Below are positions 1 through 41,066 of a stretch of 41,066 bases of DNA, piece after piece (the first letter of the stretch is position 1; every line of letters begins with the position of its first letter). The stretch comes from Acidobacteriaceae bacterium (GTDB lineage Bacteria; Acidobacteriota; Terriglobia; Terriglobales; Acidobacteriaceae): contig JANYBT010000143.1 in the NCBI GenBank assembly GCA_025360645.1, forward strand, positions 1 to 41,066. Direction: 5' to 3'. The notes under the pieces were generated by a model. The model did no database searches. It saw only the letters and a program-made list of their open reading frames with translations, and was not told the DNA's origin. The position numbers and the translations under genes are program-made.

Positions 1-2412
1 AAACGTGCCTCCGCCGATGGAGATGGTACCGATATTGAGGTTCGCACCGTTCGTGCTGGTGTTGGTGAAGGTCGTCGTCAGGGTTGCAGAGCTGCCCAGG
101 CCCACCGCCCCATATGACAGTGACGCCGGCGAGAAGGACGCGGTGGGGATGTGTGTGCCGCTGCCGGTCAGGTTGAGCACTTGCGCAAGCGTCGGATCGG
201 TGTCCACTACGGTCAGCGTCCCGCTAAAATACTGGGCTGCGTTCGGCGAGAACGTGGCCGTGACGGTGCACACTCTTCCTGCGCCGAGGGTGGCTCCGCA
301 TGTGCTCGTGGACGTCTTAAATACCGTCGGAAGGTCATAGGTGAAGCTGGTCAGGGTGATGGAAGTCGTTCCAGTGTTGGTAATTGTGAAGCTCATCCCA
401 GCCGAGGTTTTGCCGGATTCCGTGTTGGGAAAATTCAGTTGTACCACGCTGTACCTCAAGTGGGTGAGCGGCACCGTGAGCGCCACCTGCACCACCCGGG
501 TCGTAGCAGCGCTGCTGGCCACCAGCGTGATGGGATAGGTCCCGGCGACCGTGGAAGAGGCGGCCGTAACCTTGATCGCCGAGGTGAACGGCGGAGTTCC
601 CGAACTGGGGGTGAGGGTGATGGAGAGCCCCGGAACTTCACTGACGCCATCGTAGGCGATGGTGGTGTTGCCAGGCGACAAGATCGGAGTGATGGTGTCG
701 TTAAAGGTCGCCACTCCGGTGGCGCCCACCGACGGCGTAGAATTGTCCACCGTAGTGGCAATGTCTGGCGCGTCAGGAGTGACCGAATTACAAGCCAGTG
801 CTGGATCCACGCTGGGCTGCTGGAACACCGAATTGGCGTCCTGGCCGGTGGTGGATTGCCACTGCGGGAAATCCAGTTGGTTGTTGGCTGTGGGAGTCGG
901 GACGATGAACTCGGTCAGGTTGTTGAAGGCATTCCACCAAGTGTTGTTGTCGGAAATCAGGGTCGCGCCGAAGGGCGTCCAGTCGGCGCCGGTCAAGTAG
1001 GTATCCTGAAAAAGTTCGTCGGCGGCGGAGTCACCCTGAATCACGTTGCCCGTATTGGTAAACTTCTGGCTGATGAGCAGGTAGTTGGTAAGAGTCTCCC
1101 AGTTCGTCACCGAAATCCCGCCAGGCAGACCGAAGACCACGATCTCGCCGGGCAAATTGTTGGCCAAGGTGCTGTTGGTCAGGCTGACATTGGTGGAGTT
1201 GCGGATCGCGAGCCCGCCCGCTGCCGCCGAGGAATTCGAGTTGCACAAGTGGCTGCTGGTGATGGTGACCGGCCCCTCATCTTTCTCCAGAAACACTCCG
1301 CTCAAGAGGTTGTTGGTCGAGACCAGATTGGTGACTGAGGCATTGTAGGCGTCGGTGTCATAGTGGATTCCATAGCTCTGGTTAAAGGCCAACGTCATGC
1401 CGTTAATGGTGTCCTCATGGGCCAGGAAGGCATGCACTCCGCCAACGTTGCAGGCGTAGTAAGCGCCTTCAGCGCCGCGCCAGTTGTTGTAGCTGGCGGT
1501 GTCGTTCATCCACAACAGATTCTTGGTCTGGTTGTATTGGAACCCGGAGTCGCCGTTGTGGTTGGCGGTACTATTCTCGATGGTGACATTGTCAATGGTG
1601 ATGGCCAACCCCTGACCGTTGTTCCATTGAAAAAGGTCCGTGTCCAGGATGACGTTGGTGCCGCTGCCCTGCACGGTGACGGCGGAATTGCTGCGGCAGG
1701 AGTTGCCGTACTGGAACGTCAGACCGCGCAATACGATGTTCGATTTGCCCTGGATATTCCACAGGGAGGAGCGGGTGGGCACTTCGACCTTAGCGGTGTT
1801 AGGGTTCACGCTGGTAGGCGGCCAAAGGTACACGGTGGTATGCGCCTGGTCCACGTAAAACAGGTTGGGGGCAATCATCTGGCTTAGGGCCAACACTTCG
1901 TTCATCACCACGCCATCCACCACCAGCATGTTGTTGCTGAGGGCGATGGCAGGGGCGGTTGGGCATCCAGCGGGCGAAACGCAACCGCCAAAGCTGTACG
2001 GCCAAGTCGTCTGGTAAATGTTGTGGTTCCCGCTGTACGTGGTCCAGGAGTTGGTGAACAAGTCGGCCCCGCTGAGGATGACGGTGCCGTTGGTGACGGC
2101 CTGAAAGGTCATGGGGAGCGAGGTATCCATCACCGACGCGTTCATGGTGACCGACTCGCGGTAGGTGCCAGCTACGATGTTGACTTTGGTGCCCAGTCCA
2201 GCTTGGTTGTTGCTAATGGCCACGGACACCGCTTCGTTGATGGTTTTGCAAATTGAAAGGTTGGCCCCGCAGGTGTCAACTCCATTGACAGGGTCCACGC
2301 TAATTGTCTGGGTCTCGAGATTTTCCATCACCGTACCTTGAGCTAAGCAGATGGCGGGGAAGGCGGCTAGGCTGAACAGGACAGCCAGAGTGGCGACGTA
2401 AAGGTTCTTCAT
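1..2412 (-). CDS. Secreted beta-helix protein with Ig-like/choice-of-anchor D repeats (3' end cut by window edge)
   Basis: An uninterrupted minus-strand frame of 804 codons starts at ATG 2412 and runs off the left edge, so the C-terminus is missing. It opens with a Sec signal peptide (MKNLYVATLAVLFSLAAF, cleavage near AICLAQG). Residues about 40-470 look like a right-handed parallel beta-helix (Asn-rich repeats such as NIVLRGLTFQYGN and NSTANHNGDSGFQYN). Ig-like modules follow at about 550-650. From about 655 come two beta-sandwich units of the choice-of-anchor D/ASH type (FTITNTGTTSITLTSF, then a second copy starting TASFSPASLSYG). The family suggests an exported polysaccharide-binding or polysaccharide-degrading surface protein; the substrate cannot be read. 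A weak GAGG lies ahead of the ATG, inside the palindrome at 2420-2431. Plus-strand frames across this region are shadows. Confidence 0.85.
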   Translation of the reverse strand, partial: MKNLYVATLAVLFSLAAFPAICLAQGTVMENLETQTISVDPVNGVDTCGANLSICKTINEAVSVAISNNQAGLGTKVNIVAGTYRESVTMNASVMDTSLPMTFQAVTNGTVILSGADLFTNSWTTYSGNHNIYQTTWPYSFGGCVSPAGCPTAPAIALSNNMLVVDGVVMNEVLALSQMIAPNLFYVDQAHTTVYLWPPTSVNPNTAKVEVPTRSSLWNIQGKSNIVLRGLTFQYGNSCRSNSAVTVQGSGTNVILDTDLFQWNNGQGLAITIDNVTIENSTANHNGDSGFQYNQTKNLLWMNDTASYNNWRGAEGAYYACNVGGVHAFLAHEDTINGMTLAFNQSYGIHYDTDAYNASVTNLVSTNNLLSGVFLEKDEGPVTITSSHLCNSNSSAAAGGLAIRNSTNVSLTNSTLANNLPGEIVVFGLPGGISVTNWETLTNYLLISQKFTNTGNVIQGDSAADELFQDTYLTGADWTPFGATLISDNNTWWNAFNNLTEFIVPTPTANNQLDFPQWQSTTGQDANSVFQQPSVDPALACNSVTPDAPDIATTVDNSTPSVGATGVATFNDTITPILSPGNTTIAYDGVSEVPGLSITLTPSSGTPPFTSAIKVTAASSTVAGTYPITLVASSAATTRVVQVALTVPLTHLRYSVVQLNFPNTESGKTSAGMSFTITNTGTTSITLTSFTYDLPTVFKTSTSTCGATLGAGRVCTVTATFSPNAAQYFSGTLTVVDTDPTLAQVLNLTGSGTHIPTASFSPASLSYGAVGLGSSATLTTTFTNTSTNGANLNIGTISIGGGTF

Positions 2413-2419
2413 AAACGAC

Positions 2420-2431
2420 CTCAGATCTGAG
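2420..2431. promoter_or_regulatory. 12-bp perfect palindrome overlapping the ribosome-binding region
   Basis: CTCAGATCTGAG is a perfect 12-bp palindrome about 8 bp upstream of the ATG at 2412. On the minus strand its last bases include the GAG of the only Shine-Dalgarno-like element. It could be a protein-binding site or fold in the mRNA leader. The sequence alone does not decide. Confidence 0.35.
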
Positions 2432-2493
2432 ATTCTGGGAAAAATCTTGCCTGCGACGGGCAACGTCGCTTGTGGACGGAAACCCTTGATGCA

Positions 2494-2522
2494 ATTATTA
2501 CGCCGACCCGGTCAAGGGTCAA
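2494..2522 (-). promoter_or_regulatory. Sigma-70-type promoter for the beta-helix protein
   Basis: On the minus strand TTGACC (2517-2522) and AATAAT (2494-2499) are separated by exactly 17 bp. This predicts a start of transcription near 2487 and a leader of about 75 nt before ATG 2412. It is one of the better -35/-10 pairs in the window. Confidence 0.6.
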
Positions 2523-2966
2523 GTGGAAACTTGATTCGAATGAAAACTTTGCAATTCGCCACACCGGAGAATCCGCACCGAGTGGGAGATTCCGGCTAAG
2601 CGCAAGCAAAGGTTAGGGTTCTGCCTCGGGTCCCGCTTGCCATCCCATTTCCAAGGACCCCTCGGCCGAATCATTTGCCGCGGTGCGGGTTTCGCCGCTG
2701 CCGCAAAGCTCGCTGAATCAGTGTGTTCCCATCCGACTTTCGGGCTGCAACCCTATCCGAATGGATAGTCCATTATCAGATTGGATAGTATTCGCCCGCC
2801 CTGGCTGCCGACCCAGGAGTGCGCTCTTCGGTCAAGCGAGATCAAGTTTATTCGCGGATATTTAGCCACAGCGCCACCAGGTCGTATAGAAACTTGGACA
2901 ACCAGAAAAAAATTGCGTAGTCGCCCAGCGAGGCCCACTGAAGGTGCAGATTTGAGGAGATCTCTA
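2523..2966. other. Intergenic region, no convincing gene
   Basis: The divergent gap between the beta-helix gene and the PP2C gene. The short open frames here have no coherent domain or ribosome-binding site. It holds an inverted repeat CTATCC-GAAT-GGATAG (2753-2768) and another GGATAG at 2793-2798, 30 bp after the first. I see nothing else that I can name. Confidence 0.5.
2753..2768. promoter_or_regulatory. Inverted repeat CTATCC-N4-GGATAG, possible operator
   Basis: A perfect 6-bp inverted repeat with a GAAT spacer. The right half-site GGATAG occurs again 30 bp downstream (2793-2798), about three helical turns away. It lies about 200 bp upstream of the PP2C promoter. A regulator binding site is possible but unproven. 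Confidence 0.3.
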
Positions 2967-2995
2967 TTGCGAGTTTTCGTGAACCTGCCTATGAT
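2967..2995 (+). promoter_or_regulatory. Sigma-70-type promoter for the PP2C phosphatase
   Basis: TTGCGA (2967-2972), a 17-bp spacer and TATGAT (2990-2995) form a good -35/-10 pair. The predicted transcription start near 3002 leaves a leader of about 40-50 nt before the first in-frame ATG codons (3042, 3054). Confidence 0.55.
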
Positions 2996-3041
2996 TACAG
3001 CGGTTACCTCGGGAGCCCTTCCCCGGCTGCCTTGTTTTTGA

Positions 3042-3818
3042 ATGAGCATACTCATGGAGCTCGAGGTTGCCGCCCGCACGGATGTCGGCTGTCAGCGGAC
3101 CAACAACGAAGATTCGTTTGGCTACTGGAGCTCCGCTAAGGAGATGCCCGCCGACGCCTGTGTCGCAGTCATCGCCGATGGCATGGGGGGCCACCAGGCC
3201 GGCGAGCAGGCCAGCCGGATCGCGGTGGACACAATCATCCAGACTTTTCGCGACACCGTTACCGTCGGAAATATTCCCGAACTGCAGCCGCAAGCACTGT
3301 TGATGTCGGCTCTGGACAAGGCGCACCATGCCATCCGCGACCAGGCCGAACGGAATCCAGAATTCAACGGCATGGGGACCACCTGCACCGCCGCCGCCAT
3401 TATCGGCGGGTGGCTCTATTTCGTGCATGTCGGCGATGCCCGGCTCTACCTGATACGGAGCGACGAGATCCAACGCTTGACGCGAGACCACTCCTACACC
3501 GGACGATTGGTGGAGTCTGGAATGCTCAGCGCGGAAGACGCAGAACGGCATCCCCGGCGCCACATTCTGACTGCGGCCTTAGGGATCGGAGACGAAGTGC
3601 AGGCCGACTCCTCCGAGAAGCCAATCCAGCTCCGCAACAGCGAGGTGCTCGTGTTCTGCACGGACGGTTTGTGGGGCTTGGTGAGCGATGCTGAGATTCA
3701 GGCTGCAGTTATCGGAAATTCTGCCGAATCCGCCTGTCAGGAATTGGTGGCGCTGGCTCGGGAACGTGGCGGCCCTGACAACATCACAGTACAGATCCTC
3801 CGCGCCGTCGGCGAATGA
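3042..3818 (+). CDS. PP2C-family serine/threonine protein phosphatase (Stp1/PrpC type)
   Basis: 258 aa, the usual length for a stand-alone bacterial PPM/PP2C phosphatase, which removes phosphate from Ser/Thr residues using two Mn or Mg ions. The family motifs appear in order: the first metal Asp and NNED near the N-terminus (DVGCQRTNNEDS, residues 14-25), VIADGMGGHQAGE (about 43-55), GMGTTCTAA, VGDARLYLI with RDHS, CTDGLWG, and GGPDNITV near the C-terminus. There is no signal peptide or membrane segment, so it acts in the cytoplasm. A second in-frame ATG at 3054 gives MELEVAARTDVG and is an equally plausible start; neither has a clear Shine-Dalgarno site. It normally opposes Hanks-type kinases, but no kinase gene lies in this window. 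Confidence 0.93.
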   Translation: MSILMELEVAARTDVGCQRTNNEDSFGYWSSAKEMPADACVAVIADGMGGHQAGEQASRIAVDTIIQTFRDTVTVGNIPELQPQALLMSALDKAHHAIRDQAERNPEFNGMGTTCTAAAIIGGWLYFVHVGDARLYLIRSDEIQRLTRDHSYTGRLVESGMLSAEDAERHPRRHILTAALGIGDEVQADSSEKPIQLRNSEVLVFCTDGLWGLVSDAEIQAAVIGNSAESACQELVALARERGGPDNITVQILRAVGE

Positions 3819-3951
3819 AGTTCCGCGTCGTGCAGCCAGGAATCAAACCTATCGCGGCCGTACTGCTATGAAAAGCGATTGCCGCGCGATTTCCCCTCCA
3901 TCCGCATAGCCTCTCATCGCTCGAATCGGTAGAATAGTAGCGGGCTTCCGC

Positions 3952-4851
3952 TTGCTACTTTTCTGGATACTATTCCATGTTTTCGTCGCCGCCATGCTGG
4001 GGCTGGACTTGGGGGTATTCCACCGCCGCCCCCACCGCGTGAGTTTTCGCGAGGCCGTGTTTTCCAGCCTCCTGTGGATTGCCCTGGCCGGCGCCTTTGC
4101 CGGGCTGGTGTTCTGGTGGCAAGGCCGGCCCGCAGGCTTGGAGTTCGTCACCGGCTACGTGATTGAGCTCTCGCTCAGTATTGATAACCTGTTCGTCTTT
4201 CTCGTCATCTTCCGCTATTTCCAAGTTCCGGACCAGCACCAGCACAAAGTGTTGTTCTGGGGCATTGTGGGCGCGCTGGTCATGCGAGGTTTGTTCATCC
4301 TGGCGGGAGTGGGACTCATCCACCGCTTTCACTGGATCATTTACATCTTCGGCGTGTTGCTGATCTACAGCGGCTGGAAGCTGTTGCGGGAGAAAGACAC
4401 GACCGTGGACCCGGATAAGAATCCGGTGCTGCGATGGTTCCGGCGCGTCGTGCCCGTCACCGAGGAATACGAGGGCGGCAGTTTTTTTGTGAACCGGGGA
4501 GGCTTGTACGCGACTCCCCTGTTCCTGGTGTTGCTGGTGGTGGAGACCACGGACGTCCTGTTCGCGGTGGACTCCATTCCTGCGATTCTGGCCATCACGT
4601 TGAACGCTTTCATCGTGTACACCTCCAACGTGTTCGCCATCCTTGGCCTGCGCTCTATGTACTTTGCTTTGGCGGGAATGATGGAAGCGTTTGAGTACCT
4701 GAGCTATGGGCTGGCGGTGGTGCTGATGATGATTGGCGCCAAGATGCTGCTCTCCGGCTACTACACCGTCCCCACTTGGTGGGCGCTGGCGGCCGTGTTG
4801 ACCGTGCTGGCCGTGTCGGTCGGAGCATCGCTGCGAAAGCAGCGACAGTAG
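3952..4851 (+). CDS. TerC/Alx-family integral membrane protein
   Basis: 299 aa with about eight to nine hydrophobic segments. The family signatures are clear: LDLGVFHRRPH near the N-terminus, IELSLSIDNLFVFLVIF in the middle and VETTDVLFAVDSIPAIL later, carrying the conserved acidic residues. Members such as Alx and TerC are linked to Mn export and tellurite or alkaline stress. The start appears to be TTG 3952, since no ATG or GTG lies upstream in frame before the -10-like TAGAAT (3930-3935). The initiator would then be only about 10 nt from the predicted transcription start. I found no yybP-ykoY (Mn) riboswitch in the short 133-bp gap upstream. It ends 39 bp from the convergent nadB. Confidence 0.9.
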   Translation: MLLFWILFHVFVAAMLGLDLGVFHRRPHRVSFREAVFSSLLWIALAGAFAGLVFWWQGRPAGLEFVTGYVIELSLSIDNLFVFLVIFRYFQVPDQHQHKVLFWGIVGALVMRGLFILAGVGLIHRFHWIIYIFGVLLIYSGWKLLREKDTTVDPDKNPVLRWFRRVVPVTEEYEGGSFFVNRGGLYATPLFLVLLVVETTDVLFAVDSIPAILAITLNAFIVYTSNVFAILGLRSMYFALAGMMEAFEYLSYGLAVVLMMIGAKMLLSGYYTVPTWWALAAVLTVLAVSVGASLRKQRQ

Positions 4852-4890
4852 GGGCGGAGGACTTCGAGCTGTCGCGCGGCCCGGTTCCCT

Positions 4891-6465
4891 CTATTCAAAT
4901 TTGATCGCGTTTCCTTCGATCACGGAGTGCTTCAGAAATCGGGCGTCGTTGTGGACTGGAAAGTCGGTACGGTAGTGGGCGCCGCGGCTTTCTTCCCGTG
5001 CCAAGGCCGAACGGGCGACCAGCAGGCCAGAGGTCAGGATGTTGCGGATCTCGTAAGCTCGGCGGGTGGAGGGCGTCCCCGTCCTGGCCGCAAGCTCTCC
5101 CAGTTCGCTGATGGCTTGCTTCAGGCCTTTACCTTCGCGCACAATCCCAACCCTTTTCCACATCAGGTCGCGCGCCTGCTCGGCCAGCATTTCCAGAGCA
5201 GCATCGTCGGGACTGGTGGCCTGCGTGGTCGAGGTGACGGAGCCCTTCGCCAGTCGCGCCGCCAGTTTCAGTTCATCCCGCATGACTGCCCCGGCTCGCG
5301 CGCCATAGACCAACCCCTCCAGCAGGGAGTTGCTGGCCAGCCGGTTGGCTCCGTGGACCCCCGTGGCCGCCGCTTCTCCGGCGGCATACAAGCCTGGCAG
5401 GCTGGCGCGCCCGTCGAGGTCCGTCCGCACTCCGCCCATCGCATAGTGGGCCGCGGGCCGCACCGGGATGAGATCGACGGCAATGTCAATGTTGTATTCC
5501 ATGCAAGTCGAGTAAATGCGAGGAAAGCGCTGGCGCACGTGGTCCGCGTCCAGGTGGGTCAGGTCGAGATATACCACCGGGTCCTTGGCCTGACTGATGT
5601 CGATCTCATGGACAATCGCGCGCGCCACCACGTCGCGGGGCGCCAACTCCAACTGGGGATGGTATTTCGCCATGAAGCGCGTCATCTCACTGTTGAGTAG
5701 CCTCGCCCCTTCCCCGCGCAGCGCCTCCGACAGTAGAAAACGCGGGGCGTCCTTCAAATACAGCGCGGTAGGATGGAACTGAATAAATTCCATGTCGCTG
5801 ATTTCCGATCCGGCCCGGTACGCCATGGCCACTCCATCGGCGGTCGCGACTTCCGGATTCGTGGTGTTGCGATAAAGCTGCCCCATGCCGCCGGTCGCCA
5901 GCAACACCGCGCGGGCGCGGATATGTTCGACCCCACCCTTTTCGTTGATCAGCGAAACCCCGGTCACCCGCCCGTCATCGAGCAGTAGATCGGTCGAGAA
6001 CTCGAACTCCTGCACCGAAATATGTTTCAACGTCTTGGCTTTGGCGTAGAGGGCGCGCAGAATCTCGCGGCCAGTGGAATCGCCGTGGGCGTGCAGGATG
6101 CGGTCGCGGCTGTGTGCTCCTTCGCGGCCGAACTTCAGCTTGGTGCCGTGGCGGTCAAACTCGGTACCCCAGGTGATGAGTTCGTCGATGCGGGCGGGAC
6201 CTTCCTCCACCAGGATTTGCACCGCTTCACGATTGCACAGGCCGTCGCCGGCGATCAGGGTGTCTTGCAGGTGAAGGATGACCTCGTCTTCATCGCTCAA
6301 CGCGGCAGCGATTCCGCCCTGCGCCCATTGCGTGGCCGAGTCCGTCACATTGCGTTTCGCCAGTACGGTGACGCGCCCCGCGGGCGCCAGTTCAATCGCG
6401 GCTCGCAGACCCGCCACTCCAGCACCAATGACTAGAAAGTCTGTTTCTAGGGCTACAACTTTCAT
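4891..6465 (-). CDS. nadB: L-aspartate oxidase
   Basis: About 524 aa from ATG 6465. A GTG at 6483 would add six residues, but it overlaps a possible TGATAC -10 element, so I prefer the ATG. The enzyme oxidises L-aspartate to iminoaspartate, the first step of de novo NAD synthesis, using FAD. Evidence: the N-terminal FAD-binding fold TDFLVIGAGVAGLRAA, NVTDSATQWAQGGIAAA, the HAHGDSTGREI stretch, EFIQFHPTALY, LSEALRGEGARLLN and the C-terminal GLYAAGEAAATGVHGANR and NSLLEGLVYG motifs, all in the order seen in NadB and fumarate-reductase flavoproteins. NadB rather than SdhA/FrdA is indicated by the length and the ATQWAQGGIAAA motif. nadA and nadC are not in the window. The gene is divergent from aroB. 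Confidence 0.95.
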   Translation of the reverse strand: MKVVALETDFLVIGAGVAGLRAAIELAPAGRVTVLAKRNVTDSATQWAQGGIAAALSDEDEVILHLQDTLIAGDGLCNREAVQILVEEGPARIDELITWGTEFDRHGTKLKFGREGAHSRDRILHAHGDSTGREILRALYAKAKTLKHISVQEFEFSTDLLLDDGRVTGVSLINEKGGVEHIRARAVLLATGGMGQLYRNTTNPEVATADGVAMAYRAGSEISDMEFIQFHPTALYLKDAPRFLLSEALRGEGARLLNSEMTRFMAKYHPQLELAPRDVVARAIVHEIDISQAKDPVVYLDLTHLDADHVRQRFPRIYSTCMEYNIDIAVDLIPVRPAAHYAMGGVRTDLDGRASLPGLYAAGEAAATGVHGANRLASNSLLEGLVYGARAGAVMRDELKLAARLAKGSVTSTTQATSPDDAALEMLAEQARDLMWKRVGIVREGKGLKQAISELGELAARTGTPSTRRAYEIRNILTSGLLVARSALAREESRGAHYRTDFPVHNDARFLKHSVIEGNAIKFE

Positions 6466-6532
6466 CTGAAAAAATGGTATCACGCACGCGCTCGGGCAGC
6501 CGCGAACAATCCATCGGCTATGATAAAACGAC

Positions 6533-7615
6533 GTGCTCCGAATTCCCGTACATACGGCTTCGCGCGATTACGAAGTGTGGCTGCAAGCAGGTCTGCTGCG
6601 TGACGCCGGCCGCCGCCTACAGCCGCTTCTGGGCGTGGGGCGTCCCCTGTTTGTGGTCAGTTCCGCTCGCGTGTGTCGCAAGTGGGGCGGGGTGCTGCTG
6701 CCGTCGTTGAACCGCGCTGGTTTTCGCGCGCAGCTCGTCCTGATGCCCGACGGAGAACGCGCCAAGCGCCTGGCCACGTTGGAAGCGCTGGCGGAAAAGC
6801 TCATCCGCCGGCGTGCGGATCGCGACGCTGTGGTGGTTGCGTTTGGCGGGGGCGTAGTGGGCGACACTGCCGGGCTGCTGGCCTCGCTCTACATGCGGGG
6901 AGTCGAATTGGTGCAAATCCCCACCACCGTGCTGGCGCAGGTGGACTCGTGCATTGGCGGCAAGACCGGAGTCAATCTGGTGGCCGGCAAGAATTTGTTG
7001 GGGACGTTCCATCAGCCCAAGGTCGTGCTGATCGATCCCGAAGTCCTGGCCAGCCTGAGCGACCGCCAATATCGCGCCGGAATGTATGAAGCTCTGAAGT
7101 GCGGAGTGATCGGCGATGCCAGGCTGTTTCGCATGTTCGAACAGAAGCGGGCGGAGATCTTGCGCCGCGACCCGGCCGTGGTGAACCGCATCATTGCGCA
7201 TTCGGTACGACTGAAATCCGCCACGGTTTCTGCCGACGAGCGGGAGTCCGGGGTCCGGCAAATGCTGAACTTCGGTCACACCCTGGGGCACGCTTTCGAA
7301 GCCCAGAGCGGTTACCGCATGTTGCATGGCGAGGCTGTGGCGCGCGGCATGGTGGGGGCGACGCGCATTGCCGAACTGATTGGCTTGTGTGACGCCGTAA
7401 CCGCGCGGCGCATCCGTGATGCGGTGGTCGGCATGGGCACGCTGCCACCGGTGAAATTCGACAGCCACGCCATCCTGCGGCGCTTGCGCTCTGACAAGAA
7501 AGCGCGCGGTGGCCAGGTGCGCTTCGTGCTGCCGCGAAAGATTGGCGAGGTGCACATCGTGGCCGGGGTCCCCTCCACAGTCGTCATCGCAGCGCTGGAA
7601 GCGGGTTTCGATTGA
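6533..7615 (+). CDS. aroB: 3-dehydroquinate synthase
   Basis: 360 aa, typical for AroB, which converts DAHP to 3-dehydroquinate in the shikimate pathway with NAD and a divalent metal. Diagnostic stretches: VVAFGGGVVGDTAGLLAS, IPTTVLAQVDSCIGGKTGVN, LVAGKNLLGTFHQP, YEALKCGVI, and the metal-ligand region NFGHTLGHAFE followed by HGEAVARGM. The start is GTG 6533; a TATGAT element at 6519-6524 ends only 8 bp before it, so the leader would be very short. The stop overlaps the TTG start of the next gene, indicating translational coupling with menG. Chorismate made through this pathway also feeds menaquinone synthesis, which fits the neighbour. Confidence 0.96.
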   Translation: MLRIPVHTASRDYEVWLQAGLLRDAGRRLQPLLGVGRPLFVVSSARVCRKWGGVLLPSLNRAGFRAQLVLMPDGERAKRLATLEALAEKLIRRRADRDAVVVAFGGGVVGDTAGLLASLYMRGVELVQIPTTVLAQVDSCIGGKTGVNLVAGKNLLGTFHQPKVVLIDPEVLASLSDRQYRAGMYEALKCGVIGDARLFRMFEQKRAEILRRDPAVVNRIIAHSVRLKSATVSADERESGVRQMLNFGHTLGHAFEAQSGYRMLHGEAVARGMVGATRIAELIGLCDAVTARRIRDAVVGMGTLPPVKFDSHAILRRLRSDKKARGGQVRFVLPRKIGEVHIVAGVPSTVVIAALEAGFD

Positions 7616-8388
7616 CCAAGCGCAACGAAAGCTCCACGCGGGTGACCGAGACTGTGACCGGCGCTTTGCCCGAGGGCACCGCCGATCCCCAGGCCGCCGC
7701 GCTCGCGGTGCAAGAGATGTTCAGCTCGATTGCGCCGCGCTATGACCTGTTGAACCACGTGCTTTCCCTGAATGTGGACCGGCTATGGTGGCGGCGGGCC
7801 TCGCGCCGCTTCGACCCCATCTTGCGACGCGACGGTTCCCGCGTGCTGGATTTATGCTGCGGAACCGGCGACATGACCTTTGCCCTGCGACGTCGGACTC
7901 GTGGATCCACAGCACAAATTTTCGGCGCTGATTTTGTTCACGCCATGCTCTATCGCGCCACCCGCAAAGACCGCGACGCTCAATTGCGCTGGGTGGAAGC
8001 GGATGCTCTGCGCCTGCCGTTTCCGGATGCGTCGTTCGATCTGGTAACCTCCGCATTCGGTTTCCGAAATCTTGCAGACTATGACGCCGGCCTGCGCGAA
8101 ATTGCCCGCGTGCTCAAGCCCGGCGGCGAGTGCGGCATTCTCGACTTCAGTGAGCCTGAGGGCCTAATGGGCCACCTGTATCGCTTCTACTTCAAACGCG
8201 TGTTGCCGAAGATAGGCAGCGTCATCTCAGGCGTGAAGGGCCCCTACGCCTACCTGCCCTCATCGGTGGAGCGCTTTCCCCCGCCGCAGGAAATGCTGGA
8301 ACGCATGACGCGCGCAGGTTTCAGTCAACCCACTTGGACCGCTTACACATTTGGCATCGCTGGTTTGTACTGGGGGAAGAAACTCTAG
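7612..8388 (+). CDS. menG: Demethylmenaquinone / 2-polyprenylphenol C-methyltransferase (UbiE/MenG family)
   Basis: 258 aa SAM-dependent methyltransferase. The SAM motif is DLCCGTGDMTFALRR. Family blocks follow: GADFVHAML, VEADALRLPFPDASFDLV, SAFGFRNLADYDAGLREI, ARVLKPGGECGILDFSEP, KGPYAYLPSSVERFP and the C-terminal FGIAGLYWGKK. It probably catalyses the last methylation of menaquinone. MenG rather than UbiE is inferred from the acidobacterial host, because the sequence family is shared. It starts at TTG 7612, overlapping the aroB stop (TTGA), and its stop TAG overlaps the GTG start of the next gene. The N-terminal 35 residues before MFSSIAPRYDLLN are poorly conserved, so a later start is possible. 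Confidence 0.92.
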   Translation: MTKRNESSTRVTETVTGALPEGTADPQAAALAVQEMFSSIAPRYDLLNHVLSLNVDRLWWRRASRRFDPILRRDGSRVLDLCCGTGDMTFALRRRTRGSTAQIFGADFVHAMLYRATRKDRDAQLRWVEADALRLPFPDASFDLVTSAFGFRNLADYDAGLREIARVLKPGGECGILDFSEPEGLMGHLYRFYFKRVLPKIGSVISGVKGPYAYLPSSVERFPPPQEMLERMTRAGFSQPTWTAYTFGIAGLYWGKKL

Positions 8389-9161
8389 TGGGAGCGTGGC
8401 GACAGGTAGGCGCACTATTAACTGGTGTGCTGATCGGTTTTCTCGGAGGGCTCTTCGGCAAGGGCGGTAGCGCCGTCGCCACTCCTCTCTTGAACCTGAT
8501 TGGATTCCCTGGCTTTGTCGCTGTGGCGTCGCCTCTCCCGGCCACTGTGCCTGGCACCGTCATCGCATCCGCTGAGTATTGGCGATCCCATCTCCTGGAT
8601 TGGGAGATTATCAGCTGGAGCGTTGCCATCGGTACCCCTTCCATCATCGCGGGTTCATTTCTGTCGCACCGGGTGGGCGCCAAACCGCTCCTGGTCCTCA
8701 CCGGCCTGTTGGTGCTCGGCTTCGGACTTTCTTTCCTCCTCTTTCCCAGCGGCAAGTCCCTGGCTCAGTTTGCCGCCGAAAACCCCGATGGCGTTCGGCC
8801 ATCATACTGGCATGTGAGACTGGTCGGGGTAGCCATCGGCGTGGGTTTCGTTTCCGGTCTCCTGGCCAACGCCGGTGGATTTCTGCTGGTCCCGAGCTAT
8901 ACCTATTTCCTGCGCCAGCCCATCAAAAAAGCCTTTGCCTGCTCGCTCGCGGTTTCCTCCGCACTGGCGTTGCCGGGCACCGTGGTTCATGCTTACTTGG
9001 GCCACATCTCCTGGCCAGTCACGGCTCTGGTCGCGTTGGGGTCGATCCCGTTCTCCTACCTGGGAGCTCGGCTTGCGCTTCACTCCCGATCCGCAAAACT
9101 CGAACGCTGGTACGGACTTGCACTCACCATTCTGGGCGCGTTTTTCTTGACCCAGATGTAA
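8388..9161 (+). CDS. TauE/SafE-family membrane transporter
   Basis: About 257 aa from GTG 8388, which overlaps the menG stop (TAGTG) and is preceded by a purine-rich GGGGGAAG inside menG. A longer frame from TTG 8334 would overlap menG by 55 bp and is less likely. About seven to eight membrane segments. The N-terminus GVLIGFLGGLFGKGGS matches the glycine-rich first repeat of TauE/SafE proteins, and GVGFVSGLLANAGGFLLVP is the matching second repeat. The family exports or imports sulfur oxyanions or organic anions; the substrate cannot be read here. Co-transcription with aroB and menG is suggested by the overlap, with no obvious functional link. Confidence 0.85.
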   Translation: MGAWRQVGALLTGVLIGFLGGLFGKGGSAVATPLLNLIGFPGFVAVASPLPATVPGTVIASAEYWRSHLLDWEIISWSVAIGTPSIIAGSFLSHRVGAKPLLVLTGLLVLGFGLSFLLFPSGKSLAQFAAENPDGVRPSYWHVRLVGVAIGVGFVSGLLANAGGFLLVPSYTYFLRQPIKKAFACSLAVSSALALPGTVVHAYLGHISWPVTALVALGSIPFSYLGARLALHSRSAKLERWYGLALTILGAFFLTQM

Positions 9162-9191
9162 CTGGTGGAGCAGCGCCGGGGTGGATCTTCT

Positions 9192-10271
9192 CTACGAATC
9201 GCTGAAGGAATCGGCAAACGCCTCGCGACTGGTGTGGGTGAGTACTCGCTCGTAGTCGCTGCCCAGCATCTTGCGCAAGCGGTCGGTGTTCATGATGTAC
9301 TGGCCGGTCATGTAGGGCATCGCATCGGGCGGGATGGCCGAAATTCCCAACCTCCACATCAGTTGCAGCACCGCGCGCATGGCCGCCTTGCCGGGAACGC
9401 GAATCACTTTGGCCTGCGCGATCTCGATGCATTCGCGGAAAGTCATGGGTTCGCCGCGGGCCGCCACATTCAGCACTGTCAGTTGCCCCACCCCGTTCTT
9501 CGTTGCTTGGCCGGTATCCGCCGGGCGGCGCAATAGCCACGCAATCAGTCGAGCCATGTCATCCACATGGATGAACTGGATCTTATTGTCCAAATACCGC
9601 CGTCCGATGGGGAACATGCAAGGTAATCGCACCCCGCGCTCTCGCAGCTTTGCCGCGCGCGCGCTGCGACCGTTGGGAGTGCCGCGGAACGCACCCATCA
9701 GGTAGTTCTGCACCGAGGCTCCGGCGAAGATATGCGGTCGAAGAATGACGGTGGAGCACTGGCCGAGCGACGGCGCTCGAAACCTCACCACTTCATCGCT
9801 TTCTTTCTTGTGGATGGCATAAGGGAGCGTGTGTGCTCGCAGCGGTGACTCCTCGGTTGCAATCTCTGGGAAGTCCGGCCCATACGCCGATACGCTGCTG
9901 GGAAAAATGAACTGCCGGATGCCATCTTCGCGTCCCCGATTGACCTCGGCAATGGCTTCCATCACCCGCGCCGTTCCCGCCACGTTGATCTGCCACATCC
10001 GATCTACATCCAGCACCCCGGTGCGCACCGGATCAATCACAAAGGCCAGATGCACCACCGCCACCGGATTGGTCTCGCGCAACAAATGAATCAGGGCCTG
10101 GCAGGAACTCTCCAGGCCCAAATCCATCTCGACGAAACGTTGCAATTGCGTATTGCGGGGAGCGGCCAGGTCCACCCCGATCACCGTGAAGTCTTTCAGC
10201 TGCCCTAGCAGCCGCAGGCCCAGGTTGCCTGCGACTCCGGTGACTACGATGGTGGGTTGGACGCCGTCCAT
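9192..10271 (-). CDS. NAD-dependent epimerase/dehydratase (extended SDR)
   Basis: 359 aa. The N-terminal Rossmann motif is TIVVTGVAGNLGLRLL (TGxxGxxG). The catalytic Tyr-Lys is in YAIHKKESDE, preceded by FIFPSSVSAYGP with the usual Ser. This is the architecture of extended SDR nucleotide-sugar epimerases and dehydratases. The C-terminal part, with TFRECIEIAQAKVIRVPGKA and LGISAIPPDAMPYMTG, is less typical, so the substrate is open. Its ATG (10271) overlaps the stop of the upstream foldase gene by one base, so the two are almost certainly co-transcribed on the minus strand. Confidence 0.88.
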   Translation of the reverse strand: MDGVQPTIVVTGVAGNLGLRLLGQLKDFTVIGVDLAAPRNTQLQRFVEMDLGLESSCQALIHLLRETNPVAVVHLAFVIDPVRTGVLDVDRMWQINVAGTARVMEAIAEVNRGREDGIRQFIFPSSVSAYGPDFPEIATEESPLRAHTLPYAIHKKESDEVVRFRAPSLGQCSTVILRPHIFAGASVQNYLMGAFRGTPNGRSARAAKLRERGVRLPCMFPIGRRYLDNKIQFIHVDDMARLIAWLLRRPADTGQATKNGVGQLTVLNVAARGEPMTFRECIEIAQAKVIRVPGKAAMRAVLQLMWRLGISAIPPDAMPYMTGQYIMNTDRLRKMLGSDYERVLTHTSREAFADSFSDS

Positions 10272-11314
10272 TACTTCCGCATTGGCATGCCTGGGTGTCC
10301 CGGCGGCGGAGGAGGCGCAGCCGCGCCGAAGTAAGCCTCGTTCAGGTCGGTGGTTGCCGAGTCCTGAACCTTCTGCATTGAGTCCTTCATGCGTTGGTTT
10401 TGCAGCGTGCTCTTGATTTCGTCCTTCACTTTGTCAAACGGCATCTCCGACTTGGAGATGGTCTTGTAAATGAAGTGCCCGCTGGGATCGCTGATCACCT
10501 GCGAAACTTCGCCGGCCTTGTTTTCCATCACTCCCACGTGAGCGGGCGGCAGGCCCGTGCGGCGAACATTCTCCATCTTGGTGGACGGAGTATTCGATTT
10601 GATGCCCGCTGCGTCAAAGGCTTCCTTCTGCAGCTTGTCGAAGTTCTCGCCGGCCGCGGCGCGAGTGCGCAGGCTCTCGGCGAGCTTGTCCATCGCAGCC
10701 TGGCTGGCCTTCTGGTCTGCTTGATATTTATCTTCCGCGGCCTTGTCCTTAGAGTCCTTGGGTGCGTCGATCTGCTTCATCCGCGGCACATACAACCGCT
10801 GCAGCGTCGCTTCCTCGTATCCCGCTGGATTGTCCTTGTAGTATTTTTCCAGGTCGGCGTCTGAGATTTTGGCCGCCTCTTCCTGCAGGCTGCGGGTCAC
10901 TTCCTGGGTCATGATCTGCAACCGCGCAAACTTCATCATTTGGTCGAAGCGGGGGTCTTTGTCCAGCCCGCGCTTCTCCGCCTCCCGCGACATCAGCATG
11001 CCACGCGACATCACATTGGCGAGCTGGCGACGGACGGGTTGGGGCATGCCTGGCTGCAAAGCCTCGGCCAGCTTGTCGAACTCGGCGCGCGTGATCACCG
11101 TCTTGCAGGCGTCGCCCGTCGCGTTGTCGCTGCACAGGCCCTTGATGGTCATGACGGTTGCATCGGGAGCAACGGTGACGGCTGGCGGAGCTGCTTCCTT
11201 CTCTTCCGCTTCTTCAGATTCCGGCTTCATGGGCGTCGTGCCCGGTTTCGGTTGCGTTGCTTGGGCAAAAGCCATACCCGTCAACAATAGTAGGACAAAC
11301 CACGAGTTACGCAT
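10271..11314 (-). CDS. Secreted SurA/PpiC-like peptidyl-prolyl isomerase (parvulin-type foldase)
   Basis: 347 aa from ATG 11314, which has a good GGAGG nine bases upstream. The open frame extends further upstream, but that part has no ribosome site and lies beyond the promoter. A signal peptide (MRNSWFVLLLLTGMAFAQ) is followed by a Pro/Glu-rich linker. A helical SurA-N-like chaperone part comes next (TRAEFDKLAEALQPGMPQPV, MLMSREAEKRGLDKDPRF). A parvulin-like region (about residues 200-320) contains ESLRTRAAAGENFDKLQKEA, with the usual GEVSQVISDPSGHFIYK near its end. It ends in a Pro/Gly-rich tail. It probably helps fold exported proteins in the periplasm. An extended -10 (TGC-TACGAT) lies at 11354-11362. 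Confidence 0.85.
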   Translation of the reverse strand: MRNSWFVLLLLTGMAFAQATQPKPGTTPMKPESEEAEEKEAAPPAVTVAPDATVMTIKGLCSDNATGDACKTVITRAEFDKLAEALQPGMPQPVRRQLANVMSRGMLMSREAEKRGLDKDPRFDQMMKFARLQIMTQEVTRSLQEEAAKISDADLEKYYKDNPAGYEEATLQRLYVPRMKQIDAPKDSKDKAAEDKYQADQKASQAAMDKLAESLRTRAAAGENFDKLQKEAFDAAGIKSNTPSTKMENVRRTGLPPAHVGVMENKAGEVSQVISDPSGHFIYKTISKSEMPFDKVKDEIKSTLQNQRMKDSMQKVQDSATTDLNEAYFGAAAPPPPPGHPGMPMRK

Positions 11315-11353
11315 GCAAAAAAGCCTCCGGTCGAAGTTAGGGGGTGAATCAAA

Positions 11354-11362
11354 ATCGTAGCA
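11354..11362 (-). promoter_or_regulatory. Extended -10 element for the foldase gene
   Basis: Read on the minus strand, TGC-TACGAT. The hexamer is at 11354-11359 and the TG at 11361-11362. The predicted start near 11347 leaves a leader of about 33 nt that contains the GGAGG site. No good -35 element is visible. Confidence 0.4.
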
Positions 11363-11420
11363 TATTTGTGGGGTTTGAGTCGGTGTCCGGGTTCGGCTGG
11401 CCCAGCCGCGCGAAAGCGGC

Positions 11421-11426
11421 GATAAT
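11421..11426 (+). promoter_or_regulatory. -10-like GATAAT just before the CDF start codon
   Basis: GATAAT ends 6 bp before ATG 11433. Transcription would start at or within a base or two of the initiator, implying a leaderless mRNA. There is no Shine-Dalgarno site and no clear -35. Confidence 0.35.
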
Positions 11427-11432
11427 GCCAAT

Positions 11433-12863
11433 ATGAGCGGATCGCAAGCCCTATTCAACCCGGCCATCATGCGTGCGGAAAAGCGCAGTGTGGCGGGCAA
11501 TTCCGTGCTGGCTGCGATTGCGATTACCGCGCTCAAGATCGTCGTCGGCGTAACTACCGGATCGCTCGGCATTCTCTCGGAAGCCGCCCATTCCGGCCTC
11601 GACTTGGTTGCCGCAACCGTCACTTATTTTTCCGTCCGGGTCTCCGACAAGCCGGCCGACGCCGATCACCAATACGGCCATGGCAAAGTCGAAAACTTCT
11701 CCGCCTTCATTGAAACCGGCCTTCTGTTGCTGACCTGCGTCTGGATCATTTACGAGGCATTTCGGCGGCTCTTTCTGCACCACGTCGAAATCGAGCCCAG
11801 TCTGATTGCGATCGGCGTCCTGGTGCTCTCCATGGGCGTGGATTACTGGCGCTCCCGTGCGCTGGGTCGCATTGCGGTCAAGTATGACAGCCAGGCCCTG
11901 GAGGCCGACGCGCTTCACTTCTCCACCGACATCTGGTCCAGCGGGGTAGTCATCATCGGCCTGATCCTGGTGTGGCTGGGGCGCAAATACCAGTTGCAAT
12001 GGCTGAAAGAAGCCGACCCAATGGCCGCGCTGATTGTGGCCGGCATCGTGGTCCACGTCAGCTCGCGGCTGGGCCGCCGCACCATTGATGCCTTGCTGGA
12101 TGCCGCTCCCACCGGCGTTCGTGGGGAAATCATCAATTCGGTGGCGCGTGTGGAGGGCGTGCTCGGAGTGGAGCGCGTGCGCATCCGCCGCGCCGGCAAC
12201 CGCTACTTCGCCGACCTTTCGGTGAGCCTCGCCCGCAACGCCACCCTCCAAAGCTCCGATCTGGTCGCCGACGTTGTGAGCGCCCGGGTGCAGCAGATTC
12301 TGCCCGAAGCCGACGTCGTGGTGCACTCCATCCCGCGCGCCAAGAAATCCGAAAACATTTTTGATCGCATTCGCGGCGTCGCCACCCGGCATAACTTCTA
12401 TGTCCACGACGTCAGCGTGCAGGACCTCAATGGCAGCTTGCACGTCGAGCAACACTTGGAACTGGACGAGCGCTTGCCGCTCAAAGCCGCCCACGATCAA
12501 GTGACCCTGCTCGAAGCCGAAATTCGCGCCGAAGTGCCGGAGATTTCCTCCATCCTCACCCACATTGAAAGTGAGCCCGCCACCATTGAGACTGGCGAGC
12601 AGATCGTTCGGGAACCGGAAATTGAACAGCGCTTGAAAACCGTGGTAGCCGAATTCCCCGAGGTGCTCGACGCCCATGAATTCCAGTTCAAACTGGTGCG
12701 CGGCCGCCTTTACGTCTCATGCCACTGCACCCTGCCCGACGACTTGCCGCTCTCGGCCGTTCACGACGTGCAAACCGCTTTGGAAATCCGTTTTAAGCAG
12801 GATGCCCCGGAATTGTTCCGCGTCCTGATCCACCCTGAACCCATGACGGACAACCGTCGCTAG
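11433..12863 (+). CDS. CDF-family divalent cation exporter with three tandem cytoplasmic domains
   Basis: 476 aa, against about 300 for most bacterial CDF proteins. Residues 1-205 hold the six-helix transporter. The metal-site residues are visible in HSGLD (H53/D57, helix 2) and HFSTD (H162/D166, helix 5), the H-D/H-D pattern usually seen in Zn-type transporters, plus HQYGHGKVE. It should export Zn or a similar ion in exchange for protons at the inner membrane. The first C-terminal dimerisation module is at about 215-300 (VEGVLGVERVRIRRAGNRYF). Two further modules of the same length and pattern follow at about 308-388 and 395-470, each ending in a HIE or HPEP segment. No Shine-Dalgarno site precedes ATG 11433. 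The OsmC gene follows after 17 bp. Confidence 0.92.
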   Translation: MSGSQALFNPAIMRAEKRSVAGNSVLAAIAITALKIVVGVTTGSLGILSEAAHSGLDLVAATVTYFSVRVSDKPADADHQYGHGKVENFSAFIETGLLLLTCVWIIYEAFRRLFLHHVEIEPSLIAIGVLVLSMGVDYWRSRALGRIAVKYDSQALEADALHFSTDIWSSGVVIIGLILVWLGRKYQLQWLKEADPMAALIVAGIVVHVSSRLGRRTIDALLDAAPTGVRGEIINSVARVEGVLGVERVRIRRAGNRYFADLSVSLARNATLQSSDLVADVVSARVQQILPEADVVVHSIPRAKKSENIFDRIRGVATRHNFYVHDVSVQDLNGSLHVEQHLELDERLPLKAAHDQVTLLEAEIRAEVPEISSILTHIESEPATIETGEQIVREPEIEQRLKTVVAEFPEVLDAHEFQFKLVRGRLYVSCHCTLPDDLPLSAVHDVQTALEIRFKQDAPELFRVLIHPEPMTDNRR

Positions 12864-12880
12864 ATTTTGGAGGCTCTTTT

Positions 12881-13306
12881 ATGATCGAAGCCACCGTTGC
12901 CTGGACCGACCACGAACGATTCCTGGGCGCCGCCACATCCGGTCATGCCCTGGTCATCGACGCGGCCAGCAACAAGACCAGCGCCAAGACCAGCGAAAAG
13001 ACCGCCAACTCCCCCATGGAACTCGTCCTCCTCGGTCTCTGCGGCTGCACCGCCAGCGATGTCATCGGCATTCTGCGCAAGAAGCGACAGCCCTTTGCCG
13101 GGCTGGAAGTGCATGCCTCCGCCGAACGCTCCGATGGTTATCCCTCGGTGTATACCGCCATCAAACTGATTTACCGGGTCAGCGGCAAGGTCGATCCCAA
13201 GGCCATGGAAGACGCGGTCAAGCTGTCCAAGGAAAAATATTGTTCCGTCTCAGCCATGCTGCAAAAGACCGCCAGGATTACGTTTGAGATTGAGTTCGTA
13301 GCCTAG
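12881..13306 (+). CDS. OsmC-family peroxide-reducing protein
   Basis: 141 aa, the usual size of OsmC/Ohr proteins (YhfA-like branch). Both redox-active cysteine regions are present: LGLCGCTASDVIGILRK (first Cys, with an additional neighbouring Cys) and KEKYCSVSAMLQK (second Cys). Such proteins detoxify organic hydroperoxides in the cytoplasm. A strong GGAGG (12869-12873) sits seven bases before ATG 12881, one of the best ribosome sites in the window. It contrasts with the site-less CDF gene that ends 17 bp upstream. Co-transcription with the CDF gene is likely. Confidence 0.9.
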   Translation: MIEATVAWTDHERFLGAATSGHALVIDAASNKTSAKTSEKTANSPMELVLLGLCGCTASDVIGILRKKRQPFAGLEVHASAERSDGYPSVYTAIKLIYRVSGKVDPKAMEDAVKLSKEKYCSVSAMLQKTARITFEIEFVA

Positions 13307-13337
13307 CGCGGTGCCGGCAGCGGAGTGACGCTCGCGG

Positions 13338-13739
13338 TTGAGTTATAGCAAATGTTGTATAATTCAAAGGACCGAAACCAATGATAGACGCACCCCGACT
13401 GAGATTCACTGGGAGGGAGATTCGAAAGATGTTCTGAGCGGATTCCCGCGAGACGCGAAACTGAGTTTGGGGTACTCTCTGCGCAGGCTACAGGCTGGGC
13501 AGTTTCCAGTGTGCGACACGCGATCGATGCCTTCGATCGGCCAGGGTGTTTGGGAGCTGAAGGAGTCCGATGAACGGGCGTGGTATCGGGTCGTTTATTT
13601 GTCCAGGATTGGTCGGCGCATTTACGTGCTTCACTGTTTCGAGAAAGAGAGTTGCAAGACGGGCAAACGGGACATCGAGACCGCGCGAAGCCGCCTCAAG
13701 CGCGTGCTAAAACGCATTCATGAGGAGAGTAGCCAGTGA
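13338..13739 (+). CDS. RelE/HigB-type toxin (phage Gp49-like family), 5' end doubtful
   Basis: The open frame is 133 codons from TTG 13338. From about residue 24 on, the protein matches the RelE-like Gp49 toxin family: IHWEGDSKDVLSGFPRDAKL, a LRRLQAG segment, MPSIGQGVWELKESDERAWY and RVVYLSRIGRRIYVLHCFEK, ending in a basic helix. Such toxins cleave mRNA. The N-terminus is suspicious: a TATAAT box (13358-13363) lies inside the frame, so TTG 13338 would not be on the transcript. The only good start, ATG 13381 with AAAGGA upstream, is in another frame. One extra base in the CCCC run after it would read M-I-D-A-P-P-T-E-I-H-W and restore the toxin. Either a frameshift mutation, a sequencing error or an unusual start explains this. 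The antitoxin start overlaps the stop. Confidence 0.75.
   Translation: MSYSKCCIIQRTETNDRRTPTEIHWEGDSKDVLSGFPRDAKLSLGYSLRRLQAGQFPVCDTRSMPSIGQGVWELKESDERAWYRVVYLSRIGRRIYVLHCFEKESCKTGKRDIETARSRLKRVLKRIHEESSQ
13358..13363 (+). promoter_or_regulatory. Consensus TATAAT -10 box of the first toxin-antitoxin operon
   Basis: A perfect TATAAT preceded by TTG, with a weak TTGA-like -35 around 13336-13341. Predicted transcription start is near 13370. An AAAGGA Shine-Dalgarno-like site follows (from 13366) and then ATG 13381. Confidence 0.5.
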
Positions 13740-14065
13740 AGAACGGAGCCAATAAGCCTTCCCACATCACCAAAGGAGATGTGCTTGAGGATCTCGGACT
13801 GCCGCGTTCTGAAGTGGCGGCATTGAAGGTTAAAGCCACCCTGTTGGATGCTATTCTGAGCGAAGTTGAGAGTCAGGGTTTTACCCAACACCAGTTGGTC
13901 GAAACCCTCGACGAATATCAGCCTTCGGTCAGCAACCTGATGCGTGGGAAGATTGCCAAGGTGAGTTTAGAAAAGCTGCTGACCTACTGCGATCGCCTTC
14001 GATTGAAGACCACCGTGACTGTACGCGCCCATTCGCGCCACCACTCAAAATCGACAGCGGCCTAG
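13736..14065 (+). CDS. XRE-family antitoxin (HigA-like)
   Basis: 109 aa starting at GTG 13736, which overlaps the toxin stop (GTGA). A helix-turn-helix of the Cro/XRE kind is visible around residues 50-85: GFTQHQLVETLDEYQPSVS, then NLMRGKIAKVSLEKLLTYCD. The protein has a basic C-terminal tail with HSRHHSKS. It is the partner of the upstream RelE/Gp49-like toxin, which it should neutralise while repressing the operon. The toxin-first gene order is usual for this higBA-type family. Confidence 0.88.
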   Translation: MKNGANKPSHITKGDVLEDLGLPRSEVAALKVKATLLDAILSEVESQGFTQHQLVETLDEYQPSVSNLMRGKIAKVSLEKLLTYCDRLRLKTTVTVRAHSRHHSKSTAA

Positions 14066-14074
14066 GTTTTTAGT

Positions 14075-14083
14075 TGCTACAAT
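14075..14083 (+). promoter_or_regulatory. Extended -10 element (TGC-TACAAT) for hicBA
   Basis: TG-C-TACAAT ends at 14083, with its last bases forming part of ATG 14082. That ATG and the one at 14085 would therefore be upstream of or at the transcription start (about 14090). This decides in favour of ATG 14106 as the hicB start. Confidence 0.5.
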
Positions 14084-14105
14084 GATGGTCTTGAGGATCG
14101 TTGCC

Positions 14106-14315
14106 ATGCCAATCGGCACATTTACCGCGGTTCTTCACAAAGAAAACGACCTGTACGTTGCGGACTGCCCGGAAGTTGGGACGGTCAGCCAGGGCAAGAC
14201 TGTCGAAGAAGCCATCGCCAACCTGAAGGAGGCGACCGAACTCTACCTGGAAGAGTTCCCCGCCACCGGTTCCAGTAGTCCGCTCGTCACCGTCTTCGAG
14301 GCACGCTATGCCTAG
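14106..14315 (+). CDS. hicB: HicB-family antitoxin
   Basis: 69 aa from ATG 14106, chosen because a GAGG (14093-14096) lies nine bases upstream and the earlier ATGs overlap the -10 element. The fold is the HicB partial RNase-H-like domain: FTAVLHKENDLYVADCPEVG, then TVSQGKTVEEAIANLKEATE, LYLEEFP. There is no long DNA-binding tail, so it is the short type. It binds and blocks HicA. The stop codon overlaps the hicA start by 8 bp (ATGCCTAG). The antitoxin-first order is the reverse of the classic hicAB operon but common for short HicB proteins. Confidence 0.9.
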   Translation: MPIGTFTAVLHKENDLYVADCPEVGTVSQGKTVEEAIANLKEATELYLEEFPATGSSSPLVTVFEARYA

Positions 14316-14535
14316 ACTGCCCCGAGTATCAGGGGCAGAAGCGATCCGGGCGCTTGAACGACTGGGTTTCATCCAGATACGGCAACGCGGCAGTCACGTT
14401 GTGCTCAAGCGTGATGCACTAGACAGAGTGGTTGGCTGCGTCGTGCCTTTGCATGCGGAACTGGCAATCGGCACACTACGCGGAATCTTGAAGCAAGCCG
14501 GGGTTCGAGCGGAAGAGTTTGTCGCGCAACTCTAA
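14308..14535 (+). CDS. hicA: HicA-family mRNA interferase toxin
   Basis: 75 aa, the normal size of HicA. The double-stranded-RNA-binding-like fold and the catalytic His are visible in GFIQIRQRGSHVVLKR (GSH motif), followed by the VPLHAELAIGTLRGILKQAG segment and a short C-terminal helix. It cleaves mRNA and is held inactive by the HicB encoded immediately upstream, with which it shares 8 bp. This is the second complete toxin-antitoxin pair in 1.2 kb. Confidence 0.92.
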   Translation: MPRLPRVSGAEAIRALERLGFIQIRQRGSHVVLKRDALDRVVGCVVPLHAELAIGTLRGILKQAGVRAEEFVAQL

Positions 14536-14591
14536 TTATTCTGATGGGGTAGTCCTCTCTCCCGGTCTTTTCCGTCGCGGACCCTGACGGC

Positions 14592-14600
14592 TGCTAAGAT
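14592..14600 (+). promoter_or_regulatory. Extended -10 element (TGC-TAAGAT) for the EamA transporter
   Basis: TG-C-TAAGAT. The hexamer at 14595-14600 shares bases with the first ATG (14599), so the likely transcription start (about 14607) excludes that ATG and favours ATG 14614, giving a leader of about 7 nt. Confidence 0.4.
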
Positions 14601-14613
14601 GGTCATCACCCGC

Positions 14614-15567
14614 ATGGCCACGCGCTCCCACCCTTTTCGCGGTTATTTGTATATCGCTACCGCCACACTCCTCTGGGGAATTGCGGCTACGCTCGGCCGG
14701 GCCGCTTTCACCGGACGATTGCTTCCCGCCGGACACTCGCTTCGTCCCATTGACCCACTCATCCTGTCTCAGAGCCGTGCCGGATTCTCTCTGCTGGTTC
14801 TTCTCCCCGTGCTGCTATTGACTCGTGGCGCTGCGTCCCTGAAGTTGCCCCGCCCCGATCTGATTCGTTGTTGCGTACTGGGTGTGCTGGGCGTGGCCGC
14901 GTCCAATTACTTCTATTATTTCGCCATCCAAAAGACCAACGTCGCCACTGCCATCATTTTGCAATACACGGCGCCGGTTTGGGTGCTTCTGTACATGGTG
15001 GCGCGCGGACTCCAGAAGCCCAGCTTGAAGCGCGTGCTGTCGGTCGGCCTGGCGGTGGTTGGTTGCGCGCTGGCCATCGGTGTCGTCGGAACCGGCGTGC
15101 TGAAGATGGATCCCATCGGTCTGACCGCCGCCTTCCTCGCCGCCTTCTCGTTTTCTTTTTACAACATCGGCGGTCACGATTTGCTGGAACGTTATGACCG
15201 CTGGAAAGTCCTAACCTGGGTGTTGAGCGCGGCGTCGGTGTTTTGGCTGTTCGTCAATCCCCCGTGGAAAGTGGTCGCCGCCCACTATGGCGCCGCCGAA
15301 TGGTTGTTCATGCTGGGCTTCGCCCTGATTTCCGTGCTGGCGCCGTTTTCGTTTTATTTCGCCGGCCTGCAATATCTGGAGCCCACCCGCGCCATTGTCG
15401 CCAGTTGTCTGGAGCCGATTTTTTCGATAGCGATCGCCGCGGTTGTGCTGGGGGAAGTGTTGCGTCCCTTGCAAACCTTGGGGATTGTGGTGGTGTTGGT
15501 AGCCATCGTGCTCATCCAAATGCCGGCGCGGGGCGGGGACGCAGTAGTCGTCCAGCCGATCGAGTGA
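14614..15567 (+). CDS. EamA/DMT-superfamily transporter
   Basis: About 317 aa with ten hydrophobic segments in two EamA repeats. The first repeat begins YLYIATATLLWGIAATLGRA and includes ASNYFYYFAIQKTNVATA with the typical QYTAPVW helix. The second spans from about residue 165 and ends YLEPTRAIVASCLEPIFSI followed by VVLGEVL, the standard end of the family. Substrate unknown; relatives move amino acids or nucleotide-related metabolites across the inner membrane. An upstream ATG at 14599 is in frame but overlaps the -10 element. The gene converges on the MFS gene with 31 bp between them and no obvious terminator. Confidence 0.9.
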   Translation: MATRSHPFRGYLYIATATLLWGIAATLGRAAFTGRLLPAGHSLRPIDPLILSQSRAGFSLLVLLPVLLLTRGAASLKLPRPDLIRCCVLGVLGVAASNYFYYFAIQKTNVATAIILQYTAPVWVLLYMVARGLQKPSLKRVLSVGLAVVGCALAIGVVGTGVLKMDPIGLTAAFLAAFSFSFYNIGGHDLLERYDRWKVLTWVLSAASVFWLFVNPPWKVVAAHYGAAEWLFMLGFALISVLAPFSFYFAGLQYLEPTRAIVASCLEPIFSIAIAAVVLGEVLRPLQTLGIVVVLVAIVLIQMPARGGDAVVVQPIE

Positions 15568-15598
15568 CGCGGCCGCCTTCCCCTTGAAATCAGGCCCA

Positions 15599-16882
15599 CT
15601 ATTCCAATTGCTTTCCTTTCGTCTCCGGCAGTTGCGTCGCCATCAACGCCGCCAGCAGAAACGCCGCCGCACACAGAGAAAAGGCCCATCCCAAGCCTTT
15701 CACTTGTCCCACCCGGCCGATCACATAGGGAGCGACCGAACTCAGGGTTCGAGCCCCGTTGTAGGTGAATCCCAGAGCGCGAGCCCGCACCCGCGTGGGA
15801 AAAATCTCGCTGCCGATGATTCCCGAGCCAGAAAAAAATCCTGTGCCGAAAAACGCCACCACCGTCCCCAGAACCAACAACGCGCCCGGCGACCGTGCCA
15901 CCGCATACAGGGGTACCAGCAACGCCGCCACGAAGGTGTAAAGCATGAATGATTTCCTCCGTCCCATGTGGTCGGCCACCCAGCCAAAACTTAAGTAGCC
16001 GGGGAACATGCCCGCCAGATTCAGCACCACGAGCAGAGTCGTGGTCCCCATCACCCCAAAGCCGCGTCCGCCTTGCTCCACCGGCAACGACAGATAAGGC
16101 GGGATCCACGTGAATAGTCCCCACCATCCGAACATGCCGAAAAAATTCAGCAACAGCAGCGCCACGGTGGACTTCAGGTAAGGCGCGCGAAAGATCATCC
16201 CGAATCCACGCTCCTCACTGGCTTCCAGAGAGCCACGGGCAAGGGAAGTGGGCCCTCCGATCACCGCCGCTTGGTCGTGCTGCTTCTGCCACATCTCGGA
16301 TTCCGGCACCCGATTTTGTATCCACAACGTGACGAAAGCCGGCACCACGCCAACGAAGAAAACCATGCGCCAGTTGGCGTAGTGCAGCACGATGCCGGCC
16401 ACCAGCGCCGCCAACGCATAGCCGATCGCCCACGAACTCTGCACCATGGAAATTGCCTTGGCCCGCAATTCGGTTGGCCAGGTTTCCGCCACCAGCGTGG
16501 CGCCTGTGTTCCACTCGCCGCCCATCCCCAATCCCAGCAGGAAGCGAAACCCCGCCAGCATCAGCACGCTGGTGGAAAGGCCGGAGGCGAATGAACAAAT
16601 CGAGTAGGTCAGAATGCTGAGCATGAGCGCCCGCTTCCGCCCGATGCGGTCCGCCAGAAACCCGAACAGCACTCCCCCGATGCCCGAAGCCAGCAGCGTC
16701 AAAGTGTAGAGCAGGCCCGAGGTCGCCTTGCTCATGCCCAGGTCGCGCATCACATGGGTTAGCACCAGAGCGTAAAGCATGGCATCGAAGGCGTCGAGCA
16801 TCCAGCCCAGCCCTGCCGCCAGCAGAGTGCGCCGCTGCCCCGCTGTGGCTTGCTGCACAAGTTGAATCGGGCCGATGGCCAT
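15599..16882 (-). CDS. MFS transporter, metabolite:H+ symporter-like
   Basis: 427 aa from ATG 16882, with twelve hydrophobic segments. The open frame extends to 17029, but the upstream part overlaps the rhomboid gene and precedes the -10 box, so it is not used. MFS signatures: LGWMLDAFDAMLYALVL in helix 1, GFLADRIGRKRALM between helices 2 and 3, RFLLGLGMGGEWNTGATLVAE in helices 4-5, and GWVADHMGRRKSF in the second half. The pattern with the large cytoplasmic loop between helices 6 and 7 resembles aromatic-acid or sialic-acid type symporters. The substrate is not readable. Confidence 0.9.
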   Translation of the reverse strand: MAIGPIQLVQQATAGQRRTLLAAGLGWMLDAFDAMLYALVLTHVMRDLGMSKATSGLLYTLTLLASGIGGVLFGFLADRIGRKRALMLSILTYSICSFASGLSTSVLMLAGFRFLLGLGMGGEWNTGATLVAETWPTELRAKAISMVQSSWAIGYALAALVAGIVLHYANWRMVFFVGVVPAFVTLWIQNRVPESEMWQKQHDQAAVIGGPTSLARGSLEASEERGFGMIFRAPYLKSTVALLLLNFFGMFGWWGLFTWIPPYLSLPVEQGGRGFGVMGTTTLLVVLNLAGMFPGYLSFGWVADHMGRRKSFMLYTFVAALLVPLYAVARSPGALLVLGTVVAFFGTGFFSGSGIIGSEIFPTRVRARALGFTYNGARTLSSVAPYVIGRVGQVKGLGWAFSLCAAAFLLAALMATQLPETKGKQLE

Positions 16883-16891
16883 GTGGCGCGA

Positions 16892-16900
16892 ATTGTAACA
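16892..16900 (-). promoter_or_regulatory. Extended -10 element (TGT-TACAAT) for the MFS gene
   Basis: Read on the minus strand, TG-T-TACAAT. The hexamer is at 16892-16897, and the predicted start near 16885 is about 3 nt before ATG 16882, so the message would be nearly leaderless. Confidence 0.45.
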
Positions 16901-16903
16901 TCG

Positions 16904-16912
16904 TGATTCAAT
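16904..16912 (+). promoter_or_regulatory. Extended -10 element (TGA-TTCAAT) for the rhomboid gene
   Basis: TG-A-TTCAAT, with the hexamer at 16907-16912. The predicted start near 16919 is about 5 nt before ATG 16924. The opposing MFS -10 lies only 7 bp away, so the two genes would share one compact divergent promoter. Confidence 0.35.
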
Positions 16913-16923
16913 CGAAGCAGCCC

Positions 16924-18171
16924 ATGCCCAACTGCGCTCAATGCGGACGTGAACTTCCTGCCTTCTTCGCCGGAGAAATGACTCCACTCTGTCCTGACTG
17001 CCGCCGCTCTGCGCTCCAGCCATCGCCACCCGAAGCCCAGTACACCTCGGTCGCCCGCCCCGCCCCTCCGCAACCCGTGCTCACTATCGCGCTGGTGGCC
17101 ATCAACGTTGCCGTCTATGTGCTGATGGTCGTTCGCGGCGTCTCGCCCATTTCCCCCACCACTGGCCAACTACTGCAGTGGGGCGCCAACTTCGGGCCCT
17201 TCGCCTTGGGCGGACAACCCTGGCGTGTATTCACTTCCAACTACGTCCACATCGGCATCATCCACATCGCGCTCAACATGTGGTGTCTGTGGAACTTGGG
17301 CCGCCTCGCCGAACGCGTATTCCGTCCTGTCACCATGTTCGTGGTGTATACCCTGTGCGGGATAGCGGGCAGTGTCGCCAGCTTGTGGTGGCATCCTCAG
17401 GGAGTGGGAGCTGGCGCATCTGGAGCCATCTTCGGACTGGCTGGCGCCATCATCACCGTGCTCTATCTGGGAAAGCTACCCATCCCCAAGCAGGCGCTCC
17501 AGCCCATTCTCAAGAGCGTCGTGTACTTCGCGGTCATCAACCTCATTCTTGGCGGCACCATCTCCGGCATTGATAACTCCGCCCACGTCGGCGGTCTGGT
17601 GATGGGCCTAGCCCTGGGCGCCGTTCTCGGCCAGGTCTTGATGTGGCCTCGCGACTCCCGCCTTCGCGCCGAACTGCTGACGTTTGCCGCCGCGACTCTC
17701 CTCTTGTTGGGCTCGGGCTGGTGGTTGCAACGCACTCACGGCGAAGACCCGCGACTGCGCACCGCCCTCGTCAACTTGCAAAAAAACCAACCGGATGAAG
17801 CCATCGCCACTCTGGCCCCATTGCTTCAGCAGCATCCTGACAACAGAGTCGCCCTCTTCCTGATGGGTAGCGCCTATACCCGCAAGCTCGACTATGCTGC
17901 CGCAGCGGATTCCTACCAACGCCTGCTCGCGCTTGATCCCGAGAACCGCAACGCGCTCTTCTTGCTGTCGCAGGCGCAACTCCAGCTTGGCCAGACCGGC
18001 GATGCAATCGCCTCCCTTGAAAAACTGGTGCGGTTGGATCCTGACAACCCTTCGTTGCAAGGCGCTCTGGGAACCGCTTATGTGGCCGCAGGACGCCAGC
18101 AGGATGCCGACGCCGCCTTTGCCAAAGCCGCCCACATGAGCCCGGCGCCACCGGCCCATCCTGTCCACTAG
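16924..18171 (+). CDS. Zinc-ribbon/rhomboid intramembrane protease/TPR fusion protein
   Basis: 415 aa from ATG 16924; an in-frame GTG at 16903 precedes the -10 element. The N-terminus carries a CxxC...CxxC zinc ribbon (C4, C7, C23, C26: CAQCGREL and CPDCRRS). Residues about 50-270 are a rhomboid domain: HIALNMW (H114, N118), the catalytic serine in GASGAIFGLAG (S166) and the catalytic histidine in NSAHVGGLVMG (H221). After a last helix, residues about 275-410 hold three to four TPR-like repeats (PDNRVALFLMGSAYTRKLDY, PENRNALFLLSQAQLQLG, PDNPSLQGALGTAYVAAG). The catalytic dyad is intact, so it should cleave membrane proteins, with the TPRs recruiting partners on the other face. Confidence 0.93.
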   Translation: MPNCAQCGRELPAFFAGEMTPLCPDCRRSALQPSPPEAQYTSVARPAPPQPVLTIALVAINVAVYVLMVVRGVSPISPTTGQLLQWGANFGPFALGGQPWRVFTSNYVHIGIIHIALNMWCLWNLGRLAERVFRPVTMFVVYTLCGIAGSVASLWWHPQGVGAGASGAIFGLAGAIITVLYLGKLPIPKQALQPILKSVVYFAVINLILGGTISGIDNSAHVGGLVMGLALGAVLGQVLMWPRDSRLRAELLTFAAATLLLLGSGWWLQRTHGEDPRLRTALVNLQKNQPDEAIATLAPLLQQHPDNRVALFLMGSAYTRKLDYAAAADSYQRLLALDPENRNALFLLSQAQLQLGQTGDAIASLEKLVRLDPDNPSLQGALGTAYVAAGRQQDADAAFAKAAHMSPAPPAHPVH

Positions 18172-18174
18172 TCC

Positions 18175-18831
18175 TTACTCGCCTTCGTCCGCCTCCTCCA
18201 CCACCAGGTCCACCGCGTGTCCCCGAATCGCATACGTCAGCTTCTGATCTTCAGCCGGCTCGAACATCACTCGCATGGGTTGCCGCTGCCACTGCGGCGC
18301 GGGACACTCCGAGTCCGGCTCGTCCTCTCCCGCCGCTTCGCCCAGCGCTTTCTTCAGCACCGCTTTGCGCCGCCCTACCTGCGCCACCATGGCATACAAC
18401 TTCTTCCCGTCGTCCGAGACGCCGCAGTACGCCACGTAATCGCGATACCAGCTCGCCGCCGAGTAGTACGGATCAAACTCCGGCAGGTTGATCTGCGAGA
18501 CCCGCCCCGTCAGCCGGTCCACCACCAACCATCCGCCGCGCTCCCATCGCCACCGCACCCCTCCCGATTCCTGCGGCAGGTTGTCATTCAGGCGAAACGC
18601 CCGCCGCACCACGAACAGCCGGTCCGTGACCTCATGTGGCGCTCCCAGCGTGTATTCCTTCAGCCGCGTATCCACGAATAGCGCCCGCACCTTCAAATCC
18701 ATCGGCTTCTCGCCCACATACCACTTCACCGGCGTCCACTTGCCAAAGCTGATGACGTGGGGTTTCGGCGTTGCCTCCAGCCCACGCGCGCACAACACCA
18801 CCAACCAGACTGCCAACCATTTCATCCGCAT
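18175..18831 (-). CDS. Secreted protein of unknown function
   Basis: 218 aa with an N-terminal signal peptide (MRMKWLAVWLVVLCARG; an in-frame ATG at 18825 is an alternative start). I do not recognise a family. The mature part is rich in Trp, Arg and Tyr, with SFGKWTPVKWYVGEKPMDLK near the start and FDPYYSAASWYRDYVAYCG in the middle. It ends in an acidic stretch VVEEADEGE. It lies 3 bp from the convergent rhomboid gene, and its codon use resembles the neighbours. It is probably a conserved periplasmic protein of this lineage; no function is offered. Confidence 0.75.
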   Translation of the reverse strand: MRMKWLAVWLVVLCARGLEATPKPHVISFGKWTPVKWYVGEKPMDLKVRALFVDTRLKEYTLGAPHEVTDRLFVVRRAFRLNDNLPQESGGVRWRWERGGWLVVDRLTGRVSQINLPEFDPYYSAASWYRDYVAYCGVSDDGKKLYAMVAQVGRRKAVLKKALGEAAGEDEPDSECPAPQWQRQPMRVMFEPAEDQKLTYAIRGHAVDLVVEEADEGE

Positions 18832-18969
18832 ATCGCTAGCCTAGGCACGCGGCCTCCCGGCCCGCAATGACGCACCTCACACCGCTTTGTTCATTTCCCA
18901 GTGCGCCGGCTCGCGCTTGGCATCGACCTTCCGGATTACTACTATCGCCCAATAGTTGTGGAAAACCGC

Positions 18970-18975
18970 TACAAT
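18970..18975 (+). promoter_or_regulatory. -10 element TACAAT for the HD-GYP regulator
   Basis: TACAAT preceded by CGC, 17 bp before ATG 18993. The predicted start near 18982 gives a leader of about 11 nt without a Shine-Dalgarno site. Confidence 0.35.
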
Positions 18976-18992
18976 CACTTTAGTTCCAGACC

Positions 18993-20033
18993 ATGAGCTT
19001 TTCGCTCCATCCTCGTTCCGGTACGCTAGCCGGCAAGTCCTCTCATGACGGCTCTCCCGCTGTTTCCCGGCGCCGCCTCCAGAGCATCCTGATTGTGGAC
19101 GACAACCCCAGCAATGCCGAGCTCCTGCGCGAACTGCTCGCCGCGCGCGGCTATCGCTGCAATACCGTCGAGCACGCCGAAGAAGCGGAAACCGAAATTC
19201 GCCGCGAGCTTCCCGACCTGATCTTGCTGGATGTGGTCATGCCCGGAAAATCCGGTTACCAGCTTTGCCGCGAACTCAAGAACGACCCGGCCACCCGCCT
19301 CATCCCAGTGGTCTTCATCACCGGGCTCACGGATCGCCTCGACCGCATCAAAGGCATCGAAGCCGGCGCGGACGATTTTCTTAACAAGCCCATCGCTCCC
19401 GAAGAGTTGTTCGCGCGCGTCAAGTCTCTCCTCAAGCTCAAGGAATTCACTGACGAGCTGGAGAACGCCGAGTCTGTCCTCTGCACTCTGGGACGCAGCG
19501 TGGAATCACGCGATCCTTATACCGAAGGCCACTGTGAACGTCTGTCACGCAATGCCAGCGGTCTGGGTTTGCGGCTGGGCCTGGGCGATGAGTCCATCAC
19601 CGCCCTGCGCCGCGGCGGTTTCCTGCACGACCTCGGCAAGATCGCCATCCCTGACGAGATCCTGAAGAAAGACGGCAACCTGACCCCCGCCGAGTGGACG
19701 GTGATGAAGCAACATCCCGTTATCGGCGAAAACATCTGCCGGCCCTTGAAGTCACTCCGCCTGGTGTTGCCCATCATCCGGCACCATCACGAGCACTCCG
19801 ACGGCAGCGGCTACCCTGACGGTCTTCGCAAATCCGACATCCCCCTACTGCCGCGCATTCTGCAAGTGGTGGACGTGTATGACGCCCTCCGCACCGCCCG
19901 CCCTTACAAACCCGCCCTGACCCACGAACGGTCGGCCCAGACCATGCTCCAGGAGGCCAAGGCTGGCTTGTGGGACGAAGACCTGGTCCACGAATTCTTT
20001 CGCATGTTGCAGGACCAGGAACAAGTCGCATGA
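18993..20033 (+). CDS. Response regulator with HD-GYP domain (c-di-GMP phosphodiesterase, RpfG-like)
   Basis: 346 aa. Residues about 30-150 are a CheY receiver: ILIVDDNPSN (acidic pair D36/D37), the phosphorylatable Asp80 in DLILLDVVMPG, Thr110 and Lys132 in DDFLNKP. Residues about 165-340 are an HD-GYP domain: GGFLHDLGKIAIPDEIL (H212/D213), KQHPVIGENI and the HHEHSDGSGYPDG signature (265-277). All metal and catalytic residues that define active HD-GYP enzymes are present, so it should hydrolyse cyclic di-GMP when phosphorylated. No histidine kinase is adjacent, so the partner is encoded elsewhere. Confidence 0.94.
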   Translation: MSFSLHPRSGTLAGKSSHDGSPAVSRRRLQSILIVDDNPSNAELLRELLAARGYRCNTVEHAEEAETEIRRELPDLILLDVVMPGKSGYQLCRELKNDPATRLIPVVFITGLTDRLDRIKGIEAGADDFLNKPIAPEELFARVKSLLKLKEFTDELENAESVLCTLGRSVESRDPYTEGHCERLSRNASGLGLRLGLGDESITALRRGGFLHDLGKIAIPDEILKKDGNLTPAEWTVMKQHPVIGENICRPLKSLRLVLPIIRHHHEHSDGSGYPDGLRKSDIPLLPRILQVVDVYDALRTARPYKPALTHERSAQTMLQEAKAGLWDEDLVHEFFRMLQDQEQVA

Positions 20034-20153
20034 GGTAGCGACCAGCATCGTTGGCACGTTTCAACTCCCTCCTTGACCATCACCAAATCCCTAATCACAA
20101 ATTCCCTCTCCCGCTCTTGTACAATCCCCCAGTCCGTCTTTCTGGCCCCCACT

Positions 20154-20885
20154 TTGCGATATAGCCTCATCATTCCGGCTTACAACGAGAGTGCGCGCAT
20201 CGGCGCCACCCTCGACATTGTTGTTGGCTACATAGCGCAGCAACGCTGTGACGCCGAAGTTCTTGTCGTCAACGATGGCTCCCGCGACGACACCGCCGCC
20301 ATTGTCCGCCGCTATGCCTCCTCCCACCCCGAGATCCGCCTCCTGGAAAACGAAGGCAATCGCGGCAAGGGCTACTCCGTACGCCACGGCATGACGGAGG
20401 CCACTGGCGACTATTTGCTCTTCAGCGACGCCGACCTCTCCGCTCCGCTGGACGAAGCCGCGAAACTCTTTGCCGCACTTGATCGCGGTGCCGACGTGGC
20501 CATCGGCTCGCGCTGGCTCAATCCCGAACTGCAAACCGTCCGCCAACCCCTCTACCGCCAACTCTTCGGGCGCATTTTCAACTTGCTCCTGCGCCTCGTG
20601 CTCCGCCTCAAGTTCCGCGACACCCAGTGCGGGTTCAAGGCTTTCCGCCGCGAAGCCGCCCGTAAAGTTTTCCCATTGCAGAAAATTGAGCGCTGGGCTT
20701 TCGATCCTGAAATCCTCTACCTCGCTCGCCATTTCGGTTACCGCATCGAAGAAGTTCCCGTCCGCTGGTCGCACGACTCCGGCACTCGTCTGCACCCGGT
20801 TCGCGATGGCTTCGTCATGGCCGGAGAAGTTCTGCGCATCCGCTGGTACTCGCTGACCGGAGCCTATCGCCCGCCCTCCGCCTGA
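20154..20885 (+). CDS. Family 2 glycosyltransferase (dolichyl/polyprenyl-phosphate glucosyltransferase-like)
   Basis: About 243 aa from TTG 20154. The frame opens at TTG 20073, but a TACAAT -10 box (20120-20125) lies inside the extra part, so I favour the shorter form, which begins right at the fold (LRYSLIIPAYNESARIG). GT-A landmarks: VLVVNDGSRDDT, NEGNRGKGYSVRHGM, the metal-binding FSDADLSAP, then RDTQCGFKAFRREAA and the conserved WAFDPEILYLARHFG. Relatives load a sugar from a nucleotide donor onto a lipid phosphate at the inner membrane for later use in glycan or protein glycosylation. No transmembrane segment is seen. Confidence 0.88.
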   Translation: MRYSLIIPAYNESARIGATLDIVVGYIAQQRCDAEVLVVNDGSRDDTAAIVRRYASSHPEIRLLENEGNRGKGYSVRHGMTEATGDYLLFSDADLSAPLDEAAKLFAALDRGADVAIGSRWLNPELQTVRQPLYRQLFGRIFNLLLRLVLRLKFRDTQCGFKAFRREAARKVFPLQKIERWAFDPEILYLARHFGYRIEEVPVRWSHDSGTRLHPVRDGFVMAGEVLRIRWYSLTGAYRPPSA

Positions 20886-20896
20886 GCCTTCGGAAC

Positions 20897-20905
20897 TGCT
20901 ATCAT
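20897..20905 (+). promoter_or_regulatory. Extended -10 element (TGC-TATCAT) for the ZIP gene
   Basis: TG-C-TATCAT. The hexamer is at 20900-20905, with a predicted start near 20912, about 6 nt before ATG 20918. No Shine-Dalgarno site. Confidence 0.4.
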
Positions 20906-20917
20906 CCTGGTTCCGCC

Positions 20918-21649
20918 ATGGCTCCCCTTGTCACCAGCGTGCTGCTCGGACTGGTTGCCGCCGGCGCCAATGTATTCGGCGGCGCCATCATCGTTCAAAA
21001 GCAATGGGAGCGCCGCTACCTCAACTACTTCATCGCTCTGGGCGCGGGCTTCATGCTGGCCACCGCGCTGGTCGAAATTGTTCCCACCAGCCTGCAGCTG
21101 GGCGGACGTAACGCCTCCTTCCTCATCCTCGCGGGATACCTCCTCACTCATTTCTTCGAGCACACCGTCACCCCGCACTTCCATTTCGGCGAAGAAACCC
21201 ACAGCGATGAATTCCGCCACACCCACACCGGCTACTCCGTGCTGATGGGCCTGGTGATCCACACTTTTTTTGACGGCATTGCCATCGCTTCCGGCTTCCT
21301 GGTCTCTCCCTGGCTGGGATGGATTATTTTTCTCGCCATCTTCCTTCACAAGATTCCGGAGGGCTTCACCGTGGCGTCGGTCATGCTGGCCAGCGGCAGC
21401 AGTCGAGCCGCCGCATGGGGTGCGTCCATTGTTTTGGGAGCTGCAACCCTGGCGGGTGTGCTGACCATGGCGGTGTTCCGTCACCAGGTGGCCGCGGGAC
21501 TGCCACTCTCCGCCGGCGTCACCATCTACGTCGCCGCCTCTGACCTCATCCCGGAAGTCAACAAGCAACCGGGAGTCAAAATGGCCCTGGTTGTATTTCT
21601 TGGCGTGGCTCTTCTCTTCGCACTCGACTATCTCTTCCACTTGCACTAG
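20918..21649 (+). CDS. ZIP-family metal transporter
   Basis: 243 aa with about eight hydrophobic segments. The ZIP metal-site helices are clear: HTFFDGIAIASGFLVS (helix IV) and FLHKIPEGFTVASVML (helix V). A His-rich loop sits before helix IV (HTVTPHFHFGEETHS and FRHTHTG). The family moves Zn, Fe or other divalent metals into the cytoplasm, opposite to the CDF exporter at 11433-12863. It starts at ATG 20918, 33 bp after the glycosyltransferase gene. Confidence 0.93.
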   Translation: MAPLVTSVLLGLVAAGANVFGGAIIVQKQWERRYLNYFIALGAGFMLATALVEIVPTSLQLGGRNASFLILAGYLLTHFFEHTVTPHFHFGEETHSDEFRHTHTGYSVLMGLVIHTFFDGIAIASGFLVSPWLGWIIFLAIFLHKIPEGFTVASVMLASGSSRAAAWGASIVLGAATLAGVLTMAVFRHQVAAGLPLSAGVTIYVAASDLIPEVNKQPGVKMALVVFLGVALLFALDYLFHLH

Positions 21650-21734
21650 ACTAGGAAAAACCCCGCAGCAGCTTTACTTCGTTCGTTTTCCAATTTCCAC
21701 TCTGGCCCACCCTGATTGTGGAGGCAACACCTGC

Positions 21735-23078
21735 ATGCGGCTTGAACTTCGCTCTTTTCCCCCAATGGTTCTGGCAGTTTTCCTCGGAATTTCCCCGCTG
21801 GCATTTTCTCAGTCCACGCCAGACTTTCTGGCAGATTCAGCCTCGTCCTATACTCGCGCCAGGGCCGTGTCCATCACCCTCAGCCCTTCGACTTTCTCCA
21901 TCGGCGCTGGCGCCAACCTGCAATTGACGGCCACGGTTTCTGGTTCGTCCAACAAGTCTGTGACCTGGAAGGTCAATGGCATCGCCAACGGAAACACGAC
22001 CGTCGGCACCATCGATACTTCGAGCGGATACTTTTTCGCTCCCTCGACTTTGCCTAGCCCTTCCACCTACACCATCACCGCAACCTCGGCCGCCGACACC
22101 AGCAAGTCGGCTTCTTCTACCGTCAGCGTACTGCCCACCGACCGCGTCGGTGCAGTGACAACTTCTAAAACGGTACGTTGTCCCGCCGGGGAATTATCTG
22201 GAGGCACCTGTTATCTCCTCACTGTCGCCTGCGACAACATCGCCAACTTCAGCTCCTATGTGAAGGTGAATACCGCTCCTTCGCCTCTGGGTGTCGTGAT
22301 GTTCGGGATCGGCACCGGCGGCAGCGGTCTGTACGAGACGAACTTTATTTTCGGGCAAACCGCGGTCCAAAACGTGTTGAATGCCGGCTATACCACCGCC
22401 CAAATCTCTTTTGGGGCGCCCTTCGTCTCCAACCAGCCCAATGGATGGCTGCAAGGGCCGGGCGGAGAACGTCGGCTGGCCTGTCGCTACGCAGCCACCG
22501 CGAACTGGGTCTCCTCCACCGTGCTCAATGACAAGACCAAGCCGCTGTGCGCCACCGGAAACAGCGGAGGCTCTTCCGTCATTGCCTACGCCCTCTCGGA
22601 ATACGGCCTCGCCGGCACGCTTTCCATGGTGGAACTGACCAGCGGTCCTCCCATGGCCCACATCGACAACGGATGTCTTTGCAACCAGCCGACCGTGATG
22701 ACTCAGTGCGGCCAGGGGCTCCGCAGCCAATGCTATTCTCTGCTGGAGGCCTCGATTCTGGATCCAGCCTGGAGCCAACCTCGTTGCACTAACGAAATCA
22801 ATCACAAGACTCAGACGGTGGATCCCGCGCTGTTTCTTTCCGACAGCGTGATTGCGCCCGGAGCCAGCCACAACTACGCCAAAACCTACGTCAACATGAT
22901 TTTTGGCGGGCTCGACACCAGTTCCGCCGTGCCCCAGGGCCAGCTATTCTATGACTCCATCACCAGCCAGAAATCGGAAGGTTGCGTCGCCGATGCTCCC
23001 CACGCCGTCCCCAATGTCATGGACGGCGCCACCCAGATCTCCAACGACTTAATCAACCTGTGCAGGGTGCAGCCATAG
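21735..23078 (+). CDS. Secreted protein: Ig-like domain plus putative alpha/beta-hydrolase
   Basis: 447 aa from ATG 21735, with GGAGG ten bases upstream. The open frame reaches back to 21591 inside the ZIP gene, which is not the start. A signal peptide (MVLAVFLGISPLAFSQS) ends near residue 27. Residues about 45-133 form an Ig-like/Big domain (ITLSPSTFSIGAGANLQLTA, SKSASSTVSVLP). The rest is a Cys-rich domain I do not recognise as a named family. It contains GNSGGSSVIAYALSEYG (274-291), a GxSxG nucleophile-elbow-like motif with Ser277, and a candidate His423 near the C-terminus (ADAPHAVPN). At least ten cysteines suggest disulfides outside the cytoplasm. An esterase-like role is inference. Confidence 0.75.
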   Translation: MRLELRSFPPMVLAVFLGISPLAFSQSTPDFLADSASSYTRARAVSITLSPSTFSIGAGANLQLTATVSGSSNKSVTWKVNGIANGNTTVGTIDTSSGYFFAPSTLPSPSTYTITATSAADTSKSASSTVSVLPTDRVGAVTTSKTVRCPAGELSGGTCYLLTVACDNIANFSSYVKVNTAPSPLGVVMFGIGTGGSGLYETNFIFGQTAVQNVLNAGYTTAQISFGAPFVSNQPNGWLQGPGGERRLACRYAATANWVSSTVLNDKTKPLCATGNSGGSSVIAYALSEYGLAGTLSMVELTSGPPMAHIDNGCLCNQPTVMTQCGQGLRSQCYSLLEASILDPAWSQPRCTNEINHKTQTVDPALFLSDSVIAPGASHNYAKTYVNMIFGGLDTSSAVPQGQLFYDSITSQKSEGCVADAPHAVPNVMDGATQISNDLINLCRVQP

Positions 23079-23148
23079 CCCCGGAAGCAAACAAGAAACA
23101 AGAAACAAGAAACAACATTTAGAAACTGGAAACATGAAAAAACGGCTT

Positions 23149-23371
23149 GATGGGTGCCCCATCCTTGTCGCGTTCTTTGCGACAAGAATGAGAAAACGAC
23201 CGCCCGGATCCTCAACGAACCCCGCTTCTGAAACTCGAAACTAGAAACTAGAAAAGCACCTCGATGGGTGCCCCATCCTTTGTTGCGTTCTGTGCGACAA
23301 GGATGGGAAAACGACCGCCCGGATCCTCAACGCACCCCGCTCCTGAAACTCGAAACTAGAAACTCGAAACT
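23149..23371. repeat. Two 114-bp direct repeats, each with a hairpin (REP-like)
   Basis: Copy 1 spans 23149-23262 and copy 2 spans 23263 to about 23371. Both start GATGGGTGCCCCATCC and share a hairpin (CTTGTCGC 23164-23171 pairs with GCGACAAG 23179-23186 in copy 1). A common block GACCGCCCGGATCCTCAACG and short GAAACTAGAAACT repeats follow. In copy 2 the stem extends through CCCATCC/GGATGGG to about 14 bp, with one bulged base. An AAACAAG simple repeat precedes copy 1 (about 23090-23115). The structure resembles dispersed intergenic hairpin repeats. It abuts the stop of the hydrolase gene at 23375. Confidence 0.7.
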
Positions 23372-23374
23372 GCC

Positions 23375-24448
23375 TCACTCTCCCCCCAGATACAGCCTGG
23401 CCACTCCCTGCGAGATTTTGCCGGGATTGGCCTCGGCCAGGTTCGCCAACACCACGATGCTCAACTTATCGTCCACGTAGCGCGAGATGTGGGTCTTGAA
23501 TCCCTGCCACGAACCGCCGTGCTCAACCACGCGATGCCCGTCCTCGACTGTACTCACCCAGCCAAAACCATAATTTCCGGAGTTGCGCGTGCCGTCATTG
23601 AGCAGCACCGGCGTCCACATCAACGACAGATCGTCGCGCTTCAGCAGTTTTTCCGTGTACAGCGCAGCATCCCACTTCGCCAGGTCCAGGATGGAAAAGT
23701 AGAGGCTGCCGTCCGCCGTGATATTCACCTTGGGCGCCACCCACTCCTGATTTTTCCACTCGCCCTTCACCAGGCGATACCCCGCCGCGCGATTCGGCAC
23801 AATATCTTCCTCGCTGATGATGCGGGTCGTGCTCATTCCCAACGGCCGAAAAATCCGCTCTTGCAGAACCTCGCCATAAAACTTGCCGGTCACCCGATGA
23901 ATCAGAATCCCTAACGTGGCGTATCCTAGGTTGCTGTAGCTCCAACTGCTGCCGGCAGGAAATGCTAGCGGGATGGAGTAGATGACCTTCAGCAGGTCGT
24001 CTTCCGAGTAGTCTTTGCGAAAATCAAACTTATCGGGATAGTCGGTAAATCCCGCGGTGTGGCTGAGCAAGTGCCGCACTTTCACCGATTTCCAACTGGC
24101 GGGAGCATCGGGAAAGAACCGGGTCAACGGGTCGTCCAGACTAATTTTGCCGTCTTCCACCAGCATCATCACAGCTGTAGCGGCGAACTGCTTGCCCACT
24201 GATCCCGACTCGAACACGGTTTCAGGCTTCACCGGGACCTGGTGCTCAAGATTGGCCAAGCCATATCCCTGAGCGCGGATCGTCTTTCCGTTGCACGCCA
24301 CCAGCACAGCAACGCCAGGAATTTTTTGCTGCGCCATCTCGGCAGCCACCACGGCATCCAGTTTCGCATCCGCCACTGCGTGGCCGCACTCCTGCGCAAA
24401 CGCCGACGCCGCGCAACCAACCAACACCAGCCAGAGGAACATTTTCAT
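23375..24448 (-). CDS. Secreted serine hydrolase, beta-lactamase/esterase class C fold
   Basis: 357 aa. A signal peptide ([19 protein letters not shown]) directs export. The three class-C landmarks are in order: SxxK in ESGSVGKQF (Ser83, Lys86), YxN in WSYSNLGY (Tyr171, Asn173) and HxG in [10 protein letters not shown] (His310-Gly312), plus HLLSHTAGF. This is the fold of AmpC, esterase EstB and D-amino-acid peptidases; a penicillinase role cannot be assumed. Alternative start ATG 24442. It lies 32 bp downstream of the VWFA gene on the same strand, so the two may be co-transcribed. Confidence 0.92.
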
Positions 24449-24480
24449 GGGAGACCAGCTTAACCCATCCCAGCGGCAAG

Positions 24481-25701
24481 CTAATCCACTACATGCTTCG
24501 CCGTGTAGCCTTCGCGCGCGATGGTGTCCACCTTCACGTCTTTGTTCTTCTGGTCCTTGATCTTCAGCGGACCACCGTCGGGCGATACCAGTTCCACTTT
24601 CAGTTTGCGATAGGTCCCGTCAAACTTGGTGTTGGTCGGGTGATAGGCCAACTGGTACTGATTGCGGATGTCCGACGCTACATCCTTGAAAATCTCTGGC
24701 AATTCTCCTTCAAAGCGCGGGAAGTAGGCCCGCCCACCGGTCAGTTTTGCGAACGTCTTCATTTCGTTGTCGGCCTGCAAGTAATCGATGTTCTCAATCG
24801 GAATGCCGAATCCATGCGACGGCCTCCCCCCTCCTGCTTCCGCCCGAATCCGCGCCGCCTGACCGACCCCGATGGCGAAAATCGTCACGTTCTTAGTCGC
24901 TTTGATCTTCTTGAAGGTCTGGTCCAGGTTGATTCTGCTGAACGTGTCCACTCCGGTCGAAACCAAGATGATGTACTTGTGTCCCTCCACCCCATCCAGC
25001 CGGTCCAGCGTGTCATAGAGCGTGTCGAACAGATTGGTTTCAATGAACGTAGGAATGCGCAGCGTATTGAGCGCGCCGATAACTTCCCGCTTGTCCTGAG
25101 TGAAGTCCACCAGGATGCGCGGCTTGATGTCATAAGAGACCACCGACACCCAGTCGTCTTTCTTCAGCGTGCTGGCGAAGACGTAGCTGGCGTTCAACGC
25201 GTCACGCAGAAAAGCGTAATTCGTCTCCGCGAACTCCACCACCAGCACCGCGGTAATCGGCGCCTGCGATTGGCTGAAGTTGGTGATCTTCTGCTCTACC
25301 CCATCTTCGCTGACGCGGAAGTTCTCTTGCTTCATGCCCGGGATGAACTGGCCGCTTTTGGTCGTCACCAGCACGTCCACGTTCACCAGCGGCACATCTA
25401 CATGCAGCGAGTAATCCGGCATGTTTTCAATTTTCTTAGGCCTCTCGGGAGCGGGCGGGGGAGGAGCTTCCTTTTTCTTCGGAATCACATACGGACCCAC
25501 CTCGCCGCCTGGACCTCCGGCCTCAGCTGGCGCGTCTTGCTTGTTCGGGCTGCTGGGCGCAGGCGGCGGTGTATCCTGGGCAACGCCGAGCCCCATCAAC
25601 AGCATCAGAATCAATAAGATAGAGGCTCCGGAGCGGTTCCGAAAACGCTCTCTCGAACCCAAAAATTCACGCAACATCAGCCAATCACCCATGGGCATCA
25701 T
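24481..25701 (-). CDS. VWFA-related acidobacterial-type secreted protein
   Basis: 406 aa. After a basic N-terminus, a hydrophobic signal segment ([16 protein letters not shown]) is followed by a Pro-rich linker with [12 protein letters not shown]. The domain from about residue 95 begins [20 protein letters not shown] and [18 protein letters not shown], the typical opening of the VWFA-related family first defined in acidobacteria. It continues through a VWA fold ([46 protein letters not shown]) to the late [16 protein letters not shown]. The canonical DxSxS metal site is not obvious (VEFAETN instead). Function unknown; probably surface adhesion or assembly. This gene is the main taxonomic marker here. 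ATG 25677 is an alternative start. Confidence 0.9.
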
Positions 25702-25711
25702 TCTAAAAATC

Positions 25712-25725
25712 CTATGCTAGTATAG
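25712..25725. promoter_or_regulatory. Near-palindromic CTATGCTAGTATAG between divergent genes
   Basis: The 14-bp sequence and its complement differ at only two positions, with CTAG at the centre. It carries TATACT/TAGTAT-like hexamers in both directions and sits about 10 bp from the VWFA start. It could be a shared operator or overlapping -10 region for the VWFA gene and the S55-like gene. The inverted TTTAAA pair at 25762-25782 lies in the same gap. Confidence 0.35.
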
Positions 25726-25814
25726 ATGCAACCGCGCCGCCACTGGACATTTCCTTCGCCCTTTAAATCCGAACGGTTTAAATTAAGCCCGGTGGCGCGG
25801 AGCAGAAAAATCAG

Positions 25815-27653
25815 ATGCAGAGAAGATTTTCTCCGGGGCCAAGAATGACGAAAGCCGCACTTTCGCTCGCTGCCCTGTGCTGTTTGCTGTCCGCCACCGC
25901 CAGCATCGCGCAGAGTTCCAAAGCCACTCCGACCATTCCTCTTGATCAGATTCACGCCGGCATGAAGGGCGTTGCCTACACCGTTTTTCAGGGCACCAAG
26001 CCTGAACCCATGGGGGTCGAAGTCCTGGGAGTGCTGCGCAATGTCAACGGGCCCAAGGGAGACGTCATTCTGGTCCGCCTCTCAGGAACCAAGCCCGAAT
26101 ACACCGGAGTGGTCGCCGGCATGAGCGGCAGCCCAGTCTATTTCGATGGCAAGCTCGCGGGCGCACTCGCCTTCCGCATCGGGGAATTTTCCAAAGAGCC
26201 GATTGCCGGCGTCACCCCCATCGGCGAGATGCTTGAAATCAACGCGTTTGACCGCAAGCCGGCGATGGATTCCCCATCCGCCCCGCTCCATGCGATCGTC
26301 GGCGCGTCCCAAACTGCTTCGCCCGCAGAAGCCTCCACCCCACCCTCCGCCGCACCGGCCGCCGGTTTCAGCAATTACCTCAAGCCGATTGACACTCCGC
26401 TCGTCTTCAGCGGGTTCTCCGAAGACGCGGTCCGCCGCTTCGCTCCTCAGTTCGCTGCTTCCGGCATTGTGCCGGTGATGGGTGCAGGCTCGGTTACCAC
26501 CGGCGCCAAACAGCCCGAGCCGCTGGAACCTGGCTCCGCGGTCAGCGCCATTTTAGTGCGCGGCGATATGGACATCGCCGCCACCTGCACCGTCACTTAC
26601 GTGGACGCCGAGCACCTTCTGGCTTGCGGACATCCTCTGTTGCAGTTTGGTTCCGTCGACCTGCCCATGAACAAGGCCGAGGTGCTGGCCACTCTGCCTT
26701 CGCCCCTCAACGCCTTCAAGATCGTCAACACCACCGAAGTCGCGGGCTCGTTTGTGCAGGACCGCAGCAAAGGCATTCTGGGCACGTTCGGCAAAGACGC
26801 CGACATGATCCCCGTCACCCTCACCATTCACGGCGGCTCGCGCCCGCGTGAATTTCACTTCGAAGTGCTAAACAATGCCAAGCTCAGTCCGGTCGCCATC
26901 ATGGCCTCAGTGTTCAACGCTTTGCACGGCACTAACGAATACGGCGAAGAAACGACTTTCCGCATGAAGGGCTCCATGGACGTGGAAGGCTATCCCCAAG
27001 TCGCGCTGGCTGACATGTTCGCGCCCAACGATGCTGGACAGCCCGCGGCGGCGCTGGCAGCAGCGAGTTTGGGCGACCGCTTCGGCCGCATCTATGGCAA
27101 CCTCTACGACATTCCGCAAGTGAAATCGCTGACCCTTGACTTCGAACTGGAGCGGGAGCGGAAATCAGCGCGGCTGGAGAGCGCCCGCACCGATGTGACC
27201 GAAGCCCGTCCCGGTGACGAGATTGTGGTGGAAGCCGTGCTCCGCCCCTACCGCGGAGAACGCATGGTCCGCCAAATTCCCATTCGCATTCCACCCTCCA
27301 CGTCCAAAGGCACGCTGCACATTCTGGTCAGCGACGGCGATACTCTCGACAAAGTGCGGGGCGCCGCTCCCCAACCCGGACGCAGTCTGGGCCTGGCCTC
27401 GACCATCGCGATGCTTAACCGCGAACACGTCAACAACCGCGTGTATGCGTCGTTGCTGCAGTCCGACCCCGAAGCCGTGGTCGCTGATAAAGTGATGCCC
27501 ACTCTGCCGCTGTCGGTAATGAACGTGATGGAAGGCATGAAGGGCACGCAGGAGATGGTGGTGCAGGGAGAGTCCTCGGTCGGCGAAGCTTCCACCCCGC
27601 CGCTGGATTTTGTCGTCTCAGGTGGCCGGTTGTTGACCATTACGATTAAGTGA
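25815..27653 (+). CDS. Secreted SpoIVB/S55-like peptidase-domain protein
   Basis: 612 aa from ATG 25815; ATG 25845 gives a cleaner signal peptide (MTKAALSLAALCCLLSA). Residues about 40-330 resemble the SpoIVB S55 peptidase. The serine motif VAGMSGSPVYFDGKLAGA is at 100-118. The histidine region CTVTYVDAEHLLACGHPLL (His273) is at 258-276, with SKGILGTFG at 318-326. In Bacillus SpoIVB the His precedes the Ser, so the order here is reversed. A Pro/Ala-rich linker (about 155-185) separates the two parts. The remainder has Ig-like character (RTDVTEARPGDEIVVEAVLR). An active periplasmic serine protease is possible but unproven. The propeller gene follows 119 bp later. Confidence 0.82.
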   Translation: MQRRFSPGPRMTKAALSLAALCCLLSATASIAQSSKATPTIPLDQIHAGMKGVAYTVFQGTKPEPMGVEVLGVLRNVNGPKGDVILVRLSGTKPEYTGVVAGMSGSPVYFDGKLAGALAFRIGEFSKEPIAGVTPIGEMLEINAFDRKPAMDSPSAPLHAIVGASQTASPAEASTPPSAAPAAGFSNYLKPIDTPLVFSGFSEDAVRRFAPQFAASGIVPVMGAGSVTTGAKQPEPLEPGSAVSAILVRGDMDIAATCTVTYVDAEHLLACGHPLLQFGSVDLPMNKAEVLATLPSPLNAFKIVNTTEVAGSFVQDRSKGILGTFGKDADMIPVTLTIHGGSRPREFHFEVLNNAKLSPVAIMASVFNALHGTNEYGEETTFRMKGSMDVEGYPQVALADMFAPNDAGQPAAALAAASLGDRFGRIYGNLYDIPQVKSLTLDFELERERKSARLESARTDVTEARPGDEIVVEAVLRPYRGERMVRQIPIRIPPSTSKGTLHILVSDGDTLDKVRGAAPQPGRSLGLASTIAMLNREHVNNRVYASLLQSDPEAVVADKVMPTLPLSVMNVMEGMKGTQEMVVQGESSVGEASTPPLDFVVSGGRLLTITIK

Positions 27654-27772
27654 GGCGGCCACCGGGATGGGGCAGTGACCAACGTCTCGCCCGCGCTCCA
27701 CTCGCTACCGGCATGCACCGGCGTTTGCGCGTGATACCTTTTTCCTAACAGAGTTTTTTGCCGAGGTCTGAC

Positions 27773-30016
27773 TTGTCAATCCGTTCGCTCCGTGGTTTCA
27801 CTCTTCTACCCATTCTCTTTCTCCTCCTCGGCACCGCTTGGGGCGAGGGCACCCGCACCTGGGAGCAGTCCAAGTTTGACGAGCTGATCAAGGGGACCAC
27901 CCACGGCGTGGCCATCCGCAGCCAGGGTGGCCTGGAACTCGCGCCCGCATTCAAGGCGCTGAACACCACCCCCTCCACTTACATCTGGGCCATTGCGTCC
28001 GACAGCGCAGGCAATGTTTATGCCGCCGCGGGCTCGCCGGCTCGCGTCTATCGCGTCACGCCCGATGGAAAATCCACAACCATCTTTGAGGCCCAGGAAC
28101 TGCAGGTGCAGGCCCTGGTGGCCGGCAACCATGGCGAACTGTATGCCGCGACCGCGCCCGATGGCAAGGTCTATCGCATCGAGCCCAAAGCCGCGAAGGC
28201 CGACGGCTCGTGGAACTCCAGCGTCTTCTTCGATCCCAAGACCAAATACATCTGGGCGCTGCTGCTCGATGGCAATGGCAACCTGTATGTCGCGACCGGC
28301 GATCAAGGCGAAATTTTCCGCGTCAACTCACGCGGCGAAGGCGCACGGTTTTTCAAGAGCGACGAAGTTCATATTCGCGCTCTTGCCCTTGATCCCAGCG
28401 GCAACCTGGTCGCAGGTTCTGATGGCTCCGGCCTGATCTACCGCATCACGCCCAAGGGCGAGGGTTTCGTTCTCTATAGCGCGCCCAAGAAAGAAATCAC
28501 CGCGCTCGCAGTAGACCACGCTGGCAACATCTATGCTGCCGGCGTGGGAGAAAAGCGCGGCGGCGGCTCCCCGGGGCTGAACATCCCGGCGCCGCAGCCC
28601 AATCCCGCAACTCCGGGCGGTCTAGGCATCACCATCATCGGCGGGCCTGGCCCCATCCCTGGACAGGGTATGCTCTCGTTTCCGCTGCCCGGTGTCGGCG
28701 CTTCCGGTGGATCGGATATCTATCGCATCACACCCGACGGCGCACCCTCGCGTTATTGGTCGGCCCACGAAGACATCATTTACGCTCTCGCCTTCGACCC
28801 GCAAGGACGATTGCTTGCGGGCACCGGCAATCGCGGCCACATCTTCACCATCACCGGTCAAGACCAGTACACGGATCTGCTTAAGGCCAGCGCCAGCCAG
28901 GTGACTGCTTTCGCCGCCGCTCCCAACGGCGGTTTGTATGCCGCCACCAGCAATCTGGGCAAACTGTTCGTGCTCGCCGCCGCGCCCGACGCCGAAGGCA
29001 CCTACGAAAGCGACGTGTTTGACGCTCGCAACTTCTCGCGGTGGGGACGCGCCGAATTTCGCGGCGCCGGCAACGTCGAGATCTTTGCCCGCAGCGGCAA
29101 CGTGGACAATCCCGACCGCAACTGGAGCCCATGGACCCGCGTCGAGTTGAAAGATGGCGCAACCCTCGGCGTGCCTCCCGCCCGCTTTGCGCAGTGGAAA
29201 GCGGTGTTGCACGCGGGCAATCCCGCGCCCCGGGTGCAGAGCATGATGCTGTACTATCTGCCGAAGAACGTCGCGCCGGTCCTCGAGGATGTGACCGTGC
29301 AAGTCGGCTTCCGGTATCCGCAGATGCTCAAGTCCCAAGGCGCCGACGCCAACTCGACGCCGGGCCAGCCGCGCTTTGAGGTGCCCGCCGCCAGCATTCG
29401 CGATCGCGGGTCCGTCGGCGTGAAGTGGACCGCTCGCGACGACAATGACGACCAGCTCTCCTATTCCGTGTATTACCGCGGCGACGGCGAATCGCGTTGG
29501 CTGTTGCTGCGGGAAGACGTGACCGAGCACTATCTCTCATTTGACGCAGGCCTGTTGCCCGACGGCGGCTACCAGGTGAAGGTAGTGGCATCCGACGAGT
29601 TGTCGCACTCACCTGGCGAGGCCTTGACTGCGGAACGAGAAAGCGCTCGCTTCGAAGTGGACAACACGCCGCCGCAGATTCAGGCGCTGGCTGCGGCCGA
29701 GGACGGCGACAAGCTCCACATCACTTTCCGCGCGGTCGATGGATTCTCGCCCATCAAGCGCGCCGAGTTTTCAGTGGACGCGGGCGACTGGCAGTTGATC
29801 GAGCCGGTGGGGCAGCTCTCCGACTCGAGGACCGAGAGTTACGATTTCCGCGCAGCGGGCGATCCGGTTCCGCCCTCGGATGGCTCTGCTCGCAACCTTG
29901 CAGCAAAAGGAAAAGCGGATGCGGCGAAGGGGCCGATCGACCACGTGGTGGTGGTTCGCGTCTATGACACCTTCGAGAATATGGCGACGGCGCGGATTTT
30001 GGTGCGGGGCAAATAA
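27773..30016 (+). CDS. Secreted seven-bladed beta-propeller protein with C-terminal Ig/FN3-like domains
   Basis: 747 aa from TTG 27773, which has GAGG six bases upstream; TTG 27758 is the other candidate. Signal peptide: LLPILFLLLGTAWGEG. Residues about 60-410 contain seven repeats of one pattern, among them NVYAAAGSPARVYRVTPDG, ELYAATAPDGKVYRIEP, NLYVATGDQGEIFRVNS, SGLIYRITPKGEG, GGSDIYRITPDG, GTGNRGHIFTITG and GLYAATSNLGKLFVLAA. These fit a seven-bladed propeller, with a Gly/Pro-rich insert of about 50 residues in blade 5. The rest is beta-sandwich-like (RWGRAEFRGAGNVEIFARSG, then SVGVKWTARDDNDDQLSYSV and a final Ig-like unit). Role unknown; likely a periplasmic or surface scaffold working with the S55-like protein upstream. 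Confidence 0.85.
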   Translation: MSIRSLRGFTLLPILFLLLGTAWGEGTRTWEQSKFDELIKGTTHGVAIRSQGGLELAPAFKALNTTPSTYIWAIASDSAGNVYAAAGSPARVYRVTPDGKSTTIFEAQELQVQALVAGNHGELYAATAPDGKVYRIEPKAAKADGSWNSSVFFDPKTKYIWALLLDGNGNLYVATGDQGEIFRVNSRGEGARFFKSDEVHIRALALDPSGNLVAGSDGSGLIYRITPKGEGFVLYSAPKKEITALAVDHAGNIYAAGVGEKRGGGSPGLNIPAPQPNPATPGGLGITIIGGPGPIPGQGMLSFPLPGVGASGGSDIYRITPDGAPSRYWSAHEDIIYALAFDPQGRLLAGTGNRGHIFTITGQDQYTDLLKASASQVTAFAAAPNGGLYAATSNLGKLFVLAAAPDAEGTYESDVFDARNFSRWGRAEFRGAGNVEIFARSGNVDNPDRNWSPWTRVELKDGATLGVPPARFAQWKAVLHAGNPAPRVQSMMLYYLPKNVAPVLEDVTVQVGFRYPQMLKSQGADANSTPGQPRFEVPAASIRDRGSVGVKWTARDDNDDQLSYSVYYRGDGESRWLLLREDVTEHYLSFDAGLLPDGGYQVKVVASDELSHSPGEALTAERESARFEVDNTPPQIQALAAAEDGDKLHITFRAVDGFSPIKRAEFSVDAGDWQLIEPVGQLSDSRTESYDFRAAGDPVPPSDGSARNLAAKGKADAAKGPIDHVVVVRVYDTFENMATARILVRGK

Positions 30017-30377
30017 CTTGGTTGGTTCTGTGAAGTGTGGCTTGCTCGGGATCGCAAGCGGGGTCTGATCCGATTCGCTCCGAGCTGTTGCAAAATGCAA
30101 CACTTTTCTAAAATCGTCGCTAGTGGGTCTGGGAGGCTCTCAGCGAGCGTCCAGTTTCCGGGGGCACTCTGGGGCTACCTTGAACCCTATCGTCGACTGG
30201 CGGTGCCCTAGCGCTCAGGTAAATGGTATTTCTCGTGATGCAGGTGGTGGGAATGAGTCCAGTCGGAATAGTCACTTTGGGTCTGGTGACGCGATTTTTT
30301 GGCTAACTCCTGCATTTTCAAATAGATAACAACAGCCGAGGATAAATTTCAGCAAGCAGTGACTTTCAGGCGCCGTT
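30017..30377. other. Intergenic region, no gene seen
   Basis: 361 bp between the propeller and methyltransferase genes. It contains the small hairpin at 30086-30102 and no frame with a recognisable product; the 68-codon frame at 30123-30329 has no ribosome site or family resemblance. It is less G+C-rich than the flanking genes in its last third. A promoter for the next gene is expected but not clear. Confidence 0.5.
30086..30108 (+). terminator. Weak hairpin terminator candidate after the propeller gene
   Basis: TGTTGCA (30086-30092), loop AAA, TGCAACA (30096-30102), followed by a short CTTTTC run. The stem is a perfect 7 bp but has few G-C pairs, so termination efficiency is doubtful. Confidence 0.35.
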
Positions 30378-30953
30378 TTGAACTCTCTCCTCACCCTCGG
30401 ATGGTTGGCCTCGGCGGTCTATTCCACCATCCCCTCGTTCTGGCTACTCATCCACCCTTGGGCGGATTACTGGCGTGGGCAGAAGCGCTCGCCCTACCGT
30501 GTGCTGGTTCCGGTGTGGGTGGCGATGTGGGTTGCCGCAGCCCTCGTAACATCCCCGTGGCGGAGGGTCGTTCTATATCAGAATCGCGCGGCATGGCTTC
30601 CGGCGGTGGTGTTGTTTGGGGTGGGGATCTGGATCTACATTCGCGGCGGGCGAGGCTTCAGCCTGCGGCAACTCGGCGGCCTGCCGGAACTGCAGCCGAC
30701 GGACCGAGGCCAGCGCCTGGTGACCAGCGGCATCCGAGCGCGGGTAAGGCATCCGTTGTACCTGGCGCACCTGCTGGAGATGTTGGCGTGGAGTGTGGGC
30801 ACCGGCCTGGCGGTGTGCTACGCCTTGACCTTGTTTGCCATCGTCACGGGCGCGGTGATGGTCCGCAGCGAAGACGCCGAACTGGAAGCGCGATTCGGAG
30901 ACGAGTACCGCGAGTATCGGCGGCGGGTCCCGGCAGTGTGGCCGAGGCTGTGA
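30378..30953 (+). CDS. Isoprenylcysteine carboxyl methyltransferase-like membrane protein
   Basis: 191 aa starting at TTG 30378, with about five hydrophobic segments. The C-terminal signature of the ICMT/phospholipid methyltransferase family is present: VTSGIRARVRHPLYLAHLLE followed by a final helix, then SEDAELEARFGDEYREYRR with the conserved E...RFG.EY pattern and a PAVWPRL end. In bacteria the substrate is usually unknown (small lipids or isoprenoids). The overlapping plus-strand frame at 30359-30994 is a shadow. The arsR-type gene follows after a 58-bp gap with its own promoter. Confidence 0.85.
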   Translation: MNSLLTLGWLASAVYSTIPSFWLLIHPWADYWRGQKRSPYRVLVPVWVAMWVAAALVTSPWRRVVLYQNRAAWLPAVVLFGVGIWIYIRGGRGFSLRQLGGLPELQPTDRGQRLVTSGIRARVRHPLYLAHLLEMLAWSVGTGLAVCYALTLFAIVTGAVMVRSEDAELEARFGDEYREYRRRVPAVWPRL

Positions 30954-30973
30954 AATATTCCTGTATTTTTCCC

Positions 30974-31003
30974 TTGACAACTTCCATTCCGTAACCGTAC
31001 AGT
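30974..31003 (+). promoter_or_regulatory. Promoter for the arsR-type gene
   Basis: A perfect TTGACA (30974-30979) and TACAGT (30998-31003) are separated by 18 bp. The transcription start should fall at about 31010, one or two bases before ATG 31012, so the mRNA is predicted to be leaderless. Confidence 0.6.
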
Positions 31004-31034
31004 TACGCATTATGCGTCACCGTTCAGTTACGTA
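30991..31034. promoter_or_regulatory. Probable ArsR operator: direct repeats and inverted GTAAC/GTTAC
   Basis: ACCGTACAGTTACG (30994-31007) and ACCGTTCAGTTACG (31019-31032) match at all but one position and lie 25 bp apart, over the -10 and the first codons. An inverted repeat GTAAC-N6-GTTAC (30991-31006) and another, ACGCA-TTA-TGCGT (31005-31017), overlap them. This layout fits autorepression by the ArsR-type protein. Confidence 0.5.
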
Positions 31035-31449
31035 TTCAGCGGAAGCGACCTTCAGTGCGCTCGCCGACCCCACTCGCCGCGCCGTGCTCGACCTGCTGCG
31101 AGGGGGGAGCCAGCCTGCGGGCGGCATCGCGCAACGGTTCCCGATTTCACGGCCAGCGATTTCCAAGCATCTCGCCCTACTGCGCCGCGCCCATCTGGTG
31201 GAGGAGCGCCGCGAAGGACGTCATCGGGTGTACCAGTTGAACCCGGCTCCCCTGCGCGCGATTGATTCCTGGCTGGAACAATATCGCGCGTTCTGGACCG
31301 GCAATCTGGCCAGTCTCAAGACCTTTGTGGAGTTCGAGTACGCCAAGGAGACCACCGCGGCGAGTTCTAATTCCACTTACAAGAAACCCGTCGATCCGGT
31401 TTCGAAAAAAACCAATTCACCACAAATCAAAAGGAGAAAACTACCATGA
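31012..31449 (+). CDS. ArsR-family winged-helix transcriptional regulator
   Basis: 145 aa. The domain is typical of ArsR repressors that sit beside SRPBCC genes: FSALADPTRRAVLDLLRGG, then QRFPISRPAISKHLALLRRA as the recognition helix, and the wing VEERREGRHRVYQLNP. No metal-binding cysteine motif (ELCVC) is present, so it is the non-metal subgroup. The last about 35 residues are low-complexity and read into the ribosome-binding region of the next gene (AGGAG at about 31430), so the natural C-terminus may have drifted. Its stop overlaps ATG 31446 (ATGA). Confidence 0.92.
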   Translation: MRHRSVTYSAEATFSALADPTRRAVLDLLRGGSQPAGGIAQRFPISRPAISKHLALLRRAHLVEERREGRHRVYQLNPAPLRAIDSWLEQYRAFWTGNLASLKTFVEFEYAKETTAASSNSTYKKPVDPVSKKTNSPQIKRRKLP

Positions 31450-31570
31450 CACGGGGACGGCAGTCACGGCGCACACGGGCTTGGCGAACGATGCCGCGGC
31501 TGGTGAAGACTGCCGCGGCGGACGGGTGGGCGTTTTAGAGAGTCTGAAGAAGTTTACCGAAACCAACTGA
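31446..31570 (+). pseudogene. Remnant of an SRPBCC/AHSA1-domain gene
   Basis: ATG 31446 has a strong AGGAG upstream and overlaps the arsR stop, exactly where the SRPBCC partner gene would be expected. From it only 30 codons are open. In the frame starting at 31451, the translation includes GTAVTAHTGLANDAAAGEDC and GGRVGVLESLKKFTETN before TGA 31570. That lines up with the C-terminal 40 residues of SRPBCC proteins, including the intact one at 31599 (GTRVRIHHSGFAG, GWVRVLGWVQLF). The start codon and the surviving tail are in different frames, and about 100 codons are missing. An internal deletion in a duplicated gene explains this best. Confidence 0.55.
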
Positions 31571-31598
31571 GCGGCTTTGCCGCCGAAAGGAAACACAA

Positions 31599-32084
31599 AT
31601 GGCAACCGTTGCAATCACTCCCGACCAGGACACAATTCTGGCCGAAGCCTTTATCGCAGCTCCTCGCGAGCGCGTGTTCACAGCCATAACAGACCCCCGC
31701 CAGATGTTGCAGTGGTGGGGCCAGAGCGGAATGTATCGTACTACCGAGTGCGAGATCGATCTGCGGGTGGGCGGGCAATGGCGGACGGCCGGGGCCGGCG
31801 CCGATGGCAAAACTTTTACCGTAGAAGGAGAGTATCGCGAGGTCGATCCGCCTCGCGCCGTAGCCTACACCTGGAAGCCTAGTTTCTTTCCCGGTTCGGA
31901 GTCGCTGGTGCGATGGGAGCTGGAAAAAGAGGGGGCTGGCACGCGAGTCCGCATTCATCACAGCGGTTTCGCCGGCACTCCCGGAGGCGCGCAGAGTCAC
32001 GGCGAAGGTTGGGTGCGGGTGCTGGGCTGGGTGCAGTTGTTCGTGGAGAAGAACCAGACGATGGACACTCGCGCGGCGGGGTGA
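31599..32084 (+). CDS. SRPBCC/AHSA1-domain protein
   Basis: 161 aa with AAAGGA upstream of ATG 31599. The Bet v1-like fold of the AHSA1 (Aha1 C-terminal-like) subgroup is shown by FIAAPRERVFTAITDPRQML followed by QWWGQ, an IDLRVGGQWRTAG strand, FTVEGEYREVDPPRAVAYTW, and GTRVRIHHSGF with GWVRVLGWVQLFVEKN at the C-terminus. Such proteins bind small hydrophobic ligands and are commonly paired with ArsR regulators as here. A hairpin terminator follows at 32111. Confidence 0.9.
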   Translation: MATVAITPDQDTILAEAFIAAPRERVFTAITDPRQMLQWWGQSGMYRTTECEIDLRVGGQWRTAGAGADGKTFTVEGEYREVDPPRAVAYTWKPSFFPGSESLVRWELEKEGAGTRVRIHHSGFAGTPGGAQSHGEGWVRVLGWVQLFVEKNQTMDTRAAG

Positions 32085-32110
32085 GCGCAGTGAATACGGG
32101 GCATCGAGCG

Positions 32111-32146
32111 CCGGGACGGCTGTCGCCGTCCCGGTTTGCTTTGCTT
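32111..32146 (+). terminator. Rho-independent terminator after the SRPBCC gene
   Basis: CCGGGACGGC (32111-32120), loop TGTC, GCCGTCCCGG (32125-32134): a perfect 10-bp G+C-rich stem followed by TTTGCTTTGCTTG. It closes the arsR-SRPBCC unit. Confidence 0.75.
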
Positions 32147-32234
32147 GCCGCATTTGTGTAATGCGCCCTGTTTATGAGATACCGAGGGTGGTTGCCGCAA
32201 GCGGAATTGAGCGCTGGCGGCGGACCGCATCGCG

Positions 32235-33572
32235 ATGAAATTTGAAATATTTGTGGCCTCGCGCTACTTGCGGGCAAAGCGACGGCAGGCGTTTATTGGC
32301 GTGATCACGGGGATATCCATTCTCGGGGTGGCGGCGGGAGTGGCGTCGCTGATTGTGGCGCTGGCCATCAACAACGGGTTTCGCCAGGATTTGCAGCAAC
32401 GGCTGTTGGGTTCGACGTCGCACGTGAGTTTGCTGCGGGTGCAGAGCGATGGCATCCGAGACTGGAAGCCTTTGCTGGAGCGGTTGTCGAAGCAGCCGCA
32501 TGTAACGGCAGCGGCGCCGGCGATTTATGAGCAAGTGCTGATTTCGCGTGGACCGCGGGCGCGCGGAGCCGTGCTGAAGGGAATGATTCCGTCCGAGGAG
32601 CGGCGGGTGGGCGACCTGCTGAAGACGGTGACGGCGGGATCGGCGGCAGAGTTGGAGGAAAGGCCGGCGGTTGGTCCGAATTCGTCTGGTGCTTCGTCCA
32701 CGACATCTGGGGACGGGATGACCGCAACTCCTCAGACAAGTCCCGACGATCTTTCGGCGGTGCGTTCCCGCATCAGCGCCATGCCGCCCATCGTTCTGGG
32801 CAAGGACATGGCGGACGATCTGGGGGCGAGCGTGGGGTCGGTGGTGCTGGTGACCAGTCCGCAGGGAGAGTTGACGCCGTTTGGGCTGGTGCCGAAGTAT
32901 ATCCGCTTTCGCGTGGTGGGAATTTTCAATTCCGGGTTTTACGACTACGACTCGAGCTGGGCGTTCACCCGATTGTCAGACGCGCAGGACTTGTTTGGGC
33001 TGGGCGATTTGGTGTCGGTCATCGAGTTCCGGCTCGACGATATCTACCGGGCGGGCGAAGTGTCGCGTCAACTGGAAACGGCGGCGGGCCACGGTTTCAT
33101 GGCGACCAACTGGATGGAACAAAACAAGGCGTTGTTTCGGGCGCTGCGGCTGGAGCGGGTGGTGACGTTCATCACGATTGGGCTGATTGTGTTTGTGGCG
33201 GCGCTGAACATTCTGATTTCGCTAACCATGATGGTGATGGAGAAGACCAAAGACATTGCGGTGCTGATGTCGATGGGGACGAGGAAGGCGCAGATCCGGC
33301 GCGTGTTCATGGCGCAGGGTTTGCTGATTGGCGTGATTGGCACGGCGCTGGGGCTGGTGGCAGGATATGCGCTGGCGTGGGCGGGCGGACACTACCACTT
33401 TCTCTCGTTGTCCGCGGAAGTGTATTCGATTGACTACGTGCCTTTCGCACCCCGTGTGATGGATGGGGTGCTGGTGGCGGCGATTGCGATTGGGATTTCG
33501 TTTGCGGCAACGCTGTATCCGTCATGGGCGGCGGCGCGGATTCTGCCAGCGGAAGCGCTGAGGTATGAGTGA
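32235..33572 (+). CDS. LolC/LolE-family ABC transporter permease
   Basis: 445 aa. It has the standard LolCE layout: one N-terminal membrane helix preceded by FEIFVASRYLRAKRRQAFI and containing GISILGVAAGVASLIVALAI, a large periplasmic domain (about 50-310) and three C-terminal helices (ERVVTFITIGLIVFVAALNI, GLLIGVIGTALGLVAGYALA, GVLVAAIAIGISFAATLYPS). It ends AARILPAEALRYE, typical of the family. With LolD it extracts lipoproteins from the inner membrane for transfer to the outer membrane, so the cell is a diderm. A Ser/Thr/Pro-rich insert at about 143-175 (AELEERPAVGPNSSGASSTT) is unlike most relatives. The ATPase gene follows after 344 bp of repeats. Confidence 0.92.
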   Translation: MKFEIFVASRYLRAKRRQAFIGVITGISILGVAAGVASLIVALAINNGFRQDLQQRLLGSTSHVSLLRVQSDGIRDWKPLLERLSKQPHVTAAAPAIYEQVLISRGPRARGAVLKGMIPSEERRVGDLLKTVTAGSAAELEERPAVGPNSSGASSTTSGDGMTATPQTSPDDLSAVRSRISAMPPIVLGKDMADDLGASVGSVVLVTSPQGELTPFGLVPKYIRFRVVGIFNSGFYDYDSSWAFTRLSDAQDLFGLGDLVSVIEFRLDDIYRAGEVSRQLETAAGHGFMATNWMEQNKALFRALRLERVVTFITIGLIVFVAALNILISLTMMVMEKTKDIAVLMSMGTRKAQIRRVFMAQGLLIGVIGTALGLVAGYALAWAGGHYHFLSLSAEVYSIDYVPFAPRVMDGVLVAAIAIGISFAATLYPSWAAARILPAEALRYE

Positions 33573-33605
33573 GGGAGAGCGGAGGCGGCAACTTCGCGGG
33601 CAAAA

Positions 33606-33691
33606 GCGTTCACCACAGGGGACACAGGGGGACACGGGGTAGGGCAAGTGCGTTCACCACAGGGGACACAGAGCAACACGGGGTAGGGCAA
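33606..33691. repeat. Two 42-bp direct repeats (GCGTTCACCACAGGGGACAC type)
   Basis: Copies at 33606-33647 and 33650-33691, period 44 bp. Both begin GCGTTCACCACAGGGGACAC and end ACACGGGGTAGGGCAA; they differ mainly in the centre (AGGGGG against AGAGCA). This looks like an intergenic repeat family rather than coding sequence. Confidence 0.65.
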
Positions 33692-33846
33692 AAGCTTGGT
33701 GGGGAACGTCGAAGCTCCCTTCTCAGCACCATTCGAAGTTTCCGGTCTCAGGACTATGTGATTGCCGTCACAGTACTGGCGCGGTTTCCGGCGTAGAGTG
33801 ATGCACATGCGCGCAAAAGTTGCGTGAGCGCGAGCCTCTCCTCGTG

Positions 33847-33885
33847 GCATGTGAAATCTGCATGTGCAGTCGGCATGTGCAGTCA
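33847..33885. repeat. Three 13-bp tandem repeats (GCATGTG core) at the lolD promoter
   Basis: GCATGTGAAATCT, GCATGTGCAGTCG and GCATGTGCAGTCA follow each other without gaps. The array ends 3 bp before the hexamer TCTAAT (33889-33894) and covers the place of the -35. It could be a set of regulator half-sites. Confidence 0.6.
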
Positions 33886-33894
33886 TGGTCTAAT
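33886..33894 (+). promoter_or_regulatory. Extended -10 element (TGG-TCTAAT) for lolD
   Basis: TG-G-TCTAAT immediately after the 13-bp repeats. The predicted start near 33901 lies just upstream of the GGAGGAG ribosome site (33903-33909). Confidence 0.4.
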
Positions 33895-33916
33895 GTTGTG
33901 ACGGAGGAGCGCGCGG

Positions 33917-34630
33917 TTGCATCTAATGGAGCAAGTCCCGTGGTTGCAAGTGAAGGACTTGAAGAAGGTGTTTCGCTCTGGCGACGCCGACCTGGTGCTT
34001 TTTGAAAACCTTTCATTTCGGGCGTTTCGTGGCGAAATGCTAGCAATCGTAGGCGAGTCGGGCGCGGGGAAAAGCACCCTGCTGCATCTGGTGGGAGCGC
34101 TCGACCGACCTTCGGCGGGCCAAGTGCTATGCGGCGGAGTCGATCTGCAAACGCTCAGTCAGGATGAGGCGGCGGACTTTCGCAGCCGGCAGGTTGGTTT
34201 TGTTTGGCAGTTTCACTACCTGCTGCCGGAATTTTCGGCGTTGGAGAACGTGGCCATGCCCTTGTTAGCGCGAGGGGAGGCGCGGTCGCCGAGCGAGGCC
34301 GAAGCGGCCGGTTGGTTGGGGCAAGTGGGATTGGGAGAGCGTGGGCATCACCGCGCGGGAGAGCTTTCCGGCGGCGAGCAGCAGCGAGTGGCACTGGCGA
34401 GGGCATTGATCACCAAACCGAAATTGTTGCTGGCGGATGAGCCCACCGGAGATCTCGACAGCAAGACGGCAGACGCGGTATTTGCACTGATTTCGAGGTT
34501 GCATTGCGATTTTCAATTGACATCGCTGATTGCGACCCACAATATGGCGTTTGCGCGGAAATGTGATCGGGTGCTGCGGCTGCACGGTGGCAAGATTGAA
34601 GAGATTGCGCGGGAATCGCTACCGGCGTGA
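33917..34630 (+). CDS. lolD: LolD-type ABC transporter ATPase (lipoprotein release)
   Basis: 237 aa from TTG 33917, which is seven bases after GGAGGAG; ATG 33926 is in frame but 16 bases away, so the TTG is better supported. All ATPase motifs are present: Walker A GESGAGKST, the Q-loop in GFVWQFHYLLPEF, the signature LSGGEQQRVALARAL and Walker B LLLADEPTGDLDS, followed by the switch His in IATHNMAFARKC. The sequence is of the LolD/MacB type. It probably pairs with the permease encoded just upstream. Confidence 0.92.
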   Translation: MHLMEQVPWLQVKDLKKVFRSGDADLVLFENLSFRAFRGEMLAIVGESGAGKSTLLHLVGALDRPSAGQVLCGGVDLQTLSQDEAADFRSRQVGFVWQFHYLLPEFSALENVAMPLLARGEARSPSEAEAAGWLGQVGLGERGHHRAGELSGGEQQRVALARALITKPKLLLADEPTGDLDSKTADAVFALISRLHCDFQLTSLIATHNMAFARKCDRVLRLHGGKIEEIARESLPA

Positions 34631-34736
34631 GAGGCATCGAATGAGGGGTGGGATTGGGAAGGTGAAGCAAAGTTGCAAATAGTTGCATGGAACGAAAAGA
34701 GTAGATAGAAACCAGGTTCATGGCACTTTTGTGGGC

Positions 34737-34765
34737 TTGGGTTTCAGACACTTTAATAGCATAAT
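34737..34765 (+). promoter_or_regulatory. Promoter for clpC
   Basis: TTGGGT (34737-34742) and CATAAT (34760-34765) with a 17-bp spacer. The predicted start near 34772 gives a leader of about 55 nt. Upstream is a direct repeat AGTTGCA at 34671 and 34681, exactly 10 bp apart. No CtsR or HrcA (CIRCE) operator is visible. Confidence 0.5.
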
Positions 34766-34827
34766 GAGGAAGCGGGCTCTGGCCGGAATTGACAAGCCCG
34801 CAAGCAAGACCCCGGGGGTGGGCGTAT

Positions 34828-37272
34828 ATGTTTGAGCGATACACAGAGAAAGCCAGACGGGTCATCTTTTTTGCGCGCTACGAAGCGAGCCAGTTCGGGT
34901 CTCCGTATATAGAGACTGAGCACTTGCTGCTGGGGCTGCTGCGCGAAGACAAAGCCCTGACCAATCGCTTCCTGCGCTCGCACGCCTCGGTGGAATCCAT
35001 TCGCAAGCAGATCGAAAGCCACACCACCATTCGAGAGAAGGTTTCGACGTCGGTGGATTTGCCGCTGAGCAACGAATGCAAGCGGGTGCTGGCCTATGCC
35101 GCCGAAGAAGCCGAGCGGCTATCGCACAAACATATTGGGACCGAACACCTGCTGTTGGGATTGCTGCGGGAAGAGAAGTGCTTTGCGGCGGAGATCCTGC
35201 ACGAGCGGGGACTGCGGCTGGCGGCGATTCGCGAGGAATTGGCACGGCCGAATCAGGAAAAGCAGCAGTCGCGGCAACAGCGGGAGACTTCGCTGCTAAG
35301 CGAGTTTTCGCGCGACCTGACTCAGGCGGCGATGGATGGGCAACTGGATCCGCTGGTGGGACGCGATGGCGAAGTGGAACGCGTGGTGCAGATCCTGTGC
35401 CGGCGCACCAAAAACAACCCGGTGCTGATTGGCGAGCCGGGGGTGGGCAAGACGGCGATTGTGGAAGGCCTGGCGCAGCGCATCGCGGACGGCGAAGTGC
35501 CTTCGTTCCTGGCGGACAAGCGGATATTGGGACTGGATCTGTCGCTGATTGTGGCGGGCACCAAGTATCGCGGACAGTTCGAAGAGCGGCTCAAGACCAT
35601 CATGAAGGAATTGATCGAGTCGCAGAATTCCATCATCTTCATTGACGAGTTGCACACGCTGGTGGGAGCGGGATCGGCGGAAGGATCGCTGGATGCGGCG
35701 AACATTCTGAAGCCGGCACTCTCGCGCGGGGAGATCCAGTGCATTGGAGCGACCACGCCGGGCGAATATCGCAAGTCGATCGAACGGGACCGCTCGCTGG
35801 AGCGGCGCTTCCAGGCGGTGAAAGTGCCGCCGCCCGGGGAAGAAGATGCCACCAAGATTTTGTTCGGCATCAAGGACCGCTACGAGAAATTTCATGCGGT
35901 GACCTATACCGACGAAGCCATCAACTTCGCAGTGTCGCACTCGAACCGTTACATTCCAGACCGCTTCCTTCCCGACAAGGCGATTGACCTGGTGGACGAA
36001 GCTGGGGCGCGGGTGAAACTGCGGCAGACTTCGATGCCGGAAGAGTTGACGGAAGTGCAGAAGCGCATCAAGTTCATTGCGCACCGGATGGAAAACGCGA
36101 TCGCGAACCACGAGTTCGAGAAGGCGCGGTTCTATTCCGACGAAGAGCGCAAGGAGCGCGAGAACTTGCGCGCGCTGCGCGATAAGTATCACCTGGACGA
36201 GTCGTCCGGCGGAGTGGTGACGCGGGAAGACATAGAGGACGTGGTTTCGCGCTGGACCGGCGTGCCGATTGCGTCGATCAAGGAAGAAGAATCGCAGAAG
36301 CTGTTGCGGATTGAAGAAGAGCTGCACAAGCGGATCATTTCGCAAGACAAGGCGATTAGCGCGCTGGCTCGGGCCATCCGCCGCAGCCGCGCGGGATTGA
36401 AGAGCCCGAACCGCCCGATTGGGTCGTTCCTGTTTCTGGGGCCGACCGGCGTGGGCAAGACCGAAGTGGCGCGGACGATTGCCAGCTTCATGTTTGGCAC
36501 CGACAAATCGCTGGTGCGCTTTGACATGTCGGAGTTCATGGAGAAGCACTCGGTCTCGAAGCTGATTGGCTCGCCTCCGGGATATGTGGGCTACGAAGAG
36601 GGCGGCCAGCTTACCGAACGAGTGAAGCGTGCGCCGTATTCAGTCGTGCTCCTGGATGAAATCGAGAAGGCGCATCCGGATGTGTTCAACATCCTGCTGC
36701 AAGTGTTTGAAGACGGCCACTTGACCGATGGATTGGGCAATACGGTGGACTTCAAGAACACGATCATCATCATGACGTCGAACATTGGGGCGCGGCATTT
36801 GCAGAAGCGGGAAGGCTTCGGGTTCCAGACGTCGCAGGAAGACATGATTTCGGAGAAGGTGGAAGACCTGGTGAAGAACGAGGTCAAGCGCACTTTCAAT
36901 CCGGAGTTCCTGAACCGGCTGGACGAAGTGATTCTGTTCAGCGCGCTGAGCGAGGCCGACCTGATCCAGATTCTGGAATTGATGGTGAGCCTGCTAAACC
37001 AGAACCTGTCGCAGAAGGCGATCACGGTGACGGTGACCGACGAAGCCAAGAAGTGGATACTGAACCAGACGCAAGGCGACCGCAGCTACGGGGCGCGTCC
37101 CTTGCGGCGAGCGTTGCAGAAGTACATTGAAGATCCGCTGTCGGAAGCGTTGATTCAGGGGACGATTACGACGCGGCCGGCGTTCATCGAAGTGTTTCTG
37201 GACGAGAACAAGCTGTACTATCGTCCGGTGGACTCAGAGAAGGCGGAAGGCGTGCTGCTGTACGAGAAGTAG
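34828..37272 (+). CDS. clpC: ATP-dependent Clp protease ATPase subunit ClpC
   Basis: 814 aa from ATG 34828, preceded by GGGGGTGGG; the frame opens at TTG 34789 but [15 protein letters not shown] is the normal ClpC start. Two Clp N-repeats (about 1-140: [13 protein letters not shown] and [13 protein letters not shown]). AAA domain 1 has Walker [14 protein letters not shown] and Walker [16 protein letters not shown]. The UVR/middle region is around 420-460 ([19 protein letters not shown]). AAA domain 2 has [12 protein letters not shown] and [15 protein letters not shown]. It unfolds substrates for ClpP. The mcsA/mcsB/ctsR genes that accompany clpC in Firmicutes are absent here. Confidence 0.96.
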
Positions 37273-37296
37273 GGCGAATCGTCGCGCAGAAAAATT

Positions 37297-37333
37297 GAGC
37301 CGCCAGCGAAAACTGGCGGCTCTTTGTTTCTTG
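37297..37333 (+). terminator. Rho-independent terminator after clpC
   Basis: GAGCCGCCAG (37297-37306), loop CGAAAA, CTGGCGGCTC (37313-37322): a perfect 10-bp stem followed by TTTGTTTCTTG. The cupin gene starts only 28 bp later. Confidence 0.85.
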
Positions 37334-37360
37334 TTGGGCCATTCCGAAGGAAGGTAGGGT

Positions 37361-37738
37361 TTGTTGAAGAAAATCAACGTCCTGGAAAAATTCTCTCTGA
37401 TCCACGAGTACTACCAGCCTCACATCGCTGCCGAGCTCAATGGGCAGGCGGTCAAACTGGTTAAGTCCAAGGGTGAATTCATTTGGCATCACCACCAGCA
37501 TGAAGACGAGATGTTTCTGGTGGTGAAAGGGCGGTTTCGCATGGAGTTCCGCGACGCTGAGGGGAGCGAGCGGCACGAATGGATTGAAGCAGGCGAGTTC
37601 ATCGTGGTGCCCCGCATGGTGGAGCACCGTCCGGTGGCCGACGAAGAAGTCTGGATCATGCTGTTTGAGCCCGCCGCCACGCTGAACACCGGCAACGTGG
37701 AGAACGAACGTACGGTGCGCGAGTTGGGGAGAGTGTAG
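37361..37738 (+). CDS. Small cupin-domain protein
   Basis: 125 aa starting at TTG 37361 after a GAAGGAAGG ribosome site. It is a single conserved beta-barrel: cupin motif 1 is GEFIWHHHQHEDEMFLVVKG with the metal-binding HHH...E, and motif 2 is in EAGEFIVVPRMVEHRPVADE. Function within the cupin superfamily cannot be named. It lies between the clpC terminator and a tandem repeat. Confidence 0.9.
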   Translation: MLKKINVLEKFSLIHEYYQPHIAAELNGQAVKLVKSKGEFIWHHHQHEDEMFLVVKGRFRMEFRDAEGSERHEWIEAGEFIVVPRMVEHRPVADEEVWIMLFEPAATLNTGNVENERTVRELGRV

Positions 37739-37749
37739 GGCGGAGTGCG

Positions 37750-37862
37750 AGCCGCTGTGCGACTTTTTGTGCGACTCTCTATGCGACCCTCTGTGCGCCG
37801 CCCCTCTGTGCGCCGCCCGCTGTGCGACCCTCTATGCGACCCCCTGAGCGCTGCCCGCATCT
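37750..37862. repeat. Imperfect tandem array of a TGTGCGACCCTC-like unit
   Basis: About eight copies of a 12-15 bp unit (core TGTGCGAC or TATGCGAC, with CCCTC or CGCCC following) fill the gap between the cupin and glutaredoxin genes. Some copies read TGTGCGCCGCCC. Read on the minus strand as protein the array would give Arg-rich repeats (RRTEGR), but no ribosome site or start supports a gene. Confidence 0.6.
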
Positions 37863-37871
37863 AGATAGCAG

Positions 37872-38123
37872 ATGGAACTGATTGTTTACTCTGCCCCCTG
37901 GTGCCACGACTGCCGCGAGGCCAAGCGGTTTCTTACCCGCCACCACATTCCTTTCCGGGAGATCGACATCGAGACCACGCCCGGTGCCGCCGAGGAAGTC
38001 ATCCGGCGGACCGGCAAGCGCGCCATCCCCCAATTTGTGATTGACGGAGAATGGGTGCAGCCCTACCGGCCCGGCGAGGGATTTCTGCACGACGAAATGG
38101 CGGAGCGACTCGGAGTCGAGTAG
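37872..38123 (+). CDS. Glutaredoxin-like protein
   Basis: 83 aa, the size of a small glutaredoxin or NrdH. The active site is CHDC in YSAPWCHDCREAKRFL, and the cis-proline is in AIPQFVIDGEW. The fold is the minimal thioredoxin type, cytoplasmic. The CxxC with charged residues differs from the CPYC of classical glutaredoxins. The start ATG 37872 has only a weak ribosome site, and the tandem repeat lies just upstream. Confidence 0.92.
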   Translation: MELIVYSAPWCHDCREAKRFLTRHHIPFREIDIETTPGAAEEVIRRTGKRAIPQFVIDGEWVQPYRPGEGFLHDEMAERLGVE

Positions 38124-38161
38124 GTCGGTACATTCGAGGCCACGCCAAAGGCTGCGACAAG

Positions 38162-38196
38162 TCAGCGCCCACCACGGTTATCAGGTAGGGCGCTGA
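38162..38196. terminator. Long-loop hairpin between convergent genes
   Basis: TCAGCGCCC (38162-38170) and GGGCGCTGA (38188-38196) pair perfectly over 9 bp around a 17-nt loop. It lies between the glutaredoxin gene (plus) and the ClC gene (minus). There is no T-run on either strand, so it may be a factor-assisted terminator or another element. Confidence 0.4.
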
Positions 38197-38250
38197 TGCG
38201 TGTGATCTATTCATAGTCACGGCGCCAATCGTGTTTGGTTCTGGTTCTCT

Positions 38251-40098
38251 TTAGCCGGCTGGAGTTTTACGCGAAAATGGCTTCACCCATCCTGGTTCGC
38301 GGACGTGTTCTTCCTGGAAGCGGCGTAGCCGGGCGGCCATAATGCCGTGCCGACCAAGATAGCCGGCAATCGTCCTCGGGTCGTCGCGATCGACGACTGC
38401 CAGACGGCCGATGTTGTGAGCCAGCATCTTGGCTGAGGCTTCGGAAAGCAGTTCGTCGGGATAGGTCACGATCAAGCGCGAGGACCCGGCATCGAGAATG
38501 CTGGCGGTCCCTTCGGAATCATGGTCCAGTGACCGAATGATGTCGCCGCGGGTGACGATGCCGGCGAGTTTACCCTGGTCATCCACAAGCAAAAGAGCCT
38601 CGTGACGACACAGAGCTGGATCGCGGCGGGCGATGCGGTCTGCCAGTTCGGCTACAGACATGGCGCCAGACACCGTGGGAGCCTCCCGATCCATAACTTC
38701 TCCGACTGTGACCTGGGTAAGCACATCGGTTTCGTAGTCCTGATGAATGCGCAGGCCGCGGCGAGCCAACTTCTCCGTCATGATGGAAGTGGTTGGCATG
38801 AACAGCATGGCGACTCCATCGGCGATGACGCTAACTAACATCAGAGGGAGCACGGCGTTGTAGTCGCGAGTAATCTCGAAGGCAAAAATGATGAAGGTGA
38901 AGGTCGCACGCGAGGCCGCACCGAACACGGCACCCATTGCGACCAGAGCGAATGCACCGGGAGCAAGATGGGCGGAAGGGAAAATGCGGTTGATGATAAG
39001 GGCAAACGCTCCCCCCAGAGCGGCGCTGGACATGAACATGGGAGCGAGCAAACCGCCGGAGGTTCCCGAGCCCAGAGAGACGACCAACGCGAGGGCCTTG
39101 GCAAAGGCGACAAGGAGCAAGAGTTCGAGGCCGAGACGCGCGTTCAGGATATCGCCGATGGTGTCATACCCGACGCCCAGTACGCGCGGGACGAAGTAGC
39201 CGATCACCCCGAGTCCGAGGGCGCCAATCGCCGGCCACCAAAGCTCACTCACTGGCAGCTTTTCGAACTGGTCTTCGGCCCAATAAAGGGCCTTGCTAAA
39301 TCCCACGGCGGCTAATCCGCAGAGAGCGCCGAGCAGCAGATAAAAGGGAATTGCTTTAGGAATGCCGAAATTCACGGGAGCCACGTCAAACATGGGGCCG
39401 CTGCCCAGCAACTGCAGATGGATGGTGGTGGCGAGAGTGCTGGCGACTACCAGTGGAATGAAAGAACGCGACTTAAATTCGAAGAGCAAGAGTTCAATGG
39501 CGAGGATGACTCCGGCGATGGGAGTATTAAAAGTCGCGGACATGCCGGCGGCAGCGCCACAGGCGAGCAGAACCTTTCGTTCTGAGGCGGTGGTATGGAA
39601 GAGCTGGCCAATCAGGGATCCGACGGCGCCGCCGGTTTGGATGATGGGGCCCTCAGCGCCAAAAGGGCCGCCAGTACCGATGGCGATGGCGGCGGAAATC
39701 GGTTTGAGGATGGCCACTCTGGGAGCGATGCGGCTGCGATTGAGCAACACAGCTTCCATGGCTTCGGGAATGCCGTGGCCCTTGATTTTGTCGGTGCCAT
39801 ACTTTGCCATGAGACCGACGACGAGGCCGCCGAGCACTGGAGTGATGATGACCCAAAGACCCAGGTGGTTGAGCTGGGGGCTGCGGAATCCCAAGGCCAA
39901 GCGGTGGTAAAAGAAAATATTTGTCAAAAGACCGATCAGGTTGTACAGGGCGAAGGCGATGAAACCTGCCAGCAGTCCGATGCCGCCTGCCAGCAGTGAG
40001 ATCAAAAACAAGCGGAACTGCGCCGGTTCAGCCGGGACGCTAAAGCGCGCGGATGGCCCCGGATTATTCAAATCGGACGTTTTCAAAGGCTTCTCCAT
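38251..40098 (-). CDS. ClC-family chloride channel/antiporter with C-terminal CBS pair
   Basis: 615 aa. Residues about 25-450 are the ClC membrane domain. The selectivity and gating motifs are KGHGIPEAME (107-111, with His where many ClC proteins have Ser), GTGGPFGAEGPIIQTGG (gating Glu149) and GSGTSGGLLAPMF, ending MLVSVIADGVAMLF. Residues about 465-590 are two CBS domains (VGEVMDREAPTVSGAMSVAE and LLVDDQGKLAGIVTRGDI) that usually sense adenine nucleotides. Its ATG 40098 lies 16 bp inside the end of the MarR-type gene, so the two are transcribed and probably translated together. Confidence 0.94.
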   Translation of the reverse strand: MEKPLKTSDLNNPGPSARFSVPAEPAQFRLFLISLLAGGIGLLAGFIAFALYNLIGLLTNIFFYHRLALGFRSPQLNHLGLWVIITPVLGGLVVGLMAKYGTDKIKGHGIPEAMEAVLLNRSRIAPRVAILKPISAAIAIGTGGPFGAEGPIIQTGGAVGSLIGQLFHTTASERKVLLACGAAAGMSATFNTPIAGVILAIELLLFEFKSRSFIPLVVASTLATTIHLQLLGSGPMFDVAPVNFGIPKAIPFYLLLGALCGLAAVGFSKALYWAEDQFEKLPVSELWWPAIGALGLGVIGYFVPRVLGVGYDTIGDILNARLGLELLLLVAFAKALALVVSLGSGTSGGLLAPMFMSSAALGGAFALIINRIFPSAHLAPGAFALVAMGAVFGAASRATFTFIIFAFEITRDYNAVLPLMLVSVIADGVAMLFMPTTSIMTEKLARRGLRIHQDYETDVLTQVTVGEVMDREAPTVSGAMSVAELADRIARRDPALCRHEALLLVDDQGKLAGIVTRGDIIRSLDHDSEGTASILDAGSSRLIVTYPDELLSEASAKMLAHNIGRLAVVDRDDPRTIAGYLGRHGIMAARLRRFQEEHVREPGWVKPFSRKTPAG

Positions 40099-40592
40099 TT
40101 GGTGGTCCTGCTGCGGGGGGAGGACGTTTTCTGTTCTGGCGGACTGGCCGCCAATGCTGGCCGGTCATCGGCAGCAACGCTGGACTCCACGATGCGCCGC
40201 AGAGCGGCGATCAGAGCGGTCCCATTTTTCCGCAACTCTGCATGGTGATGCATCGAGAGCTGTGACAACACTCTTTCTCCCTTGGCGGTGAGGGATAGGA
40301 GTACCTCGCGGCGGTCCTGCGTGGCATGGACGCGCCGAATGTATCCTCCGCGAGCAAGCCGGTCTGCCATTTCGACTGCGCTGTGATGCTGGATCTGGAG
40401 GCGCTCGGCAAGGTCGAGAACGCGAGGACGCGACTGGGAGGGCAGCCCTTTTAACGCCAGCATGAACTGATGCTGCCCGGGCTCGAGACCTGCATTGCGA
40501 GCCGCCTCCTCGCTAAAACCCAGGAACCTGCGGATCTGGTGGCGGAACTCCGCGAGGGCCTGGAAATCCGAATCGGTAAGAGTGATGTTCAT
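40083..40592 (-). CDS. MarR-family transcriptional regulator
   Basis: 169 aa. The winged helix is visible in GQHQFMLALKGLPSQ, RVLDLAERLQIQHHSAVEMA (recognition helix) and RGGYIRRVHATQDRREVLLS (wing with the typical D-R-R). The C-terminal about 35 residues are Pro/Ser/Thr/Arg-rich and overlap the ClC start. No nearby Shine-Dalgarno site precedes ATG 40592. It should repress its own operon through the palindrome at 40643-40659 and so control the ClC gene in response to an unknown ligand. Confidence 0.93.
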   Translation of the reverse strand: MNITLTDSDFQALAEFRHQIRRFLGFSEEAARNAGLEPGQHQFMLALKGLPSQSRPRVLDLAERLQIQHHSAVEMADRLARGGYIRRVHATQDRREVLLSLTAKGERVLSQLSMHHHAELRKNGTALIAALRRIVESSVAADDRPALAASPPEQKTSSPRSRTTKWRSL

Positions 40593-40637
40593 GGCTGCGT
40601 GGAACTGCGGTTCGCGCGGTGGTTCCTCTCAATCCTA

Positions 40638-40667
40638 CATATATATCGTATCACGATATGATATCAA
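40638..40667 (-). promoter_or_regulatory. Promoter of the MarR-ClC operon with a 17-bp operator inside
   Basis: On the minus strand TTGATA (40662-40667) and TATATG (40638-40643) are 18 bp apart. Nearly the whole spacer is the perfect inverted repeat ATATCGT-ATC-ACGATAT (40643-40659). A MarR dimer bound there would block RNA polymerase. Confidence 0.6.
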
Positions 40668-40786
40668 AATGGCCAAGAGCATTCCTGCAAGAGCATTCCT
40701 GGTGGGGCGCTGGCTTCGGCCTTCCTCAGCCATTTACAATGCAAAGTTCCCTGATTTTTTGGACTTTCTGTGTGAGGGGTGTGCCT

Positions 40787-41066
40787 GTGATTCCACGCTA
40801 TACCCGGCCGGCCATGGGCCGCATCTGGAGTGACGAAAACAAGTTTCGCAGTTGGCTGGCGGTCGAAGTGGCCGCGACGGAAACCCTCGCCGAGGCAGGA
40901 ATTGTGCCCACTGAGGCGGCGCGCGCAATTCGCGAGAAGGCGAACTTCAAGGTCGAGCGAATCCATGCGATCGAGGCTGAGGTGAAGCACGACGTGATTG
41001 CATTCACTACGGCGGTGGCGGAGTTCGTGGGGCCGGAGTCGCGCTGGTTTCATTACGGGCTGACGT
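40787..41066 (+). CDS. purB: Adenylosuccinate lyase, N-terminal part (cut by window edge)
   Basis: Ninety-three complete codons are visible from GTG 40787, which has GAGGGG seven bases upstream; GTG 40781 and 40772 are in frame alternatives. The translation begins IPRYTRPAMGRIWSDENKFR and continues WLAVEVAATETLAEAGIVP, then RIHAIEAEVKHDVIAFTTAV. This matches the start of PurB, which splits adenylosuccinate and SAICAR in purine synthesis. A TACAAT hexamer (40735-40740) is a possible -10. The C-terminal four fifths lie outside the window. Confidence 0.92.
   Translation, partial: MIPRYTRPAMGRIWSDENKFRSWLAVEVAATETLAEAGIVPTEAARAIREKANFKVERIHAIEAEVKHDVIAFTTAVAEFVGPESRWFHYGLT

Follow-up and report, generated by a model that had tools for sequence, protein, structure and literature searches.

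Background

Can the two halves of a chymotrypsin-like serine protease change places in nature? The question is raised by one gene in the window, i.e. the whole stretch of 41,066 nucleotides from an Acidobacteriaceae bacterium (contig JANYBT010000143.1) that was analysed here, since its product carries the serine motif GMSGSP of the S55 peptidases ahead of a GHP motif, whereas in SpoIVB of Bacillus subtilis (S55, PF05580, PDB 9lnf) the half with the histidine comes first. Few protein folds have been studied as intensively as that of the two-barrel serine proteases, the order of its barrels is usually assumed to be fixed, and to our knowledge no natural permutation of the chymotrypsin fold is known. 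The open-licence PMC literature searched, so far as its text was available, reports no permuted S55 or PA-clan protease, and the same holds for the available portions of PMC8841776, PMC6411480 and PMC9638714.

Results

Order of the motifs

GMSGSP occupies residues 102-107 and is followed by G272-H273-P274 and then by GILGTFG at residues 320-326, just where a sequence-only reading of the locus had seen them (Table 1). For comparison with relatives we used an alignment of 97 sequences, comprising the window protein, 9 of 60 Terriglobales-type homologues and 87 of 95 loci from genomes of the phylum. The 60 are those with a frame of at least 540 codons among 64 loci with acidobacterial titles from genome contigs, four of which were dropped as truncated or split; omitted from the 95 were the copy belonging to the window itself, six duplicates of genes already included, and one further locus (L066). 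The aligned Ser precedes the aligned His in all 97 members, at a spacing of 142-195 residues, and because G102-P107, G272 and H273 are each invariant in the aligned homologues this order, which the sequence-only reading had seen in a single protein, is not due to chance. Asp251 is invariant as well, and Pro274 and Asp316 are kept in 93 and 96 members, respectively. A search for the usual His-before-Ser order elsewhere in the 97 proteins returned no S55 His-half match above 0 bits ahead of GMSGSP, and the translation of the window protein contains no GH upstream of that motif; a stray GHx upstream of it occurs in the stop-to-stop frames of a few relatives. As to the nucleophile, which had been left undecided between Ser106 and Ser104, it is Ser104, the third residue of GMSGSP, that aligns with SpoIVB Ser378, and Ser106 drops out. 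(SpoIVB numbers refer to a sequence that was checked against 9lnf; the UniProt number is the number used here minus one.)

The native protein passes the curated cut-off of PF05580 by its Ser half only, with residues 33-120 covering profile positions 105-192 of 210 (25.7 bits, cut-off 25). In a search of PDB sequences up to E 10 the only match was SpoIVB 9lnf, weakly (E 0.23) and again in the Ser half. It follows that the part expected after the His half here sits directly behind an N-terminus resembling a signal peptide. No other Pfam family, and no PDZ domain ahead of the protease, was matched at E up to 10, with the restriction that the HMMER filters drop most matches above 0.1. On the NCBIfam model for SpoIVB, TIGR02860, the window protein scores 21.9 bits as compared to the equivalog cut-off of 305.25, which is missed by the relatives L146 (40.2 bits) and L149 (50.8 bits) too.

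Table 1. Positions in the window of the gene under study, of its parts and of the neighbouring genes
Feature	Position	Strand	Basis or remark
Whole gene, putatively permuted S55-like protein	25815..27653	+	ORF, 612 aa from ATG
Probable Sec signal peptide, about residues 11-32	25845..25910	+	Inference; translation inspected by eye, no predictor
Ser-bearing barrel, residues 38-146	25926..26252	+	Match to C-terminal half of PF05580, and VIA-align
GMSGSP, residues 102-107	26118..26135	+	Identical in 97/97; Ser104 codon 26124-26126
Variable linker between Ser and His halves, residues 147-235	26253..26519	+	Low column conservation
His-bearing half, about residues 225-345	26487..26849	+	Fits S55 N-terminal half best once moved in front
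Asp251 codon	26565..26567	+	Equivalent to SpoIVB Asp213; 97/97
GHP, residues 272-274	26628..26636	+	His273 equivalent to SpoIVB His236, register from a weak alignment (P 0.003)
Asp316 codon, candidate third catalytic residue	26760..26762	+	96/97; SpoIVB counterpart Asn290
C-terminal region, residues 346-612	26850..27650	+	Without Pfam match; model confident in part
Beta-propeller gene, possible partner	27758..30016	+	752-codon frame, downstream, same strand
Gene for TIGR03436 acidobacterial VWA protein	24481-25701	-	Upstream, divergent

Restoring the usual order

What becomes of these matches when the order of SpoIVB is restored, that is, when the His half is placed before the Ser half? In the three proteins rotated in this way, the window protein, L146 and L149, the result was in every case one continuous match to PF05580 that exceeded the shuffled control, which at the level of sequence supports the circular permutation that had been inferred. 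For the window protein the gain is modest, the rotated form scoring 31.9 bits over profile positions 17-192 as compared to 25.7 bits in native order and 24.0 bits with a shuffled His half. The gains are strong in L146 (rotated 68.0 bits, native 55.8, shuffled 45.9) and L149 (63.3, 53.3 and 41.4 bits), which are favourable examples picked among the high Pfam scorers; in both, the rotated match spans profile positions 13-194 and the native protein gives two separate stretches.

In the first HMM test, a profile built from four SpoIVBs was applied to the 97 proteins. Mean scores were 29.2 bits for the native proteins, 30.7 bits for the Ser half alone and 5.5 bits for the His half alone (-5.0 bits when shuffled). 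Rotation (residues 236-345 set before 38-146) raised the mean to 35.3 bits, as compared to 29.1 bits for a shuffled His half joined to the Ser half and 29.5 bits for a control region (residues 420-540) joined to it, and 91 of the 97 rotated forms exceeded all five of their own shuffles. It counts against this evidence that a shuffled His half could by itself bring a gain of 9.0 bits in the most extreme case, its average effect being a loss of 1.6 bits. A full-length match to the SpoIVB HMM in native order was found in none of the 97 proteins.

To locate the missing half, segments of 110 residues were moved along the protein, set before the Ser half and scored with our own HMM of five SpoIVBs. 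The mean gain peaks at residues 225-334 (6.35 bits, positive in 94 of 97 proteins), is 4.74 bits for 236-345, 3.66 bits for 247-356 and 1.90 bits for 214-323, and stays below 1 bit or turns negative at the remaining steps. With the same HMM the native order, Ser then His, gains too (mean 2.04 bits versus 4.74 bits rotated), and a reversed His half before the Ser half gives -1.58 bits. Judged by these scores, the missing S55 half is at about residues 225-345 and may start, within what Table 1 lists as linker, as early as about residue 225.

In profile-profile comparison the rotated forms reach 98.2 (residues 225-334) and 95.7 (236-345), and the native order 87.4-87.5. The rotated profile surpasses each of 200 column shuffles of residues 225-334, which average 87.7 and do not exceed 93.0. 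The best rotated alignment takes in only residues 302-334 of the His half, however, and excludes the GH motif. Two further ideas about the remaining parts of the chain were dropped, namely a vestigial PDZ domain in the linker (linker versus SpoIVB, P 0.16) and a degenerate second Ser barrel, left over from a duplication, behind the His half (neither the 'cterm' nor the 'post' segments were significant versus SpoIVB).

The predicted Ser barrel

Two AlphaFold2 models were obtained, one of the full length from residue 37 (model 1; 18 sequences, mean pLDDT 54.9) and one of residues 37-430 (model 2; 57 sequences, mean pLDDT 45.1). Both are poor overall. The N-terminal part of about 110 residues is predicted as six strands in either model, with uneven confidence (block-mean pLDDT of the Ser barrel 35-74 in model 1 and 42-89 in the better model 2). 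The His half has a pLDDT near 30 in both, and packing of the barrels is not shown.

In two VIA-align searches, model residues 1-113 at most (protein residues 37-149) superpose on the C-terminal barrels of HtrA-type proteases, among them DegP (150-258), DegQ, DegS and HtrA1, and on those of viral 3C-like proteases; among the matches listed, 50 per search, Z ranges from 10.0 to 11.7, with 79-102 residues aligned at 2.1-4.4 Angstrom. The matched range of DegP includes residue 210, which we take to be its catalytic Ser. Superposition of the Ser half on HtrA C-terminal barrels implies that the first barrel of the modelled protein corresponds to the second barrel of the usual fold. SpoIVB itself (9lnf) is not among the 50 matches listed per search, which is no evidence against the assignment, and Foldseek gave no match with model 1 at E up to 0.001.

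Candidate catalytic residues

Asp251 aligns with SpoIVB Asp213, which is an Asp in all five SpoIVBs used. A second acidic residue, Asp316, had not been foreseen by the sequence-only reading. It lies 43 residues past His273, near the spacing of 45 residues between His57 and Asp102 of chymotrypsin, and its counterpart by visual inspection of the alignments is SpoIVB Asn290, an Asn in four of the five SpoIVBs and a Ser in one. We regard Asp316 as a candidate third catalytic residue on the strength of the alignment. The catalytic order Ser104-His273-Asp316 is proposed in the absence of activity data; it would correspond to His-Asp-Ser, the usual order, rotated exactly. The sole member of the 97 without an Asp at position 316 is L125, which has Ile and whose genome (G071) holds a second profile match.

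How does this compare with SpoIVB? In the available portions of the paper on its crystal structure (PMC12502668), Asp363 lies about 24 Angstrom from His236, Thr393 is proposed as the third catalytic residue, and Asp213 is not discussed. The position of Thr393 is occupied in the 97 members by Ala (62), Ser (34) or Gly (1). Asp363, as judged by eye, is not kept in the permuted family either, and the loss of both residues counts against the two-barrel protease proposed below.

Occurrence and neighbours

The sequence-only reading had proposed looking for the same order in other acidobacteria, and there it is phylum-wide and no local oddity: besides the uniform order in the alignment, a profile of 18 sequences matches 281 of 297 Acidobacteriota genomes, and 249 of the 258 with a completeness of 90% or more and a contamination of 5% or less. 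On this count an assembly artefact was dismissed. With a relative in nearly every acidobacterial genome examined, the rearrangement of this very common enzyme fold is probably both genuine and ancient. Absence of the gene can occur all the same, since among the 16 genomes without a match six are nearly complete and belong to the same family or class. PF05580 matches 187 of 199 Acidobacteriota genomes, 168 of them over the cut-off, with all matches listed starting at profile position 94 at the earliest; the window's own genome has one such match. The available part of PMC8841776 likewise describes S55 peptidases as widely detected in acidobacteria and absent from two members of one family, and its passage on them is silent on the order of the halves.

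Genome searches centred on Acidobacteriota only. PF05580 also matches three control genomes, one of them over the cut-off; the matches in Thermotoga maritima and Methanosarcina acetivorans are apparently below it. The window protein found no match in plasmids or phages, a second query (A1) none in viral contigs, and L149 hit nothing in plasmids beyond a Monoglobus spoIVB, and of this just the Ser part. On two records that carry a plasmid label, from Monoglobus and Sedimentibacter (L096, L098), spoIVB adjoins spo0A, and these may be mislabelled chromosomal pieces. An IMG/VR contig listed as viral (L164) carries a canonical SpoIVB reading frame near its end.

Downstream of the gene lies a frame whose product matches several Pfam propeller families over their cut-offs, Fn3 below its cut-off, and none of three NCBIfam models over cut-off. 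By BLAST, 13 of 15 other genomes (the misses being L180 and L183) have a homologue of it adjacent to the S55-like gene and on the same strand; the 15 were hand-chosen across the phylum, with two in the same family or class and two in one genus. Of the 52 Terriglobales-type loci that extend far enough to show it, 33 have the propeller neighbour and 19 lack it. Propellers being repetitive, some of these BLAST matches may be non-orthologous. The upstream VWA gene is a neighbour in 58 of the 59 Terriglobales-type loci that reach far enough, but in only 1 of the 15 chosen genomes. The propeller pairing looks like the older link. It suggests, by inference, a joint exported function.

Discussion

Taken together, the protein is best explained as an exported PA-fold (chymotrypsin) serine endopeptidase with its two beta-barrels in swapped order, a reading to which we assign a probability of roughly three in four and in which export, the periplasmic location named by the sequence-only reading, packing and catalysis are inferred. 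The chain would run from the Ser barrel through the variable linker to a His barrel and on to a C-terminal region of unknown fold. The two barrels are presumed to pack as in SpoIVB and HtrA, and Ser104 would be activated by His273, itself oriented by Asp316 or possibly Asp251. A functional link to the adjacent beta-propeller protein is likewise inferred, as is the origin of the family from a canonical S55-type protease that was rearranged in or before the acidobacterial ancestor. The permutation as such we consider well supported by the comparisons of sequence and in part by the predicted structure.

But would a swapped order of the halves have to mean that a single molecule builds the active site? 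The halves might be permuted and the site nevertheless form between two molecules, as in a swapped dimer, or only once a cut in the linker has produced two chains. With its roughly 80-90 residues this linker is long, and it shows little conservation, with a mean column conservation of 0.33 (146-235) as compared to 0.63 (37-145) and 0.57 (236-345) on either side, and self-cleavage sites at the N-terminus of SpoIVB are reported in the available part of PMC12502668. However, a linker of this length equally suffices for packing within one molecule, and in the absence of direct evidence we hold this arrangement to be improbable, if the most durable of the alternatives.

Less probable still is that only the Ser half derives from S55 and that the His half, as an unrelated domain, owes its GHP to chance, in which case the protein would not be a two-barrel protease. 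The similarity of the His half alone is indeed weak (hhalign P from 0.003 to about 0.02 versus SpoIVB; profile score 21.6, above the mean of 13.6 of 200 shuffles but below the best of them, 28.9), and the region is not modelled with confidence. A separate match above 0 bits to the His half of the HMM is lacking in 54 of the 97 native proteins; in the 43 that have one, however, it lies after GMSGSP without exception. Moreover, segments that begin at residues 225-247 gain most on rotation, other segments and a reversed His half gain little or lose, rotated forms outscore their shuffles, and invariance is as complete for GH and Asp251 as for GMSGSP itself. Least of all do we favour a permuted but inactive pseudoprotease that serves as a binding domain, which could appeal to the lack of any known activity and to the Ala, Ser or Gly at the position of Thr393 but would leave unaccounted for that the only positions other than Gly and Pro conserved to at least 97% in the 97 members (M103, S104, S106, D251, T259, T261, H273 and D316) look like a selected active-site pattern.

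Under the preferred reading of a two-barrel protease in swapped order, the protein belongs beside S55 as a circularly permuted relative and is no SpoIVB. With SpoIVB it has in common GMSGSP, GH and the equivalent of Asp213, and both halves are similar once the order is restored. Different from SpoIVB however, the permuted protein has no PDZ match, has Asp316 in place of Asn290, does not conserve Thr393 and carries a long C-terminal region. The sporulation marker is absent too: Spo0A_C had no match in the one genome searched, the window's own, with B. subtilis as a positive control, which is consistent, as far as this single marker goes, with the earlier assumption of a lineage that does not sporulate. 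With the HtrA/Deg proteases (DegP, DegQ, DegS) and other PA-clan enzymes including the viral 3C-like proteases the protein would share the fold of the Ser barrel, which comes later in their chains and first in this one. The noncanonical PDZ domains of bacteria, as described in the available part of PMC6411480, are likewise a case of natural circular permutation in a protease-associated domain; the domain is a different one, however, and no permuted protease domain is mentioned there.

The full claim, that of a phylum-wide natural permuted chymotrypsin-fold protease that has the order Ser-His-Asp, bears the canonical Asp in place of the Asn of SpoIVB and works in a module with a secreted beta-propeller protein, is one to which we would give even odds.

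Conclusions

A natural permutation of this kind throughout a phylum would, if true, be a direct test of how far the fold tolerates rewiring, and it would offer a comparison for the unsettled catalytic triad of SpoIVB. It would then be misleading to label these genes 'SpoIVB peptidase', as family searches suggest. Acidobacteria are abundant in soil and little studied, and what would have been identified in them is a likely exported protease.
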